A stretch of DNA of 64,000 bases from Halosimplex halophilum (GTDB lineage: Archaea; Halobacteriota; Halobacteria; Halobacteriales; Haloarculaceae). The stretch is taken from NCBI RefSeq assembly GCF_004698125.1, contig NZ_SRHV01000005.1, positions 620,001 through 684,000 on the forward strand. The letters run 5' to 3'. The notes beneath the pieces were generated by a model. It did not search any database. It was not told the DNA's origin and was given only the letters and a program-made list of their open reading frames with translations. Of this stretch, positions 1-64,000 are shown in pieces (position 1 is the stretch's first letter; each line of letters starts with the position of its first letter). The position numbers and the translations under genes are program-made.

Positions 1-375
1 CACCCCTACAAGGGCGTCACGACGACCGGCGAGCTCGCCGCCTCGACGTTCGCCCACGACCACGTCGACGGACCGTGGACGAGCGACAACCACCTCGTCA
101 GGATCACCCGCTACCACGGCGCCCGGATCGACGGGACGGAGACGCCGCTGTACGACTGGGTCCACAACCCCGGCGCGGCGCCGCCCGGCTGCCCGGTCGT
201 CACGAAGTCCACCTGGACCACGGTCGGCGCGCAGTTCTTCCCGCGGCCGCCCGCGACCGTCGCGGCCGACCGCTTCGCCGACCTGCAGCGGGGGTCCCAC
301 CGCGTGTACCACGGCGGGTCGACCCGGTCGCTGGCCGTGCTCGCCCCGCGGACGCCGGGCGGCGCCGACTGCTGA
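1..375 (+). CDS. C-terminal fragment of an unrecognised protein
   Basis: An open frame runs from the window edge to a TGA at 373-375 (124 residues visible), so the start lies outside the window. The visible part is rich in Trp, His and Pro (for example WVHNPGAAPPGCPVV), has no obvious membrane segment, and ends GGADC. I do not recognise the family. Codon choice is strongly GC at third positions like the neighbouring genes, which supports real coding. It converges with the DUF7504-like gene 60 bases further on. Confidence 0.6.
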   Translation, partial: HPYKGVTTTGELAASTFAHDHVDGPWTSDNHLVRITRYHGARIDGTETPLYDWVHNPGAAPPGCPVVTKSTWTTVGAQFFPRPPATVAADRFADLQRGSHRVYHGGSTRSLAVLAPRTPGGADC

Positions 376-435
376 AGCAGGGTGACACCGGGCGCTGACG
401 GGCGGGTGGCGCCAAGTGCCGACGGGCGGGGGAGT

Positions 436-1071
436 CTACCGGGCCGTCCACTCCCCGTCGTCGAACTCGAGGACGGTGTCGAACACCGCGCTCAGTTTCG
501 CGATCGTCTGCTCGTCGTGGGCTTTCGGGTCGATGTGGTAGTGGGCGACGGCGTCCGTCGCCGCGCAGCGGTCGGTGACCGCGTCGAGGAACCCGACGGC
601 GTTGTCGACGTCGACGTACTGCAGCAGCGTCGTGAGCGACTGGAAACAGACGGCGACCGTCTCGGGCGCGTCGTCCCACTCGTCGAGACAGCCCGTGACC
701 CTGACCCCGAGGCGCGTCAGGTTGTGCGGCGAGTTGACTCGCTCGACCGCACGGTCGGTGTCCCCCTCTCCCCCGGGGTCGTCCGGCGCGTCGGCGCCAC
801 CCCCCTGACTTCCCTTCGAGGGGGCGCTCGCGTCGACGGTGACGATCCGCATCCGGGTCGGGTAGGCGCCCGCGAGCCGCTGCCAGGTGTCGACGTACTC
901 GCCCGGTGACTTGGTGAACAGCACCGAGAGCGCGTACACGTCGGTCGATCCGTCGGGCGTCAGCAGGTCCAGGCAGACGCGCGGCTCGTCGCCCGTGAAC
1001 GACGGGCAGCAGACGAGGACGTTGTCACCGGGTCGTATCGCCACCTCAGACTGTTCGGTGACGGAACACAT
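436..1071 (-). CDS. DUF7504 family protein (haloarchaeal, RecA/KaiC-like regulator family)
   Basis: 211 residues starting MCSVTEQSEVAIRPGDNVLVCC. The layout (early β-strand ending VLVCCPSFTGDE, a middle strand with RMRIVTVDA, a late VAVCFQSLTTLLQYVD segment, and a C-terminal VAHYHIDPKAHDEQ) matches haloarchaeal DUF7504 proteins, which resemble a KaiC/RecA core without a clear Walker A. No function is established; many copies sit near signalling genes. A Gly/Asp-rich linker at residues about 85-105 (SQGGGADAPDDPGGEGD) interrupts the fold. The gene stands alone, with a 164-base gap upstream. Confidence 0.7.
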   Translation of the reverse strand: MCSVTEQSEVAIRPGDNVLVCCPSFTGDEPRVCLDLLTPDGSTDVYALSVLFTKSPGEYVDTWQRLAGAYPTRMRIVTVDASAPSKGSQGGGADAPDDPGGEGDTDRAVERVNSPHNLTRLGVRVTGCLDEWDDAPETVAVCFQSLTTLLQYVDVDNAVGFLDAVTDRCAATDAVAHYHIDPKAHDEQTIAKLSAVFDTVLEFDDGEWTAR

Positions 1072-1235
1072 GTGCGGGTGGTCGTTGGTACCCGGCTGTC
1101 GGTCATAAAGCTACGTGTCCCCGCAGCGAGCGTGGCCTGGTCGACCATGTTCGGGCGCCGGTCTCGCCGGGCGCGCGGTGTCGAACCCGTCCGGCCGAGC
1201 CGGTCGCCCCGGGCGGCCGCGCGGTCGCCGTCGAC

Positions 1236-2219
1236 TCAGGAGTTGCGGACGAGCGGTTCGTACCACTCGCGGTTCGCCCGGTACCACTCGACGAACGCCT
1301 CGACGCCCTCGCGGATGGTGTAGGTCGGCTCGTAGCCGATCAGCTCGCCGGCCTTCGACACGTCGGCGTGGCTGTGGTCGGCGTCGACCTCGTAGGCGTC
1401 GGTGTACTCAAGGTCGAGCTCGGGCGCCAGCTGGTCGCGGATCTCCTCGGCGAGCGTCTCGATGTCGATGTTGTCGGTGCTGCCGACGTTCATCACCTCG
1501 CCGTCGGCGGCGTCGGTCTCGAGCAGCGTCCGGTTGGCCGCGAGGATGTCGTCGACGTAGGTCATGTCGCGGGTCTGGGAGCCGTCGCCGTAGATGACCG
1601 GCGGCTCGCCGTTCATGCAGCGCGAGACGAAGTTCGAGATGGCCATGTTCGGGCGCATCCGCGGGCCGTAGACGGTGAAATACCGCAGCGCGACCGCGGG
1701 GACGCCGTAGCGCTCGGCGTACACCATCGCGTAGCGCTCGCCGGCCAGCTTCGAGGTGCCGTAGGGGCTGATCGGCGTCGTGAGGTGGTCCTCGTCGTAG
1801 GGGAGATAGCGCGGCTTGCCGTACACCGACGAACTGCTGGCGAACACCAGCCGTTCGACCCCGTGGTCGCGGGCGGCGTCCAGCACGTTCAGCGTCCCGT
1901 CGACGTTGACCTCGTCGTACTTGCGGGGGCTGTAGTCGGTGCGGACGCCCGCCTGGGCGGCCTGGTGGTAGACGTACTCGGCGTCGGCGACGAGGTCGTC
2001 GACCAGCTCGGCGTCCCGCACGTCGCCCTCGACGAGTTCGTAGCTGCCGTCGCTCTCGGCGGCGGCCTCGCGGGCTGTTTCGACGTTGTGCTCCTTGATC
2101 CGCGTGTCGTAGTAGGGGTCGAAGTTGTCCAGCACGACCACGTCGTGGCCGTCGCCGGCGAACGTTTCGGCGAGGTGTCCGCCGATGAAGCCGGCCCCAC
2201 CGGTGACCAGGATTCGCAT
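1236..2219 (-). CDS. NAD-dependent sugar epimerase/dehydratase (UDP-glucose 4-epimerase or UDP-glucuronate epimerase type)
   Basis: 327 residues. The N-terminus MRILVTGGAGFIGGHLAE is a Rossmann NAD-binding motif (GxxGxxG), and the extended-SDR catalytic YxxxK is present as YGTSKLAGE with an upstream Ser in FASSSSVYG. Such enzymes interconvert nucleotide sugars for surface polysaccharide and N-glycan synthesis in the cytoplasm. I chose the ATG at 2217-2219 because the family begins exactly with this Rossmann strand; an upstream in-frame extension adds only arginine-rich sequence. Other sugar-nucleotide genes lie at 3.3-4.0 and 7.1-8.1 kb. The exact substrate cannot be read from sequence. Confidence 0.88.
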   Translation of the reverse strand: MRILVTGGAGFIGGHLAETFAGDGHDVVVLDNFDPYYDTRIKEHNVETAREAAAESDGSYELVEGDVRDAELVDDLVADAEYVYHQAAQAGVRTDYSPRKYDEVNVDGTLNVLDAARDHGVERLVFASSSSVYGKPRYLPYDEDHLTTPISPYGTSKLAGERYAMVYAERYGVPAVALRYFTVYGPRMRPNMAISNFVSRCMNGEPPVIYGDGSQTRDMTYVDDILAANRTLLETDAADGEVMNVGSTDNIDIETLAEEIRDQLAPELDLEYTDAYEVDADHSHADVSKAGELIGYEPTYTIREGVEAFVEWYRANREWYEPLVRNS

Positions 2220-2324
2220 TATCGTATCGCTCGCGCGACGGGAGAAAAAGTCATCGGCATGGTGCGGACCTGTACCGAAAGCCCGTCCCACCGACCCGTA
2301 CTTTAGCTACCGCCGGTGGCCCGG

Positions 2325-2334
2325 TTATTAAATA
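2325..2334 (+). promoter_or_regulatory. TATA element of the mntA-hepT operon
   Basis: TTATTAAATA lies 24-33 bases before the ATG at 2358, the normal spacing for a leaderless haloarchaeal transcript. It is an A/T island in otherwise very GC-rich sequence. Confidence 0.6.
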
Positions 2335-2357
2335 GAGCCGACGCGTCAAATACACGT

Positions 2358-2798
2358 ATGAAGCGCATCGGGGACCTCGATCGGGAGTCTACCGTTCCGG
2401 TCCAGCGGCTTCGGTCGCGGCTCGACGAGGCGCCGGTACGAGTCGCGATCCTGTTCGGTTCTCACGCGACCGGGCGCGCTCACGCCCGGAGCGATGTCGA
2501 TATCGCAGTCGAGTTCGAGGACATCGAGCCGGGCGACACGGAGTACAACGAGACGTTCTTCGGTCTCAGTGCGGACCTGAGCGGGTTGCTCGGAACCGAC
2601 GACGTCGATCTCGTCGATATCAGGTCGCTGTCGCCGTCGCTCGCTCGCTCTGTCTTCGATACCGGTGTGCTTCTGGTGGGGTCCGAGGAGCGGGTCGAGA
2701 CACTGCGTGCGGCGCTGGCGAGCGACGACCCGGACGAGCGCTCACCGCACGAACGGTTCGACGACGCGCTTCGCCGGATCGACGAACACCTCGCATGA
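2358..2798 (+). CDS. mntA: MntA-type nucleotidyltransferase antitoxin
   Basis: 146 residues. The minimal nucleotidyltransferase motif GS-x10-DxD is seen as GSHATGRAHARSDVD at about residues 36-50, preceded by VRVAILF. In characterised MntA/HepT pairs the MntA antitoxin AMPylates a Tyr of the HEPN toxin and silences its RNase activity. The gene overlaps hepT by four bases (ATGA), the classical arrangement. The ATG at 2358 was chosen over an upstream in-frame start because of the TATA element 24-33 bases before it. Its role as stability or defence module is inferred from the family. Confidence 0.87.
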   Translation: MKRIGDLDRESTVPVQRLRSRLDEAPVRVAILFGSHATGRAHARSDVDIAVEFEDIEPGDTEYNETFFGLSADLSGLLGTDDVDLVDIRSLSPSLARSVFDTGVLLVGSEERVETLRAALASDDPDERSPHERFDDALRRIDEHLA

Positions 2799-3253
2799 GC
2801 GGTGGGCTCCCCGCGGACCGTCTCCAGCGGATTCTCGACGCCGTCGACACCATCGAGGACTCGCTGGGCGTCCTCGCCCGGAAACGCCGGACAGTCGACC
2901 GCGAGACGTACAGAAACGATTCTGACACCAGAGATGTCGTCGAACGCCGATTCGTGAAGACGACCGAAGCCGCGCTCGACATCGGGACCGTACTCGTCGT
3001 CCACGAACGCGGTCACCCGCCCGAGAGCAATCCCGAGACGATGCAGGCCCTGAGCGACATCGGCGTCCTCTCGGAGGAGTTGGCCGTCGAGATGGCCGCC
3101 GCGGCGAGGTTCCGGAACGTGCTCGCGCACACGTACGGCGATGCCATCGAGGACGATATGGTGTACGACGCACTCGAAGATCTGGAACGGTACCGGTCGT
3201 TTCTGGTCTCCGTCCGAGAATATCTCGACGCGATCGGTGCGTTCGACGAGTAA
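2795..3253 (+). CDS. hepT: HepT-type HEPN toxin ribonuclease (DUF86)
   Basis: 152 residues, mostly helical. The HEPN catalytic motif Rx4HxY is present as RNVLAHTY at about residues 108-115, including the Tyr that is the known AMPylation target of MntA. The fold begins RLQRILDAVDTIEDSL. The family cleaves RNA (in one studied case tRNA 3' ends) when not neutralised. It is translationally coupled to mntA through an ATGA overlap. All motif residues are intact, so the pair looks functional. The next gene is convergent, 21 bases away. Confidence 0.87.
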   Translation: MSGGLPADRLQRILDAVDTIEDSLGVLARKRRTVDRETYRNDSDTRDVVERRFVKTTEAALDIGTVLVVHERGHPPESNPETMQALSDIGVLSEELAVEMAAAARFRNVLAHTYGDAIEDDMVYDALEDLERYRSFLVSVREYLDAIGAFDE

Positions 3254-3274
3254 CCGGAGCGTCCGACAGAGCGC

Positions 3275-4036
3275 TTACTCCGCGGTGGCGTCGGCCTGGT
3301 CGGCGTCGCTGGTGTCGACGACGCCGGCCTCTTCGAGCCGCTGTTCGGCTTTGTCGCGGTCCTCGGGGTAGCCAACGTCGGTGCGCCAGCCGTCCATGCG
3401 GATGGCGTCGATGGTGCGGCCCGAGTGGATGAGCAGGTCGATCGCATCCGAGATCTCGTACTCGCCGCGGTCGGAGGGCTGGACGAGGTGGCAGGCGTGG
3501 AGGATCTCGGGGGTGAACGTGTAGAAGCCGGTCATCACGAGGTTCGAGGGGGGATCGTCGGGTTTCTCGACGACCTCGGTGATCTCGCCGTACTTGTTGG
3601 TGTCACAGACCCCGTAGCGACTCGCTTCCTCCCAGGGAACCTCCTCGACGAGGAAGGCGGCGTCGGCGCGGGACTCGGCCTGGCGGTTGACCACGTCCTG
3701 GAGGTTGGCCTGGAAGATGTTGTCGCCCAGCATCAGCATGAAGTCGTCGTCGATGTGGTCCTCGACGGTGAGCAGCGCGTGGGCCAGGCCCTCCTGCTCG
3801 CGCTGGTGGGCGTAGGTGATCGGGACGCCCTCGAACTCGTCCTCGTAGTGCTCGATGATCGCCTGTTTCTTGTAGCCGACGACGACCAGCAGCTCGTCGG
3901 CGCCCAGTTCGACCAGTTGCTCGAAACAGTGCGTGAGGATGGGCTTGCCCGCGACCTCGACCATTCCCTTGGGTTTGTCCTCGGTCAGCGGACGCAGCCG
4001 CGTCCCCTCGCCGGCGGCCAGCACGACGGCTTGCAT
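3275..4036 (-). CDS. aglF: Glucose-1-phosphate uridylyl/thymidylyltransferase, AglF-like
   Basis: 253 residues. The start MQAVVLAAGEGTRLRPLTEDKPKGM is the nucleotidyltransferase signature (GxGTRxRPLT then a Lys for phosphate binding). LMLGDNIF supplies the metal-binding Asp and VVEKPDDPPSN the sugar-binding segment. The enzyme activates a hexose-1-phosphate with UTP or dTTP. The closest family I recall is haloarchaeal AglF of the N-glycosylation pathway, but the nucleotide is not determinable here. The C-terminal 25 residues are an acidic Ala/Asp tail (DTSDADQADATAE) typical of halophiles. It lies between the toxin-antitoxin pair and a divergent transporter. Confidence 0.82.
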   Translation of the reverse strand: MQAVVLAAGEGTRLRPLTEDKPKGMVEVAGKPILTHCFEQLVELGADELLVVVGYKKQAIIEHYEDEFEGVPITYAHQREQEGLAHALLTVEDHIDDDFMLMLGDNIFQANLQDVVNRQAESRADAAFLVEEVPWEEASRYGVCDTNKYGEITEVVEKPDDPPSNLVMTGFYTFTPEILHACHLVQPSDRGEYEISDAIDLLIHSGRTIDAIRMDGWRTDVGYPEDRDKAEQRLEEAGVVDTSDADQADATAE

Positions 4037-4218
4037 ACTACCGACTGGTTTGTCATCGCGTAAAACTCTTGCCTGACAGTATCCGGTTCGATACTGGGCG
4101 CTCCGTCCCGCGCCTCCGGCGAGTTCGCGCCGGGGAACGGCGCTCGCTCCCGCGCTCGCGCCGGGACCACGCAGTTTCCGGCACCAGCGCCTTCGGCGTC
4201 GACGGACAAACGAGGGCG

Positions 4219-5469
4219 ATGGCTGGCCTCGACGACCCGGGCTTCGAGCGCTCGCGGATCGGCTGGTGGCTGTTCGTCGCCCTGCTCGCGGCCGCCGCGG
4301 CCTACGTCGCCTGGCAGTTCGTCGGGCTGGTCGTGCTCGGCGTGTTCGGCTACTACGCGACCCGGCCGATCAACGACCGCGTCGCCGCGGTCGTCGACAC
4401 CGACTGGATCGCCGCGGCGCTCACCGTCCTCGTCGTCCTCGTGCCGGTGATCGCGCTCTCGCTGTACGCCGGCTACCAGCTCCTCCTCGCGCTCCAGGGG
4501 CTGGTGGCCGGGAGCGTCGACCCCGTCGCACTGCTGGGCCAGTACGTCGGCCTCGGCGAGGTCCCGAGCGCCGAGCGCCAGTCGCTCGCGAGCGCGCTCG
4601 AAGACCCCGGCGAGTCGCTCTCGAACCCCCGGCAGACGGCCACGACGGTACTCCGGACCGGTCGGACCCTCGTCTCCGCGGTGGCGGGCACCGCCCTGCT
4701 GCTCGCGCTCTCGGTCACCCTCGCATACTTCCTCCTCAAGTACGACGACGACATCGCCGCGGCGCTGGAGCAGCTGTTCGGCGGGAGCAACACCGTGGGC
4801 TACGCGTACGCGACGGCCGTCGACGCCGACCTGGAGTCGGTCTTCCACGGGAATCTCCTGTTCGTCGCGGTCATGGCCGTCGTCGCGGGCGTCGTCTACC
4901 TCGGGACGAACCTCCTCGCGCCGGCCGGGCTGGCCGTCCCGATGGTCGCCGTGCTCGCCTTCCTGACGGGCGTCGCGAGCCTGATCCCGCTCGTGGTCGG
5001 GAAGATCGTCTACGTTCCCGTGCTCGCGCTGCTCGCCCTCCAGGCGGTCCGGTCGAGCGAGGTCGCCCTCGCGTTCGTCGGCGTCGTCGCCGTCGTCTAC
5101 TTCCTCGCGCTGGATTTCCTCCCGCAGACGTTCCTCCAGCCGTACATCTCCGGCCGCCACCTCGACGGGATCATGCTCATGTTCGCCTACCTGCTCGGGC
5201 CCGTCCTGTTCGGCTGGTACGGCTTCTTCCTGCTGCCGATCCTCTTCGTCGCCGTCCTGGAGGCCGTCCGGATCGTCCTCCCGGAACTGCTCCACGGCGA
5301 GCGGCTCACCCTCGACGCCTCGATGGGCGGGTCGGTCGGCGCCGACCCCCAGTCCGAGGGGGACGTGCCCGCCGACGAGTTCGCGAACAACCGCTTCGAG
5401 GAGCGTGACCCCCGGTCGTCCGACGACGCCGACGACGGCACCCCCTCCGACTCCTCGCCGAGCAACTGA
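4219..5469 (+). CDS. AI-2E family membrane transporter
   Basis: 416 residues with about seven or eight hydrophobic segments: WWLFVALLAAAAAYVAWQF near the start, LTVLVVLVPVIALSLYAGYQL, a central soluble stretch, then TALLLALSVTLAYFLLKYDDD and several C-terminal helices. GILV-rich helices with the conserved DFLPQTFLQPYISGRHLDG region are typical of the AI-2E/PerM (DUF20) family. Members export small molecules or ions; substrate unknown. The C-terminus is a 50-residue acidic cytoplasmic tail. I chose the ATG at 4219 because the upstream in-frame sequence is Arg-rich and unlike halophilic protein. Confidence 0.82.
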   Translation: MAGLDDPGFERSRIGWWLFVALLAAAAAYVAWQFVGLVVLGVFGYYATRPINDRVAAVVDTDWIAAALTVLVVLVPVIALSLYAGYQLLLALQGLVAGSVDPVALLGQYVGLGEVPSAERQSLASALEDPGESLSNPRQTATTVLRTGRTLVSAVAGTALLLALSVTLAYFLLKYDDDIAAALEQLFGGSNTVGYAYATAVDADLESVFHGNLLFVAVMAVVAGVVYLGTNLLAPAGLAVPMVAVLAFLTGVASLIPLVVGKIVYVPVLALLALQAVRSSEVALAFVGVVAVVYFLALDFLPQTFLQPYISGRHLDGIMLMFAYLLGPVLFGWYGFFLLPILFVAVLEAVRIVLPELLHGERLTLDASMGGSVGADPQSEGDVPADEFANNRFEERDPRSSDDADDGTPSDSSPSN

Positions 5470-5589
5470 CCGCTACCTCGGTCGTTCGCTCGGCGTCACG
5501 GGCGGCTGTCCGCCCCGGTGCCCCCCCTCGACGGACAGTGCTCCGTACAGGCGGGAGCGGTTGCGGCGAGCGGTTGCGATGAGTGGTCG

Positions 5590-5950
5590 CGGTCGGCGTG
5601 CGCTGTCGCGGCCTCCGTGCCGCGACGGAATCGCGCGAGGGATGAAGGAGCGAGCGCAGCGAGAGAGCGAATCGGCTGGGGAGGCTCGTGGCTGTCTGCG
5701 GTACTGTACGGGGCGGTCGCGGTCCGTGCCGTGCGGTCGCGGTCCCTGGCGGACTGAAAGGGCGAGGCGCGCTCGCGCTCGTTCAGTCGTCTGAGCGACC
5801 CCTATCCGCGCGGGCTGTGCGGAGAGCGCGGATATGTCGCTCAGCGACCGCGAGCGCGGCGAGGGCTTTCAGCGCCTGCCGTCAGCTGCGGTAGACACGA
5901 TAGCTAGCGAGTGGGCCGAGGGCTTTCAGCGCTCACGGTCGACTGCGGTC
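5590..5950 (+). repeat. Long intergenic repeat family, copy A
   Basis: This copy occupies most of the 597-base gap between the AI-2E transporter and Rieske genes. It starts GGTCGGCGTGCGCTGTCG and contains, in order, the blocks CGGCTGGGGAGG, CTGGCGGACTGAAAGGGCG, a nested hairpin (outer arms CTGAGCGAC and GTCGCTCAG, inner arms TATCCGCGC and GCGCGGATA), and two copies of the unit GCCGAGGGCTTTCAGCGC (the first with one change). The same blocks in the same order occur at 9.3, 16.3, 19.5 and 31.3 kb. It may extend about 30 bases further left. No transposase is present. Confidence 0.85.
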
Positions 5951-6066
5951 AAGACGACTGCTACCGAGAGCGATCGGTGTTCACGACCGACGACGAACGC
6001 GGGAGGAACGACTCCACGGGCTGTCTCGACCGGTGCGTTCAAGCGGTGACGGGCCTACCCGACGGT

Positions 6067-6681
6067 ATGGACGGGACGCGGATCGCCGACGTGAGCGACC
6101 TCTCGACGGACGACACCTTCCTCTTTCGCGTGCGGTCGGTGGACGAGAACGCCGTCGCCAGCGGCGACGCCGCCCTCCGATCCGACGAGCGGACGGCCGA
6201 CGCCGCCGACGAACGGGCGGCCGAGGCGGTCGACGATGCCGAGACGGAGACCGACGGCGGCGAGGTCCAGAACGACGCCACCAACGACGACGGGATCGCG
6301 ATGCCCGACGACATGCAGGACGACGATGACGACGTTCGAGAAGCCATCCTCCTGAAATTGGGCGGCGAGGACGACGCCGCCGAGGCGGTCGTCTGCTGGC
6401 TGAACTACTGCCAGCACATGACCCACATCAAACTCGACAAGGGGTCGGGCGCGCCGGTCCGCGACGGCGAGGTGGTCTGCGCCAACCACGGCGCCTTGTT
6501 CGCCGCCGACTCCGGCGAGTGCACCTACGGCCCCTGCGAGGGCGCCTTCCTGAACGAGGTCGAGGTGCGGGTCGCCGGCGGCGGCGTCTACCTCGCCGAC
6601 GACGAGTACGAGTACGTCGGTGAGGGGCCGGTCGAGAGCGACGACGGCGACCTGTCGTCCTCGTCGAACGTCATTCTGTAG
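6067..6681 (+). CDS. Rieske-type [2Fe-2S] protein
   Basis: 204 residues. The Rieske ligand motifs are visible as CQH (CxH) and, about 30 residues later, CANHG (CxxHG), the His/Cys pairs that bind a [2Fe-2S] cluster. A downstream GECTYGPCEG supplies the usual second loop. An unusual acidic, low-complexity segment (DETETDGGEVQNDATNDDG region, residues about 55-85) precedes the domain. This looks like a soluble ferredoxin-like or dioxygenase-accessory Rieske protein; there is no membrane anchor or partner oxygenase nearby. The ATG at 6067 was chosen because upstream in-frame codons belong to the repeat region. It ends 37 bases from a convergent regulator. Confidence 0.82.
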   Translation: MDGTRIADVSDLSTDDTFLFRVRSVDENAVASGDAALRSDERTADAADERAAEAVDDAETETDGGEVQNDATNDDGIAMPDDMQDDDDDVREAILLKLGGEDDAAEAVVCWLNYCQHMTHIKLDKGSGAPVRDGEVVCANHGALFAADSGECTYGPCEGAFLNEVEVRVAGGGVYLADDEYEYVGEGPVESDDGDLSSSSNVIL

Positions 6682-6718
6682 CGGGCGGGGACACGACCGG
6701 GACCCGACGCCACCGGGG

Positions 6719-7009
6719 TCACTCGATGACGAACGAGGGTTCGGCGACGGCCTCGCTCTTGCACTCCGGGCAGCGCGCCGGGCGGTTGACCAGGTCGTCG
6801 AACTCCTCGAAGCCGCAGTCCTCGCAGGTCGGCGGCGCGACGAGCAGCGTCTCGTCGGTCGGTTCCAGTGACTGGGAGATGTGTTCGACGTGGTCGAGCG
6901 CGTCGGCCGCCCGCACGTCGAACTCGCGGGCGAGCGCGCTCGCGGGCAGCGGTTCCTCCCGCAGTCGGTCGGCGATCCGCTGGCGGGTCGTCCGGCTGGC
7001 CTCGCGCAT
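6719..7009 (-). CDS. HTH plus zinc-ribbon transcriptional regulator (COG3357 type)
   Basis: 96 residues. The N-terminal half (TTRQRIADRLREEPLPASALAREFDV) reads as a winged helix; the C-terminal half is a zinc ribbon with CEDCGF and, about 15 residues later, CPECKS. This matches the small archaeal regulators with an HTH fused to a Zn ribbon. The start is the ATG at 7007-7009; upstream in-frame sequence is Arg-rich and unlikely. It is a lone gene divergent from the sugar nucleotidyltransferase at 7149. The target is unknown. Confidence 0.78.
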   Translation of the reverse strand: MREASRTTRQRIADRLREEPLPASALAREFDVRAADALDHVEHISQSLEPTDETLLVAPPTCEDCGFEEFDDLVNRPARCPECKSEAVAEPSFVIE

Positions 7010-7148
7010 ACCGGACCAACGACGAGCGCCCACAAATCGGTTCCGCCGCCGGAGTCGGTGGTGACTCCCCGCCCGCGGCCGGCGACGCGACCTGTCGGCA
7101 GTCCTTGCAATGAAAAAGGCCTTCACGGGGCGCTGTGCAGGGAGTCGT

Positions 7149-8120
7149 ATGGACGCAGTCGTACTCGCGGGCGGTTACGCAACGCGGCTCTGGCCGATCA
7201 CGCGCCACCGGCCGAAGATGATGCTGCCGGTCGGCGAGACGACCGTCATCGACCGGGTGCTCTCGGAGCTGGAGTCCGACGCCCGGATCGACGACGTGTA
7301 CGTCAGCACGAACGAGCGGTTCGCCGACGACTTCGAGCAGTTCCTCGCCGACCGCGACTACGAGAAACCGCGGCTGTCCGTCGAGGACACCACCGGCGAG
7401 GACGAGAAGTTCGGCGTCGTCGGCGCGCTCGGCCAGCTGGTCGACCGCGAGGGCATTGACGACGATCTGTTCGTCATCGCCGGCGACAACCTCATCAGCT
7501 TCGACGTGAGCGACTTCATCGACGCCTACGAGGCCAACGAGGCGACGACGCTGGCGGCCTACGACGTGGGCTCGCGCGAGAAGGCCAAGTCGTACGGCCT
7601 CGTCACGCTGGACGGCGACGAGGTCGTCGACTTCCAGGAGAAGCCCGCGGACCCGGCGAGCACGCTCGTCTCCATCGCCTGCTATCTCTTCCCCGCCGAC
7701 CAGGTCCGCTTCGACGAGTACCTCGAAGACGGCAACAACCCCGACGAGCCCGGCTGGTTCATCCAGTGGCTCGTCGACAACGACGAGGTCTACGCCTACA
7801 CGTTCGACGAGGCGTGGTTCGACATCGGCACGCCCGACAGCTACCTGGAGGCCGTCGCCTACTACCTCGACGGCGACAACCGCGTCGCCGACGGCGCCAC
7901 CGTCGAGAACTCGACGCTCGGCGAGAACGTCCACGTCCTCGACGACGCCGAGGTCGTCGACTCCAGCCTCGACAACTCCATCGTCTTCCCCGGGGCGACG
8001 CTGCGCGACTGCGACATCCGCGAGTCGATCATCGACCGCGAGACCACGCTCGAAGACCTGGACCTCGCCGGCGCGCTCATCGGCGCCCACACCACCATCA
8101 CCAACGGCGACGAGCGCTGA
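7149..8120 (+). CDS. Sugar-phosphate nucleotidyltransferase with left-handed β-helix tail
   Basis: 323 residues. The start MDAVVLAGGYATRLWPITRHRPKMM carries the GG-x2-TRLxP signature and phosphate-binding Lys; FVIAGDNLISFD holds the metal-binding Asp; DFQEKP is the sugar loop; FDIGTPDSYLEA follows. The last 70 residues show hexapeptide-like repeats (VENSTLGENVHVLDDAEVVD) as in GlmU-like or GDP-mannose pyrophosphorylases. It probably makes an NDP-hexose for glycan synthesis. The start follows an A/T-rich patch and is preferred over a poorer start 39 bases upstream. It is the second nucleotidyltransferase within 4 kb. Confidence 0.85.
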   Translation: MDAVVLAGGYATRLWPITRHRPKMMLPVGETTVIDRVLSELESDARIDDVYVSTNERFADDFEQFLADRDYEKPRLSVEDTTGEDEKFGVVGALGQLVDREGIDDDLFVIAGDNLISFDVSDFIDAYEANEATTLAAYDVGSREKAKSYGLVTLDGDEVVDFQEKPADPASTLVSIACYLFPADQVRFDEYLEDGNNPDEPGWFIQWLVDNDEVYAYTFDEAWFDIGTPDSYLEAVAYYLDGDNRVADGATVENSTLGENVHVLDDAEVVDSSLDNSIVFPGATLRDCDIRESIIDRETTLEDLDLAGALIGAHTTITNGDER

Positions 8121-8193
8121 GGCCCGGGACGGTGAAGCCCGGGACAGGAGCGAGCGACTCGCTTCCGCCGTTTCTCCGCCGTGGCGGCACCGC

Positions 8194-8850
8194 TCAACAG
8201 CAGTCGCACTCGACAGCGGCCGCCCCGGTTCGGCCGTCCGGGTCGGCGTCGAACAGCGTCCCGGCCAGTGCCCGCGCGACCGCCACGCCGACCGCCGCGG
8301 GGACGGCCGTCGTCGCGGCGTCGACGCCCTCGGTCCACCGCTCGTACTCCGCCCGGTCCTCGAAGGTCTGGATGTAGCCGCAGACCTCCCGATAGACCGT
8401 CTCGACTGGGGCATCGTCGACCCGGTCGGGATCCGTCGACACGCCGATCGAGACGACGGCGTCGTCGTGGGAGACGGCCACGCCGTCCTCGCCGATCTCG
8501 AAGGCGACCTCCGTCCCGCGCACCGGCGTCGTCGAGCGGACGGTCCCGGCCTCACCCGTCAGGAACGGGTAGACCAGCGGGTCCAGCACGCAGATGTACG
8601 CCTGTTCCGTCTCCTCGCCGACGAACGCGTGGTCGCCGTCGGCGGTCGCACAGAGGTCGTCGACGGTCGGCGCCCGGCCGCGCTCGGCCTCGACCACCGC
8701 CCGCATCGTCTCGGTCCACTCGCCGACCGTCGCCGGCGGGTCGGTCCCGTACAGCCGTCCGAACGCCTCGCCCACGTCCGCCGGGAGCGACACGTCTGCG
8801 GCCGGTCCATTCTCTCCGCTATTGTCATAATCGCCTGCTTCGAGCCACAT
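8194..8850 (-). CDS. MerB-like organomercurial lyase family protein
   Basis: 218 residues. The family's catalytic trio can be aligned: Cys and Asp in YICVLDPLVYP (bacterial MerB Cys96 and Asp99, spacing three) and a second Cys in EVCGYIQTF (bacterial FCCHVHFF, Cys159). Bacterial MerB splits carbon-mercury bonds and hands Hg(II) to MerA. No MerA is visible here. The protein ends in a CDCC motif that could bind metal. It is divergently transcribed from a Cys-rich HxlR regulator 58 bases away. Substrate is inferred; thiol-active proteins with other roles share this fold (NosL). Confidence 0.78.
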   Translation of the reverse strand: MWLEAGDYDNSGENGPAADVSLPADVGEAFGRLYGTDPPATVGEWTETMRAVVEAERGRAPTVDDLCATADGDHAFVGEETEQAYICVLDPLVYPFLTGEAGTVRSTTPVRGTEVAFEIGEDGVAVSHDDAVVSIGVSTDPDRVDDAPVETVYREVCGYIQTFEDRAEYERWTEGVDAATTAVPAAVGVAVARALAGTLFDADPDGRTGAAAVECDCC

Positions 8851-8873
8851 GCGTCTACGCTTTCGAGAGCAAA

Positions 8874-8882
8874 GTTATTAAG
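8874..8882. promoter_or_regulatory. Single symmetric TATA element shared by merB-like and hxlR genes
   Basis: GTTATTAAG sits almost exactly midway between the two divergent start codons (ATG at 8909 on the plus strand, 8850 on the minus strand). TTATTAA reads as TTAATAA on the other strand, so a TBP-type site is available in both directions, each about 25-33 bases from a start. No second A/T-rich element exists in the 58-base gap. CAAAG occurs on both sides of the element (8870-8874 and 8893-8897). Confidence 0.55.
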
Positions 8883-8908
8883 CTGTCAAGTCCAAAGCAT
8901 CGAACAAG

Positions 8909-9271
8909 ATGGGCGAATCCGAAGCGCTGGGCGAGGAGGGCTGTGCGTGCGAGGACCCGGCGTGTCACTGTCTGCTCGCGGAGCCGATGGCGCTGCTGGG
9001 CCGGAAGTACGTGATGGACATCGTCTGCGTCGTCGCCAACCACGGGACGGTCCGGTTCGGCGAGATCGAGGCCCACCTCCCCGGGGCGAGCACGTCGACG
9101 CTGTCGACGCGGCTGGACGAACTCGTCGAGGCGGGGCTGGTCGAGCGCGAACGCTACGCGGAGATCCCGCCGCGCGTCGAGTACGAACTCAGCAACGAGG
9201 GCGAGGAACTGGGCGAGCGACTGGAGCCGCTGGTCGAGTGGGCGATCGAGCGCGGCGCGGAGTGCTGTTAG
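8909..9271 (+). CDS. HxlR family winged-helix regulator with Cys clusters
   Basis: 120 residues. The core (AEPMALLGRKYVMDIVCVV, then RFGEIEAHLPGASTSTLSTRLDEL and a wing at RVEYELSNEGEEL) is the HxlR/MarR-like winged helix. The N-terminus carries five Cys and a His in CACEDPACHC plus the preceding Cys, and the C-terminus ends ECC, which is unusual for HxlR. With the divergent MerB-like gene and shared promoter, a thiophilic metal sensor controlling the lyase and itself is a reasonable inference. The DNA site would be expected to overlap the TATA element at 8874-8882. Confidence 0.82.
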   Translation: MGESEALGEEGCACEDPACHCLLAEPMALLGRKYVMDIVCVVANHGTVRFGEIEAHLPGASTSTLSTRLDELVEAGLVERERYAEIPPRVEYELSNEGEELGERLEPLVEWAIERGAECC

Positions 9272-9321
9272 CGGTAGTTGGAGATCTAATGTTTTGGTGT
9301 GGAAGGAAATCGAACAGCGGT

Positions 9322-9752
9322 GGCCGCACTCGCCGGTGAGCGTTGAAAGCCCTCGGCGCGCTCGCTACGAGTCGACTCGACCGCAGAGGACAGCGAGCGA
9401 TGAAAGCCCTCGGCGCGCTCGCGGTCGCTGTCTCCGAAAATCGAAGATTTTCGGGATGACGAGAGAGCTCCGCTCTCTCGAACCAAGCGGGATATCCGCG
9501 CTCTCCGCACCGCCCGCGCGGATAGTGGCCCGCTCAGGCGACTGCACGAGCGCGAGCGCGCCTCGCCCTTTCAGTCCACCAGGGACCGCGACCGCACGGC
9601 ACCGCGACTGCCCCGCACAGCACCGCAGACGGCCACATACCTCCCCAGCCGATTCGCGACACGCGAGTCGCGAATCCCTCGCGCGGCTATTTCGAGCGGC
9701 CCGCCAGGCGGCGGGCACGCTCGACAGCACGCGCCGACCGCACCGCAACCGT
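9322..9752 (-). repeat. Long intergenic repeat family, copy B (with two-hairpin insertion)
   Basis: This copy reads right to left. Blocks match copy E closely, including a 60-base stretch at its 5' end with CCGCCTGGCGGGCCGCTCG. Compared with copies A, D and E it has an extra segment of about 58 bases at roughly 9431-9488, made of two hairpins (CGAAAATC/GATTTTCG and GAGAGAGC/GCTCTCTC), which breaks the outer hairpin arm. Two GCCGAGGGCTTTCA-type units lie at its 3' end. It lies between hxlR and the RNase P RNA gene. Confidence 0.82.
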
Positions 9753-9934
9753 TCACTGCAACAGCTACTGCCTGTACCGAGCATCCGCGCCGAACGAAGT
9801 GAGGCACGGGTCTACCACGAGCGCTAGCGCTCGTGGCCTTTACCCATGTTTTTGCCGCGAGTGGTGCCCGCAGCGAGCGAGGACACGCGAGCGGGAAAAT
9901 CATGGGACAGCGCGGTCGCTCGACGAGTCGAGAC
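9753..9934. other. Gap between repeat B and rnpB with palindromes
   Basis: No gene is seen. A perfect 22-base palindrome occupies 9815-9836 (arms CCACGAGCGCT/AGCGCTCGTGG). Next to it an imperfect inverted repeat spans roughly 9845-9905, with ends CCCATG and CATGGG. On the minus strand these lie directly 3' of the RNase P RNA and may act in its 3'-end formation or be leftover repeat sequence. Confidence 0.5.
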
Positions 9935-10342
9935 GGCTGAGGGGAGTAAGCCCCCTTCTGTTCGGCCCGGCATTCGGCTGAGCGTCCGCGCTTGCGTCCG
10001 GGCTACCTTGCCGCGCGGACTTGCACCGGTGAGGATTCGCCGTTCCATCCGTTCTCCACCGTCGGACGCGGAGCGCCCGACGAGCCCGCGAGTCCGATGG
10101 ACTCGCGGATCCCGTCGACCCTCTGTGGGTTAGCTCCCCCTCGCTTCGGCGAGGCCTCGCTCGGGGTTCGCGCACGTCATCGGTCGGGGAGAGGGGTCTC
10201 GTTTCTGTTCCAGCGCCAGCGGTCTCCCGCTCCGGGTTTGCACCCGGTCACCTGCCCGGACGGTGGGGGGACTTTCCTCATGCCCCTGGCGCGCCGACGA
10301 GGTCGACGCGGGCCGGGGCACGGAGGCCGGGCTCCCTCTGCC
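9935..10342 (-). ncRNA. rnpB: RNase P RNA
   Basis: Read on the minus strand, the transcript starts GGCAGAGGGAGCCCGG and contains GAGGAAAGTCCCCCCACC, the conserved P4-side sequence, then GGTGCAAGTCCG and CAGAAGGGGGCTTACTCCCC, hallmark segments of archaeal type A RNase P RNA. The P1 helix closes: the 5' GGC-x-GAGGG pairs with CTCCCCTCAGCC at the 3' end, which fixes both ends to within a few bases. Length about 408 is normal. It is the catalytic RNA that removes 5' leaders from pre-tRNA. A TATA-like GCTTAAT (minus strand, about 10370-10376) lies about 25-30 bases before the 5' end. Confidence 0.96.
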
Positions 10343-10447
10343 GGTGAGAGGTAGCGGACACCGACGATTAAGCCCGTCGGTCCGCGCGCCGGCGTCCGCC
10401 GCCAGTGGGGCGATTTTTATGTCCGCCACCCCATGCTTCCGGTAGTC

Positions 10448-12334
10448 ATGCGTTCCGCCCTCTCGGCAGTCGTCGCCGGGCTGGTGGTGCTGTCCGCGGT
10501 GGCCGCCGTCCCCGCCGCGAGCGCCGCCGACCCGGCCGACGCAGCGACGACGGACCGGTCCCCCACTACCGCGGACGCGTCGACCGCGAACGCGTCGACC
10601 GCGGACCGCGCCCAGAGCGACGACGCCTGCGCGCCCCTCTCGGAGGGGTCGCCGCCGGACAACCCCGACGGCGACCCGCTGGGCTGGGAGAACGGCTGCT
10701 GGTACAACGAGTCGATCGACGTGGACCGCTCGGACGGGCTCAACGAGACGGAGCTGGACGCCGTCGTCGCCCGCTCGATGGCCCGCGTCGAGCAGGTCCG
10801 CGAGCTGGAGTTCAACGAGACCGTCCCCGTCCGGGTCGTCTCCCGCGAGCAGTTCCGGGCGGGCAACGCCACCGGCGGGAACCACACCGTGAACAACACG
10901 CTGCACCAGAACGTCAAGTGGGAGGCGATGCTGATGGTCGGCGAGGACACCGACGCCATCTCCGTCCAGGAGCGGAACACCGGCGCGACCGTCGGCGGCT
11001 ACTACAGCCCGCGCGAGGAGCGGATCGTCGTCGTCTCGGAGAACGCCACCGCGCCGAAGATGAACGAGATCACGCTCTCCCAGGAGCTGTTCCACGCGCT
11101 GCAGGACCAGCGCTACAACCTCTCGGCGTACGACCAGTACACCCGCGAGCTCCACAACGCGAGGGACGGCATCATCGAGGGCGACGGCAACCTCGTCGAC
11201 CGGCTGTACAGCCAGCGCTGTGCGAGCGAGTGGGACTGCCTGATGCCCCAGACCCAGCCCGGCGGCGGGGGCGCGGCCTCGATCCACTACGGGATCTACT
11301 TCGTGACCTACCAGCCCTACAGCGACGGGCCGAAGTTCGTCGAGGGGATCTACCGGGCGGAGGGCTGGGAGGGGGTCAACGCCGTCTACGAGAACCCCCC
11401 GGCCAGCACCGAGCAGACGATCCACCCCGAGAAGTACGGCGAGGACCCGCCGACGAACGTGAGCTTCACCGACACGTCCGGCGAGGCCTGGACGGTCCCC
11501 CACCTGGAGAACGGCACCGTCGACTACGCCCAGTTCGGTGAGGCCGGGCTCGCGACGATGCTGTTCTACCCGACCTACGCCTCCGGCGGCGAGGCGTCGC
11601 CCGTCGTCGGCGTCCGCTCGTTCTTCAACTACACGGCCGCCGGGTCGCTCAGCACGTACGACCCGTTCAACTACACGACGCGGTACACCGACGGCTGGGA
11701 CGGCGACCGACTCTACCCCTACGTCACCGACGACTCCGCCGAGACCAACGAGACGGGCTACGTCTGGAAGACCGTCTGGGACTCCGAGGGCGACGCGGCC
11801 GAGTTCGTCCAGGGGTACTCGATGCTGCTCGACTACTACGGCGCCGAGCCCGTCGACGACAGCGCGAACACCTACCGGATCCCCGAGGGCCCCTACGCCG
11901 ACGCCTTCTACGTCAACCACACCGGGACGACCGTGACGCTCGTCAACGCCCCCAGCGTCGAGGAGCTGAGCGAGGTCCGCGCCGGCGCCGCCCCCGACGA
12001 CAGCGGTGGCGAGACGGAGACGCCGACCGACACGGCGACCGACGAACCCGGTGACGGGGAGACCGCGACCGACACGGCGACCGACGAACCCGACGACGGG
12101 GAGACGCCGACCGACACCGCGACCGGCGAGCCCGGCGACGAGGGGACCGACACGGCGACCGAGACGCCGCTCCCGGCCGACGGCGATGCGGGCGACGGCG
12201 GTGACGACGGCAGCGACGGCGAGGCGACCGACGCGCCCGCCGAGACCACCGCGTCCGGGGGGCCGGGCTTCGGGCTCGCCGGCGCGCTCGTCGCGCTCGC
12301 GCTCGCCGGCCTTCTCGCGGGCCGGAGGGAGTGA
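10448..12334 (+). CDS. Hvo_1808-type surface protein with PGF-CTERM anchor
   Basis: 628 residues. A Sec signal peptide (MRSALSAVVAGLVVLSAVAA...ASA) is followed by a large exported domain with many N-x-S/T sites, then a Thr/Asp/Glu repeat linker (TDTATDEPGDGET units) and a C-terminal GPGFGLAGALVALALAGLLAGRR. That tail is a PGF-CTERM signal, processed by archaeosortase A and linked to lipid. The domain is paralogous to the next gene, but the metalloprotease-like HELVH there is QELFH here, so the first zinc His is lost. TTTTTAT at 10414-10420 is 28-34 bases before the ATG, supporting a leaderless start. Confidence 0.85.
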   Translation: MRSALSAVVAGLVVLSAVAAVPAASAADPADAATTDRSPTTADASTANASTADRAQSDDACAPLSEGSPPDNPDGDPLGWENGCWYNESIDVDRSDGLNETELDAVVARSMARVEQVRELEFNETVPVRVVSREQFRAGNATGGNHTVNNTLHQNVKWEAMLMVGEDTDAISVQERNTGATVGGYYSPREERIVVVSENATAPKMNEITLSQELFHALQDQRYNLSAYDQYTRELHNARDGIIEGDGNLVDRLYSQRCASEWDCLMPQTQPGGGGAASIHYGIYFVTYQPYSDGPKFVEGIYRAEGWEGVNAVYENPPASTEQTIHPEKYGEDPPTNVSFTDTSGEAWTVPHLENGTVDYAQFGEAGLATMLFYPTYASGGEASPVVGVRSFFNYTAAGSLSTYDPFNYTTRYTDGWDGDRLYPYVTDDSAETNETGYVWKTVWDSEGDAAEFVQGYSMLLDYYGAEPVDDSANTYRIPEGPYADAFYVNHTGTTVTLVNAPSVEELSEVRAGAAPDDSGGETETPTDTATDEPGDGETATDTATDEPDDGETPTDTATGEPGDEGTDTATETPLPADGDAGDGGDDGSDGEATDAPAETTASGGPGFGLAGALVALALAGLLAGRRE

Positions 12335-12343
12335 GCCCCGTCG

Positions 12344-13693
12344 ATGGACCGGCAGGGACCCGGCTCGCGCCGCCTGCGCGTCGCCGTCGCCGCGGTGGCC
12401 GTCCTCGCGTTGCTCGCGGGCTGTACCGCCCTGGAGTCTGGCGGCCACCCCGAGGGCGACCCCGCCAGCGACCGCCTCGGCTGGGAGAACGGCTACTGGT
12501 ACGACGACCCGGTGAACGTGACCGCGAGCGACGGCTACAACGCCACCGAGCGCGAGGCCGTCGTCGCGCGCACGATGGCCCGCGTCGAGCGGATCCGCGA
12601 GCTGGAGTTCAACTCGACGGTCCCGGTCGACGTCATCAGCCGCGAGCAGTACCTCGCCAACCGGAGCGGCGGGGGCGGCAACGCGACGTACTCCCGGTGG
12701 AACGACCAGGTCTGGGAGTCGATCTTCGTCGTCGGCGAGTCGTCGTCGTACTCCAACAGCTCCGACGACACCCTGGGTCAGACCGTCCAGGGCTACTACT
12801 CGCCCGGCCGGGACGCCATCGTCCTCGTCAGCGACTCCGAGACGCCGACCATCGACCGGACGACGCTGGCCCACGAACTCGTCCACGCGCTGCAGGACCA
12901 GCACTTCGGCCTCGACGCCGACGGGGAGACCCAGGACCAGCAACTCGCCAACCGCGGTATCACCGAGGGCGACGCCCGCTACGTCGACATCCTCTACGAG
13001 AACCGCTGCGAGGGCGAGTGGCGCTGCATCCCCCCGCCCGACAGCGGCGACGGCGGCGGCGGGTCCGCGGGAGCCGACTACAACCGCGGGCTGTTCCTGA
13101 CCATCTACACGCCCTACGCCGCGGGCTCGCAGTTCGTCGACCAGGTGCGCGCCCAGAGCGGCTGGGACGGCGTCAACCAGCTCTACGACGCCCGCCCGGA
13201 GAGCACCGAACAGCTCATCCACCCGCAGCTCTACCCCGACGAGGACCCCGTCGAGGTGACCGTCCCCGACCGCTCGAACGGCGAGTGGCGCCGCTTCGAC
13301 GTCGACCCCGTCGCCGACACGGTCGGCGAGGCGTCCATCTACGCCATGTTCGTCCACAACGACGTCGTCGACCCGGAGAACCGCTACGGCTACGAGTCCG
13401 AGCCCTCCGCGGGCTGGGGCGGCGACAGCGTCGTCCCCTACACCAACGGGACCGCGGGCGGCTACGTCTGGGAGACCGCCTGGGACTCCGAGCGCGACGC
13501 CCGGCAGTTCCACGAGGCGTATCTCGACGTGCTCGACAGCCACGACGCCCGCAACCCCCGCGGGAACGTCTACGTCGTCCCCGACGGCGAGTTCGCCGAC
13601 GCCTTCCGCGCGGTCCGGTCGGGTGACACGGTTCGGATCGTCAACGCGCCCACCGTCGACGGGCTCGACGCCGTCCACTCCCGGTCCGGATAG
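12344..13693 (+). CDS. Hvo_1808-type lipoprotein with HExxH motif
   Basis: 449 residues. Arg-rich n-region, hydrophobic core and a lipobox LLAGC at about residues 23-27 mark a lipoprotein. The exported domain aligns with the upstream protein from RLGWENGYWYDDPVNV through HALQDQHFG to IVNAPTVDGLD. A zinc-protease-like motif HELVHALQDQ is intact at about residues 182-191, with candidate third ligands in NRGITEGDARY downstream. It starts 9 bases after the upstream stop, so the two are probably cotranscribed. Peptidase activity is inferred only. Confidence 0.83.
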   Translation: MDRQGPGSRRLRVAVAAVAVLALLAGCTALESGGHPEGDPASDRLGWENGYWYDDPVNVTASDGYNATEREAVVARTMARVERIRELEFNSTVPVDVISREQYLANRSGGGGNATYSRWNDQVWESIFVVGESSSYSNSSDDTLGQTVQGYYSPGRDAIVLVSDSETPTIDRTTLAHELVHALQDQHFGLDADGETQDQQLANRGITEGDARYVDILYENRCEGEWRCIPPPDSGDGGGGSAGADYNRGLFLTIYTPYAAGSQFVDQVRAQSGWDGVNQLYDARPESTEQLIHPQLYPDEDPVEVTVPDRSNGEWRRFDVDPVADTVGEASIYAMFVHNDVVDPENRYGYESEPSAGWGGDSVVPYTNGTAGGYVWETAWDSERDARQFHEAYLDVLDSHDARNPRGNVYVVPDGEFADAFRAVRSGDTVRIVNAPTVDGLDAVHSRSG

Positions 13694-13852
13694 CCCGGGG
13701 GCGGCCGCTCGGTCACCGGTTGGCGGGCGACCGCTCGGTCGACGGCCGGCGGCGACTCTCGATCCGCAGTCGACACGTGGCCCGGTCCCGGTCCGGTCCC
13801 CGGGCGAAGCGAACGCGGACAGTTTTTGGCGCTCGCCCCGGAAGTCCACTCC

Positions 13853-15019
13853 ATGACCGACGAGTCGGGCTTCGACATCGTCCCCCCGGAGGCCATCAGG
13901 GAGGGGCGGGCCACGGACGCCTACTTCGACCGGACGGTCGAGACGCTGGAACACGCCGACCGAAACCCGCGCGTCGTCGCCGAGGTGACCGCCGACCAGT
14001 TCCCCACCGGCGGGTGGGAGCTGCTCGCCGGCGTCAAGGACGCCGCCCAACTCTTCGAGGGCCGCGACGTGGACGTGGACGCGATCCGCGAGGGCCGCCT
14101 GTTCGACGGCGGACCAGTCATGCGCATCGAGGGCCCGTACCTGGAGTTCTGCCGGCTGGAGACCGCGCTGCTGGGCTTTCTCTCGCACGCGACCGGCGTC
14201 GCGACCGCGGCGCTGGAGGCCCGCCGCGCCGCGCCCGACTCGACCGTTCTGAGCTTCGGCTCGCGACACGTCCACCCCTCGATCGGCGCGATGGTCGAGC
14301 GGTCGGCGCTACTCGGGGGGCTCGACGGCTTCTCGAACGTCGCCGCGGGCGAGGTGATCGGCCGCGAGGCCGGCGGGACGATGCCCCACGCGTTGCTCAT
14401 CTGCTTCGGCCGCGGCGAGCAGGAGGCCGCCTGGCGGGCCTTCGACGAGGCCGTGGGGCCGGACGTACCCCGGGTCGCCCTGGTCGACACCTACAGCGAC
14501 GAGGTCGACGAGGCGGTGCGGGCCGCCGAGGCCGTCGACGCGCTCGACTCGGTGCGGCTCGACACCACCTCCTCGCGGCGGGGCGACTTCGAGCACATCG
14601 TCCGGGAGGTGCGCTGGACGCTCGACGCCGAGGGGTTCGAGGACGTGGGCATCTTCGTCAGCGGCGGGCTCGGCCCCCGACAGCTGCGCGAGTTGCGCGA
14701 GCACGTCGCGGGCTTCGGCGTCGGCAGCCACGTCAGCAACGCCGACCCGACGGACTTCGCGCTCGACATCGTCGAGGTGGACGGCGAACTCGCCGCCAAG
14801 CGCGGGAAGCTCACCGGGACGAAGGAAGTGTACCGCACCGACGACGGCGGCCACCACGTCCAGCTGGCCGACGCCGACGCGCCCGCCGACGGCGAGGCGC
14901 TGCTCGAACCGCTCGTCCGCGGCGGTGAGGTGGTCCGGGAGTTCGACCTCGACGCCGCGGCCGAGCGGGCCGTCGCCGACGCCGACGCCGTCGGGTTCGA
15001 CGCGCCCGACGGCGAGTAG
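13853..15019 (+). CDS. Nicotinate phosphoribosyltransferase family enzyme
   Basis: 388 residues. The NAPRTase/QPRTase fold is visible: MRIEGPYLEFCRLETALLGFL, SFGSRHVHPSIGAM, ALVDTYSDEVDEAV, RLDTTSSRRGD and the phosphate-binding VSGGLGPRQL. Family members make nicotinate mononucleotide from nicotinate and PRPP in NAD salvage. Haloarchaea carry this shorter archaeal form. The ATG at 13853 follows GTTTTTGG (about 13822-13829), 24-31 bases upstream. A CinA-like deamidase gene possibly linked to pyridine nucleotide salvage lies far away at 30.1 kb. Confidence 0.85.
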   Translation: MTDESGFDIVPPEAIREGRATDAYFDRTVETLEHADRNPRVVAEVTADQFPTGGWELLAGVKDAAQLFEGRDVDVDAIREGRLFDGGPVMRIEGPYLEFCRLETALLGFLSHATGVATAALEARRAAPDSTVLSFGSRHVHPSIGAMVERSALLGGLDGFSNVAAGEVIGREAGGTMPHALLICFGRGEQEAAWRAFDEAVGPDVPRVALVDTYSDEVDEAVRAAEAVDALDSVRLDTTSSRRGDFEHIVREVRWTLDAEGFEDVGIFVSGGLGPRQLRELREHVAGFGVGSHVSNADPTDFALDIVEVDGELAAKRGKLTGTKEVYRTDDGGHHVQLADADAPADGEALLEPLVRGGEVVREFDLDAAAERAVADADAVGFDAPDGE

Positions 15020-15101
15020 CGCCGCGTTCGGGCGATTCCGGCGGTCGCGCCGTCGGAAACGGTCGCGAGGATTTTTATTCCGGCGTCGCCTCCGTCGATC
15101 C

Positions 15102-16250
15102 GTGACAACCCTGGTCGTCTGTATCGACCGCGCGGGCGACCTCGTGGCCGGGACGGACCCGCCGGTCGTGGGTCGGGACGCCGTCGAGTCGCTCGTCGTC
15201 GACGTGGGGGTCGAGGACCCGGAGGACAGCCAGGTGAACTGTCTTCTCGAAGCGCTCCGCGTCTCCCGCGACCTGTCCGACGGCGGCGAGGAGACGCTCG
15301 TCGCGGTGCTGGCAGGGACCGACGACACCGTCGGCGCCGACCGCGCCATCGCCCGCCAGGTCGAACGGCTCATCGACGACCACGGCCCCGACTCGGCCGT
15401 GGTCGTCGTCGACAGCGCCGAGGACGAGCGGCTCGTCCCCATCGTCGAGTCGCGGCTCACCGTCGACGCCGTCGACCGCGTCGTCGTCCGCCAGGCCCGT
15501 GACATCGAGTCGACCTACTACCTGCTCAAGCAGTTCCTCGCCGACGAGGAACTGCGCAAGACCGTCCTCGTCCCCATCGGCGTCGCGCTCATCGCCTACC
15601 CGGTCCTCTGGTGGGCGGCCACCCCCGCCGTCGCCACCGGCGCCATCGTCGCCGTCGTCGGCCTCTTTCTCCTCTACAAGGGCCTGGGCATCGACGCCTA
15701 CCTCGCCGCCCTGCCCGGCCAGGTCCAGCAGGCGCTCTACTCGGGCCAGGTCGCCCTGGTCACCTACGTCGTCGCCGCCGGCCTCTCGCTGGTTGGCGTG
15801 TTCGCCGGCGCCATCAGCGTCTCCGAGCTCGGCTCGGAGGGCACGCTCATCCTCGCCAGCCGCTTCGCCTTCGACGCCATCCCCTGGCTGACCGGCGCCG
15901 CGCTGGCCGCCAGCACCGGCCGCCTGCTCGACGAACTCATCCGCCGCGAGGGGGTCCGCAGCGCCTACCTCAACCTCCCGTTCGGCGCCGTCGCCGTCGG
16001 CCTCGTCGTCCGCGGGTTCTCCGCGTACTTCCTCGAACTCGCCGACGTGTTCGAGCCGTTCCGCGTCCGGGCGTTCGAGGCCGGCCCCGTCGCCTTCGAG
16101 GGCGCCACGCTCGAACCCCCCGGGACCAGGCTCGCGCTGTTCATCCTCGCCGGCGTCCTCGTGAGCCTCGCGGGCGTCCGGTTCGCCGCGTACTTCAGCG
16201 GGACCACCGTCGAACAGGAGTTCGCCCACGGCCGCGAGGGCGGGGACTAG
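15102..16250 (+). CDS. DUF373 family membrane protein
   Basis: 382 residues starting at GTG 15102: TTLVVCIDRAGDLVAG matches the DUF373 N-terminus. The soluble half (residues 1-145) contains VAVLAGTDDTVGADRAIARQ and VVVVDSAEDERLVPIVES; the second half has six or seven transmembrane helices beginning VLVPIGVALIAYPVLWWAATP. Function is unknown though the family is nearly universal in archaea. ATTTTTATTC at 15071-15080 places the GTG at leaderless spacing. A Pro- or Ser-rich upstream extension of the frame is not credible. It is followed by repeat copy C. Confidence 0.87.
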   Translation: MTTLVVCIDRAGDLVAGTDPPVVGRDAVESLVVDVGVEDPEDSQVNCLLEALRVSRDLSDGGEETLVAVLAGTDDTVGADRAIARQVERLIDDHGPDSAVVVVDSAEDERLVPIVESRLTVDAVDRVVVRQARDIESTYYLLKQFLADEELRKTVLVPIGVALIAYPVLWWAATPAVATGAIVAVVGLFLLYKGLGIDAYLAALPGQVQQALYSGQVALVTYVVAAGLSLVGVFAGAISVSELGSEGTLILASRFAFDAIPWLTGAALAASTGRLLDELIRREGVRSAYLNLPFGAVAVGLVVRGFSAYFLELADVFEPFRVRAFEAGPVAFEGATLEPPGTRLALFILAGVLVSLAGVRFAAYFSGTTVEQEFAHGREGGD

Positions 16251-16260
16251 CTGTCGTCTC

Positions 16261-16720
16261 CCGCACTCGACTCGATCGCAGGAGACAGCAGGCGCTGAAC
16301 GCCCTCGGCGCGCTCGCGGTCGCTGTCTCCGAAAACCGGAGATTTTCGGGATGACGAGAGAGCTTCGCTCTCTCGAACCAAGCGACATATCCTCGCGGCC
16401 GGGGCCGCTTCGGATAAGGGTCGCTCAGACGACTAAACTGGACGCGAGCACACCTCGCCCGTTCAGTCCACCAGGGACCGCCTCACACAGCACCGCAGAC
16501 GGCCACGAGCCTCCCCAGCCGATTGCGCTTCTCGGCCTGCGGCCTGCGATGGCTCATCCACCGTCGGAGCACGCTCTGACGAGCCTTCGGTCGCACGCTC
16601 CCGAAGACCTCGCGCGATGTTGTCGCGGCACGGAGGCCGCCAACGGCAGAGCAAGCGCTGACGACCCATCGGAATCGCAAGCGATCCCGAGACGACAGCG
16701 CGCGCCGACCGCACCGCACT
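16261..16720 (-). repeat. Long intergenic repeat family, copy C (with two-hairpin insertion)
   Basis: This copy reads right to left between DUF373 and the SDR gene. It has the shared CGGCTGGGGAGG and GGACTGAACGGGCGAGG blocks. Its nested hairpin has a different inner stem (GCGGCC/GGCCGC bounded by TATCC/GGATA) that still pairs, and it carries the same two-hairpin insertion as copy B at about 16326-16384. Only one 3' unit (GCCGAGGGCGTTCAGCGC) is present. Extra variable hairpins near 16570-16640 include GGAGCGTGCTCCGACGG, also found in copy E. Confidence 0.82.
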
Positions 16721-16818
16721 GGTCGTGTCGTCCGCACTGCACTCGCCGTGTCGTCCGGACCGGTTCCCGTCGCGTCGGAGCGCCGAGACTTAACTGGTGG
16801 GCGTTCGTCGTCGGGGAC

Positions 16819-17643
16819 ATGACGAAGACGGCGCTGATAACCGGTTGCTCGTCGGGGATCGGGCGGGCGACCGCCGTCGACTTCCTGCGGCGGGAGTGGA
16901 CGGTGTACGCGACGGCCCGGGACACCGACGACGTGGCCGACCTCGCGGAAGCGGGGTGCGAGACGGCCGAACTCGACGTGACGAGCGACGCCGACGTCGA
17001 GCGGGTCGTCGACCGGATCCTCGAGGAGACGGGGCGCATCGACTGCCTGGTCAACAACGCGGGCTACGCTCAGTACGGCCCGGTGGAGGACGTGCCCGTC
17101 GACGCGCTGCACGACCAGTTCGACGTGAACGTCTACGGGCCCCAGCGGCTCACGAGGGCCGTGCTCCCGAACATGCGCGAGCGGGGGACGGGGACGGTCG
17201 TCAACGTCTCCAGCGTCCAGGGGCGGATCGCCACCGCCGGCTCTGGCGCCTACAGCGGGTCGAAGTTCGCCCTGGAGGCGATGAGCGACGCGCTCCGCCA
17301 GGAGGTCGACGACAAGGGGGTCGACGTGGTGCTGGTCGAACCCGGCCCCGTCGCCACCCAGTTCGGCGACCGCGCCGACGACGAGGTCGACCGCCTCGAC
17401 CGCTCGGCGGGCTACGGCGACCTGTACGCCCTCTTCGAGGACACGGATGTCCTCGCCAGCGGGAACGACTTCGGCGTCCACCCCTCGGAGGTGGCGGCGG
17501 TGATCGCCGACGCGGCCTGCGCCTCCGACCCCGACGCCCGCTACCCCGTCGGCACGCTCGCGACCGCGATGATCGCGACGCGGCACCTCCCCGACCGGTG
17601 GCGCGACGCCGGCTACCGGCTGGTGCGGTGGGTGCTGTCCTGA
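16819..17643 (+). CDS. Short-chain dehydrogenase/reductase
   Basis: 274 residues. TALITGCSSGIGRA is the NAD(P) motif TGxxxGxG, NNAGYAQYG the NNAG motif, VNVSS supplies the catalytic Ser and YSGSKFAL the YxxxK. The classical SDR fold is complete and EPGPVATQF follows. The substrate is not predictable; architecture resembles ketoacyl or retinol-type dehydrogenases with a long C-terminus. The ATG at 16819 is taken because the upstream in-frame sequence lies inside the repeat region. A DJ-1-like gene follows 85 bases downstream on the same strand. Confidence 0.87.
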   Translation: MTKTALITGCSSGIGRATAVDFLRREWTVYATARDTDDVADLAEAGCETAELDVTSDADVERVVDRILEETGRIDCLVNNAGYAQYGPVEDVPVDALHDQFDVNVYGPQRLTRAVLPNMRERGTGTVVNVSSVQGRIATAGSGAYSGSKFALEAMSDALRQEVDDKGVDVVLVEPGPVATQFGDRADDEVDRLDRSAGYGDLYALFEDTDVLASGNDFGVHPSEVAAVIADAACASDPDARYPVGTLATAMIATRHLPDRWRDAGYRLVRWVLS

Positions 17644-17728
17644 AGCGCGTGGACGACCCGACCGCCAGGGGACTACCGGCGGTCACACGGCCGGTAGCTT
17701 TTCGTCCCGTTCGCGGGAATCGTCGGTG

Positions 17729-18337
17729 ATGACCGATTCCCTGGGAATCCTCGCCTTCGAGGGGTTCGAGGAACTCGACGCCGTCGGCCCCTACGAGGTG
17801 TTCCAGCAGGCGCGAGCCGCGGGCGCCGACTGGACGGTCGAGTTGCTCGCGACCGCCGAGACCGACCGCGTCGCCGCCGCCTACGACCTCCGGATCGAAC
17901 CGGACGGCGTCCTCTCGCCCGACGCGGACCTGGACTACCTGGTCGTCCCCGGCGGCGGCTGGAACGACGGCGACGAGCGAGGTGCCCGGGCGCTCGCCCG
18001 CGACGAACGAATCCTCGACGCGCTGCGGACGCTCCACGAGGGCGGGACGACCCTCCTCTCGGTCTGCACCGGCGCGATGGTCCTGTCGGCCGCCGGGCTA
18101 CTCGACGGCCGACCCGCGGTCACCCACCGGAGCGCCCTCGACGAGTTACGCGGGACCGACGCCGAGGTGGTCGACGCCCGCGTCGTCGACGACGGCGACG
18201 TCGTGACCGCCGGCGGCATCACGGCCGGCATCGACGCCGCGCTGTGGCTGGTCGAGCGCGAGTGGGGCGTGGGCGTCGCGGCCGCCGTCGCCGAGACGAT
18301 GGAGTACGAGCGCAGTACGGACGTGTATCGAGCCTGA
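17729..18337 (+). CDS. DJ-1/PfpI superfamily protein (class I amidotransferase-like)
   Basis: 202 residues. The nucleophile elbow is clear in LLSVCTGAMVLSAAG with Cys at about residue 112, preceded by the conserved DYLVVPGGG. ILAFEGFEELDAVGPYEVF is the usual start of the AraC-N-terminal/isonitrile-hydratase-like subgroup, whose members hydrolyse or hydrate small electrophiles. The codon GTG just before the ATG could also start translation, adding one residue. No AraC-type DNA-binding domain is fused. It ends 10 bases before the convergent ArsA-like gene. Confidence 0.83.
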   Translation: MTDSLGILAFEGFEELDAVGPYEVFQQARAAGADWTVELLATAETDRVAAAYDLRIEPDGVLSPDADLDYLVVPGGGWNDGDERGARALARDERILDALRTLHEGGTTLLSVCTGAMVLSAAGLLDGRPAVTHRSALDELRGTDAEVVDARVVDDGDVVTAGGITAGIDAALWLVEREWGVGVAAAVAETMEYERSTDVYRA

Positions 18338-18347
18338 CGCTGCGCGG

Positions 18348-19418
18348 TCACTCCTCCAGACACGCGGCGACGACCCGCAGCGTCCGCTCGCCCTGGACCT
18401 CCTCGGCGAACAGCGGGACGCGGCGCACGTCGTGGCCCCGGAAGACCTCCTGGGAGCGCGCGAGCGCGTCCCGTTGCACGTCCCAGCGGCGCTGGCAGAA
18501 CTCGCAGTCCTCCAGATCCGGGGAGACGAACCAGTCGGCGTCCACGTCGGCCACGTCCGCGAGATCCTGCATCACCCGGTTGACGACGACCGTCCCGACG
18601 GGCACGTCGAACTCGTCGAGCCGGCCGAGCAGCCGCTCGGATTCGAGCACCGACAGCTCCTCGGGCACCATCACGACGCGGAAGTCCGTCTGTGCGGGGT
18701 CCTGCAGCACGTCCCGCAGTTGCTCGATGCGGACGGAGAGCACCCGCAGGTCGTCCAGCCCCTCCTCGGGGTCGACCTCCTCGTCGTCGCCGCCGAACAT
18801 CCCGCCGAGGTTCTCCATCATCCCGCCCATCCGCTCGCGCATGGCGAGCACTTTCCCGAGCATCGAGTCCATCACGTCCGGGAGTTCGAGCAGCCGCAGC
18901 GTGTGGCCGGTCGGGGCGGTGTCGACGACGACGCGGTCGAACCGCGGGTCGTCCATGTAGCGGATGAGCAGCCTGATGGCGGCGGCCTCGTCGGCGCCGG
19001 GCATCGACCCGCCCAGCGGGTCGACCATCTCCTCGCCCGCACCGCCGAGCACCTCGCCCAGGCCGCCGAGCGCCCCACCGGCGCCGCCCATCCCGCCGCC
19101 GCCCTCCGCGAAGGGACCGTCCTCCAGCGCGGCCTCGGGGTCGATCTCCGCCGCGTAGAGTGGCACGTCCTCCCGGATCTGGGCCGGCTCGGCCGGGATC
19201 TCGGTTTCGAGGGTGTCCGACAGCGAGTGGGCCGGGTCGGTGGAGACGACGAGCGTCGCGGTGCCGTCGCGGGCGCTGGCCAGCGCCGTCGCGGCGGCCA
19301 TCGTCGTCTTCCCGACGCCGCCCTTGCCCCCGTAGAGGACGTACTCCGGCGCGTCGACCCCCGTCGGGACCGCCTCCTCGTCGATGTCCTCGACCGCCTC
19401 CACGTCGATCTCGCTCAT
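18348..19418 (-). CDS. ArsA/Get3-like ATPase
   Basis: 356 residues. The deviant Walker A GGKGGVGKTTMAA lies at about residues 29-41, with STDPAHSLSDTL and VVDTAPTGHTLRLL completing the switch regions. A Get3-type CxxC (CEFC) near the C-terminus may coordinate zinc at a dimer interface. A Gly/Met-rich stretch (GGMGGAGGALGGLGEVLGG) in the middle corresponds to the hydrophobic client-binding region of Get3. So a tail-anchored-protein targeting role is more likely than arsenite transport; no ars genes are near. The ATG at 19416-19418 was chosen because the frame upstream is Arg/Gly-rich. Confidence 0.83.
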   Translation of the reverse strand: MSEIDVEAVEDIDEEAVPTGVDAPEYVLYGGKGGVGKTTMAAATALASARDGTATLVVSTDPAHSLSDTLETEIPAEPAQIREDVPLYAAEIDPEAALEDGPFAEGGGGMGGAGGALGGLGEVLGGAGEEMVDPLGGSMPGADEAAAIRLLIRYMDDPRFDRVVVDTAPTGHTLRLLELPDVMDSMLGKVLAMRERMGGMMENLGGMFGGDDEEVDPEEGLDDLRVLSVRIEQLRDVLQDPAQTDFRVVMVPEELSVLESERLLGRLDEFDVPVGTVVVNRVMQDLADVADVDADWFVSPDLEDCEFCQRRWDVQRDALARSQEVFRGHDVRRVPLFAEEVQGERTLRVVAACLEE

Positions 19419-19513
19419 GCCTCCACCTGAAGCCGGCGGGCGGATGTATCCGTCGGACCGCCGCTCGCGCTCGGACGCTCCCGCAGTTGCGACGGTCGTC
19501 ACTGGGTGAGCGG

Positions 19514-19870
19514 GTGCGGTCGGCGCGCGCTAGAGCGCGCGTTCATGCGCGCGACCGTAGCCGTGCGAGGGATGAGCACCGCAGCCTGCGAGGAGCGCAA
19601 GAGGCTGGGGAGGTGTGAGGCCCGCTGCGGTGTGGGTGCGGTCGTGGTGCTGTTGCGGTCGCGGTCCTGGCGGACTGAACGGGCGAGGCGCGCTCGCGCT
19701 CGTGTAGTCGCCTGAGCGACCCCTACCCGAAGCGGCCGTAGGCCGCGAGGGAATGTCGCTCAGCGACCGCGAGCGGGCCGAGGGCGTTCACCGCTTGCTG
19801 TCCCCTGCGGTCACAGTCACTGTGAGCGAGCGCGCCGAGAGCGTTCGACGTCTGCCGTCGAGTGCGGTCA
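19514..19870 (+). repeat. Long intergenic repeat family, copy D
   Basis: Starts GCGGTCGGCGCGCGCT and includes GGCTGGGGAGG, CTGGCGGACTGAACGGGCG, and the nested hairpin. The inner stem is GCGGCC/GGCCGC with a GTA loop, as in copy C but with CCC/GGG in place of the TATCC/GGATA step. Two degenerate 3' units (GCCGAGGGCGTTCACCGC and GCCGAGAGCGTTCGACG) follow. It is in the gap between the ArsA-like gene and DUF7563, both on the other strand. From 19871 to 19984 I see nothing else. Confidence 0.8.
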
Positions 19871-19984
19871 CCCGGAACGCGCAGACGAGTGCGGCGGCTG
19901 TCGAGCGGCGGCCACACCCCACGAACGGCGATCGATCGACCGTCCCCCCGGACGGCCGGCACGAGCGGTGGACAGGCGCGATGC

Positions 19985-20140
19985 CTATGACCGCGACGAC
20001 CGAGCCTCGCGCACCTCGGCACCGTCGCGGAGTTTGTCTTCGCAGAACGGACAGACGCGGGGGCCGGTGTGACCGTCGGGCGTGAATACGCGCACGTACG
20101 CCTCTGTCACGAACGACCCACAGTTCTGACACTCTGGCAT
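19985..20140 (-). CDS. DUF7563 family small zinc-finger protein
   Basis: 51 residues: MPECQNCGSFVTEAYVRVF then CPFCEDKLRDG. Two CxxC pairs form a zinc ribbon. Tiny proteins of this type are widespread in haloarchaea and annotated DUF7563, with no known function; size suggests a nucleic-acid or protein adaptor. An in-frame upstream start (MITVTQG) is possible, but the MPEC start matches the family. The gene lies alone, 224 bases after the start of the gap to the helicase. Confidence 0.78.
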   Translation of the reverse strand: MPECQNCGSFVTEAYVRVFTPDGHTGPRVCPFCEDKLRDGAEVREARSSRS

Positions 20141-20364
20141 CCCTTGAGTAACTGTAATCATCCGCCATATGCTTTCCGGCCGTCGACGGCGGTATAGACC
20201 GATTAACTCCCCCTCCCGGCTCGGCAAGGCACCGCTTCTGACGGGTACCACCGCGCTACCAGTAATACGACTGATACAACGCGGCGACCGCTAGACGGCG
20301 AGCCGACCGGTACCGACGAGACGGCGATCCGACGGGTGTCGAGGGCGGTCACGACGACCGCGGG

Positions 20365-22980
20365 TCACTGCGACCGATCTTCCCAGAACCGGTCGAGCTG
20401 GCCGTCGAGGAACTCCGCGGTCATGCGGACGAACTCCTCGCGCTCGGCCGGCGAGAGGTACTCGTGGACCGAGCGGGGGGCGCCCGCCGTGTACCGGCGG
20501 TCGGCGAACACGCGGACGCCCACCTCGTCGGTCCCGCGGATGACGCGGCCGATGGCCTGGCGGGCCCGCCGGACCGCCGGGACCGTCAGCGCGTACGCGA
20601 AGGCGTTGTCCTCGCCGAACTCGTCGGCGTATGCCCGCTGGACCGCCCGCACGCGGGGCGAGCCGACGTTGACGAGGGGGACGCCGATCACCAGCGCCGC
20701 CGCCAGCTTCTCGCCGTCGTAGTCGACGCCCTCGGTGAGCGTCCCGCGGGTGCTCGTGACCAGCACCTTCCCGCCGCCGCGGAAGAACTCGGCCTTCAAC
20801 TGTTCGGTGGCCTCGTTGCTCGAACTCTCGTCGACGAGGACGGGTTTGTCGACGGCGCCGTCGAGGTAGGCGCCGGCCCACTCGGCCTCCCGGTAGTTGG
20901 GCATCGCGACGAGGACGTTCCCCGGCGAGCGGGCGACCGACCGGAGGACGTGGGCGTACTCGTCGCGGGTGCGGTTCCAGCCGTCGCCCAGCGGCTCCAT
21001 CTCCGCCGGGTTCCCGCGGTTCCGGGCGGTGAACGGCTCGGCGTCGACCGTCCAGCTCGCGCGGTTCTCCTCCGGGAACCGCAGCGGGTAGCTCTTCGCC
21101 TCGACCGGCCGCCCGTGGTCGCCGTCGTCCGGCGTCGGGCCGGGGTTCGGGTCGCCCTCGCGCAGTGATTCGAGGCCAGAGACCTCGGTGAACACGTCGA
21201 GCGGCGAGAGCGTGGCGCTCATCAGCACGCCCCCGCCCAGCGAGTCGAAGATCTCCTTCAGCGACTCGGCGGGCATGCAGTCGAACAGGACCAGCCCGGG
21301 CGTGTAGACGCGCTGGTAGTCCCTGTCTACGGCGTCGGCGGCCTGCCCCGTCTTCGGGGCGTACTCCAGTTCGATCTCCCGGAGGTAGCGGTCGTGGCCC
21401 CGCTCCCACCAGTGGCCCATCACGGCGCCGACGGCGGCGCAGACCGGCTGGCGAGCCAGCCCGAGGCCGTCGATGGCGTCCTCGACGGCGGCGCCGACGG
21501 TCGCCAGGGTCCGCCACACCTCGCCGTCGTAACCCTGCCGCTCGGCCCAGCGGGTGAGTTCGTCCGGTTCGGGCTCCTCGGGGTCCCGCAGCGGCACCTC
21601 CACGTCCCGCTCGGGGACGCTCTCCGTCGGGTCGCCGACGCGCCAGTCCCGCTCGACCTCCTCGTCGAGGTAGCGCTCGACGCGCTCGTCGAGCCACCCC
21701 AGCAGGTCGTCGTAGAACTCCCTCGCCTGGTCGAGTGCCGACAGGGGCACGTCGTGGCTCGCGAGGCGGTCCCGGACCTGCTGTTTCCTGTCCCGGCTCT
21801 CCCGCGCCCGCGAGAGGAGGTGGTTGCAGTCGTTGCGCGCCCGCTTGATCGTCGAGCGGCCCACGCGGTCGGAGAGCAGGTCGCGGACCCGCTCCTCCAG
21901 CCGGTGGGCCTCGTCGACGACGAGGAAGGTCGAGGAGTCCAGCGCCGCGGAGACGAGCGGGCGCGATCCGGGGTCGAAGACGTGGTTGTAGTTGCCGACT
22001 ATCACGTCGGCGTGTTCGAGCATGACGCCCATCGCCCGGTGGGGACAGGTCCCCCGCTCGACGCTGGCGGGCAGGTAGTCGTCGGCCGTCACGACTCGCG
22101 ACTCCCCCACCGAGAAGTCGACGGGCGAGCCCTTGTTGCGGGCGAACCAGTCCGCCTCGAAGGGGCAGTACAGCGGCTCGTCGTCGCCGGCGGTCATCGA
22201 CTCGGGCGCGCTGGGCTGGCTCCGCGGGTAGGGCGACTCGGCGCCCGCCGTCTCCAGCGCGCTGTCGAACGTGCGGTAGGTGTCGGCGTCCATGCGGGCC
22301 TCCCGGACGAGGTCGCTCGCGAGGCTCGGGTCCCACCACACGTCCTCGGGATCGGCGGCGAGCGCGGCGTCGGCGGCTGGTTCGTCGCCCGACCGGCGGT
22401 CGGCCTCGACGAGGTCCGCGGTGGTCTCCCGGAGGTCCTCGCAGCGGTCGTGGGTCGAGGCGTCGTCGGGGAACGCGCCCTCCCGGCCGTAGGGACAGAG
22501 GTCGCGCTTCCCGACGAGGGCGACGCCGTCCAGCGGGTCGGGCCGGTCGGGGTCGGCGGCGAGGCGGGCGTTCATCGTCCGCAGGTCCTCGACGAACTGG
22601 AGCCGCTGCTGTTTGACCGGCGTGACGACCAGCACGCGGTCGTACTTGCGGGTCGTCCGGACGAGCGTCGCGCCCGCGGTCAGCGCGGCCATCGTCTTGC
22701 CGGTGCCGCAGGGCCCCTCCATCGCGAAGTAGCCGCCCCGCTGGCCCACCTCGATCGCCGTCTCGATCGCGTCCGTCTGGCTCTCGTAGGGCTCGGCGAA
22801 GCCGAACACCTCCCGCCAGGTCTCGGCGGGGTCGCCCGTCGACCACTCCTCGGGACCGGCACTGTCCGGGGCGCCGCCGTCTTCCGACTCGTCGCCGCTC
22901 CCGGCGGCGGACCCGCTCGCGGCGTCGACACTCCTCCCGGCGTCCCCCCCGCCGTCGCTCGCGGCCCGGTCGTCGGCCAT
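20365..22980 (-). CDS. XPD/Rad3-like superfamily 2 DNA helicase
   Basis: 871 residues. Walker A is GPCGTGKTMAA at about residues 89-99 and the DEAH box is FLVVDEAHRLEE. Motif VI is ARQAIGRVIRGTDEVG near the C-terminus. Four Cys between motifs I and II (KRDLCPYG, HDRCEDL, LYCPFEADW, GTCPHRAMG) suggest the 4Fe-4S cluster of XPD-family helicases. It would unwind DNA 5'-3' in repair. The N-terminal 60 residues are an acidic low-complexity tail (GSAAGSGDESEDGG), normal in halophiles. No repair partner is adjacent. Confidence 0.87.
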   Translation of the reverse strand: MADDRAASDGGGDAGRSVDAASGSAAGSGDESEDGGAPDSAGPEEWSTGDPAETWREVFGFAEPYESQTDAIETAIEVGQRGGYFAMEGPCGTGKTMAALTAGATLVRTTRKYDRVLVVTPVKQQRLQFVEDLRTMNARLAADPDRPDPLDGVALVGKRDLCPYGREGAFPDDASTHDRCEDLRETTADLVEADRRSGDEPAADAALAADPEDVWWDPSLASDLVREARMDADTYRTFDSALETAGAESPYPRSQPSAPESMTAGDDEPLYCPFEADWFARNKGSPVDFSVGESRVVTADDYLPASVERGTCPHRAMGVMLEHADVIVGNYNHVFDPGSRPLVSAALDSSTFLVVDEAHRLEERVRDLLSDRVGRSTIKRARNDCNHLLSRARESRDRKQQVRDRLASHDVPLSALDQAREFYDDLLGWLDERVERYLDEEVERDWRVGDPTESVPERDVEVPLRDPEEPEPDELTRWAERQGYDGEVWRTLATVGAAVEDAIDGLGLARQPVCAAVGAVMGHWWERGHDRYLREIELEYAPKTGQAADAVDRDYQRVYTPGLVLFDCMPAESLKEIFDSLGGGVLMSATLSPLDVFTEVSGLESLREGDPNPGPTPDDGDHGRPVEAKSYPLRFPEENRASWTVDAEPFTARNRGNPAEMEPLGDGWNRTRDEYAHVLRSVARSPGNVLVAMPNYREAEWAGAYLDGAVDKPVLVDESSSNEATEQLKAEFFRGGGKVLVTSTRGTLTEGVDYDGEKLAAALVIGVPLVNVGSPRVRAVQRAYADEFGEDNAFAYALTVPAVRRARQAIGRVIRGTDEVGVRVFADRRYTAGAPRSVHEYLSPAEREEFVRMTAEFLDGQLDRFWEDRSQ

Positions 22981-23255
22981 CGTCGATCCCTGTGTCGTCC
23001 TCGCCTATGAACGCACGGATGCCACGACGGGCACGGGGGACGCACGGACGCCACGACGGGGCGGGAAACGCACGGACGCCGCGGTCGGTCCGGGTCGGCC
23101 CGACCACCCTCCGCCGCGTTTCCGCCCGCCGTCCGGCGGTCAGCCGCCCGCCGCCGCGGGAGACTTAAGTTGGTGGAGACTGCACGTCCGGCACCACGGT
23201 CGATGACACGGGTTGTCAGGGGAGTTCGACGGCGGGAACCGCGGGGGTCGGAGAG

Positions 23256-25652
23256 ATGACGGCGTCCGACCCCGACGACCCCACCGACGGGGACGGCGCG
23301 GACACGGGTGAGGACGGCGGCGAGGACGACGGGCCGGTCGTCCGGGTCGTCCACTACGACCCCGACGAGACGGTGCTCTCGCGGCTGGACGCGGAGACCG
23401 GCGAGGCCGACGGGGTCGACTACGAGGGGGCGAGCGACCCCGAGCCCGCTCGCGAACGGATCGAGGCCGGTGACGCGGACGTGTTCGTGGTCGAACCGGA
23501 CGCGCCGGCGGACGTGGCGGACCTCGTCGAGGCGGCCGACGCGGCCGACGCTGCGGTCGCCCTCTACACGCACGTCGACCCGGGGGACGTGGACCCGGCG
23601 GTGTTCGACGCGGTCGACACGCTCGTCGAGAAGTGGACCGCCGAGGAGGGGCTGGACTTCGTCGTCGAGAAGCTGCTGCGGGCGGCCCGGACGCCCGACG
23701 CCGCCTCCCGGTTCGCCCGCGCGTTCGAGCGGACCGACCCGGACGCCCGGTCGTCGACCTCCTTTCTCGTCTACGAGGACGGCACGGTCATCTGGGAGGC
23801 GACGCCGCTGGACGAGTACTTCGAACACCGCGAAGTCACCGCCGCCGTCCCCGAGACGCCGAACTTCTACCGGCAGCTCACCGCCGCGCTCTCGCAGGAC
23901 CCCGACGCCATCCGGACGATCCGCGGCCCCGACGTGCCCGACGAGCCGACGGAGTTCGCCGTCCCGACCGCGAGCGGGGAGGCTCGCTTTCGCTACACGG
24001 AACACGAGTTCCCCGAGACGGTCGGGCCGCTCCGGCTGGTCGTCGTCGAGGACGTGACCTGGTCGACGCGGTCGAACGCCCGGCTGGAGCTGCTGAACCT
24101 GCTCGACCGTCACGTCCAGGACGGCATCTCCGTCGTCGACGCCAACGGCCGCGTCGAGTACCACAACGAGTCGTTCGCCGACCTGCTGGGCTACGACGAC
24201 ATGGTCGGCGAGCACACGGCGGCCTACATGGCCGAGGGGGAACTCCAATCGGGCCAGCGGACGCTCCAGCAGCTCCGTCGGGACGACCGCGACAGCGCCG
24301 TCATCGACATGACCTTCGAGACGGCCGACGGCGAGGAGCGGACCCTGGCCGTCCACTTCTCGGTCCGCGACGGCGAGGACGGCTACGAGGGGCTGGTCAA
24401 CGTCGCCCGCGACGTGACCGACCGCCGCGACCGCGAGCGCCGGCTCGAACAGTACCGCCGGCTCGTCGAGAGCGCCGGCGACCCGATGTACGTCCTCGAC
24501 GCCGACGGCCGCGTCGAGATCTGCAACGACGCGCTCGTGGAGCTGTTCGACGCCGACCGCGCGGCGCTCGAGGGCACCCCGCTCTCCGAACTGCTGCCCG
24601 GGACGGCCACCGAGCGGATCCGCGACGCGCTCGACCGCGCGACCGCGAGCGGCGCGAGCGGGACCTGCGAGTTCGACCTCGAGACCGCGGCGGGCGAGGT
24701 CCGGCAGTTCGAGGCCACCGTCGCCGGGCTCGACGCGGCCGACGACGCCGACGGCTCCGTGGGAATCCTCCACGAGGTGACCGCCCGCGAGCGCCGCGAG
24801 AGCGAGCTCGACCTGCTCAAGCAGGTGCTGACGCGCGTGCTCAGACACGACGTGCGCACCGGCCTGACCGTCGTCCGCGGGCAGGCGGAGGTGCTGGCCG
24901 AGCGGACCGAGGGCGAGCAGCGGCGGATGGCCGAGACCATCGTCGAGCGCAGCGAGCAACTCGTCGAGACGACCGAGAAGGCCCGCGCCATCGAACGCGT
25001 CATCGACAGCGACGAGGGCCGGGTCACGCTCGACCTCCGCTCGGTGGTCAACCGCTGTGTCGCCAACGTCGCGGCCGCCAACGGCGACGCCGAGTACGAC
25101 GTGCGCATCACCGAGCAGGTGCCGGTGCGGGCCCACCGCGCGCTCCCCTACGCCGTCGAGAACCTCGTCGAGAACGCCGTGGAACACAGTTCCACGAGCC
25201 GTCGGCTGGGGGCCGACGCCGTTGAGCACGGCTCGACGAACCCTCGATCGCATGCTCGCGAGGACACCGACGGAGCAAGCTCCGTCGACCCTTCGGGCGC
25301 TGATGCCCCCGAAGACGCCGCGGAACACGGTTCCGAGAGCCCCGATTCGCAGGCTCGACCGGACGCCGTCACCCAGGACGCGGCGCCGTCGGTGACGATC
25401 ACGGCGACCGACGACGGCGAGGGGACCGTCGAACTCCGGATCGCCGACGACGGCCCCGGCATCTCCCAGGCGGAACTGGACGTGCTCGCCGACCGCGAGG
25501 AGACGCCGCTGAAACACGGCACCGGCGTCGGCCTCTGGCTGGTCTCGTGGGTCGTCGAGCGCTCCGGCGGCGAACTCGACTTCGACACCGGACCGGACGG
25601 GACGACCGCCACCGTCCGCCTCGACGCCGGCGACCCCGCCGACCTCGGCTGA
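23256..25652 (+). CDS. Receiver-like/PAS/histidine kinase with repeat insertion
   Basis: 798 residues. Order: a receiver-like domain (VVRVVHYDPDETVLSRL to about 130), a spacer domain, PAS at about 275-390 (VQDGISVVDANGRVEYHN), PAS at about 400-510 (DPMYVLDADGRVEICN), HisKA with phospho-acceptor His531 in LRHDVRTGL, then HATPase with N box ENLVENAVEH, G1 DDGPGI and G2 GTGVGLWL. Between the N and G1 boxes sits a 65-residue low-complexity insertion (see the repeat entry). No transmembrane helices, so sensing is cytoplasmic. The ATG at 23256 overlaps the stop of a possible 18-codon frame. Confidence 0.87.
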   Translation: MTASDPDDPTDGDGADTGEDGGEDDGPVVRVVHYDPDETVLSRLDAETGEADGVDYEGASDPEPARERIEAGDADVFVVEPDAPADVADLVEAADAADAAVALYTHVDPGDVDPAVFDAVDTLVEKWTAEEGLDFVVEKLLRAARTPDAASRFARAFERTDPDARSSTSFLVYEDGTVIWEATPLDEYFEHREVTAAVPETPNFYRQLTAALSQDPDAIRTIRGPDVPDEPTEFAVPTASGEARFRYTEHEFPETVGPLRLVVVEDVTWSTRSNARLELLNLLDRHVQDGISVVDANGRVEYHNESFADLLGYDDMVGEHTAAYMAEGELQSGQRTLQQLRRDDRDSAVIDMTFETADGEERTLAVHFSVRDGEDGYEGLVNVARDVTDRRDRERRLEQYRRLVESAGDPMYVLDADGRVEICNDALVELFDADRAALEGTPLSELLPGTATERIRDALDRATASGASGTCEFDLETAAGEVRQFEATVAGLDAADDADGSVGILHEVTARERRESELDLLKQVLTRVLRHDVRTGLTVVRGQAEVLAERTEGEQRRMAETIVERSEQLVETTEKARAIERVIDSDEGRVTLDLRSVVNRCVANVAAANGDAEYDVRITEQVPVRAHRALPYAVENLVENAVEHSSTSRRLGADAVEHGSTNPRSHAREDTDGASSVDPSGADAPEDAAEHGSESPDSQARPDAVTQDAAPSVTITATDDGEGTVELRIADDGPGISQAELDVLADREETPLKHGTGVGLWLVSWVVERSGGELDFDTGPDGTTATVRLDAGDPADLG
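25180..25376 (+). repeat. Coding-region repeat insertion in histidine kinase
   Basis: Three imperfect units, each beginning (A)VEHGST-like (VEHSSTSRR, AVEHGSTNPRS, AAEHGSESPDS), lie between the N and G1 boxes of the ATPase domain. At DNA level nearly every unit is a short palindrome (GGAACACAGTTCC, GAGCACGGCTC, CGGAGCAAGCTCCG, GGAACACGGTTCC). It keeps the reading frame. Similar insertions occur in other haloarchaeal kinases as far as I recall. Confidence 0.75.
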
Positions 25653-25740
25653 GTCGCCCGCGACCGGACGGCGCCGGTCCGGGAGATCCCCGGACCCGCC
25701 GACCCGCGCCTTTTTCCCGCCGTTCGTCGTCGGTCCGGCA

Positions 25741-26796
25741 ATGACTACCCACCGAATCGCCGTCGCCGGCGTCGGGAACGCCGCCGGCACCCACATGCGC
25801 GCCTACGAACAGCTGGACGACGCCGCCGTCGTCGCCTGCGCCGGCCGCGAGGAGTCCCGGGTCCGGTCGTTCGCCGACGAGCACGGCTGCGACCCGTTCC
25901 TCGACGTGCCCGGGATGCTCGACGCCGTCGAACCCGACGTGCTCGACATCTGCACGCCCAGCGGCGCGCACCTCGACCCGGCGCTGGCGGCCGCCGACCG
26001 CGGCGTCGACGTGTTCTGCGAGAAGCCTCTGGAGATCACGACCGAACGGATCGACCGGATGATCGACGCGGCCGACGAGGCGGGGATCCGACTCGGCGGC
26101 GTCTTCCAGCGGCGGTACAAGCCGGTCGTCCGGACGGTCCGCGAGGCCGTCGCCGAGGGGCGGTTCGGGCCGCTCGCCGTCGCCTCCGCCGCGCTCCCCT
26201 GGTGGCGCGACGACGGCTACTACGACGGCACCTGGCAGGCCGAGCCCGACGTTGCGGGCGGCGGGGCGGTCATGAACCAGGCCATCCACAGCGTCGACGC
26301 CGTCCAGTGGATCGTCGGCGCCGGCATGGACCTGGCTCCCGACGCGAATCCTGTCGCCGAGGTGTCGGCGTTCACCGGCGTCCGCGGTCACGACGCAGGT
26401 CTCGACGTGGAGGACACGGCCGTCGCGACCCTGCGCTACCGCGACGGGACGCTCGGGCAACTGCTGGCGACGACGGCCACCTACCCCGGCGGGGAGATCC
26501 GCTACGAACTCGGCGGCCGCGACGGCTCCGCCGAGGTCCGCGGCGAGGAACTCGCGGCCTGGCAGTTCCGCGAGGAGCGCGAGGCGGACGCGGCGGTCCG
26601 CGAGCGCTTCTCGGGCCCCGACGCCGGCGCCGACGAACCCAGCCCCCTGGAACTCCCCAACGTCCGCGAGTTCCTCGACGCCCGCGCGAGCGGCGACCCG
26701 TTCATGCTCGACGGCTCCGAGGCGCGGAAGGCCGTCGCCATCGTCGAGGGGGTCTACGAGTCCGCCGAGCGGGGCGAACCCGTCGCGGTGGAGTGA
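25741..26796 (+). CDS. Gfo/Idh/MocA family oxidoreductase
   Basis: 351 residues. The NAD(P)-binding Rossmann strand is RIAVAGVGNAAGTHMRAY and the signature EKP occurs as VFCEKPLEITT near residue 95. A C-terminal domain follows with FQRRYKPVVRTVREAV and GGGAVMNQAIHSVDAVQW, whose His is the usual catalytic position. These enzymes oxidise sugars or sugar alcohols with NAD(P). The substrate is unknown. TTTTTCCCGCC lies about 25 bases upstream. The convergent aminotransferase ends 27 bases downstream. Confidence 0.87.
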   Translation: MTTHRIAVAGVGNAAGTHMRAYEQLDDAAVVACAGREESRVRSFADEHGCDPFLDVPGMLDAVEPDVLDICTPSGAHLDPALAAADRGVDVFCEKPLEITTERIDRMIDAADEAGIRLGGVFQRRYKPVVRTVREAVAEGRFGPLAVASAALPWWRDDGYYDGTWQAEPDVAGGGAVMNQAIHSVDAVQWIVGAGMDLAPDANPVAEVSAFTGVRGHDAGLDVEDTAVATLRYRDGTLGQLLATTATYPGGEIRYELGGRDGSAEVRGEELAAWQFREEREADAAVRERFSGPDAGADEPSPLELPNVREFLDARASGDPFMLDGSEARKAVAIVEGVYESAERGEPVAVE

Positions 26797-26823
26797 CCGG
26801 GTGCGACCGTCGCGGTGGAGCGC

Positions 26824-27945
26824 TCAGCCGAGGTAGTCGGCCAGCCGCTCGGCCGCCTCGTCGACCCGCGGCGTTACGAGGGCGAACCGGATCCACTCGG
26901 CGCGGGACTCGCCGAACGCCTCGCCGGGCATCCCGGCGACGCCCGCCTCGTCGATCAGTCGCTCGACGTTTTCCATCGTCCCCGGGAACCCGTCGAAGCG
27001 GGCCATCACGTAGAAGGAGCCGCCCGGCGTCGTGTACTCTGCGCCGGCCCGGTCGAGCGCCTCGGTGAACCGGTCGATGCGCTCGCGGAGCCGCTCGCGG
27101 TTGCGCTCGTAGTACTCGGGCGGCGTCTCCCGCAGCGCCCGCAGCACCGCCGCCTGGGCCGGCCGGCTGCCGGTCACGTTCTGGATCATGTGCCGCGTCC
27201 GCGCCCGGTCCACCATGTCGCCGAGCGGGCCGTCCTCCGGCGGGAAGACGGCGTAGCCGACCCGCAGGCCTGTGATCGCCAGCGTCTTCGAGAAGGAGTT
27301 GGTGGCGACCACGTGGTCGGACCCGGTCGCGAGCGCGCTCTCGAACGCGCCGGTGAAGTCGTAGTGGTCGTACACCTCGTCGGCGACGAGGACGGCGTCG
27401 TACTCCTCGGCGATCCCCACGATTGCCTCGACAGTCTCCGGCGGGTAGACCGCACCCGTGGGGTTGTTCGGGGAGTTGACGACGATGGCGGCCGTCTCGT
27501 CGCTCGCGGCCGCGCGCACGTCCGCGGGGTCGAGCTGGCCCGTCTCGTCGGCGGGGACGTACGTCGCCTCGGCGTCCAGCAGGTTCGCCCGGCCGGCGTA
27601 ATAGGGGTAGACCGGGTCGGTCATGGCCAGTTCCGACCCGCTCCCCTCCCGCTCCAGCGCGCCCGTCGTCGCGAGGTGGTTGGCCTCGCCGGCGCCGTTG
27701 GTGACGAGCACGCGCGAGCGGTCGACGCCGCGGCGCTCGGCTATCTCGGTCCGCAGCTCCGCGAGGCCGACGCTCGGCGGGTACTGGAACTCGCTCACGT
27801 CGCCGTCGGCGTAGTCGCGCAGCCCCTCGCGGAGCGCCCCGGGGGGCTCCCAGTCGGGGTTGCCGCTCACCATGTCCACCACGTCGCGGTCGGCGCGGGC
27901 CGCGTACTGCATCACCCGGAAGAACTGCGGCGTCTCGTAGTCCAT
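26824..27945 (-). CDS. PLP-dependent aminotransferase, class I/II
   Basis: 373 residues. NSPNNPTGAVYP is the aminotransferase signature, and TNSFSKTLAITGLRVGYAVFP contains the PLP-binding Lys and the later Arg region. NGAGEANHLATTGAL and DPVYPYYAGRANL complete the fold. It resembles aspartate or branched-chain type enzymes annotated widely in haloarchaea; amino acid specificity is not evident. Upstream lies the P-loop kinase on the same strand (88-base gap), so these could be cotranscribed. Confidence 0.87.
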   Translation of the reverse strand: MDYETPQFFRVMQYAARADRDVVDMVSGNPDWEPPGALREGLRDYADGDVSEFQYPPSVGLAELRTEIAERRGVDRSRVLVTNGAGEANHLATTGALEREGSGSELAMTDPVYPYYAGRANLLDAEATYVPADETGQLDPADVRAAASDETAAIVVNSPNNPTGAVYPPETVEAIVGIAEEYDAVLVADEVYDHYDFTGAFESALATGSDHVVATNSFSKTLAITGLRVGYAVFPPEDGPLGDMVDRARTRHMIQNVTGSRPAQAAVLRALRETPPEYYERNRERLRERIDRFTEALDRAGAEYTTPGGSFYVMARFDGFPGTMENVERLIDEAGVAGMPGEAFGESRAEWIRFALVTPRVDEAAERLADYLG

Positions 27946-28033
27946 CGATTACCGGCCGTTGGCCGCCCGCGACGTAAACCCTGGCGCTCGGCGAGGCCGG
28001 CGGGCCGGCCCCGTGGCCCGGCCGCCAGCCCCC

Positions 28034-28528
28034 TCAGAACAGCTCCGCGACCCGCCGGTGGGTCGCGGCGAGGGCGCCGGAGTTGTCGACGGTGGCGTGG
28101 TCGCGTTCGAGCGGTTCGAACCGCTCGCGGGCGTTCTCGTAGACGGACACGTCGGCGTCGCTGGGGTCGTCCTCGCGCTCGCGGATCCGCCGGCGGGCCA
28201 CCCCGCTGTCGCAGACCACCCGGACGAACCGCAGGTCCGCGCCGACCTCGTCGGCGAGTTCGGCCGCGTCGTCGCGGTGGGTCCGGCGCTCGAAGGTCGC
28301 GTCGAGGACGACCGACTCGCCGTCGGCCAGGGCCTCGCGGGCCCGCTCCAGCATCGCCCGGTAGACGCGGTCACGCTCGGCGCGGCTGTAGGTCGGGTCG
28401 TCGACGACCTCCCGACGGACGGCGTCGCTGCGGATCCGCTCGGCGCCGAGGCGGTCGGCGACCGCCCGCGCGACCGTCGACTTCCCCACCCCCGGCAGCC
28501 CGCACTGGACGACGAGTCGCGGCGTCAT
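28034..28528 (-). CDS. Small P-loop kinase/AAA-type ATPase
   Basis: 164 residues. MTPRLVVQCGLPGVGKSTVARA is a Walker A (GxxGxGKST); RIRSDAVRREV and SVVLDATFERRTHRDD are the usual second and third strands of the zeta-toxin/gluconate-kinase-like P-loop kinases. It most likely phosphorylates a small molecule or RNA end. No toxin partner is near. The ATG at 28526-28528 directly precedes the Walker strand. The Hsp20 gene is divergent, 121 bases away. Confidence 0.82.
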   Translation of the reverse strand: MTPRLVVQCGLPGVGKSTVARAVADRLGAERIRSDAVRREVVDDPTYSRAERDRVYRAMLERAREALADGESVVLDATFERRTHRDDAAELADEVGADLRFVRVVCDSGVARRRIREREDDPSDADVSVYENARERFEPLERDHATVDNSGALAATHRRVAELF

Positions 28529-28649
28529 CTACCCCCATCTCGAACCCCCCGCCTCATCAACGTGGGTGTCCCGCCGTCGCCGTGTTTCCCCTTCCGACAG
28601 ATTTTTATAGAACCGCGAACAACGATCTACCGAGCCGAGGTGAGAAGCC

Positions 28650-29021
28650 ATGGCTCTCCCGGATCGACCAGTCAGTTCGTGGTTCCAGGGTATGGACCTG
28701 CCGAACAGGCTGTTCGAGACCGGCGGTAACGACTACGAGCTCTACGAGGAGGACGAGGAGTTCGTACTGAGCGTCGAGCTGCCGGGGTTCGACCCCGAGG
28801 AGATCGACGTGACGTGGCACGAGGGCGTACTCAACGTCGCCGCCGAGCACGACGACGAGACGCGCGGCACGCGCCGGACCTACCACCGGCGGTTCCGCTT
28901 CCCGAAGGGCGTCGACGACGAGGAGATCGCCGCCGAGTACCGCAACGGCATCCTCGAAGTGCGCCTGCCCATCTACGAGGGCGCCACCGCTCGCGGCACG
29001 CAGATCGAGGTCCAGACCTGA
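28650..29021 (+). CDS. Hsp20/α-crystallin small heat shock protein
   Basis: 123 residues. The α-crystallin domain runs from YELYEEDEEFVLSVELPGFDPEEIDV to GILEVRLPIYE; the conserved ELPGF and GxLxVxxP motifs are present, the latter as NGILEVRLP. Small heat shock proteins hold unfolding proteins in the cytoplasm. Promoter element ATTTTTATAG lies at 28601-28610, and GAGGTGA at 28637-28643 is a reasonable Shine-Dalgarno 6 bases before the ATG, so this transcript probably has a 5' leader, unusual here. No heat-shock operator could be confirmed. Confidence 0.9.
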   Translation: MALPDRPVSSWFQGMDLPNRLFETGGNDYELYEEDEEFVLSVELPGFDPEEIDVTWHEGVLNVAAEHDDETRGTRRTYHRRFRFPKGVDDEEIAAEYRNGILEVRLPIYEGATARGTQIEVQT

Positions 29022-29120
29022 CGACGGTCGAAAGACTGTCAGGCTTCCGCACGCGACCGTCGTCGGTACCGTCGCTCGCGCGACGCGAGTTTTTTCCTGC
29101 CCCGCCCGGTAGCGGCGGGT

Positions 29121-30110
29121 ATGTCCGACGACTCGCGGACGCTCTCGCCGGACGAGGCCTTCGAGGTCCTCGGGAACGAGACGCGGGTCGCCATCCTCAG
29201 CGCGCTGGGCGGCGCCGACGAACCGGTGTCGTTCTCGGCGCTGCGCGACCGCGTCGGGATGGCCGACTCCGGCCGGTTCAACTACCACCTCGACCGGCTG
29301 ACCGGCCACTTCGTCCGCAACCGGGAGGCCGGGTACGAGCTCCGCAGAGCCGGCGAACGCGTCGTCGAGGCGGTCCTCTCGGGGGCGGTCACCGCGGCGC
29401 CGGTCCTCGAACGGACCGAGATCGACCACCCCTGTCACTTCTGCGGCGCGCCGGTCGCCGTCCGCTTCCGCGAGGAGCGCGTCGAGGTGTTCTGCACCGA
29501 GTGTCCGGGCACCTACAGCCGGACGAGTTCGCCCGATGACTCCGCTGACGCGGGCAAGGCGGCGGCCGACGGCTATCTCGGCTACCACCCGCTCCCGCCG
29601 GCCGGCGTCGCCGGGCGCGACCCGGCGGCGGTGTTCCGCGCGGCCTGGACCTGGGGCCACCTCGAACTGTTCGCCGCCGCCGCGGGCGTCTGTCCCCGCT
29701 GTTCGGCCGCGCTCGACCGTCGCCGCCGCGTCTGCGAGTCCCACGACGCCGACGCTCGTGATGCGGATGCTCGCGACGCCGACGGCGGCCTCTGTGACGC
29801 CTGCGGCCGCCGCTACGCCGTCGCCGTCGACCTGGACTGCTCGAACTGCATCTACGAGGAGAGCGGCGCGGCCGTCGTCGGGCTGGCGGACTCGCCCGCC
29901 CTCCTCGCCTTTCTCCTCGACCACGGCCTGAACCCGCTGGCCCCGACCGACGAGACGCTCCCCGCGCTGTCGGCCGCGTACAACGACTTCGAGGAGTCGG
30001 TCCGGTCGACCGACCCCTTCGAGGCGCGGTTCACCTTCGCCGTCGACGGCGACGAACTCGCGCTCACCGTCGACGACGACCTGCGGGTCGTCGACGCCGA
30101 GCGCCGGTGA
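29121..30110 (+). CDS. ArsR-type winged-helix protein with zinc ribbons
   Basis: 329 residues. Winged helix at about residues 8-85 (FEVLGNETRVAILSAL, SGRFNYHLDRL). Then a zinc ribbon CHFCGA...CTEC at about residues 111-135 and a second Cys-rich stretch with CPRC, CDACG and CSNC. A tandem HDADARDADARDAD segment at about 212-225 is a small microsatellite-like expansion (DNA near 29745-29785). Probably a DNA-binding regulator of unknown target. The next gene is 43 bases downstream on the same strand. Confidence 0.8.
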   Translation: MSDDSRTLSPDEAFEVLGNETRVAILSALGGADEPVSFSALRDRVGMADSGRFNYHLDRLTGHFVRNREAGYELRRAGERVVEAVLSGAVTAAPVLERTEIDHPCHFCGAPVAVRFREERVEVFCTECPGTYSRTSSPDDSADAGKAAADGYLGYHPLPPAGVAGRDPAAVFRAAWTWGHLELFAAAAGVCPRCSAALDRRRRVCESHDADARDADARDADGGLCDACGRRYAVAVDLDCSNCIYEESGAAVVGLADSPALLAFLLDHGLNPLAPTDETLPALSAAYNDFEESVRSTDPFEARFTFAVDGDELALTVDDDLRVVDAERR

Positions 30111-30153
30111 GCGGGTCCCCTGCGTTTTTCCGGCGGCCGCCCGTCCGGTCGGT

Positions 30154-30672
30154 ATGCGCGAGTTCGCCGACGACCCGCCGGTCGAGGAGCGGGTCGGCGA
30201 CCTGCTGGGGGAGCGCGCCGAAACCGTCGCCGTCGCCGAGACCGCGACCGGGGGACTCGTCGGGGCGCTGCTGACGAGCGTCCCCGGCGCGAGCGACTAC
30301 CTCGACCGCGTCGTCGTCCCCTACGACTACGACGCGCTCCGGACCGTCCTGGCGGTCCCCCGCGAGACGCTCGACGAACACGGCGCCGTCAGCGAGCCGG
30401 TCACCCGCGCCCTCGCCCGCGCGGCCCGCGACACCGCCGACGCGACCTGGGGGGTCGCCACCGCCGGCGTCGCCGGCCCCGGCGGCGGCACCGAGGAGAA
30501 ACCGGTCGGCACCGGCTTCGTCGGCGTCGCCCACGCCGCCCCCTGGGAGTCGGGGGACTCGACCGCCAGCGTCTCCCGCTACGCGTTCGACGGCGACCGC
30601 GGCGCCGTCCGCGAGCGGCTCGCCCGCCGCGCGCTCCGGGACCTGGAGACCGCGGTCAGCTCGCACGACTGA
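30154..30672 (+). CDS. CinA C-terminal domain / nicotinamide-nucleotide amidohydrolase-like
   Basis: 172 residues. The fold matches the CinA-C (PncC) domain: TVAVAETATGGLVGALLTSVPGASDYLDRVVVPYDYDA, then GVATAGVAGPGGGTEEKPVGTGFV. Classical CinA-C has AESCTGGL; here it is AETATGGL, so the usual Ser-Cys pair is replaced by Thr-Ala. Haloarchaeal homologues may share this. If active it deamidates NMN in NAD recycling. There is no N-terminal MoCF-like domain. Gene stands 113 bases before the DUF457 gene. Confidence 0.8.
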   Translation: MREFADDPPVEERVGDLLGERAETVAVAETATGGLVGALLTSVPGASDYLDRVVVPYDYDALRTVLAVPRETLDEHGAVSEPVTRALARAARDTADATWGVATAGVAGPGGGTEEKPVGTGFVGVAHAAPWESGDSTASVSRYAFDGDRGAVRERLARRALRDLETAVSSHD

Positions 30673-30785
30673 CGCCGCTCCCGGTATCGCGAGCCCCGCG
30701 GGGCTCGCCGCTGGGTGATCACCGACGGGGTTCGCCGGTCGCCGAAGGGCAACACTTGTGACCCGCGGGTCCATCGCATCGCTCC

Positions 30786-31265
30786 ATGGACAAGCGCGGA
30801 CACGTGTTGAACGCGGTCTTTCTCGCCGTGGGCCTGGGGTTCATCCTCGAACCCGCGGGCGACGTGGCGACGTTCCGGACCATCGCCGCGGTGTTCGTCC
30901 CGCTGGTGCTCGGGGCCCTGTTCCCCGACGTGGACACCCACTTCGGGAAACACCGCAAGACGCTGCACAACCTTCCGATCCTCGGGATCGTCGCCGCCTA
31001 TCCGATCTACTTCGGGAACCTTCACTGGGTGTGGCTCGGCGTGCTCACCCACTACGTCCTCGACGCGCTCGGGACGACCCGCGGGATCGCCCTCTTCTAC
31101 CCCCTCTGGGACGAGGAGTTCGGCGCCCCCATCGGCGTCCCCGTCAGCAGCGACTACGCCGACGCCATGATGCTCGCCGTCACCGCCTTCGAACTCGTCG
31201 TCGCCGCCGGCCTCGTCCACGTCCTCCCCGCCTACCTCCCCGAGGGCGTCACCCTCCCGTTCTGA
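30786..31265 (+). CDS. YdjM/DUF457-type membrane metal-dependent hydrolase
   Basis: 159 residues. Several His and Asp in membrane-linked positions (KRGHVLNAVFL, LGALFPDVDTHFGKHRKTLHNLP, HYVLDALGTTRG) match the DUF457 family. The conserved LPDxD-type motif is FPDVDTHFGKHRKTLHN. There are about four transmembrane helices. These proteins are predicted hydrolases; biochemical role unknown. Start ATG at 30786 is just after a short gap from the CinA-like gene; after the stop comes repeat E. Confidence 0.8.
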   Translation: MDKRGHVLNAVFLAVGLGFILEPAGDVATFRTIAAVFVPLVLGALFPDVDTHFGKHRKTLHNLPILGIVAAYPIYFGNLHWVWLGVLTHYVLDALGTTRGIALFYPLWDEEFGAPIGVPVSSDYADAMMLAVTAFELVVAAGLVHVLPAYLPEGVTLPF

Positions 31266-31320
31266 ACCGATTTCGCCCCCCGTTCTCCCGGTGTGATCGA
31301 AGTGAACGGTGCTGTGCAGT

Positions 31321-31712
31321 GCGGTCGGCGCGTGCTGTCGAGCGTGCCCGCCGCCTGGCGGGCCGCTCGAAATAGCCGCGCGAGGTATTCGTGAACTGTG
31401 TGAACGAAGGCTCGTCGGAGCGTGCTCCGACGGTGGATGAGCGACGCCAGGAGCGAATCGGCTGGGGAGGTTCGTGGCCGTCTGCGGTGTGGTGCCGTGC
31501 TGTGCTGTCCTGGCGGACTGAACGGGCGAGGCGCGCTCGCGCCGACAGTCGCCTGAGCGACCCCTATCCGCGCGGGCGGTGCGGAGAGCGCGGATATGTC
31601 GCTCAGCGACCGCGAGCGGGCCGAGGGCTTTCAGCGCATGTTGTCCGGTGCTGTCGATCCAATTCAGAGCGAGCGGGCCGAGGGCTTTCAGCGCCTGCTG
31701 TCGAGTGCGGTC
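31321..31712 (+). repeat. Long intergenic repeat family, copy E
   Basis: The best preserved copy: GCGGTCGGCGCGTGCTGTCG, then the variable part (CCGCCTGGCGGGCCGCTCG, then GGCTCGTCGGAGCGTGCTCC), CGGCTGGGGAGG, CTGGCGGACTGAACGGGCG, the hairpin (outer arms 31553-31561 and 31598-31606, inner arms 31565-31573 and 31588-31596) and two GCCGAGGGCTTTCAGCGC units. It fills the gap between the DUF457 gene and DUF7565; the remaining bases 31713-31796 hold the DUF7565 promoter. Confidence 0.87.
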
Positions 31713-31796
31713 ACGATAACTAGCAGACGTGATCAGGAAGTCACGCGAGGGGGGAGGGGGAACGTTTTTACAGAGCGGCGGGCATGACTCGGGTAT

Positions 31797-32102
31797 ATGG
31801 CCTCCTGGGAGTGTGCGATCGACGGCGACGACGAGCAGTTCGACCGGGTCGAGGACCTGATCGTCCACCAGTCGACGGCACACGAGCGCATCGAGTGCAA
31901 GGTCTGCGGGACCGTCCTCCCGGACGGCTACTTCGCGATCCGCCACGCCTTCGACGAGCACAGCCGCGCCGAGTACGTCCGCGCCTACGACGCGACCGCC
32001 AAGGAGGTCCGGCGCCGCGAGAACGTCAAGGAGAACATCGAGGAGGAGGCCGACATCCGCGAGGTCATCGACCGCCTCGAAGGCGGCAACGGCGCTATCT
32101 GA
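31797..32102 (+). CDS. DUF7565 family zinc-finger protein
   Basis: 101 residues. MASWECAIDGDDEQFDRVEDLIVHQSTAH and CKVCGTVLPDGYFAIRHAFDEHSR show a Cys/His pattern of two paired zinc-finger-like modules (C...H...H and CxxC...H...H). The C-terminus is a charged helix (KEVRRRENVKENIEEEADIREV). This is a haloarchaeal orphan family of unknown role. AACGTTTTTA at 31761-31770 is the likely TATA region, 27-36 bases before the ATG, indicating a leaderless transcript. Confidence 0.78.
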   Translation: MASWECAIDGDDEQFDRVEDLIVHQSTAHERIECKVCGTVLPDGYFAIRHAFDEHSRAEYVRAYDATAKEVRRRENVKENIEEEADIREVIDRLEGGNGAI

Positions 32103-32178
32103 GGGCGTCTTTTCAGCTATCGGTCCCCTGGCGGTAGCGTCGCGGATCCGCCACCGAAAGAACCGCACGAGAGCGACC

Positions 32179-32760
32179 CTACTTCGAGGAGAGCAGGTAG
32201 CCGCCGACGCCCATCGAGAGGACGGCGAGCAGCACCGAGGCGAGCCGGATCAGCTGCGGGGTCGCGCCCAGCGGCGGCTCGCTCGTGGCGGTCGCCATCG
32301 CGTCGTAGCGCTGGGTCGTCTCCGCGCGCCGTTGTTCCTCCTCGCTCGCGTTCTCTCCGGGCCGCGGACCGAAGTTCGGTTCGTCTGCCGGCGGGAGGTC
32401 GCCGCCGTCCTCGGGGCGCTCGATGACGACCGCCCGGACCGCGCTCACGTTGTCGTTCTCGAAGGCCTGTCGGCGCTCGGTCGCATTGAGGTAGCTGAAC
32501 TCCGGCGCGCCCTCGCCGACGGGGACGCGGTACTCGCCGTCGTTCTCCAGGGTCGTCCGGTACAGCTCCTGGCCGCGCGCCGAGAGGTTCTCGTAGGCGA
32601 TCACCTCGTGGCCTTCCTCGCGGAGCTCCTCGGGGGTGCCGGTCGCGTACGACCCCGTGTCGTGGACGAGCATCGCCTGGACCGGGAAGACGGCCGGGAC
32701 CGTGAACAGGACGGCCGCCAGGACGACCAGCGCCGTGCCGACAGCGTTGCGTCGGTTCAT
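32179..32760 (-). CDS. Membrane protein of the ABC-2-like operon
   Basis: 193 residues. An N-terminal helix (NAVGTALVVLAAVLFTVPAVF), an exterior domain of about 130 residues, and a C-terminal helix (IRLASVLLAVLSMGVGGYLLSS). The outside domain has no recognised fold. The start overlaps the permease stop (ATGA, 32757-32760), so the three genes 34600 to 32179 are one operon. It is probably an accessory subunit of the transporter. The family is not recognised. Confidence 0.68.
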   Translation of the reverse strand: MNRRNAVGTALVVLAAVLFTVPAVFPVQAMLVHDTGSYATGTPEELREEGHEVIAYENLSARGQELYRTTLENDGEYRVPVGEGAPEFSYLNATERRQAFENDNVSAVRAVVIERPEDGGDLPPADEPNFGPRPGENASEEEQRRAETTQRYDAMATATSEPPLGATPQLIRLASVLLAVLSMGVGGYLLSSK

Positions 32761-33638
32761 TCCAGATCAGCCCTCTCGAACAGCAGATAGCCGACCAGCA
32801 GCGGTACCACCAGCCAGAACGCGAGCACGACCAGCGAGAACTGGTCCTGCAGGTAGACCGGGAGCGCGTCGTTGGCCCCGGCCGGCTCGAACCGCAGGTC
32901 CTCCGGCAGGCTCGACCGGAAGACGTTCTGGCGCATCTCCGTCGGCATCACGAGGTTGACGGCCTTGCGGTAGGCCAGGTAGGGGCTGGTGTACTGGACG
33001 GCGTTGTACAGGTCGGGGTTGGCGTCGGCGCCCAGCAGCGTCGTGTGGAGCCAGCGGGCGATGTCGCCGACCGACGCGACCGGGAAGACGTACAGGATGA
33101 CGAGCACGAAGTACGTCCCGAACGCGCCCGCGATGGCGCGGCTCCGCGACGCGGCGGCCGACGACATCGCCAGCGCGATGCTGACGAACGTCGACCCGTA
33201 GACGAGCGTCACCAGTAGCGTCCCGAAGATCACCGCGGCCGGGAACGCGCCGTGACGGGCCAGCGCCGTGCTGACCGCCGCGACGTACATGAACGCGACG
33301 CCGCCGGCGACGATGCCGTTGCGGCTCAGCAGCTTCCCGACGAAGACGCTCCGGCGCGTGTTCGGCAACGAGAGCAGGAACTTGATCCCGCCGCCCTCGC
33401 GCTCGCCGGCGATGGCCAGGTAGCTCGCCACCAGCGCGACGATGGGGAGGAGGACGGCCAGCAGCATCGTCAACACCCGAAAGAGCGCACGCACCTGCTC
33501 GGCGTCCGGCCCGGGCGCGCCGCCCGAGACGTAGCCGACGAACGCCGCGATGAGTCCCAGCACGACCGCCGCCGCCCACAGCAGTTTCGACCGGCGCGCG
33601 GCCTTGAAGTCCTTCTTCGCGACCGTGACCGTGCTCAT
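32757..33638 (-). CDS. ABC-2/NosY-type transporter permease
   Basis: 293 residues. MSTVTVAKKDFKAARRSKLLWAAAVV is the typical start of archaeal ABC-2 permeases; about six transmembrane helices follow, with LSLPNTRRSVFVGKLLSRNGIV between the second and third. There is an ATGA overlap with the ATPase gene. It pairs with the ATPase to export an unknown substrate. Start at 33636-33638 is supported by this overlap. Confidence 0.82.
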   Translation of the reverse strand: MSTVTVAKKDFKAARRSKLLWAAAVVLGLIAAFVGYVSGGAPGPDAEQVRALFRVLTMLLAVLLPIVALVASYLAIAGEREGGGIKFLLSLPNTRRSVFVGKLLSRNGIVAGGVAFMYVAAVSTALARHGAFPAAVIFGTLLVTLVYGSTFVSIALAMSSAAASRSRAIAGAFGTYFVLVILYVFPVASVGDIARWLHTTLLGADANPDLYNAVQYTSPYLAYRKAVNLVMPTEMRQNVFRSSLPEDLRFEPAGANDALPVYLQDQFSLVVLAFWLVVPLLVGYLLFERADLE

Positions 33639-34600
33639 GCCGACGCCTCCCGGGAGTCGTCCAGTTCGACGCTCTCGCCGACGGTCCCGTCGGCGTCGCG
33701 GCCGCCGCCGGTGAACTGGTTGAACAGCTCCTCCAGCGAGGTGTTGTCCGCGAGGATGTCGACGACCTCGGCCCGCTCGTCGACCCGCCTGACCACGTCG
33801 ACCTTCGCGCTCGGGTCCGAACACTCCGCGACGAGCGTCGTGTCGGTCACGTCGACCGCCGAGACGCCCGTGATGTCGCCGATGCCGTCGACCCGCGGCG
33901 GCTCCGCGCACTCCAGTTCGATGGTGGCCTGGCCGGTGGCGCTCTCGCGCAGCCCCTCGATGGAGTCGACGGCGACCAGCTCCCCCTCGTTCATCACGCC
34001 GACGCGGTCGCAGACCGCCTCGACCTCCGAGAGGATGTGGCTGGAGAAGAAGACGGTCGTCCCGTCGGCGGCGCGGTCGCGGATGACCGACCGCATGTGC
34101 TGGATGCCGTTCGGATCCAGCCCCGTCGAGGGCTCGTCGAGGATCAGCAGGTCGGGGTCGTCGGCCAGCGCCATGCCGAACGCGAGGCGCTGTTGCATCC
34201 CCTTGGAGTAGCCCGACGCGACGCGGTCGGCGTCGTCGGCGATCCCCACGAGATCGAGCAACTGCTCGGGGTCGTCGTCGGCGTCTTTGGTCTCGACGGC
34301 CCACTCCATGTACTCGCGGCCGGTGAGGTAGTCGTCGAAGCCGTACCCTTCCGGGAGGACGCCGATGCGCTCGCGGATGGCCGCACACTCGCGCTGGGCG
34401 TCCATGCCGAACACCTGCGCCGACCCCGCGGTCGGCCGGATGAAATCGAGCAGCATGTTGATCGTCGTCGACTTCCCCGCGCCGTTGGGCCCGAGAAAGC
34501 CGAATATCTCCCCCTCCTCGATGGTCAGATCGAGGGAGTCGACGGCGACCACGTCCTCGCCGAAGGTCTTCGTCAGTCCGTTCGTCTGGATGGAGGGCAT
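33635..34600 (-). CDS. ABC transporter ATP-binding protein
   Basis: 321 residues. Walker A GPNGAGKSTTIN, signature YSKGMQQRLAFGM (in place of LSGGQ), Walker B LLILDEPSTGLDPNGI, and H-loop SSHILSE. A C-terminal domain of about 100 residues follows with VARSVDTERR-type sequence replaced here by an acidic stretch ending SVELDDSREASA. This is the first gene of the three-gene operon; its ATG is at 34598-34600. Confidence 0.87.
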   Translation of the reverse strand: MPSIQTNGLTKTFGEDVVAVDSLDLTIEEGEIFGFLGPNGAGKSTTINMLLDFIRPTAGSAQVFGMDAQRECAAIRERIGVLPEGYGFDDYLTGREYMEWAVETKDADDDPEQLLDLVGIADDADRVASGYSKGMQQRLAFGMALADDPDLLILDEPSTGLDPNGIQHMRSVIRDRAADGTTVFFSSHILSEVEAVCDRVGVMNEGELVAVDSIEGLRESATGQATIELECAEPPRVDGIGDITGVSAVDVTDTTLVAECSDPSAKVDVVRRVDERAEVVDILADNTSLEELFNQFTGGGRDADGTVGESVELDDSREASA

Positions 34601-34721
34601 CTGTCGTACTCGTCCCCCGGAACACGGGGCCGATGTAAGTGTCTTGTCGTTGGGGAGAGAGCCCCCGACGGCGGACCCGGACCACGCCCGAAGCTAAGTG
34701 CCTCGGCGCACAGGTCGGCGT

Positions 34722-35954
34722 ATGCGACGGCGCTGGCCGGTCACCGCGGTCGCGCTCGCGACAGTGGCAGTCGCAGTGCTGCTCGCCGGACCGGTCGCCG
34801 GCGGCGGGTCGGACCCGGTCGCCGGCACCGCGACAGCGAGCCCGGCGGACTCGCTCGACCGCGACGCCGCGGCCCCGTTCGACCCCGGCGCCGCGGCCCC
34901 GTCGGCGGAGCGGCTGGTCTCGCCGGTGGAGGTCGAGGGGGCGGTCTGGCCGTACACGAGCAAGCGCCGGTCGGTCGCCGGCCGGACGCTGGCGCTGAAC
35001 GTCGTCGTCCGCGGCGACGCCGACCGCGTCCGGCGGGCCTTCGAGGACCGCTCGGGCCGCAACTGGACGAGCGTCGACGGCGAGGGGAACGTGACCGAAC
35101 CCGTCTGGGACGGGGGCGACGTTCCGGGGCCCGAGTGGGGACGGGCCCGCGGGAGCGCCCGCTACACCTACGTCGCGGCGGCCGACGGCCGTCGCGGCCA
35201 GTGGGTCGAGTCGACCTACCAGCTCGGCGTCGGCACCTACCTCGGTCAGCGGACCCACGTCCGGGCCTACCCCGCCCACGTCGGGAACTGGACGGCCCTG
35301 CAGGCCCACACGGAGTACTGGGACTGGTACCGGCTGCGCCACACCGTCACCGGCGTCGAGGCCGGCGCCGAGGTTGTCGAGCGCGACCTCCGCGACGAGC
35401 GGTTCGTCGACGGGCTCACTCGCGAGTACCACGGCCACGGCGGCGGCGGGAGCGACGGGTGGATCACCGTGGTCGAGTTCGCCCCCGCGGTCCTCGTCGG
35501 CGCGGCGCTCCCGGTCGCCGTCCGCCGGCGCCGGCTCCCGCTGGCCGAGACGCTGATCCCCGCCGCGCTCGCGGGGGCCGTCCTCGGCGTCCGGAGCGCC
35601 GGCGTCGCCGCGGAGCTGCTGTTCCCCGCGGTCGACCCGAACCTGATCGCCGCGGCCCTGTACCCCACCCTCGTCGCCGGCCCGCCGCTGGCCGTCCGCG
35701 CGCTCGGGCGCGACCGCGACCCCGACCGGGTCGCGCTGCTCTCCGCCGGCGGCCTCGGCGCCGGCTTCCTCCTCGACTTCGGGCTCGTCAGCGTCCAGGT
35801 CGTCCCGATCCGCCTCGTCGTCCACCGGCTCGCGCTGCTGGGGGCGATCGCCGTCTTCGCGTACGGCACGGCCCGCGGCGACCGCCGGACGGCCGCCATC
35901 GGAATCGTGACGTGGGTCCTCGGGCTCGCCGGGGCGGTGCTCGGCGTCTTCTGA
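34722..35954 (+). CDS. Membrane protein with LssY C-terminal-like domain
   Basis: 410 residues. A signal-like N-terminus (RRRWPVTAVALATVAVAVLLAGPVAG), an exterior domain with LALNVVVRGDADRVRRAFED, RYTYVAAADGRRGQWVESTYQLGV and GTYLGQRTHVRAYPAHVGNW resembling the LssY_C domain of the PAP2/LssY proteins, then about six transmembrane helices from residue 250. AAGCTAAGTG at 34691-34700 precedes the ATG by about 25 bases. The match to LssY_C is by eye and moderately sure; function unknown. Confidence 0.62.
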   Translation: MRRRWPVTAVALATVAVAVLLAGPVAGGGSDPVAGTATASPADSLDRDAAAPFDPGAAAPSAERLVSPVEVEGAVWPYTSKRRSVAGRTLALNVVVRGDADRVRRAFEDRSGRNWTSVDGEGNVTEPVWDGGDVPGPEWGRARGSARYTYVAAADGRRGQWVESTYQLGVGTYLGQRTHVRAYPAHVGNWTALQAHTEYWDWYRLRHTVTGVEAGAEVVERDLRDERFVDGLTREYHGHGGGGSDGWITVVEFAPAVLVGAALPVAVRRRRLPLAETLIPAALAGAVLGVRSAGVAAELLFPAVDPNLIAAALYPTLVAGPPLAVRALGRDRDPDRVALLSAGGLGAGFLLDFGLVSVQVVPIRLVVHRLALLGAIAVFAYGTARGDRRTAAIGIVTWVLGLAGAVLGVF

Positions 35955-36210
35955 ACGAGCGGCCGGGACCCGACGAACTCTGTTTCCGACCGGGGCCTTT
36001 GAATATCAGCCGACCACTGAACCGGAGTTCTCGTCGCACTCCACGACGCCGTCTGTCGGTCCCGATATCCCGTCGTGAGACGGTCGTTCGGGTCATCTCT
36101 GCGGCGACTGCGGGCTGTGAACACGGTACCGTCGGTACCAGACGGGAGTGTCGGACCGATGCGGCGTCACACTACCGTTCGTCGCCCGATCGACCGCGCT
36201 GGTCCGGCAC
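35955..36210. other. 256-base gap, no gene seen
   Basis: GC falls to roughly 58-60% here and in the following gene. No open frame, tRNA or repeat copy is convincing. Confidence 0.5.
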
Positions 36211-37869
36211 TCAGAGAGCGACCACCGCCGCGACGTACGCCGGGGCCAGGAGGAAGACGCCGACCTGTACGATTCTGAACTGCTTCTGATAGTCCCGCGG
36301 GAAATCGAGCGCTTCGATGGTGTTCTCCACTTCGAAGACTTCCCACTTGTCGCCGAGGTACTCGTACTGTGCGACAGTGACCGGTATCTTTCTGGTCTCC
36401 TCCTGTTTGCGGTACAGACCGCTCTTGCTGGGATTTCTGTCCGTGTCTCTGCTGACTCGCTTCCCGTCCGCGTCGGTCAGTAACTGCTTCGGGACGCTCT
36501 TGGTCCGGTAGGAGACGTCCGAATCCGGGGAGTACGACCGCTCGACGTACTCATACTGAACGAGTTTCCCGCTGCCCTGACACTGCCCGCAGGTGTGTTT
36601 CCCGCTGCCGGAACAGCTGTCGCAGGTGACCTTCCCGCGGCCAGCGCAGGTGCCACAGTCCACCTCGCCGTAACTGCAGTCCGGGCAGTTGTGACTCTCT
36701 TCGGTGTAACCGTCGCCGCCACAGCTGCTACACCAGACGCCCTGTTTGCTCTCGCCGCTCCCGCCACAGACACTACACTTGCGGGTCTCGATGATCCGCC
36801 CTTCCCCGCTGCACCGTCCGCAGGCCGCTTTTCCGTTCCCGTTGCAGGACCTGCAGGTCACGCGACCGCTCCCCGAGCAGGACCCACAGGTCAGCGTTCC
36901 CGACCCCCGACAGTCGCCGCACGTCTGCTCGGCGCGGGAATTGGGAACGAAGAACGTGTACGTCTTGCTCTCGAATCCGCTCGGCGCGACCTCGCTCCGG
37001 CTGTTGTAATCCGTCCGGTGTTTCCGCTTTTCGTCTCGGTAGGCCGGTTTCGGAACGGTCTTCTCATAGAGCGTCTCTTCGACCCAGAGCCCCCTGACGA
37101 TGTCTCGGAACGGCTCGATCGTCCGCGTCCGATCGATCTCGCTCCCCGTCGCCAGATCGTCCGGCGTCATCCAGGACTGTTCCTGAAATGACTCCAGTAT
37201 CGACTGCCCCTTCGAATCGCTGACCTCGGTCCCCTTACTGGCTCGCGTCCGGATGTGGGACTGCGATTCATCCTTCTCTCCCTCGCGCTTGGACTCCTGC
37301 TTGTACTCTTCGCACTTGACCGCGTACCCGTTGCCGGCCATCGAACCGAGGAGGAAGGGCAATCCCGCACGCAGCAGGTACTCCGGAGACCCGACCAGGC
37401 TAGCCGCACGGTACCGGAAGACCGCCTGTAGCAGACCCGCTGCGACGAGGACGTAAGCGACACCGATAGCGGTCGCGTACCCGGTCCGCCTGAGAAACGC
37501 TCGGTCGATCCCCTTCGCGTGATACAGGTATGTGACGACGCCCGCGCCCGTGACGAGCCCGAGTCCGAGCAACACCCCGTCCGCCGGGGCCGCCATGGTG
37601 GGCACCGCGTAACTCGCCACCACTCCGCCACCGAAGAGGACGAATCCGTACACCACCGCTGGAAACCAGAAGTCCGCCTGCAGCCCGGGGACCGCCGTCA
37701 TCGGCGACTGATCGAACCACGTTTCACCCTCCTCGTTTCGGTGCCGCAGGTACAACAGCGGATACAACGTACTCATCGGTAGTAACAGAATCACGAGCCC
37801 GACGCGTCGCAACACGCCCGTCGGTGCCCCGTTTTCTCCACTCGCGACAGATGTGATCCGTTCGAACAT
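36211..37869 (-). CDS. Membrane protein with ten CxxCxGxG zinc repeats
   Basis: 552 residues from the ATG at 37867-37869. About four N-terminal transmembrane helices (VGLVILLLPMSTLYPLLYL onwards), a soluble linker, then ten CxxC units of the DnaJ type: CGDCRGSG, CGSCSGSG, CRSCNGNG, CGRCSGEG, CSVCGGSG, CSSCGGDG, CPDCSYGE, CGTCAGRG, CDSCSGSG, CGQCQGSG. A C-terminal helix (GVFLLAPAYVAAVVAL) closes it. DnaJ-like repeats bind zinc and unfolded proteins; there is no J domain. An upstream GTG would add 18 residues, but ATTATC at 37891-37896 fits the ATG. GC is lower than neighbours. Confidence 0.72.
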   Translation of the reverse strand: MFERITSVASGENGAPTGVLRRVGLVILLLPMSTLYPLLYLRHRNEEGETWFDQSPMTAVPGLQADFWFPAVVYGFVLFGGGVVASYAVPTMAAPADGVLLGLGLVTGAGVVTYLYHAKGIDRAFLRRTGYATAIGVAYVLVAAGLLQAVFRYRAASLVGSPEYLLRAGLPFLLGSMAGNGYAVKCEEYKQESKREGEKDESQSHIRTRASKGTEVSDSKGQSILESFQEQSWMTPDDLATGSEIDRTRTIEPFRDIVRGLWVEETLYEKTVPKPAYRDEKRKHRTDYNSRSEVAPSGFESKTYTFFVPNSRAEQTCGDCRGSGTLTCGSCSGSGRVTCRSCNGNGKAACGRCSGEGRIIETRKCSVCGGSGESKQGVWCSSCGGDGYTEESHNCPDCSYGEVDCGTCAGRGKVTCDSCSGSGKHTCGQCQGSGKLVQYEYVERSYSPDSDVSYRTKSVPKQLLTDADGKRVSRDTDRNPSKSGLYRKQEETRKIPVTVAQYEYLGDKWEVFEVENTIEALDFPRDYQKQFRIVQVGVFLLAPAYVAAVVAL

Positions 37870-38046
37870 TGCCCGACGAGACAAAGTGGTATTATCTGTC
37901 AAAACAGTTCCGCGGCTTTTCACTGAGTGATAACGCCGATCACGTGTTCGATTTCAGTCCGATCACGTGACTACCCGTGGTGGTTCGGTCCCTCACCACT
38001 GATTTCGGCCGTCGCGCGTCCTTCGGGGACCCAGACGCGTTCCGAA

Positions 38047-39639
38047 CTAGCCGGACGGATCACCGTAACCGACCGCCCGGTAGACGACGACGCCGTCGGT
38101 TTCGTAGACGCGCGTCCAGCCGTCGGCGACCGCGAAGGAACGTTCGAGCGTGCCGAACTGGACGACGGTCTCCCCGCGGACGGTGTACCGGCCCTTGGGG
38201 ACGAGGACGTACTCGGGGTCGGCGTCGACGGTCGCGGCGGCCGCCTCGACGCAGGCCGCGCTGTTGCACGTCGAGGCGTCCTCGAACGCCGTCAGTTGCC
38301 GGTCGTACGCGCCGGCGCTGGCCCACTCGACGCCCCACGGGCCGACGGCGATCGACCGCCCCGACAGCGCGGGGAACCACTCGGCTGCGTCGCCGAGCAC
38401 GAGGAACCGGGCGTCCGCGGGCGTCTCGGCGGCCGCCCACTCGGCGGCCGCGACCGACTCGTCGTCGAGGAACGAGGGCGTGGTCCCGTCGGTCGTCGAG
38501 GTCGTCTCGGCGGCGAGATACGCGCCGCCGACCGCGCTCGCGAGGACGACGAGGGCCGCCGCGGCCCCAGCCCGCCGCCGCGGCGAGGAGAGCGCCGCGG
38601 GCCAGCCGCCGGCGGCGACCCGCTCGGCGGCGCCGACGCCGGCGACCGCGAGGGCCAGCGCGCCGACGGCGTAGGGGAACCGCAGCTGGAAAAAGAGCAG
38701 CGTCGCGGCGACGGTCCAGCCGGCGACGACGGCGTCGCGGCGGGCGGCGAGCGCCGCGGCGGCCGCCGCGAACGGGGCGAGCCGGTAGACCGAGGGACTC
38801 TCGACGAGCTGGTCGAGCCCGCCGCCGATCCCGCCGTGGGTCCCGGCCGCCGCGGTGAACACCCCGGGGCCGTGGGTCGTGACGACCCACGCGAGCCAGG
38901 GGCTCGCCAGCGCGAGCGCCCCCAGGCCGACGGCCAGTCCGCGCGCGAGCCCCCGGATCGACCGGTCGAGCCCGGCCCAGAACACGAGGTAGCTCGCGAC
39001 GACGAACAGCGCGTAGGTCGGGTGCGTGAGGCCGGTCAGCGCGACCGCGACGGCACCCGCAGCGATCGCCCGCCGGCCGTCGCCGGTAAAGACGTGGTAG
39101 CCGGCGTAGACCGCGGTCAGGGCGTAGAGGAACGCGAACCCGCGGACGACGCCGCCCGCGGAGACGTGCCACTCCAGCACCTGCGGGTTCAGCGCTATCA
39201 GCGCCGCGGTCGCGGTCCCGGCCGCCCGCGAGCCGGTGTAGTCCCGCCCGAGCAGGTACGCCGGCACCAGCCCCGCGACGACGGCGACGGCGGGCAGGAA
39301 CCGGGTGACCGTCAGGGGGCCGAGCCCGAGGTCGAGGGCGAGCGCGAACACGTAGAACTGCAGCGGCGGGTACGCGAAGGGGACGGGGAGGGCGTATCCC
39401 GGGACGGTCGCCGGCGGCGCGTACCCGTTCGCGGCGATCTCGGCGGCGATCTGTGCGTACAGCCCGCCGCCGTAGGCCGGGTAGGGGTTGGTCGCCAGGT
39501 AGACGACGACGGCGACGACGCCGGGGAGGACGGCCAGTCCGAGCCAGCGCGCGTCCCGCCCGTCCAGCGGCGCGGTGCGCCGCAGCCAGCGGACGGGCGC
39601 GAGCGCGATCGATCGGTCCCTGGCACCGCTCGCCGTCAT
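38047..39639 (-). CDS. GT-C-like multi-membrane glycosyltransferase family protein
   Basis: 530 residues with about 11 hydrophobic helices between residues 30 and 375, ending in an extracellular domain. A short acidic or aromatic loop NPYPAYGGGLYAQIAAEI near the start resembles the DxD-type loop region of GT-C transferases, though no clear DxD is seen, and TYALFVVASYLVFW-type helices follow. ATGA overlap with the next gene (39636-39639) indicates translational coupling. Likely works on a dolichol-linked sugar or a membrane glycan; donor unknown. Confidence 0.62.
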   Translation of the reverse strand: MTASGARDRSIALAPVRWLRRTAPLDGRDARWLGLAVLPGVVAVVVYLATNPYPAYGGGLYAQIAAEIAANGYAPPATVPGYALPVPFAYPPLQFYVFALALDLGLGPLTVTRFLPAVAVVAGLVPAYLLGRDYTGSRAAGTATAALIALNPQVLEWHVSAGGVVRGFAFLYALTAVYAGYHVFTGDGRRAIAAGAVAVALTGLTHPTYALFVVASYLVFWAGLDRSIRGLARGLAVGLGALALASPWLAWVVTTHGPGVFTAAAGTHGGIGGGLDQLVESPSVYRLAPFAAAAAALAARRDAVVAGWTVAATLLFFQLRFPYAVGALALAVAGVGAAERVAAGGWPAALSSPRRRAGAAAALVVLASAVGGAYLAAETTSTTDGTTPSFLDDESVAAAEWAAAETPADARFLVLGDAAEWFPALSGRSIAVGPWGVEWASAGAYDRQLTAFEDASTCNSAACVEAAAATVDADPEYVLVPKGRYTVRGETVVQFGTLERSFAVADGWTRVYETDGVVVYRAVGYGDPSG

Positions 39640-41048
39640 TTCCGGTCGATCCGGAGGGGGTTACGGACCCCGACGGACACGTCCGACCAGCGGTACTCCA
39701 GGCGCGCCCAGAGCGGGACGGCGACGACGAGCGCGAGGATGGCGATCCCCTCGACGACGCCGACCCAGCGCGGGAAGACGTAGGCGATCCCGTTGGCGAC
39801 CGACGGCGGCAGCGCCGCCATGACACGGCCCGACAGCGACAGGTTCCCCGGCTCCGGCTCGCGGCTCGGCAACTCGAGCGCGGCCGCGCTCTCGCCGTCG
39901 GCGCTCTCCTCGCCGGTCCCCAGCCGCTCGGCCTCGTAGGGGAACCCGATCGTGGCGGTCCAGACCACCTCGCCCGACCGATCCACCTCGAACACCCGGT
40001 CGCCGTTGGAGTCGGTGACCAGCGTGTGGCCGTTGGGCAGGCGGTCGGCGTCGCGGGGCCACTGCATCCGCGCGTCGCTCCAGGTCCACGACCGGTTCCA
40101 GGTCCCGTCCTCGCGCTGGTACTCGACGACGCGGCCGTTCTCCGAGTCGGCGACGAGCAGCGCGGGCCCGCCGTGCTCGGGCGGGATGTAGTCGGGGTTG
40201 TGCTGCTCGTAGAGGGTGTCGTGGTCGCCGTCGGACCCGAGCGTCCACTCCTCCAGCAGTCCCCGCTCGAAGTCGATGAACGCGACCTGGTCGTGGTTGC
40301 GGAGGCTGACCATCGCGGCGTCGCGGCCGTCGATCTCGACGTGTTCCACGTCGTTGAGGTGCGTCCAGTCCTCGGGGAACGGGCCGCCGCTGTCGACGTC
40401 GAAGGCGGCCTGAGCCGACCACTCCCAGGTGATCAGCTCGGTCGTCGTGTTGACGACGAAGACGCGGTCGCGGTCGATGTCGGCGACGAGCAGCCGCTCG
40501 TCGTCGATCCGGTCGACGTCGTGCCACCGGGTCGAGTGCTTGCCGGGCGTGACCCGGCTGTACACCTCGGTCGACTCGCCGGTGGTGAGGTTGACGCGCT
40601 CGACGCCGTTGCGCGTGCAGACCGAGCCGTCGCACTCGTCGGCGTCGAGGTGGTCGGCGTAGACGAACTCGACGGTCGATTCGGTCCCCGCGACGGGGTC
40701 GACGTCCCAGTAGCGGGTGTGGTCGTTCTCGTGGTAGTAGATCCCCCCGTCGCGGGCGAAGGCGACGAGTTCGGCCTGGGCGCGCGGGCCGTCGTTCTCG
40801 TCGCTGACGAAGGCGTTGGAGTCGGTCGCGACCACGGTGCGACCGTCGCGCGGTCCGACGACCGCCCCGCGGTCGCCCGAGCGCAGCGCCTGTTCGACCG
40901 ACGGGTCGCCGGTCACCCGGTCGTTCGACCGCTCGGCCGCGACGTAGCCGACCGCGACCGTCGCCGTCGCGAGGACGACGACCGCGGCCAGCAGCAGGCG
41001 GAGGTTCCCTCGGCGTGACACGGTCGGTGAATCGGGTCCGCGGTACAT
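39636..41048 (-). CDS. Arylsulfotransferase (ASST)-like membrane protein
   Basis: 470 residues. N-terminal helix (NLRLLLAAVVVLATATVAVGYVAA), then a β-propeller-like domain with HDVDRIDDERLLVADIDRDRVF, DWTHLNDVEHVEIDGRDAAMVS, HNPDYIPPEHGGPALLVADSENGRVVEY and RLPNGHTLVTDSNGDRVFEV, all ASST-type repeats; a C-terminal helix follows. Such proteins are annotated arylsulfotransferases, though in archaea they may be structural or sensing. The likely catalytic His of ASST is not securely assigned here. Probably coupled to the GT-C-like gene. Confidence 0.72.
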   Translation of the reverse strand: MYRGPDSPTVSRRGNLRLLLAAVVVLATATVAVGYVAAERSNDRVTGDPSVEQALRSGDRGAVVGPRDGRTVVATDSNAFVSDENDGPRAQAELVAFARDGGIYYHENDHTRYWDVDPVAGTESTVEFVYADHLDADECDGSVCTRNGVERVNLTTGESTEVYSRVTPGKHSTRWHDVDRIDDERLLVADIDRDRVFVVNTTTELITWEWSAQAAFDVDSGGPFPEDWTHLNDVEHVEIDGRDAAMVSLRNHDQVAFIDFERGLLEEWTLGSDGDHDTLYEQHNPDYIPPEHGGPALLVADSENGRVVEYQREDGTWNRSWTWSDARMQWPRDADRLPNGHTLVTDSNGDRVFEVDRSGEVVWTATIGFPYEAERLGTGEESADGESAAALELPSREPEPGNLSLSGRVMAALPPSVANGIAYVFPRWVGVVEGIAILALVVAVPLWARLEYRWSDVSVGVRNPLRIDRK

Positions 41049-41247
41049 AGGGTGATCGTTGCGCCGGTCGTCGCAGCCGGTCGGCGCCGCCCGCGTTCGA
41101 CGGACGCCGCCCGCGCTCGCCGACGCGAAGGTAGTCGCGGTCGCCGGACGACGGTGATCGCGACCGCCGAACGGCGGCGGGTCCCGCGTTCGCCCGACGG
41201 CAGCCTTTCCCAACAGATAATGCCGTCGGTGCCGAACTGGCGGAGAG

Positions 41248-43113
41248 ATGGGGGATCGACCGGACGCGCCGCCCTCGAACCGGCGGCGCAAGCTGCTGGG
41301 TTCGCTCGCGGCCGGGGCCACCCTCGGGACCGCCGGGTGTATGCGCCGGCTGCGCGCGGCCACCGGCTGGGAGTCGGTGTCGCCGGTGTCGGTCGGGATC
41401 AAGACGCTCCCGGCCGACGCGGACCCCTACGCCCTCCGGGTCGCCCAGTCGGTCGCCGGGTGGTTCCGGGCGGCCGGCCTCGAAGTGTCGGTCACGCCGG
41501 TCGCCCCCGAGGAGCTGTACCGCCAGGTGCTCATCCGGAACGACTTCGACGCGTTCGTCGGCCGGATCCCCGCCCGCCTCCGGGACGGCGACGGGCTCTA
41601 CCCGCTGTTGCACTCGCGGTTCGGCTCCGAGCCGGGCTGGCAGAACCCGTTCGGCTACGCGAACCTCGACGTCGACGACCGGCTGGTCGAGCAGCGCACC
41701 GCGACCGGCGAGGCGCGACGCGAGGCGCTCGCGGCCGTCCAGCGCAGCGTCGCCCGCACCCAGCCGTTCTCGCTGGTCGCGTTTCCCGACGAGATCCGGG
41801 CCGTCCGCGACGGCCGCTTCGACGGGTGGCACGGGATCGACTTCGAGTCGCCGCTGGGCTACCTCTCGCTCGACGAGGGCTCCCGGGAGGCCTCGCGCGC
41901 GACCGCCACAGCGACCGCCACGGCGCCCTCCGACGACCCCGCGACGCTACGCGCCGTGATCACCGACCGGCGACCCACCGAGAACCTCAACCCGCTCGCC
42001 GCGGAGTTCCGGTGGACCGGCGTCCTCACCGGACTGCTGTACGACTCCCTGGGCTACGAGGCCGAGACCGGCGGGGTCGAGCCCTGGCTGGCCGACACCT
42101 GGGAGTTCGAGACGGTCGACGGCCGGCCGCGTGCGCGCGTCCGGCTCCGCGACGGGCTGACCTGGCACGACGGCGAGCCGCTGACGGCGGCCGACGTAGC
42201 GCTCACGTACGCCCTGCTCTCGGACGTGACGCTCGGGCGGACGACAGCGGGGACCGACACCGCGACCGAGGACGACGCGGCGGTGGCCGCCCCCCGGTTC
42301 CGCGGCCGGAGCAGCCTCGTCGCCGACGCTGAGGCGCTCGACTCGCGGACCGTCGAGATCCGGTTCACCGAGTGTACCGCCGGGGTCGCGGCGCGCGCGC
42401 TCACGGTCCCGGTGTTGCCCGACCACGTCTGGCGCGAGCGAGCGAGTCCGGCCTCCGTCGGCGGCGTCGACTTCGGCGCGACCTCCGAGGCGCTCGTGAC
42501 CAACAACGTCCCGCCGGTCGGGAGCGGACCGTTCGCCTTCGAGCGGAACGTCCCCGGCGACCGCCTCGTGCTCGAACGCTTCGACGACCACTTCCTCGCG
42601 GCGGACCCGCCGGCGGATCTGCCCGCCGACGTGGACGGGCTCCCGCCGTTCGAACGGGTGGACGTGACCGTCGTCGGCACCGACGAGACGGCCGTCTCGA
42701 TGGTCGCGAGCGGCGACGCGGACGTGACCGGGACCGCCGTCGGCGCCGGAACGATCCCGCGGATCGGCCGGTCGGAGGGGGTCGACCTGGTCGTCGGCCG
42801 GTCGCCCTCGCCGTACGTCGTCGGCTACAACGCCCGCCGGCCGCCGCTGACGAACCCGCGGTTCCGGAACACGCTCGGCCACCTGGTCGACCAGCGGGCG
42901 CTGGTCGACGACGTGTTCGACGGCTACGGCTGGCCCGCGGCGAGCCCTCTGGCCGGGACCGACCTGGTTCCTCCGGACCTCCGGTTCGAGGACGAACACC
43001 CGGTGACGCCCTTCTTCGGGTCGAACGGCGCGGTCGACGTCGACGCCGCGCGGGACGCGTTCCGCGAGGCGGGGTACGAGTACGACGACGGGGCCCTCGT
43101 GGAGCGTGACTGA
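41248..43113 (+). CDS. Family 5 (peptide/nickel type) substrate-binding lipoprotein with permuted domain order
   Basis: 621 residues. N-terminus NRRRKLLGSLAAGATLGTAGC has a Tat-like double-Arg and a lipobox Cys. Residues about 48-200 (ADPYALRVAQSVAGWFRAAGLEV, NPFGYANLDVDDRLVEQ, FSLVAFPDEIRAVRDGRFDGW) resemble the usual C-terminal lobe of SBP_5 proteins. Residues about 220-621 (AVITDRRPTENLNPLA, WLADTWEFETVDGRP, GLTWHDGEPLTAADVAL, ending ARDAFREAGYEYDDG) resemble the usual N-terminal and middle part, ending just where that C-terminal lobe normally starts. So the two halves appear swapped. No permease or ATPase genes are next to it. Downstream PAP2 overlaps its stop by one base. Confidence 0.82.
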   Translation: MGDRPDAPPSNRRRKLLGSLAAGATLGTAGCMRRLRAATGWESVSPVSVGIKTLPADADPYALRVAQSVAGWFRAAGLEVSVTPVAPEELYRQVLIRNDFDAFVGRIPARLRDGDGLYPLLHSRFGSEPGWQNPFGYANLDVDDRLVEQRTATGEARREALAAVQRSVARTQPFSLVAFPDEIRAVRDGRFDGWHGIDFESPLGYLSLDEGSREASRATATATATAPSDDPATLRAVITDRRPTENLNPLAAEFRWTGVLTGLLYDSLGYEAETGGVEPWLADTWEFETVDGRPRARVRLRDGLTWHDGEPLTAADVALTYALLSDVTLGRTTAGTDTATEDDAAVAAPRFRGRSSLVADAEALDSRTVEIRFTECTAGVAARALTVPVLPDHVWRERASPASVGGVDFGATSEALVTNNVPPVGSGPFAFERNVPGDRLVLERFDDHFLAADPPADLPADVDGLPPFERVDVTVVGTDETAVSMVASGDADVTGTAVGAGTIPRIGRSEGVDLVVGRSPSPYVVGYNARRPPLTNPRFRNTLGHLVDQRALVDDVFDGYGWPAASPLAGTDLVPPDLRFEDEHPVTPFFGSNGAVDVDAARDAFREAGYEYDDGALVERD

Positions 43114-43994
43114 TGGGGCTGGCAACCGTCCTCGCGCAGGTCGCCGCCGGCGTCGTCGCCCTGCACCTGCTCGGACTGGTCGCGGTCGTCGGCCGCGACG
43201 GCCTGGCCGGCGCCCCCGGACGGGTGCGGGCGAACCTCCGCGCGGTCGCGCCGACGCTGGGGCTGCTCGTCGTCGTCCTCGCCGTCAACGGCGTCGTCCG
43301 CGACGTGGGCGTCGAGCTCTCCTGGCTCATCGGCGTCAACATCACCGGCGCGATCCACGCCCTGGAGGGCGGGTTCGTCGCCTGGGTCCAGTCGCTCGCG
43401 ACGCCGCCGCTGACGACCTACTTCAGCGCCGTCTACGTCTTCGGCTACGCCTTCCTGCTGACCTTCCCCGTCGTCGCCTACCTCGCCTGCCGGAGCGACC
43501 GCCCCGTCCGGACGCTGCTCGTCGCCTACGCGGTCAACTACGCCCTCGGGCTCGTCTGTTACGTCCTGTTCGTCTCCTACGGCCCCCGGAACGTCACGCC
43601 GGAGGCGGTCGACTCGCTGCTGTACGCCCACTGGCCGCAGGCGCAACTGCTGACCGGCCGGGTCAACCGCAACACGAACGTCTTCCCGTCGCTGCACACC
43701 TCGCTGTCCGTGACGGTCGCGCTCGTCGCCTACCGCTACCGCGAGGTCTACCCCCGGTGGACGCCCGTCGCCGCCGCCCTCGCGGGGTCGATCGCCGTCT
43801 CGACGATGTACCTCGGCATCCACTGGGCGACCGACGTGGTCGCCGGCGCCGCCCTGGCGGCGGTCGCCGTCGCCGTCGGCCTCCGGGTCACCGCCCCCGC
43901 CGGAGAAAGCGCCGACCCCGTCGACGGGGCCGACCCCGCCGACGGGGCCACCGGCCGCTGGACCGACCGGGTCGCCGACTGGATCCGGGAGTGA
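43113..43994 (+). CDS. PAP2-family membrane phosphatase
   Basis: 293 residues with about six hydrophobic helices. PAP2 motifs: FPSLHTSLSVTVAL (C2, His) and GIHWATDVVAGAAL (C3, His and Asp); the C1 region is less clear. The family dephosphorylates or transfers lipid phosphates; the spacing is nearer the inositol-phosphorylceramide/AUR1-like subset. The ATG overlaps the upstream stop by one base, showing translational coupling with the binding protein, an unusual partnership. A C-terminal acidic linker (ESADPVDGADPADGATG) follows the last helix. Confidence 0.83.
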   Translation: MGLATVLAQVAAGVVALHLLGLVAVVGRDGLAGAPGRVRANLRAVAPTLGLLVVVLAVNGVVRDVGVELSWLIGVNITGAIHALEGGFVAWVQSLATPPLTTYFSAVYVFGYAFLLTFPVVAYLACRSDRPVRTLLVAYAVNYALGLVCYVLFVSYGPRNVTPEAVDSLLYAHWPQAQLLTGRVNRNTNVFPSLHTSLSVTVALVAYRYREVYPRWTPVAAALAGSIAVSTMYLGIHWATDVVAGAALAAVAVAVGLRVTAPAGESADPVDGADPADGATGRWTDRVADWIRE

Positions 43995-44147
43995 CGCCAC
44001 GCCCCGCTCGGCGGGTCTCCCCGTCGCCGTCGCTCACCGTCACTCCGCTCGCTGCAGATTCCGTGAAGGGACGAGTCAAAAAGCCGCGACTCGCTCCGCT
44101 CGTCGCGGGGAACCGGCGGCGCGGCCGCCGGATGCCGGACCGCTAGC

Positions 44148-44585
44148 CTACCGCTCTTCCGAATCGAGGACCCGGATCTGGTCGCCGCGGACGGTGACGG
44201 GGATCGGGACCGTCGCCTCGTACAGTTCGACGGTGACCTGGTCTTTGCCCTCGTCGATGCGCTGGACCTGGGCCTTCTCGCCCTTGAACGGGCCGGCGAT
44301 GAGCTCGACGATGTCCCCCTCGGCGATGCCCTCGACGTCGGGCTTGGGCGAGAGGAAGTGCTCGACCTCGCTGAGCCCGGACTCGCCGGGGACGACGCCG
44401 CGCATGTGAGGGATCTCGTCGGAGATGCGCTCGAAGACGGCGGAGTCGTCGGCCTCGACCATGACGTAGGAGGTCAGCGAGTCCGGCGCGAGCGCGGCGT
44501 GGATCTCCTCCTCCTCGCGGTTCATGATCATGTCCGCGACGGTGCGCTCCTGGCTGGCCGTGGTCTTGACGGCGAAGATACCCAT
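44148..44585 (-). CDS. spt5: Transcription elongation factor Spt5 (NusG)
   Basis: 145 residues. The NGN domain ([43 protein letters not shown]) is followed by a KOW domain ([23 protein letters not shown]). It binds the RNA polymerase clamp with Spt4 and promotes processive elongation. It lies one base after secE on the same strand, the usual archaeal secE-nusG order. The ATG at 44583-44585 is the family start. Downstream 43,995-44,147 holds no gene. Confidence 0.95.
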
Positions 44586-44586
44586 C

Positions 44587-44760
44587 TCAGGGCCCCCCCG
44601 GCACGAAGTTCATGATCACGAAGATCAGGAAGCCGAGGATGCCGACGAGGATGATCCCGGCCCCGGCGATCTTCGCGACTTGCGAGAACTCGTCCCACGA
44701 CGGCGTGCTGGCCAGCTTCAGCACGCGGACGTAGGAGCTCAGGTCGTAGGGAACGTTCAT
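44587..44760 (-). CDS. secE: Preprotein translocase subunit SecE/Sec61γ
   Basis: 57 residues: [33 protein letters not shown], then one transmembrane helix ([18 protein letters not shown]). This is the archaeal SecE/Sec61γ, which clamps the SecY channel. It is followed after one base by spt5 (TGAGATG, overlapping spacing), so the two are cotranscribed. The size and conserved amphipathic helix before the TM make the call secure despite its short length. Confidence 0.95.
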
Positions 44761-44978
44761 ATCGGGCAGTTGCTCCCCCGGACTTTTCTATCTATCCATG
44801 TTCGGCGATCGGATCCCGCCGTCGCCCCGGGCGGCGGCTCGCGGACGAATCGGTCGGACCTCACGTCGATGGGCCGTGCGAGGACCTGCCGAGCGCGACC
44901 CGAATGGCGGTTATACGGTGCCTACTCCGTCGAATACGATTGATAACTAATTGTCGCCCCGTGGGATCGCCTCGGCAG

Positions 44979-45299
44979 GTGAACACCTTGCAACTGTCGC
45001 GACGCAACTTGATCAGGCTGGCGATCGGGGCCCCCGTCGGAACGGGACTCGGCGAACTGCGGTCGAACGGACGCGACCGGGGGTCCGCTGGGACCGGGTA
45101 CGGTGCTGTCACGGCCGGTCGGCCGACGAGCGCGACCGGGGTCGGGACGCGGCCGGACGCGGACGCGGTCGGCGCGGTCCCGGGCACCGGCGAGACCACG
45201 GATACCGATGCCGGGTCCGCCGACACGGCGGGGAGCGATCGAACGAACGGTCGGTCGGGGTACGGCGCCGCGACCTACGGCAGTCCGACGGGGCGATAG
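44979..45299 (+). CDS. Tat-signal-like small exported protein
   Basis: 106 residues from GTG 44979. A twin-Arg SRRNLIRLAIG is followed by GAPVGTGLGELRSNG, and the remainder is Gly/Thr/Asp-rich, ending GYGAATYGSPTGR, resembling Gly-Tyr-rich surface proteins. It is immediately followed (two bases) by the NodB-like gene. The start is uncertain: further upstream in-frame codons are possible. Confidence is moderate because the composition is low-complexity. Confidence 0.5.
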   Translation: MNTLQLSRRNLIRLAIGAPVGTGLGELRSNGRDRGSAGTGYGAVTAGRPTSATGVGTRPDADAVGAVPGTGETTDTDAGSADTAGSDRTNGRSGYGAATYGSPTGR

Positions 45300-45301
45300 C
45301 G

Positions 45302-46858
45302 ATGGTCGAACGCACTCCCAATCACGACCTCCACCGGTACGAGCCGGGCGAGACCGACTGGACGCACTCGCCGGACATGGCGACGATCGAGGAGCGGCTG
45401 GTCGTCAGGGACGAGGAGGCGAACCTCGGCAACTACACGCCCCACGAGGCGGCCACGTTCGTTGCGACGGACACGGGCGCCGTGTACGACGGCGACGGCG
45501 ACGCCTGGACTCCCGCGACGCGGGAGGCCGACCAGATCAACGCGAACCAGGTCCGCTCCACCGAGGGGTACGTCCACGGCTGCTCGCTCGACGAGCGGGC
45601 GGCCGGCCGCATCGCGAGCCCGGCGCCGCCGAGCAGGCCGATGGAGATGCCCCGCCACATCGCCACGTATCCGACCCGCGAGACGCCGGTCGTGATGATA
45701 CACAGCGAGGGGAGCCACATCGCCGAGTACGAGGAGCTGTACCCGCGGATGAAGGAACGGGGCCTCCCCTGGATGATGGGCGCGACCCCGGCGCGCATCG
45801 AGAAAGACGACGCCGAGGGCCTCGTCAGCACCGACCAGCTCAAGGAGATGCTGCTTGACGGCTGCGAGGTCGGCCTCTACACCGGCAGCGGGACCGTCGA
45901 CGAGGGCGGTCGGCTGACCGAGCCCGGGAACAACAGCGACGGCGTCGAGGAGATGTCGGACCTGCTGCGGATCGTCCGCGAGCAGAAGCGGGACCTCGAA
46001 GCCAAGGGGTTCCCCGTCACGCACCTCCAGCCCAGGCAGGGCCGGGGACTGAACATGGGCGAACTCGACGAGCCGCAGTTCTACGCCGTCCGGTCGCTGT
46101 TCGCCGCCTCGGGCCACGGCTGGGCGACCAACGGCGACGACTACGCCGCGACCGCGACGACCGCCAAGCACGGCCAGAGTTCGGCGCTGATCGAGCGACC
46201 CGACCAGCACACGGCCGCCGAGGCCAAGGCGATGATCGACCGGCTGACCGAGCGGCCGAAGGGTCGCCTGCGGCTGTTCTTCCACAGCCACAAGGTCGAC
46301 GACTGGCCGCGCCTCGAGGAGATCTTCGACTACCTCGTCGAGAAACGGGAGGCGGGGGAGTTGCACGTCGCCTCCTCGACGGGGGGGCTGCTCATCCCGT
46401 GGACGCTCCCGGAGGGGGACATCGTCCAGGAGTCCTCGCCGAAGTTCGACGACTTCGCGGACAGCTTCTGGCTCCCGATGGGGAACGAACCCGTCGTCGA
46501 CAACGCCCGCGCCGACCCCTTCTGGACGATCGGGTCGTCGACCGGCGACGAGGTCTTCGGCGGGCTGCGGACCCGCGACATCCAGCTGAACCCCCAGTTC
46601 ACGACGATGATGGTCCAGTTCGACGCGCGCGTCCCCGACAGCGTCAGGGACGTGACCGTCCGCGCCGACTCCTTCGACGACTTCCCCCGCGCGGAGACGA
46701 GCTTCTCCGTCGGTCCGAACTGGGAGACGGTGTACTGCCCCGTCGGCGTCCCGCGCGCCGACACGGGCCGGGCCGATGTCAAGACCAAGTGGGAACTCGA
46801 CATCTGGACGACCGCCGACGAGATGAACCTCAAGAACGTCCGTATCTACCCCTGCTGA
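45302..46858 (+). CDS. Polysaccharide-deacetylase-like (NodB-type) protein
   Basis: 518 residues. The middle (TPVVMIHSEGSHIAEYEELYPRMKERGLPWMMG, ALIERPDQHTAAEAKAMID, FFHSHKVDDW) resembles NodB-type carbohydrate-binding barrels, but the classical D-D and H-x3-H motifs are not obvious, so activity is uncertain. A C-terminal β-domain follows (RDVTVRADSFDDFPRAETSFS). It starts two bases after the exported protein; no signal peptide is seen. This is the last gene of the GC-rich part; a composition change occurs about 120 bases after it. Confidence 0.6.
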   Translation: MVERTPNHDLHRYEPGETDWTHSPDMATIEERLVVRDEEANLGNYTPHEAATFVATDTGAVYDGDGDAWTPATREADQINANQVRSTEGYVHGCSLDERAAGRIASPAPPSRPMEMPRHIATYPTRETPVVMIHSEGSHIAEYEELYPRMKERGLPWMMGATPARIEKDDAEGLVSTDQLKEMLLDGCEVGLYTGSGTVDEGGRLTEPGNNSDGVEEMSDLLRIVREQKRDLEAKGFPVTHLQPRQGRGLNMGELDEPQFYAVRSLFAASGHGWATNGDDYAATATTAKHGQSSALIERPDQHTAAEAKAMIDRLTERPKGRLRLFFHSHKVDDWPRLEEIFDYLVEKREAGELHVASSTGGLLIPWTLPEGDIVQESSPKFDDFADSFWLPMGNEPVVDNARADPFWTIGSSTGDEVFGGLRTRDIQLNPQFTTMMVQFDARVPDSVRDVTVRADSFDDFPRAETSFSVGPNWETVYCPVGVPRADTGRADVKTKWELDIWTTADEMNLKNVRIYPC

Positions 46859-47061
46859 GCGCGGTCGCGGCGATGCCGCGTTCGGCCCTCCGTCGGTCGG
46901 ACACCGATCTCGGGAGCGCACGGAGACGGGAGTCCGCACCGTTCGACTCTCGGAGAACGAGCCCGCGGGGAACACGTGTAGATTCTACGCAACCGTGGAT
47001 ATTACTCGGGTATCTGAGACTGAGTCACTCCCCAGCTGTTAGAGGGTCCGTGAAAGTAACA
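46859..47061. other. Junction from GC-rich chromosome to AT-richer island
   Basis: GC drops within about 46,970-47,060, over less than 100 bases. GAGGGTCCGT occurs at 47042-47051, just before integrase 1, and again at 54597-54606. No tRNA gene is present at this edge. Confidence 0.55.
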
Positions 47062-48066
47062 ATGGACCTAGAACCAATCAGCCCAGAACGGGCCGTAGAA
47101 CTGTACCTTGACCATCGACGAAACGAAGTTGCGAACGCGACGCTACGATCCCACAGATCCCGGCTCAATCAATTCAGACAATGGTGTCGAGAGGAAGAAA
47201 TAACGAATCTAAACGAACTCAGTGGACGCGACCTATACCAATATCGGACCTGGCGAAAAAACGAAGGTGACCTTTCGAAGGTCTCGCTGAAAACACAGCT
47301 GGTAACTCTTCGAGTCTTCGTGAAATGGCTGGAATCAATTGAAGCTGTGAAGGCGGATCTACATACGAAAATCCTGCTTCCGAGCCTCAGCACCGAAGAA
47401 CAGGTTCGGAATCAGATGATAGAGTCCGACCGGGCCGAGGAAATTCTCACATTTCTCCGGAAATACGAGTACGCCTCGAACCGTCATCTGGTCATGGAGC
47501 TAGCCTATACAACAGCCATGCGGCGAGGCGCACTCCACTCCCTTGACGTAGCCGACTACTACCCAAAAGAGAGGTATATCGAAGTAACGCATAGCTCTGA
47601 GACCCCACTAAAGAATCAAGAGAAGGGAGAGCGCCATGTATCCCTGAATGAGCGCGTTTGCGAGCTGCTGGATGACTGGTTACAGGATAAACGTCCTGAT
47701 GTAGTAGACGATCATGGACGTAAACCTCTCCTTGCATCTGAATACGGTCGACTTCATCCGAGTACCATCCAGCAGATAATCTATCGGATCACTCGCCCCT
47801 GTGAGTTCGCCGATTATTGTCCTCACGACCGTGATATCGGTTCCTGTGAAGCGACGGAGCGTCATGCTGCTTCGAAGTGTCCCTCAAGTATACCTCCTCA
47901 CGGTATTCGTCGAGGGGCGATTACGAGTTGGCTTGCTGAAGATGTCCCAGAGAAGGTGGTGAGTGATAGAGCAAACGTTGGAACAGATGTGCTGGAGAAG
48001 CACTACGACCAACGCGATGAGCATCAGAAGATGGAACAGCGTAGAGAATATTCGGACAAATTCTAA
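47062..48066 (+). CDS. Tyrosine recombinase 1 (phage-type integrase)
   Basis: 334 residues. N-terminal SAM-like domain (TLRSHRSRLNQFRQW) and a catalytic domain with Arg in TTAMRRGALHSLDV, HxxR as PPHGIRRGAITSWL, and the Tyr in VLEKHYDQRDE. Just before HxxR sits a Cys4 stretch (CEFADYCPHDRDIGSC... CPSS) shared with recombinase 2, probably zinc-binding. It sits at the left edge of the island reading inwards. The family moves plasmids and viruses in haloarchaea. It would be active as far as the motifs show. Confidence 0.88.
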   Translation: MDLEPISPERAVELYLDHRRNEVANATLRSHRSRLNQFRQWCREEEITNLNELSGRDLYQYRTWRKNEGDLSKVSLKTQLVTLRVFVKWLESIEAVKADLHTKILLPSLSTEEQVRNQMIESDRAEEILTFLRKYEYASNRHLVMELAYTTAMRRGALHSLDVADYYPKERYIEVTHSSETPLKNQEKGERHVSLNERVCELLDDWLQDKRPDVVDDHGRKPLLASEYGRLHPSTIQQIIYRITRPCEFADYCPHDRDIGSCEATERHAASKCPSSIPPHGIRRGAITSWLAEDVPEKVVSDRANVGTDVLEKHYDQRDEHQKMEQRREYSDKF

Positions 48067-48216
48067 ATCACGGTCCTCCAGCAGATCTTTTGGTATCAGA
48101 GGGGTCTAACTTCTGAACGACAATCTGTATTGTAGGTTCATCAGGCTCGGGAAGTCCTCTTACCAGCTGAGCTTGCAACAATGGTACACCATTATAGTCG
48201 ACAGTATTGAGGATTT

Positions 48217-48423
48217 TTAATTCTCTAATTTAACAGAATGCAAAGAGTCGAGTTCCTCCTCAGTCAGAGCCTGTATCCGCCTGGCACGAGCAGCCGCAAT
48301 CGATCGCTCAATTTCTTCCGTCTCGCCGTAGCGGCCACGGATATCATCGGCATCGAGCACTCCTCTTCGAAGTGCCGCAAGCTCCTCACGCAAGGTCTCA
48401 AATTGGTCACCCTTATCTGCCAT
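48217..48423 (-). CDS. Small hypothetical protein
   Basis: 68 residues, highly charged and probably helical (FETLREELAALRRGVLDADDIRGRY). GGAGATGG-type purine-rich sequence lies 10-18 bases before the ATG at 48421-48423. No family recognised; the spacing could make it a partner of recombinase 1 or an antitoxin-like or excisionase-like factor. The 3' end abuts a 150-base gap after recombinase 1 with nothing visible. Confidence 0.55.
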   Translation of the reverse strand: MADKGDQFETLREELAALRRGVLDADDIRGRYGETEEIERSIAAARARRIQALTEEELDSLHSVKLEN

Positions 48424-48817
48424 ATTGCATCCATCTCCTTTAAGGAATAGAACTATTCATAAACAGTTTGAGGATTAGAGACTATTTACAGGATGGTTGC
48501 TTTCATTGTAGAGCGGATTGAATACGCTGGTAAGTAGACATACGAAGTTATGACTGTGAGCCATACCAGATACGGATACGTTCCTGGAGTCGTGCAAGAT
48601 ACAAGACGCCAACATACAGCAGTAGATCCTACTAAATAGCGTTGATGTTCAGCGCGACGTGCTGAATACATAGCGCGTATCGGTTAATCCTCAATCCCAC
48701 TGCACCCTATTCACCCAAAAACTAACAATCAAGTGCCTCAATGACTCTCGGAAATGGGACGAGGGACAGGTGTGGCCTACATCCAATTCCTGTGTGTCTT
48801 TTTAAGGAGGTGGTGGT
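48424..48817. other. 394-base gap with small palindrome and promoter for the next gene
   Basis: No gene seen. Contains TTCAGC-x7-GCTGAA at about 48648-48666 and CTTTTTAAGG (48799-48808), a TATA-like element directly overlapping the Shine-Dalgarno AAGGAGGTG at 48804-48812 of the following gene. Confidence 0.45.
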
Positions 48818-50080
48818 ATGCGTGACCAGATACCTGTCCCCAGCTTACGGCTTCCGCGGATCTACAAGTACGTAAAACAAACGGCCAAGAACCGCGTTCA
48901 GACCTACCCAATCTGGCCAGCTAATTTGTTTCAACTCGAACTCGAAGGCGCGGGCGTCTATCAGGACTTTTCGGGTCCAGCCCTCCTCGAACTCGAAGAA
49001 CGTGGTGAACTCGAAAAAATTACTTACGGCGGACTGCCGTACATGGCGTCGTCGGACACGGCCCGCCCCGATTCAGCTATCCTGGAACCGACAGGAGTGG
49101 TCTATGACTTTCTCACGGGAGAAGATGATGCCTCTGGTTATATTGCCGAACTCGCTCTCTATGTCGCCCTTTCCAAGATTGAGGGAGAACTCTCAGATGG
49201 AGTAATCGACGATATTGGACCGACTGGAAGCTACTATCGGCGTTTCCGGGGTCTCCCGAATCCTGTGGATGGTCTGCTCGAAATCAACGGTGAACTCTTT
49301 CCCATAGAAGTCTACAATGGGCTGGATTACATCAACGAATCTCATAGTAAATTAGATCAGGTTGCCAATTATTCCTCTGACGGTGACCCTGCTTTGAACC
49401 CGATTTTAGTAACCCGGCTTTCTGGTAAAAAGGCAAAGGACAGGGTCCGGAAACAGATGAACGGGACCATAATTGACACACGCCGCATCTTCGCGTGCGA
49501 ACCGGTGCGCCCTAATCTGGAGGATGCGGTAAATGCATTAAATCTGCAAGGGCAGTTTGAGCTAATTCCGTGGCTCACGACGGAGGAGGGTCTCGGCTTA
49601 GAGGGGAGGCGGTATCACGAGCTGGCTGAGAATCGGGAGCATTTTGAAAAAATCGTTCCGAGCAGGGTGGCCGCTGCGGCAGAGGACCTCTCTAATGACT
49701 ATATCGAACGGGTTCGAGGTGGCGTGTATCTCCTCTACGTCAACACTCTCTACCGCCAAGCGCCGGAACGACTCGGGCGTCAGGCGTCACTCATGCTCCA
49801 GTCATGTTTCCATAAACTCATGCGGAACCCCGGGGTGGACCGCGCCTCACTTCTCGATATAGGATGGGAGGATGCAAGAGAACGTTACAATCGCATTATG
49901 CCCGCAGATGACAGACGTCAGCGGGATGTTCAAGATAGAACGCGCTCGCTCCTTGAGAACCTCCGTGACAAAAACATCGTCTACAGAGATGGTGATAGCC
50001 TCTACGCACGGAAGGCGAAGCACCCCCACGCCTCACTCGATCCACCGACTGCACAGGGGGTAACCGAGAGAACTATCTGA
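48818..50080 (+). CDS. Hypothetical protein with a possible PD-(D/E)xK-like core
   Basis: 420 residues, no recognised family. Around residues 147-170, NPVDGLLEINGELFPIEVYNGLDY resembles the PD-(D/E)xK nuclease core (Asp151, β-strand, Glu164), with Tyr in place of the usual Lys, followed by a helix with KLDQVANY and a strand NPILVTR. N-terminal and C-terminal parts (residues 1-110, 215-420) look helical and charged. A strong AAGGAGGTG Shine-Dalgarno 6 bases before the ATG supports the start. It faces the TPR-HNH gene tail to tail (112-base gap). Nuclease role is a tentative inference. Confidence 0.62.
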   Translation: MRDQIPVPSLRLPRIYKYVKQTAKNRVQTYPIWPANLFQLELEGAGVYQDFSGPALLELEERGELEKITYGGLPYMASSDTARPDSAILEPTGVVYDFLTGEDDASGYIAELALYVALSKIEGELSDGVIDDIGPTGSYYRRFRGLPNPVDGLLEINGELFPIEVYNGLDYINESHSKLDQVANYSSDGDPALNPILVTRLSGKKAKDRVRKQMNGTIIDTRRIFACEPVRPNLEDAVNALNLQGQFELIPWLTTEEGLGLEGRRYHELAENREHFEKIVPSRVAAAAEDLSNDYIERVRGGVYLLYVNTLYRQAPERLGRQASLMLQSCFHKLMRNPGVDRASLLDIGWEDARERYNRIMPADDRRQRDVQDRTRSLLENLRDKNIVYRDGDSLYARKAKHPHASLDPPTAQGVTERTI

Positions 50081-50192
50081 CCTTCCACTCTGACTGTTCG
50101 CCACAGCGATTGCTACAGATACCCTCTGTGTTGAGCGTTCTGTATTCCCCCTCCATCTGTCGACGACTCTCTCGCCTTTCGGTTTTAAAATA

Positions 50193-52451
50193 TTACAGGA
50201 GAGTTTCCGGACTGGCAATCAATTCGTTCTGTGTACCCTGGATGCCGGTGTCCAGTTTATCTTTCCACTGGTATCGCTCGGCTCCATGGCTGAGAGCATC
50301 AGTTTCAGACGAGATGTCAGGCGGTGAAATCTCATCCGGTGGTTCGTCTGGAGCAAACTGGTTTGCCTGCCGATTAGCCGTGAGGAACATTTGGTGTGGC
50401 TGGGGGAAGTCGTCTACGTCTGGTTCTTTGAGGGGCTGCCCGTCGATGTCGGAGAGATCGTCATAGCCGGGAACAGTAGTCACATCAGTGACCTGAATAG
50501 TATAGTCATTGCCGACGTAGAACCAGTCATTGTCGAAGGCCCAGTGGTGGAACTGGCAGAGTGGGAGGAGATTTTCCCGAACGTACAATCCATCGTCGCT
50601 TTTTGCTTTGATGTGGGCCACCTCAACTTCCGGGTCACCGGTCGGTGAGTGACGGCGACTGCCACATACTGCACACCGTTCGTCATATGCGTCTCGAACG
50701 GCTGTTTTGACAGCTTCGGCCTGTGCTGTTCCTCGCCCGTCTTCTTCGAGTTGTCTGAATGTCGATTCGATGTACTCAGCCATTCGTGCCTTCGAGTGGT
50801 GCTTCGAGGAGTCCGCATACAGTCGACGGGCTTCCCAAAACCGCTCGATTGCTTGTCGGAAGTTTCCCTGTTCGCGGTATTTGTGCCCAAGTATTGCTTT
50901 CTGTTCGGCTTCTAGCCGTGTAGATATCTGTTCGTAATCCGGTGCGTCATCATCTAGTATCTCGTCGAGAGTGTCGAGGGCCTCATTCAGTTCGTCAAGT
51001 GCCTGATCGAATTCATTCTGTGCCGTGAAGCGTCGGACTGCCATTGCTGCTGCACTCTGACGCGTCTGGGCAGCGAGAGAGGGTTGCGGTGAGAATTCGT
51101 TTGTTTCAGTACGGGCTAGCCTGCAGGCGCTCCGGTAGTGCTCTTCAGCAGATTCGTATCGCTCTTGCTGGCCGATGGTATCATCAATGTCGTGGTCGAA
51201 GCGGAACTGGAGTGCTTTTTGTTGATTATAAAATATTTTTGCCTTCCGGTGGTAGACGGGAATATCCAAATGGTCTGAATCACACAGCAGTGCAGTAGCT
51301 TCAAATAAAGTCTGTGCCCAAGTCGGATCGTCGGCATTGATCCCCTTCCGATAACAGTAATTCGAGAGGATATATTCGAATTCGTGTGTGTCGAGTGTTG
51401 CTGCGTATCGGATAATCTCTGCCAGAAGGTTAGCACGTTCTGAAAGGGACAGATCACCGTTCAGTGCTTGCTCTTTCTGCTTTTCGTACCACTCTTTGAT
51501 GTCTGCTTCACCATCACCTTGCCCAATAAGTGATTGGCCCTCATCCGAGATGAGGTCTAAAAGTGCTTCCTGAACCCGTTTAGGGCCATGTTCAACGACC
51601 CCCTGTGCGAGTTTGTAGGCTCCCCAGTCAGTGTAGAGAATTGCAGATGGAGTCTTGTCGAAACCGTAATCTGTGGGAGTCGTTTGTGGATCGTCAGCAG
51701 TGCAATACCGTCTGAGATATTCTGACTGGATGAGGTCAGTATTAATTGACGGAAGACCAGGGTATGTTTCTGAGTGGAAACGTTCGAGGACATCATCGTA
51801 TGTGTCTGAATCTTTCAGACACCGTTCCTTCTCCGGCCTTCCGAGGAGTGATTTTGCGAGAAATCGTTCGATCGAATTCGAGAGGCTCTGTTTGAGCTGT
51901 TCTGAATGGAGGCAGAGCTTGTTTACTAAATCTAGATACGAGAAAATATCGGATACCTGGGCGATATCGCTTCGGAACTCGTTGAGTTCATTGTATGGTT
52001 TATCTTCGTCGTAGGTGTCGTGTATAGCTTCGATGAGATCATAGGACGGTTCTGAGTCCGGAGCTTCATCTAAAAGCCGGTGTGCTATCGTGAGAGGGCC
52101 GGCAGCGGGAACGGTAACCTGAACTGGAACAGAATTTCTGTCGGTATTGAAATCTGTATCAGTCTCCTGCACTAGTTCGGCTTTAATCGTGCCCCGGGTG
52201 GCATCGGTGTCCGAGTCGGCGATTGTAAATGTTGCAGACCGCTTTTGTGGGTTATTCTGTTCCAGACCCACGAAAGAAGGAATTGAACCGATGGTAAGAT
52301 TCCACTCGTCAGTCGTTACGGTGTCAATGTCGTCTTTTCTTGACGAAGGTTCAGCCTCGATGTGGGCAACGTAGTGATTTTCTTCGGGTTCTACCCGGAT
52401 ATCGTAGTTGAACCAATCAGTGTACTTCGTCCGGGTGAATGGAGTGGGCAT
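50193..52451 (-). CDS. TPR-like protein with C-terminal HNH nuclease
   Basis: 752 residues. Residues 1-125 are β-rich (TVTTDEWNLTIGSIPSF, VPVQVTVPAAGPLTIAH). About 130-580 are helical, including TPR-like repeats (FRQAIERFWEARRLYADSS, EEHYRSACRLARTE). Residues about 588-650 hold an HNH motif: CAVCGSRRH, EVEVAHIKAKSDDG, and LLPLCQFHHWAFDNDWF. The nuclease probably cuts DNA, with the rest perhaps sensing. The gene lies inside the AT-richer island with defence-type neighbours. Systems with TPR and HNH exist, but I cannot match this one to a named system. Confidence 0.8.
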   Translation of the reverse strand: MPTPFTRTKYTDWFNYDIRVEPEENHYVAHIEAEPSSRKDDIDTVTTDEWNLTIGSIPSFVGLEQNNPQKRSATFTIADSDTDATRGTIKAELVQETDTDFNTDRNSVPVQVTVPAAGPLTIAHRLLDEAPDSEPSYDLIEAIHDTYDEDKPYNELNEFRSDIAQVSDIFSYLDLVNKLCLHSEQLKQSLSNSIERFLAKSLLGRPEKERCLKDSDTYDDVLERFHSETYPGLPSINTDLIQSEYLRRYCTADDPQTTPTDYGFDKTPSAILYTDWGAYKLAQGVVEHGPKRVQEALLDLISDEGQSLIGQGDGEADIKEWYEKQKEQALNGDLSLSERANLLAEIIRYAATLDTHEFEYILSNYCYRKGINADDPTWAQTLFEATALLCDSDHLDIPVYHRKAKIFYNQQKALQFRFDHDIDDTIGQQERYESAEEHYRSACRLARTETNEFSPQPSLAAQTRQSAAAMAVRRFTAQNEFDQALDELNEALDTLDEILDDDAPDYEQISTRLEAEQKAILGHKYREQGNFRQAIERFWEARRLYADSSKHHSKARMAEYIESTFRQLEEDGRGTAQAEAVKTAVRDAYDERCAVCGSRRHSPTGDPEVEVAHIKAKSDDGLYVRENLLPLCQFHHWAFDNDWFYVGNDYTIQVTDVTTVPGYDDLSDIDGQPLKEPDVDDFPQPHQMFLTANRQANQFAPDEPPDEISPPDISSETDALSHGAERYQWKDKLDTGIQGTQNELIASPETLL

Positions 52452-52622
52452 ATGGCAATGTATGTGTCAGCACAGAAAGAAAGTATCGACGACGACGACA
52501 GTATGTGGTACTGTGGAGAATTGTCTCCGTTGTGCGGATCACGTAGGTAAATCAGACAAGTCCCTCAGAGAGTCGGATGGATTCTGGATACTAACCAGCA
52601 GTGCTTTGTTGAATCCACTGCT

Positions 52623-52740
52623 CTATTGAATCCACGGAAGGTGTAGGAACCACCCTTTGATGGCTTGTTCAACGTTGTAGACAGTGGCAATGAGCACCTG
52701 TTCACGAAACTCTCGGTACCAAGCGCTCAGCCTATTGTTC
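52623..52740 (-). pseudogene. Transposase C-terminal remnant
   Basis: Read on the minus strand, codons up to a stop at 52623-52625 give AWYREFREQVLIATVYN followed by VEQAIKGWFLHLPWIQ. This resembles the C-terminus of haloarchaeal IS5/IS4-type transposases (WYREFRE then VYNI-like). Upstream the frame is lost by a shift near 52740. TTGAATCCAC is repeated at 52612-52621 and 52626-52635. Only the tail of the element remains. Confidence 0.65.
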
Positions 52741-53360
52741 AAGCACAATTTTTTTCGCTGCTGTATCGACTACAGTTGACACGCAGAACTTGACATAGAG
52801 CACATCTGTTTCTCTCTCATTCACTACTCCAAGGACCGCATTAATTTAATTATATTTATATCTTCAACCACCCCTCACTCCGCTAACGCATATATAAGGG
52901 GATTTTAGTTTAGGTCCATTGTTGTTGGAAAACGAATTTTTGCGTGTTCAGCACCCCTATTTTTGAAGGCAACTATATTTGCGTCGGCAACAGCTAGTAA
53001 TTCAGACGCCAACCAACAGATAAGGCACGAGACCACTCTCCGAAATCATCCCATAGAGCCCCCAATGCGGAGTTTTATGGATACAGAGCCATATGATTAT
53101 GATAGAGTGATCGACGACAGAAGGATGAAATAATCGTGGTGGTCCGAGTCTGAGAAGGACCTTCGCAGGCCACCTCTGGATCATGGGAAACCAGAGATTT
53201 CCCATTCGGTGAAAGCACGGTGATAATGGGCAGTCACCTTCCAAAGTAACCCCATTATCACCGAACCGTGGACACTACGCGTGCCCGACTGTGGGTAGCT
53301 GTTCCACAGACAAAGGGTTTCTGCGTCAGTGTCTGGGGCCAGTAGATACATCACAAACCA
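52741..53360. other. AT-rich non-coding region with inverted repeats upstream of recombinase 2
   Basis: No gene seen. Two inverted repeats: ATGGGAAA/TTTCCCAT at 53183-53205 (7-base loop) and CGGTGATAATGGG/CCCATTATCACCG at 53218-53230 and 53251-53263 (20-base spacer). The region 52840-52990 is very AT-rich. They lie 98-180 bases before the recombinase ATG, so they may be recombinase arm sites or a replication origin-like structure. Untested. Confidence 0.5.
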
Positions 53361-54470
53361 ATGCAAGAATACGAAGCAGACAGCCCGCGTGCGTCGGGAG
53401 AGCTTCAGGAGGTGCTCCGAGAAGCTCTAGAAGCGGAGCTTGAACCGCTTCCTCCCGATAAAGCACTGAAGAAGTACTTGCGCGATAAGAGTCGAAATGC
53501 TCGGCAGCTGACGGTACAGACTCATCAGCAGCGACTGAAATGGTTCATCCAGTACCTCAAAGAACAAGAAGTTGAACTCAACGAACTCACTGGCCGTGAC
53601 CTGCAGGACTACCGGAGATGGCGGCTTGAGCAGGGAAACCTGAACAAGACTTCCGAACATGCGAGCCAGGTTACGTTGAGAGTGTTCCTCCGGTGGTGTG
53701 AACGGATGAATGCTGTCAAACCTGGTCTGCCTGACCGGGTTGAAATCCCGCTCCTCAAGAAATCGGAAGAAGCGCGTGAAGATGCAATAGTGAAGGACAG
53801 AGCTGAGCGAATAATCGAGCATCTCGAGAAGTACGAGTACGCATCACGCGCCCATGTGACGTGGCTAATTCTCTGGTCGACAGGGATCAGAACGGGATCT
53901 CTCCATGGAACCGACGTAGAGGACTATCATCCCGAAGCTGACGTCCCACACATTGAATTGCATCACCGGCCTGAGCAGACTCCACTGAAGAATGGAGCAC
54001 AAGCAGAGCGGTGTGTCTTCATTTCAGAGGCCACGTGCGAATGCATCGATGATTACCTCGAATCGAATCATCCCCAGGTTAAGGATGAAGAGGGCCGGAA
54101 ACCGCTAATCGCCACCCCAAAGGGTCGAGCTGCAAAGACGACAATCCAGCGTGATGTCTATCGATGGAGTCGGCCCTGTGCGATTGATCAAAGTTGTCCG
54201 CACGATGTCGAGGTAGCCGACTGCGAAGCCAGGATAGAAGCGAACAAGGCCTACGACTGTCCGTCCTCGCAGAGCCCTCACACTCTTCGGAGAGGCCAGA
54301 TTACCGAGTCACTCCGTAAAGGAGCCCCAGTTGATGCTGTCTGTAGAAGGATGGATATCACAAAGAAAGTGATAGATATCCACTACGACCGGCGCGACGA
54401 GAAAGAGAAGATGGAGTTACGGAAGCAGCAACTCCAGCAGACCAACCAACAGGACTGGGGAGGGACATAA
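53361..54470 (+). CDS. Tyrosine recombinase 2 (phage-type integrase)
   Basis: 369 residues. Catalytic residues: Arg in STGIRTGSLHGTDV, HxxR as SPHTLRRGQITESL, Tyr in VIDIHYDRRDEKEK. The Cys4 stretch CAIDQSCPHDVEVADC... CPSS just before HxxR matches recombinase 1, and the whole proteins align, so they are paralogues in one family. The first 35 residues are an extra acidic tail. The att-like hairpin follows directly. Confidence 0.88.
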   Translation: MQEYEADSPRASGELQEVLREALEAELEPLPPDKALKKYLRDKSRNARQLTVQTHQQRLKWFIQYLKEQEVELNELTGRDLQDYRRWRLEQGNLNKTSEHASQVTLRVFLRWCERMNAVKPGLPDRVEIPLLKKSEEAREDAIVKDRAERIIEHLEKYEYASRAHVTWLILWSTGIRTGSLHGTDVEDYHPEADVPHIELHHRPEQTPLKNGAQAERCVFISEATCECIDDYLESNHPQVKDEEGRKPLIATPKGRAAKTTIQRDVYRWSRPCAIDQSCPHDVEVADCEARIEANKAYDCPSSQSPHTLRRGQITESLRKGAPVDAVCRRMDITKKVIDIHYDRRDEKEKMELRKQQLQQTNQQDWGGT

Positions 54471-54531
54471 TTTTGTCCAGTACAGAACAGCCGTCTCAGT
54501 CGCAACTGCCCGCCGTCCCTGGGTTTCGGCC

Positions 54532-54614
54532 CTTTATATACGGCACTTCCGGTGGTCAGGTCTGGAGGGTTCAAATCCCTTCACAGGTCATCACCGGAGG
54601 GTCCGTATATAAAC
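54532..54614. repeat. Attachment-site-like hairpin containing a tRNA T-arm
   Basis: Arms TTTATATACGG (54533-54543) and CCGTATATAAA (54603-54613) pair, then CACTTCCGGTG and CACCGGAGGGT pair with a few mismatches. The apex contains TGGAGGG-TTCAAAT-CCCTTCA, a 7-bp stem with the canonical T-loop TTCAAAT, flanked on both sides by CAGGTC. No complete tRNA can be folded. Lies between two recombinase genes. The outer arms also form TATA boxes facing both ways. Confidence 0.6.
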
Positions 54615-54651
54615 GTATGATGAAGCACCTGCTCCTGAAAAAAAGAGAAAG

Positions 54652-56034
54652 ATGACGGATCACGCATCAAAGGCGCTGAACAGAGTTCGAAACATAATCA
54701 AAGAATCAGACATGGACCCGCAAGACCGCGAAAAACTCAACGAATTTGATGTCCTGCTATCGCACGACGGTTGCAGTGACTACTGGCATCAAATGGTGTT
54801 AGAAAATGTTGCATTGATCGCTCGCCGTCGAGACGCTCATGGAGTTGCCCTCGCTGAGCTCTTTGAATCAGATGAGGCAGTCCTTGACATCCTGGACTGG
54901 CTCAAAGGAGGGGAGTACTATGACGAGGAGAAGGGCAAGTGGATCGAATGGGCGTCAAAAACTGAGTTCCACTATCGAAGCGCACTCCGAAAATTTGGGA
55001 AAGTGCTAAACGATGGAACTCTCCCAGAACCGATGGAGATCATATATGGAGGAGACAAAAGCAAACCGAGCGAATCGGCCCCAAAGAAGAGGGAAATTCT
55101 ACTCTGGCACGAAGATGTCGTACCGTTACTCAAAGCCTGTCAGAACGATCGCGACCGAGCACTCATAGTAGTTGCTTGGGATTCAGGAGCAAGACCATTC
55201 GAAATCCGCGACCTCACGTATGGAGATGTGTCGCCTGATGGTGACTTCTTCCAGATTACGATAGGAGGAAAGAACACCCCACAAAGAGACCCGCGCTTGG
55301 TAATCGCGGCACCGTTCCTAAAGATGTGGCTTGAACAGAGCCACCCAGCAAATGATGAAGAGGGAGGATTCACCCGTGAAACCCCGATATGGACCCAGCT
55401 TGCTGAGAACAAAAAGCTCGCGAATGACAGCTTTGGAAGAATAATTCCGAGAAAAGTTGCAACGCGTGTAGATATAAATAAACCAACAAATCTCCGTCAG
55501 TTCCGGAAATCGAGATCAAGTATACTGGCTAGTAGAGAAGAGATCGGCAGAGGAGACCTTGAAGAACGACAGGGTTGGAAGACCGGAAGTGACATCGTCA
55601 ACGCCTATATCAATAGATTCGGAAGCGGGACAGACGACAAAATATCAAAAAGCGATGGGCTAGCCGAATCGGATCTTCCGGATTCAGACCATGAGGAGCT
55701 TCCTGATCCGGCACCGGTGAAATGTCCGAACTGTTCACGCTGGACGCCAGGTTATCCCGACGAGTGCATCTGGTGTTCCACCAGATTCAACACAGATGCT
55801 GCGAAGGAAGCAGAACACCGAGATGTTGAAAGTCCAGTCAAAGATCAGGCTCGAAGAGACCTCATCGACCTAGTCACGAACGGCGAATTAACCGAGGAAA
55901 ATATCGAGACAGCACGTCAGCTGGCAGAAGTCGTCCGTCAGCATCCGGAAATTCTTGACTTTGGGGACAGCCTCCAGGAACTAATGGAGAGGCACAATGT
56001 CAAGGAAAATGGCTCGGGAGAAAGCGATGATTAG
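54652..56034 (+). CDS. Tyrosine recombinase 3 with zinc ribbon (haloarchaeal integrase type)
   Basis: 460 residues. Catalytic Arg in VVAWDSGARPFEIRDL; the second Arg region is TNLRQFRKSRSSIL without the usual His-x-x-Arg; the Tyr is in AYINRFG. A zinc ribbon with CPNCSRWTPG...CIWCST lies at about residues 364-385, followed by a helical acidic C-terminus. It belongs to the plasmid/virus integrases of archaea. TATATAAA (54607-54614) lies about 38 bases before the ATG. The stop TAG at 56032-56034 is followed in frame by 39 acidic codons (see findings). Confidence 0.83.
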   Translation: MTDHASKALNRVRNIIKESDMDPQDREKLNEFDVLLSHDGCSDYWHQMVLENVALIARRRDAHGVALAELFESDEAVLDILDWLKGGEYYDEEKGKWIEWASKTEFHYRSALRKFGKVLNDGTLPEPMEIIYGGDKSKPSESAPKKREILLWHEDVVPLLKACQNDRDRALIVVAWDSGARPFEIRDLTYGDVSPDGDFFQITIGGKNTPQRDPRLVIAAPFLKMWLEQSHPANDEEGGFTRETPIWTQLAENKKLANDSFGRIIPRKVATRVDINKPTNLRQFRKSRSSILASREEIGRGDLEERQGWKTGSDIVNAYINRFGSGTDDKISKSDGLAESDLPDSDHEELPDPAPVKCPNCSRWTPGYPDECIWCSTRFNTDAAKEAEHRDVESPVKDQARRDLIDLVTNGELTEENIETARQLAEVVRQHPEILDFGDSLQELMERHNVKENGSGESDD

Positions 56035-56147
56035 GGCACTAATGAAGGGAGAAATGGTGGGGCCGGTGATGGAGAAGACAATGATGAGAATGCGGACGAA
56101 AGAGACGATGATGAGGATGATAGAGGGGTAGTGCCAACTACGATAGA

Positions 56148-56354
56148 TCAGTAGAAATCATACTCCTCATCCAGGTTCTCGATCATTTCTAATTCTCGTT
56201 TAACTAACTCTGTATCCGCCTTATCACCCCCCTCGAGTAGAATAGCGAAACCAAGGGCTCGGAGAAATTCATCCTCATTGCGAATCATCTTCATTACATC
56301 CTCACGGTTTTCAGAGAGATACTTCTGAACTTCCGCCGACCCTGAATAGTCCAT
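56148..56354 (-). CDS. Small hypothetical acidic protein
   Basis: 68 residues, helical, with Glu/Asp-rich ends (EVQKYLSENREDVMKMIRNEDEF ... ENLDEEYDFY). No family recognised. It overlaps the last bases of the read-through frame of recombinase 3. Several other small genes on this strand follow (56.4, 56.9, 57.4 kb), suggesting a loose cluster. Confidence 0.55.
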   Translation of the reverse strand: MDYSGSAEVQKYLSENREDVMKMIRNEDEFLRALGFAILLEGGDKADTELVKRELEMIENLDEEYDFY

Positions 56355-56434
56355 TTATCTCTGACCCCCTGTCAAAGATCGGGGAGGGATAACAGACGGT
56401 TCATCGGTCAAGAGGCAATGATACTGGCCCATAG

Positions 56435-56752
56435 TCAGATCCCTCCTTCGACGTTCATCATATAGTCATACAGACACTCCGTGTTCTTGGTTGCCTCTAT
56501 TTGACCGGTCTGAGAGTTCCATTTCACCGCGTCCCTTTCTTTCATGTATGGAAGGTGACGGTGATACAAGAGTTTGTACAGTGTCTCTAGCTTCTTCTCC
56601 TGAGTCGATAACAATGAATTCCCAAGTTGAGATAGTGAGATAGTCTGTGTTGGTGCAGCGGTTTGTACTTCGTAGACCACGCGCCTCCGTAGGGGATCAG
56701 ATAGTATTTCGTGAATTGCCATTACTGTCAAGTCTTCCGCTTCAGGACTCAT
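56435..56752 (-). CDS. Winged-helix protein, DUF7344-like
   Basis: 105 residues: MAIHEILSDPLRRRVVYEVQ, then a Ser/Leu-rich helix and KLETLYKLLYHRHLPYMKERDAVKWNSQTG. The pattern (IL-LRRR-V--L ... HLPxLx-xG-V) matches the haloarchaeal DUF7344/winged-helix family of regulators. Start at ATG 56750-56752. It may regulate nearby recombinases; no target known. A 124-base gap follows. Confidence 0.68.
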   Translation of the reverse strand: MSPEAEDLTVMAIHEILSDPLRRRVVYEVQTAAPTQTISLSQLGNSLLSTQEKKLETLYKLLYHRHLPYMKERDAVKWNSQTGQIEATKNTECLYDYMMNVEGGI

Positions 56753-56876
56753 CGTTGTCTTTCTCAACTGCCCTAAGTCGATTTTTGTGTTTGGAACCGG
56801 TTCCTACGGTTATGATCTGGCCCATAGTCCGATCGTGAATTAGCACAGCAAAGAGGTAATCATCCACTTTGTAAGG

Positions 56877-57365
56877 TCAGCCATCTAAGCTGGTTGACTC
56901 GTCCTTATTGACAGCATTATCGATAGCAGATTCCAGAGAATCTAATGTTATCCTTTCATCCCTAGACTTGCTTATGAATGTCTCCATCGTCTCAAAATCG
57001 TCCTGAGAGTACCTTGCACTAATACTAGTGGTACCATCCGCAAAGACTGATATGAAGAAGGTCCCTCTTTTTTCGAGATTCGATTTATACACCGAGCGGA
57101 ACTTTGCTGAGCTGTCTGGTTTGCTCGGTATCAGACTGAAGGAGATCAAATCTACGCGAGTGAACTCCTCTTTGGCGGTCTCAAGCGTGCCTCTCCACAG
57201 TTCACCAAGGGGGTGGTCAATCACGCCGACATTACAAGAATAGATTTCAACGTCTGATTGGGTTAGTGGTGCCAATTCCTGTTCAATCGCCGGTAAGAGG
57301 ATTCTTGCGAGCTTCTGGATTGATGCAGGAGCTTTTGATATGCCGCTGAGTTTCGGTTCAGGCAT
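56877..57365 (-). CDS. Hypothetical protein
   Basis: 162 residues beginning MPEPKLSGISKAPASIQKLARILLPAIEQEL. Helix-strand mix, no membrane helix, no recognised motif. It lies between two winged-helix genes on the same strand (55-base gap upstream). An upstream in-frame start would add only one Met. Confidence 0.55.
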   Translation of the reverse strand: MPEPKLSGISKAPASIQKLARILLPAIEQELAPLTQSDVEIYSCNVGVIDHPLGELWRGTLETAKEEFTRVDLISFSLIPSKPDSSAKFRSVYKSNLEKRGTFFISVFADGTTSISARYSQDDFETMETFISKSRDERITLDSLESAIDNAVNKDESTSLDG

Positions 57366-57420
57366 CAAGCAGCCATGGTAGGAACAGCAGTATAATCACG
57401 AACCCTGTAATGTTAGCCGA

Positions 57421-57825
57421 TTATTCTTTCTGCCTCCGATCTAATAGAAAGTGGGCTATTGGAACAGTCACTGATGCCATAACCGCGAAAGCAGGGGCGT
57501 TCCGACCCGGTGAGATTTCCTTTCTATCGGAATCGAATTCAACGACATCTGCCTCATCAAGCTCAGGCAAGTGATGTTGTGTCAGGTTCGTATAGACAGG
57601 ACGATAATCCTGATTCACTACAGCCTCTTCAGGAACATCCTGTTCCATAGCTGCGATACTTTTTGCAATCTCTCGTACGGTAATGGTATCTTCTGGGGCC
57701 AGATACGCCATACACCAGATCACATACCGGCGACGTTCCGTCTGTAAGAGATGGAATCCCTGAGACAGGGATTCGGCGAGGTCTTCGTCTGATGGATCGA
57801 AATTCGGGATAATAGGTGGAGTCAT
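57421..57825 (-). CDS. Winged-helix protein, DUF7344-like
   Basis: 134 residues: LLQTERRRYVIWCMAYLAPEDTITVREIAKSI and VYTNLTQHHLPELDEADVVEFDSDRKE, the DUF7344 signature (short winged helix with HLPxLDxAxVVxxD). A weakly hydrophobic segment (AFAVMASVTVPIAHFLL) near the C-terminus may be a membrane-associated helix. A regulator of unknown target. It opens the leftward cluster of small genes. Confidence 0.72.
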   Translation of the reverse strand: MTPPIIPNFDPSDEDLAESLSQGFHLLQTERRRYVIWCMAYLAPEDTITVREIAKSIAAMEQDVPEEAVVNQDYRPVYTNLTQHHLPELDEADVVEFDSDRKEISPGRNAPAFAVMASVTVPIAHFLLDRRQKE

Positions 57826-58189
57826 TTCGAACCACCCTCCACGATGCCACAGTGTTCATTACGATTGTCAGCGTGTTTCTTCATGGGTTGAACAGTCTCC
57901 AGCTGTGAAACCCAGGACAGGTGTCACAGCACCTGTTCCCTTGCGGGAACGCGCCTGGATTTCGACAGATTGGGAATTGAGGACTAGTTATTTAAAACTA
58001 AAGACCAGGATCGGATATCAATCATTCAGAAAGTCGAGACCACATAGAACTCAACTCTGGTCTTTTCAGCAGCCTTCAATTCAAATTGGATAGCTGAGCG
58101 ATTCTACTCATATCCTTAATGTCTCAAGTAGTCGGCTCACTCTAGTTGAGCGTGTTTGAGAGGTAAGGTTGCCGCGGGGGAAGTGTCCA
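57826..58189. other. Gap with two adjacent hairpins
   Basis: No gene seen. ACAGGTG/CACCTGT (57917-57936, six-base loop) and TTCCC/GGGAA (57936-57949, four-base loop) are adjacent hairpins. TTATTTAAAA (57989-57998) is a TATA-like element. Confidence 0.4.
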
Positions 58190-58855
58190 TGAAACCTACA
58201 GACCCCTTGGCGAGACATCGGATGAGGATAGTCAGGACATTTCGGAGAACGAACGCACACCGTCACTTGTCCGGCAATCTGGGGCGTGTCTCCACGCGGC
58301 TGAGCCGTCAGTCAGGACAGTCGTCATCTTAGCCTTATTGGGTGCCGATCGCTCTCCAGCACGATCTGGAACTAGATGCACTACGCTGACTAAAGATCAG
58401 AGAGAACCGCCGACAGCGAAGCCGTCGCAGGCTGTGGTTGACGAGAAACAGATCGAGATTGATGGCCAAACAAAATGGCTCTACGTCGCTATCACCACAG
58501 AATCAAAGCTACTGCTCGATGTTGACATATTCAGCAGCTGTGGGATGACCCCGAGTCGGTATTTCTGCGTTGATTCATTGAGAAACACGATATTTTGAGA
58601 CAGGTCTTCTCGTTGATGTCAGTGGCTGTCTGACTACTCTTGCCCGTCACGAATTGGCGGTCCGCTCGACCGCCAGATCCGAGACCCATCGAAAAAACGG
58701 TTGCAGACAGTAACAATGCTGATCGACCGCTTCCACACGTATTGGTCGGCCAGTCAGCGAAGCACGAAACAATGGTTACCACGCTTCAGATACCACTACA
58801 ACCATGAACGACCGAATCATATCCTCAACGGAAGAACGGCGGTTCAGAATACCTA
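58190..58855 (+). pseudogene. Decayed DDE transposase of an IS6-like haloarchaeal family
   Basis: Fragments in different frames give PPTAKPSQAVVDEKQIEIDG, QTKWLYVAITTESKLLLDVD, LARHELAVR, and LIDRFHTYWS...RFRYHYNHERPNH, which appear in the order of IS6-type transposases (VDE for the first catalytic Asp, YNHxRPN for the C-terminal). Several frameshifts and stops interrupt it. The start and end are approximate. Confidence 0.75.
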
Positions 58856-58901
58856 GAAATAGGAATTAGCCAACCCGTTGAATATTTCCAAAGAAGAATG
58901 A

Positions 58902-59327
58902 TTAGTGTTTATCCCGAGGAGAGGGATGGTCTCCTGAAGTTGAGGGTCGCTGCATCTCCTCAACTTCAATAATTTCAGGGGGTTTTGTAACTTCCTGATA
59001 GGCAGCTCGATAGCTCTCTTCGTCAAAAATTTGGTTTTCATCAAATACCTGCCGCGCTTGTTCTGTGAGATAATAGAAAACTTGCTGGTTGTGCTTTACA
59101 GACTTGATGACTTCCTCTTCCTCCAGTACAGAGAGTTGATTTTGGAGTTCTGAGCGCCCGATATTCGGATTCATATAATCAATCTCAACTAACGTAGGAA
59201 TTCCGTGTGGGTGCCCGACAATATCGGCGAGAATATTTGCACGGACTGTGGATTCAACTGCAGCGAGAATAGAATCCAAGTTAGATTCTGTCATAACCTG
59301 ACTGAGGGCATTCATTAACCTAATCAT
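58902..59327 (-). CDS. Winged-helix DNA-binding protein
   Basis: 141 residues. VESTVRANILADIVGHPHGIPTLVEID, RSELQNQLSVLEEEEVIKSV and NQQVFYYLTEQARQVFDENQ form a winged helix with a wing, of the ArsR-like group. No metal-binding motif. Likely a regulator in the island. A nearby later Met (59315) is an alternative start. It is downstream of the UDG-like gene on the same strand (224-base gap). Confidence 0.7.
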   Translation of the reverse strand: MIRLMNALSQVMTESNLDSILAAVESTVRANILADIVGHPHGIPTLVEIDYMNPNIGRSELQNQLSVLEEEEVIKSVKHNQQVFYYLTEQARQVFDENQIFDEESYRAAYQEVTKPPEIIEVEEMQRPSTSGDHPSPRDKH

Positions 59328-59551
59328 AGTGCTCTTGACGAAAACCGTTCTTCGGTGTAATCAGAGTGATAAAAATATGGGACATAATAATGCTGAACTA
59401 CTCTTGAGTTGTGAACCCTCCGTTCCTGACCGGTAGATGGGACGTATATAATGGGTCGAAACCCGGAGACAGCGAACTATTGCGATCGAGCCGCTTGCCC
59501 TGTGCTGAACAACCTCTTTTGGGCCAGTTATAATGATACGGCCCGAGAGAG

Positions 59552-60481
59552 TTATTGCGACCCTGAGATTTGATTAATAATTCTTAGTGCGTCGTGGACG
59601 TCCCGGTCGGTGGTGAGTGTTTGCCGATAGTCCAGATGGTAGAGATGAACCGCGTAGGTTCTCTTAAGAGCGGACCGGTTGCCTTCGTATCGAAGAACGC
59701 GTCCTGTCTTTCCATCGGAGTATTGACTCTGTTTCTCGAGTTTCTCAAAGCCGATGTTTCGAAGCCCCCGATATGCGTCACCTCCTAGCGCAAAAACTAC
59801 CTCTGGAGCAATTGCGCTAATCTCATCGGCTAACCATTCATCATCTGCTGAACGGGGGTTAGCACTTGATCCGCGATGCTGGAATTTACACCGGTTTGTA
59901 TACGCGAACTCGCCATGGAATCCATTGCCCAGTTCTGCACCGCTACCTGTTCTATCGTCCCGATATGCTCGTGATTTTTCAACCTGTATATAATCCTCAT
60001 AGTCAGACTGCCGCAGAGCATTCCCTTCAAACTCACATTGTAATTCCGACTGCACTGCATCAATTATACACTTAAGTCCAAGACGAACAGTATCTGAATC
60101 ATTTAGGTATCCACTCACTGTTTTTGACGTTTGCAGCGAGTTCATCCACACACTCTCTTTTAGATCTCTTGCTAGGTCTTCATACGACCAGTGGACGTTT
60201 GACTGAATCCAATCGGTGGGAAGGTTCGGATTCTTTTGAAGTAATAGAAAATCTCTCTGGGCGAAGGAGTGAATACGAGAGGCACAGTACACTGGTAAAT
60301 CGTAAAATCCGTCTGCGATATCCGAGATCCCAACCTCGTTTTCAAAGTAAGTTCCAGCAGAATCATACTCCGCAACGTGGGGATGGTCATGAATATGTTT
60401 ACAATGGACCTCGAGAACTTCCTCATCAATTTCATCTAAATCCCCGAATCTAGATTCGACCTCCTCTTGTGTACTTGCCAT
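59552..60481 (-). CDS. Uracil-DNA-glycosylase-superfamily-like protein
   Basis: 309 residues. Residues 193-240, AYTNRCKFQ then ISAIAPEVVFALGGDAYRGL, resemble the family 4/5 UDG segment (TNAVKC, then LRPRVIVALG). A late VHLYHLDYRQT (residues 278-288) sits where the HPS-type motif is found. The four Cys of the Fe-S cluster are not present. The N-terminal 120 residues are unrecognised. Possibly a base-excision enzyme or a defence glycosylase; the assignment is by motif only. Confidence 0.6.
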   Translation of the reverse strand: MASTQEEVESRFGDLDEIDEEVLEVHCKHIHDHPHVAEYDSAGTYFENEVGISDIADGFYDLPVYCASRIHSFAQRDFLLLQKNPNLPTDWIQSNVHWSYEDLARDLKESVWMNSLQTSKTVSGYLNDSDTVRLGLKCIIDAVQSELQCEFEGNALRQSDYEDYIQVEKSRAYRDDRTGSGAELGNGFHGEFAYTNRCKFQHRGSSANPRSADDEWLADEISAIAPEVVFALGGDAYRGLRNIGFEKLEKQSQYSDGKTGRVLRYEGNRSALKRTYAVHLYHLDYRQTLTTDRDVHDALRIINQISGSQ

Positions 60482-60638
60482 GCTTTGAGGACAAATATAC
60501 TACATGGGAAAATAGTTTCCGTGTTATTTTGGGGAGATTAAAAACGATGTAGGTAGGGTTGACAGCACAGTGAAGTGGTTCCCGTCAAATCTGTTCTGTT
60601 ATGACACTCGTTTGTTCGCATGAACGGAGCTGGACCGA

Positions 60639-61853
60639 ATGACAGGTGTGAATTGCCCAGTGCAGAAATGCCCATTCGAAGGCACAGTGGCAGAAGTTGC
60701 GACCCATGTTGATGAAAGAGACGATGGGAATCACGACTGGGAGGTACTCGGATTTCAGGATATTGATGAGTACCGTCATGAAATCCACTTTGAGAAGGGC
60801 TGCGATTTCCAGGAGACGGCTCGGGAAGCGAGGGCTAAAGGCGAATTTCAGGAAGCGAACCAAAGGCTAGAGGAGGCGCTCTGGCATTACCAGCGGGCGC
60901 AACTCTACACGGACACAACTTCGTCAATTGCCGACCGTCGTAGCGAGGTACTCGATACGATCGCAGAGGTCGAAGCCGCAGAACAAGTACAAGTAATCGA
61001 CGACCTCGTCGACCGAGCAGACAACGCGATAGACAGTGGCGACGACAAGCACCTTGACGCAGCCTCTAGCTTGGCAGCACGTGAATACGATGAAGCTGCC
61101 GACGCACTCGAGGACGCATTGGAGTTGGCGAAGTCGCGTGACGTTCTGTCCGCTCGGGTTCAGGGAATTGAACGGCGCTTACGCAGGGTCCAAGTCCGTC
61201 AACAAAGCCTCGAACTGTCGGAGGCACATCGTTCAATCCGCGATCTCATAGTAGATGCCCGAGATCATGCTGCTGCAGGCGACAAGGCGTTCCACGATGG
61301 AGAGTACGAGGTCGCTTTAGACGAGTACCAAGAAGCGAAAGACCGGTACGAATCACTCGGTGCTGTCCTTGAGGGATTCACCTTTGACGAGCCTACGAGC
61401 GACCCGACGGAGTGTGATATCTGTCGTCAGCGGTTCGACGAGGAGATCCGTAGTTGGAGAATCGAGGGCGAGGTTGATTTGTTGGTTTGTCCATCGTGTG
61501 CAAGATTCGATTCGGAGGGAAACCTACCAAAGCCACGGGAAGTTGCGACCGAGCATCGCTCGCTCTTAGAGAATATTGAGAATATTCAAGACAAAAATTT
61601 CGGGCTTGACTGGATTTCCAGCGAGTCGACGAATTCATCGACATCAGATGAGGTTGTTGCTGAAAAGACGAATAGGGACACACGAGAAATGTTGATGCAA
61701 CTGGTTGCAGTCTACCAACGACTTGGAGAGCCACCTTCTGCCAAAGAACTAGACGAATATACGGACTTCGGTTACCTTGCATATCAGAACGAGTTTGAGA
61801 GTTTGGAAGAGGCGCTTGTCGCTGCCGGATTCGATCATGTGGAATTGGACTAA
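60639..61853 (+). CDS. Zinc-finger/TPR-like protein with HEAR-type C-terminus
   Basis: 404 residues. N-terminal CPVQKCPFEGTVAEVATHVDE is a C2H2-like finger. TPR-like helices (FQEANQRLEEALWHYQRAQLY, GEYEVALDEYQEAKDRYESL) follow. A CDICRQRF...CPSCARF zinc ribbon lies at about 258-290. The C-terminus (MLMQLVAVYQRLGEPPSAKELDEY, LVAAGFD) matches the homing-endonuclease-associated repeat (HEAR) pattern. Function unknown; possibly scaffolding nucleic-acid recognition for the AIPR gene, which starts 64 bases downstream on the same strand. Confidence 0.68.
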   Translation: MTGVNCPVQKCPFEGTVAEVATHVDERDDGNHDWEVLGFQDIDEYRHEIHFEKGCDFQETAREARAKGEFQEANQRLEEALWHYQRAQLYTDTTSSIADRRSEVLDTIAEVEAAEQVQVIDDLVDRADNAIDSGDDKHLDAASSLAAREYDEAADALEDALELAKSRDVLSARVQGIERRLRRVQVRQQSLELSEAHRSIRDLIVDARDHAAAGDKAFHDGEYEVALDEYQEAKDRYESLGAVLEGFTFDEPTSDPTECDICRQRFDEEIRSWRIEGEVDLLVCPSCARFDSEGNLPKPREVATEHRSLLENIENIQDKNFGLDWISSESTNSSTSDEVVAEKTNRDTREMLMQLVAVYQRLGEPPSAKELDEYTDFGYLAYQNEFESLEEALVAAGFDHVELD

Positions 61854-61917
61854 TCTCCAGGTGGAGAAAATATCCAAAACAGTTACGTAACTCCTGAAGG
61901 AACTGCTATTCTATACC

Positions 61918-63357
61918 ATGTCAGGGTCGTCTTCGAATATCGTGACTCGCACTTCGAACGGAGGAGAAAATTATCGATGTTTAGAGAGGGGTAGTACAGT
62001 CGAATTCAATTATGTTGACTACGGTAGGCACGATAATTTGGGGACCGTTGGTGGCTTTGAGACTCATCATATTTATCTGACCTGCCAAGAGTTAAAAGAG
62101 AAATATCTTCCTATTGACGCCAATCCAAGAGAACCGAGTAATTCCCGCATCGTCAAATCAATGCAGGAAACCCTGAGAGACGACGCAGAGTCCTTCGTAA
62201 AATGGAACAACGGAATTACCGTAGTTTGTGAAAACGTAAATAAAGGGTCTGGAACAGTTGAGTTAGAGTTTTCCGAAGAGGACGAAGGAATCTGCAATGG
62301 GGGCCATACTTACTTCGCTATAGTCACTTCGAATCATGATGTAAGCAATTCAGGCGTTCTATTAGAAGTCATTGAGGTACCCCAGGACTTGGACAATAGA
62401 GAGGAGGAGATCGTTGAAATTGCGAAAAAACGGAATAATATCAATAATTTAGATAACTACACTGTTGCGGACTTCTTGGATCTCTATGAGCCGTTCAAAC
62501 AGCGAATGGACGACCCTGAGGTCGTATCCTGGCATGAAAATGATTCTGAAGCAAAATCATATGCAGTATCTGCTCCCGAGGTCATCCGGATGATGACTAC
62601 GGTAAATCCAACTAGATATCGCCACGCAATTTTGTGTCCCGGTGGGTCATATCATAAGAGTGCGGCTACATCGAAAACTAGCCTCCATACAAGCTGGTTT
62701 GAGGATGCCTTAGAAGCTAGAGATAATGACAACGAGGACCCAATGGCTTTCTTAGGGGTTCTTATCGATGATCTGTTTGAGATCCGGGACATGATTGCCT
62801 ATTCGTTCAAGGAAGGAGACTATGACAATTCGTTCAGGAAGCGTTCTTTCTACCAGGATAATATTGGTGGGGAAGACGCAACTACCCGCGACCTTCATAT
62901 GGGCGACTATGATGGCCTGACGGGGTATAAGATCAGGTCTACTCTGGAGGTGATGGTCTTGGGAATGTTCCGGTCGAACCTCTTCCAGAAATACGACGAA
63001 GATGGAAATGTGCGCTATGTTGGTTGGATGGTAGAACCCAAAACCCTCTGGGATGAGGAAAAAGAGCGTGTAGTAGATAATCTATCAACGTTTTATGATG
63101 ACGTCGGGAAAAGTTATCGTGATTTCATCAATAGTGAAGCGCCTTACAGGGAGGAACTGTACGAATTCGGAAGAAGTGCAAGCTGGCCGTTCCCCCCCGC
63201 TGAAATCCTTTACGACACTGAATCTGCGGATAAATATGTCTTCACCGAGGATACGGAAGATGCCACCCACTGGCTAGCAGATTCAGGGGAAGGGCTGATA
63301 TCAATCAGCGATAGAGAGCGTCCTGACGACGAACCCTTGTATAAAGTTTCCAATTAA
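61918..63357 (+). CDS. AIPR-family (abortive infection) protein
   Basis: 479 residues. The AIPR core is seen as FVKWNNGITVVCENV (residues 94-108) and EEDEGICNGGHTYFAIVTS (about 120-138), equivalent to the NNGI and VNGxQT segments. The rest is mixed α/β. AIPR proteins are tied to abortive infection or restriction systems. It is followed by an HNH gene after one base, an operon-like pair. The AT-rich codon use is unlike the core chromosome. The upstream TPR/zinc gene is on the same strand. Confidence 0.76.
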   Translation: MSGSSSNIVTRTSNGGENYRCLERGSTVEFNYVDYGRHDNLGTVGGFETHHIYLTCQELKEKYLPIDANPREPSNSRIVKSMQETLRDDAESFVKWNNGITVVCENVNKGSGTVELEFSEEDEGICNGGHTYFAIVTSNHDVSNSGVLLEVIEVPQDLDNREEEIVEIAKKRNNINNLDNYTVADFLDLYEPFKQRMDDPEVVSWHENDSEAKSYAVSAPEVIRMMTTVNPTRYRHAILCPGGSYHKSAATSKTSLHTSWFEDALEARDNDNEDPMAFLGVLIDDLFEIRDMIAYSFKEGDYDNSFRKRSFYQDNIGGEDATTRDLHMGDYDGLTGYKIRSTLEVMVLGMFRSNLFQKYDEDGNVRYVGWMVEPKTLWDEEKERVVDNLSTFYDDVGKSYRDFINSEAPYREELYEFGRSASWPFPPAEILYDTESADKYVFTEDTEDATHWLADSGEGLISISDRERPDDEPLYKVSN

Positions 63358-63358
63358 A

Positions 63359-63700
63359 ATGCGCTGTGTAGTTTGCGGTGAGATGGAAGAGTTAGATGAT
63401 GCCCACGTAAAGGACAGAAGTGAATTTGCGCCCAGTGAGGATGACCGAACCCATAATATAATTTCTCTCTGTCCGACTCACCATAGGATGTTTGATAACC
63501 ACATCATCGGGATATGTCCTTCAAAAGAGGAGCTAATTGTTGAAGAGGCTGGTGGACTCTCGGTTATCGAGCCTAAGCTCTCTATTGGTCACATCAAAGA
63601 GGAATATGTTGAGTATCACAATTCACGATGTACACCGCGAATAAGGGCTGCCCTTGGTTTGATACCTGATCAAGAATATGCAAAGAAGTGTGGCCAGTAG
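63359..63700 (+). CDS. HNH endonuclease-like protein
   Basis: 113 residues: MRCVVCGEMEELDDAHVKDRSEF, then NIISLCPTHHRMFDNHIIGI. The CxxC, AHVKDR and CPTHHRMFDN motifs form the HNH zinc-and-metal site. It begins one base after the AIPR stop. The pair may act as a two-component defence nuclease. The C-terminal 40 residues have no known domain. Confidence 0.8.
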   Translation: MRCVVCGEMEELDDAHVKDRSEFAPSEDDRTHNIISLCPTHHRMFDNHIIGICPSKEELIVEEAGGLSVIEPKLSIGHIKEEYVEYHNSRCTPRIRAALGLIPDQEYAKKCGQ

Positions 63701-64000
63701 AATATCCCCATAGTTGTTGAACACGAACAATTTTGTAATATTAGTCATAACAGCACCTACTACCATGGGAGGTGAGATCCCCTGCCTACGGCTGTTGATG
63801 GCGATTCCGGTATTACAGGTCCCTAACTGATCTAGGCATTCTGAGCAAGTGCGAAAATGAGACGGGGTGAGCCTTGCTGATTTCCTCGGCAAGAGCCCGT
63901 CTTTGTGCGCCTCAGCTAGGAATCAGTGAAAACAACTATCATCAGGACTCCGGTTTCAAACTACAGGATCTCTACAAACTATACAAATCTTAGTGATATT
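63701..64000. other. Window end, no convincing gene
   Basis: No gene is supported. An extended hairpin lies at about 63861-63892: AGACGGG (63861-63867) pairs with CCCGTCT, and inside it CTTGC pairs with GCAAG. Its function is unknown and the island continues past the edge. Confidence 0.4.

Follow-up and report, generated by a model that had tools for sequence, protein, structure and literature searches.

Circularly permuted substrate-binding proteins of the SBP_5 family in Halosimplex halophilum and in other archaea and bacteria

Layout of the binding protein gene and its surroundings

The window, a 64,000-nucleotide stretch of the Halosimplex halophilum genome, contains a gene for a substrate-binding protein (SBP) that is directly followed by a gene for a PAP2_3 membrane phosphatase, whose start overlaps the SBP stop codon. 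An arylsulfotransferase-like gene is encoded divergently. The features of the locus are as follows:

41248-43113, + strand: substrate-binding protein ORF, 621 aa, with a Tat/lipobox N-terminus
41248-41340, + strand: Tat signal (NRRRKLL) and lipobox (LGTAGC, Cys31), read directly from the sequence
41389-41874, + strand: residues 48-209, the C-terminal segment of a standard SBP_5 protein, here N-terminal (hhalign, 1xoc alignment, isolated fold)
41875-41940, + strand: residues 210-231, linker connecting the former C- and N-termini (pLDDT 56-58; dN/dS comparison)
41947-43092, + strand: residues 234-615, the N-terminal two thirds of the SBP_5 fold (PF00496 positions 2-283; 1xoc chain 22-349)
43113-43994, + strand: PAP2_3 membrane phosphatase gene (PF14378, E 4.6e-19)
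39636-41363, - strand: divergent arylsulfotransferase-like gene, start as called and uncertain (PF14269, E 1.8e-8)

The first 93 nucleotides of the SBP gene are predicted to encode an export signal and a lipid anchor, and sequence comparison reveals the same RR...C pattern at the head of the haloarchaeal homologues. Both pieces of the protein are under purifying selection, whereas the linker is free of it: in the moved piece (residues 48-209), dN (0.07-0.40) is lower than dS in all four comparisons, and in residues 210-231 dN is about equal to or higher than dS.

Two segments of the SBP_5 fold in swapped order

The SBP_bac_5 profile (PF00496) matches residues 277-615 of the window protein with its positions 2-283 of 368, scoring 167.6 bits against a curated cut-off of 32.4. 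Since the match ends at position 283, the end of the domain is absent from the C-terminus of the protein, in line with the suggestion of the first-pass annotation that the polypeptide ends where the missing part would start; the SBP_5 part stops after the AREAGY helix. Residues 47-209 alone match profile positions 293-360 (E 0.0026). When the window protein was rejoined in the standard order, a single continuous match to positions 2-360 was obtained with 178.3 bits, compared with 167.6 bits for the native order and 152.3 bits for a construct with the moved piece reversed.

Profile comparisons gave the same picture. In hhalign, the profile of this family's N-terminal piece matched the final third of unpermuted SBP_5 proteins from haloarchaea with a probability of 98.2 (E 4.6e-14), compared with 4.5 for the other part of these proteins and at most 0.2 for shuffled or reversed controls. 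In a profile built from 48 family members and compared with Bacillus subtilis AppA (1xoc), positions 220-560 aligned to AppA chain 22-349 (i-E 1.5e-60) and positions 53-187 to chain 365-497 (i-E 2.5e-15), that is, in swapped order. Among the 60 PDB chains listed, none had a best aligned stretch that crosses the junction, and all 13 unpermuted bacterial and archaeal SBP_5 proteins used as a colinear control aligned in the standard order. Chance similarity of the moved piece was rejected by the shuffled, reversed, and colinear controls. Both segments are homologous to one parent fold in swapped order; the C-terminal third of this fold is present in the window protein, relocated, and both lobes are complete. 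A duplicated second C-lobe was looked for within the protein and is absent.

We conclude, with a probability of about 97%, that the window protein is an SBP_5-fold protein with a circularly permuted chain. The first-pass annotation had proposed such a permutation, with the last third of the fold just after the lipobox, and Pfam rejoining, profile comparison, AppA alignment, and the AlphaFold model described below agree with it. It had also let the old N-terminus follow from about residue 215: the order stands, and the start is shifted to about residue 234, beyond the linker.

Predicted fold

The AlphaFold2 model of the window protein (48 sequences) has a mean pLDDT of 91.1 and a pTM of 0.89. 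In the model, the N-terminal region forms one confident body with the rest and is not placed outside the SBP_5 fold; the least confident stretch inside this body is the junction linker. In a Foldseek search, the full model matched SBP_5 structures along about 400 of 590 residues (target TM near 0.5); since Foldseek aligns in sequence order, this is the result that a permuted chain should give. Modelled alone, the moved piece (162 aa) reached a pLDDT of 82.5, and all 50 of its best PDB matches were SBP_5-type, including 3pam and 3lvu, which were crystallised as partial domains. Sequence, model confidence, and Foldseek together suggest that the fold of the parent family is probably kept, and the structure may match it at the atomic level as well.

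Permuted SBP_5 proteins and breakpoint classes in haloarchaea

In this genome, 18 SBP_5 proteins were detected, five of which are permuted: the window protein, L003, L004, L002, and L006. These five have four different breakpoints, and a fifth breakpoint occurs in other haloarchaea. The breakpoints define the following classes, with positions given on a canonical 585-position profile:

Class A, break at about 426: window protein, L003
Class B, break at 391: L004
Class C, break at 504: L112, L113 (other haloarchaea)
Class D, break at 526: L002
Class E, break at 491-525: L006

The N-terminal piece of the window protein is too divergent for the canonical HMM, and its break was thus placed via Pfam rejoining, hhalign, and the AppA alignment. 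As judged by eye from the sequences, the haloarchaeal breakpoints lie between secondary-structure elements. In Pfam, permuted proteins of classes C, D, and E look normal because the 'Middle' model does not reach the last strands; permutations of this kind stay hidden when a Pfam model covers the middle of the fold only.

Class D is the cleanest case. Over 421 aa, permuted L002 and unpermuted L130 are 68% identical, and the 49 aa that moved to the front of L002 are 65% identical to the C-terminus of L130; in the class search, unpermuted relatives (L128-L139) were 59-68% identical to L002. Permuted L004 is 51% identical to unpermuted L108, with 41% in the moved piece, and further clean pairs are formed by L112 with L108 and by L006 with L144.

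These sister genes also bear on the idea that the window protein is a fusion of a C-terminally truncated SBP_5 protein and an unrelated N-terminal domain. The single-sequence similarity of residues 47-209 to SBP_bac_5 is weak, as a fusion would have it; however, the profile-profile match with its clean controls, the swapped alignment to AppA, the exclusively SBP_5 structures among the 50 best PDB matches of the isolated piece, and the clear cases at 59-68% identity make a fusion exceedingly improbable.

Distribution beyond haloarchaea

The first-pass annotation had expected the permuted order to be shared by related haloarchaeal proteins. It is, with 32 of the 57 genomes of the family carrying it; the scope was understated, since there are several origins and breakpoints, also outside haloarchaea. 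A distribution limited to haloarchaea was rejected by permuted genes in other archaea and in three bacterial groups, Bacillota, Chloroflexota, and Alphaproteobacteria. Within the phylum, permuted genes adjoin OppBCDF in four non-haloarchaeal genomes (L159-L162). Two samples, of 249 and 251 genomes and drawn from the phyla to which Clostridium magnum and Thermoflexus belong, also yielded permuted genes that consist of a single ORF, and junction-spanning matches at E 1e-85 or better were present in 7 of 190 genomes from the class of a Phaeobacter. Two named bacterial genes, KVU_RS15710 of Ketogulonicigenium vulgare and DEJ54_RS20240 of Nitratireductor sp. OM-1, and the haloarchaeal HACJB3_RS16870 of Halalkalicoccus jeotgali carry no annotation beyond 'ABC transporter substrate-binding protein'. 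Among the matches listed for 44 bacterial genomes, none spans the junction, which indicates that permuted forms are a minority in bacteria.

The Chloroflexota sample contains an additional class F with a break at about 340, beside OppBCDF (L320, 6881-8542; L324, 7103-8749). This break falls in the loop that leads into the RQAVAASIDRE helix.

An origin of the junction-spanning matches in tandem genes or internal stops was rejected: the loci read are single ORFs, with the exceptions of L327, where nothing was recovered, and L323, where the permuted SBP gene (5210-6919) is split into a 187-aa ORF for the moved piece and a 355-aa ORF for the rest. The latter is either a broken gene or a pair of chains that assemble. 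Tat export as an explanation for the tolerance of permutation was weakened by non-haloarchaeal members with Sec-type signals, as recognized by eye. The permuted SBP at L159 (6730-8472) carries a PGF-CTERM sorting motif, a likely cell-surface anchor at the new C-terminus.

Number of origins

Classes B, C, D, and E sit within unpermuted groups in a common-core tree, and at least five changes of order are forced by well-supported branches. Placement of all permuted rows in one clade was rejected (p-AU 8e-26), and with it a single origin of the permuted forms in haloarchaea. The sequence phylogeny thus suggests that permuted SBP_5 proteins arose independently at least five times, in archaea and bacteria. 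Class D does not come out as a single resolved group in the tree and may stem from one event or more. In a 92-row tree, class A of the window groups with bacterial members, and other groups with a similar break are placed elsewhere; according to this quick and less certain tree, a break near 425 probably had more than one origin.

All cases could also descend from a single ancient permutation that later reverted to the standard order in part of the family. Such a history would suit class A, which is large and old and is shared with bacteria; it is also compatible with parsimony, which alone cannot separate gain from loss. Against it stand the rejected single clade and the nesting of classes B, C, D, and E, each with its own breakpoint, in unpermuted groups; differing breakpoints make returns to the standard order an unlikely explanation, and we regard a single origin as very improbable.

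Proposed route to the permuted chain

In the OppA/DppA fold, the standard N- and C-termini are close together in the same lobe. A short linker can therefore join them while the chain opens at a surface loop, and the fold is kept. In the window protein, the last third of the fold comes first, a flexible linker takes the place of the former termini, and the new ones lie between the 'EAGY' helix and the next strand. The membrane anchor would thereby be moved to the other lobe. The likely route is an in-frame partial gene duplication, after which the first copy lost its front and the second copy its end. Weak traces of duplication are seen at the breakpoints, such as LPEPET at the new start and LPSEE at the new end in class D.

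Recombination between paralogues could have produced the permuted order as well, with the moved piece derived from another SBP_5 gene and not from rearrangement of one gene. The same possibility was proposed for permuted Tp0684 (PMC4990184), and about 18 SBP_5 genes are present in this genome; however, in class D the identity to the unpermuted orthologues is similar for the moved piece and for the remainder of the protein (65% versus 68%), which bears on class D and not on the older class of the window. We consider such a chimera unlikely, and rearrangement of one gene is preferred.

Gene neighborhoods and possible function

Importer genes adjoin most of the permuted genes examined, in complete or near-complete Opp operons as with unpermuted relatives; only part of the set is present in the stretches of L312, L314, L315, L316, L318, L321, L322, and L329, and none in that of L317. 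This context indicates that most permuted members are most likely working binding proteins, and they probably feed an Opp/Dpp importer, the ordinary job of the family.

The subfamily of the window protein has a different context. In the neighborhoods read, neither the window gene nor its close orthologues adjoin Opp/Dpp permease or ATPase genes, and the subfamily appears to have lost its transporter neighbors. The PAP2_3 gene follows the SBP gene in 19 of its 21 loci, the arylsulfotransferase-like gene is near this pair in 5 of 21, and named records hold the SBP gene together with PAP2 and arylsulfotransferase genes. Two other genes recur in this region: one for a 418-aa protein without a Pfam match (34698-35954, + strand), close to the SBP-PAP2 pair at 7 of the 21 loci, and one for a 530-aa membrane protein with weak similarity to PMT_2 glycosyltransferases (38047-39639, - strand), close to the arylsulfotransferase-like gene at 3 of the 21.

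From gene order, namely the loss of the importer and the pairing with PAP2, we tentatively propose that the window protein may bind a ligand for an envelope-lipid enzyme or modulate this enzyme; the permuted orphan would then be a candidate binding protein whose role has shifted to the lipids of the envelope. Ordinary uptake for an Opp/Dpp importer encoded elsewhere, with PAP2 as a mere operon neighbor, has nearly even odds: the fold is intact and under purifying selection, and several importers are encoded in the genome, whereas PAP2 stays in neighborhoods that lack an importer set, and the importer-linked relative retrieved with the family has an identity of only about 30%.

Comparison with known systems

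SBP_5 is among the largest families of binding proteins, and in most genomes the annotation of peptide, nickel, and sugar uptake draws on it; natural circular permutation is usually thought to be rare. One genome with five permuted cases and four breakpoints, one class being still 59-68% identical to unpermuted orthologues, provides natural matched pairs for testing the effects of chain order on folding, export, anchoring, and transport. The first-pass annotation knew of no description of the permutation, and no account of a permuted SBP_5 protein was found in the literature searched, which left most subscription journals outside its scope, so that absence is not proof; repeated permutation in SBP_5 has apparently not been described before.

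Comparison of the window protein with known binding proteins revealed three kinds of relationship: (i) to standard SBP_5 proteins, (ii) to a lipoprotein of the same fold type that acts outside uptake, and (iii) to a permuted protein of another fold cluster. With OppA, DppA, AppA, and NikA (cluster C), the window protein shares both parts of the fold and lipoprotein export, and with SBP_5 (PF00496) it shares WHDGEPLTAADV and GSGPF-type motifs; it differs from them in the circularly permuted order of the chain.

By analogy, the nearest precedent for an envelope role would be LpqW (PDB 2grv), which is not known to depart from the standard chain order and resembles the window protein in being a lipoprotein with an SBP_5-type fold, retrieved as a Foldseek match of the moved piece. 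LpqW acts not in uptake but in envelope glycolipid synthesis, namely in mycobacterial lipoglycan synthesis, where it regulates PIM/LAM synthesis (PMC3229680).

Tp0684/MglB-2 of Treponema pallidum is a naturally permuted sugar-binding protein of cluster B, and tethering was offered by its authors as a possible reason for the permutation (PMC4990184). Both it and the window protein are naturally permuted, tethered binding proteins of the ABC-transporter type. The PDB matches of the window protein are cluster C SBP_5 structures, and it thus does not belong to the Tp0684/MglB-2 class (type Ic/cluster Bc). Tp0684/MglB-2 represents one class with a cluster B (type I) fold and an unrelated breakpoint, whereas the permutations in SBP_5 are repeated events.
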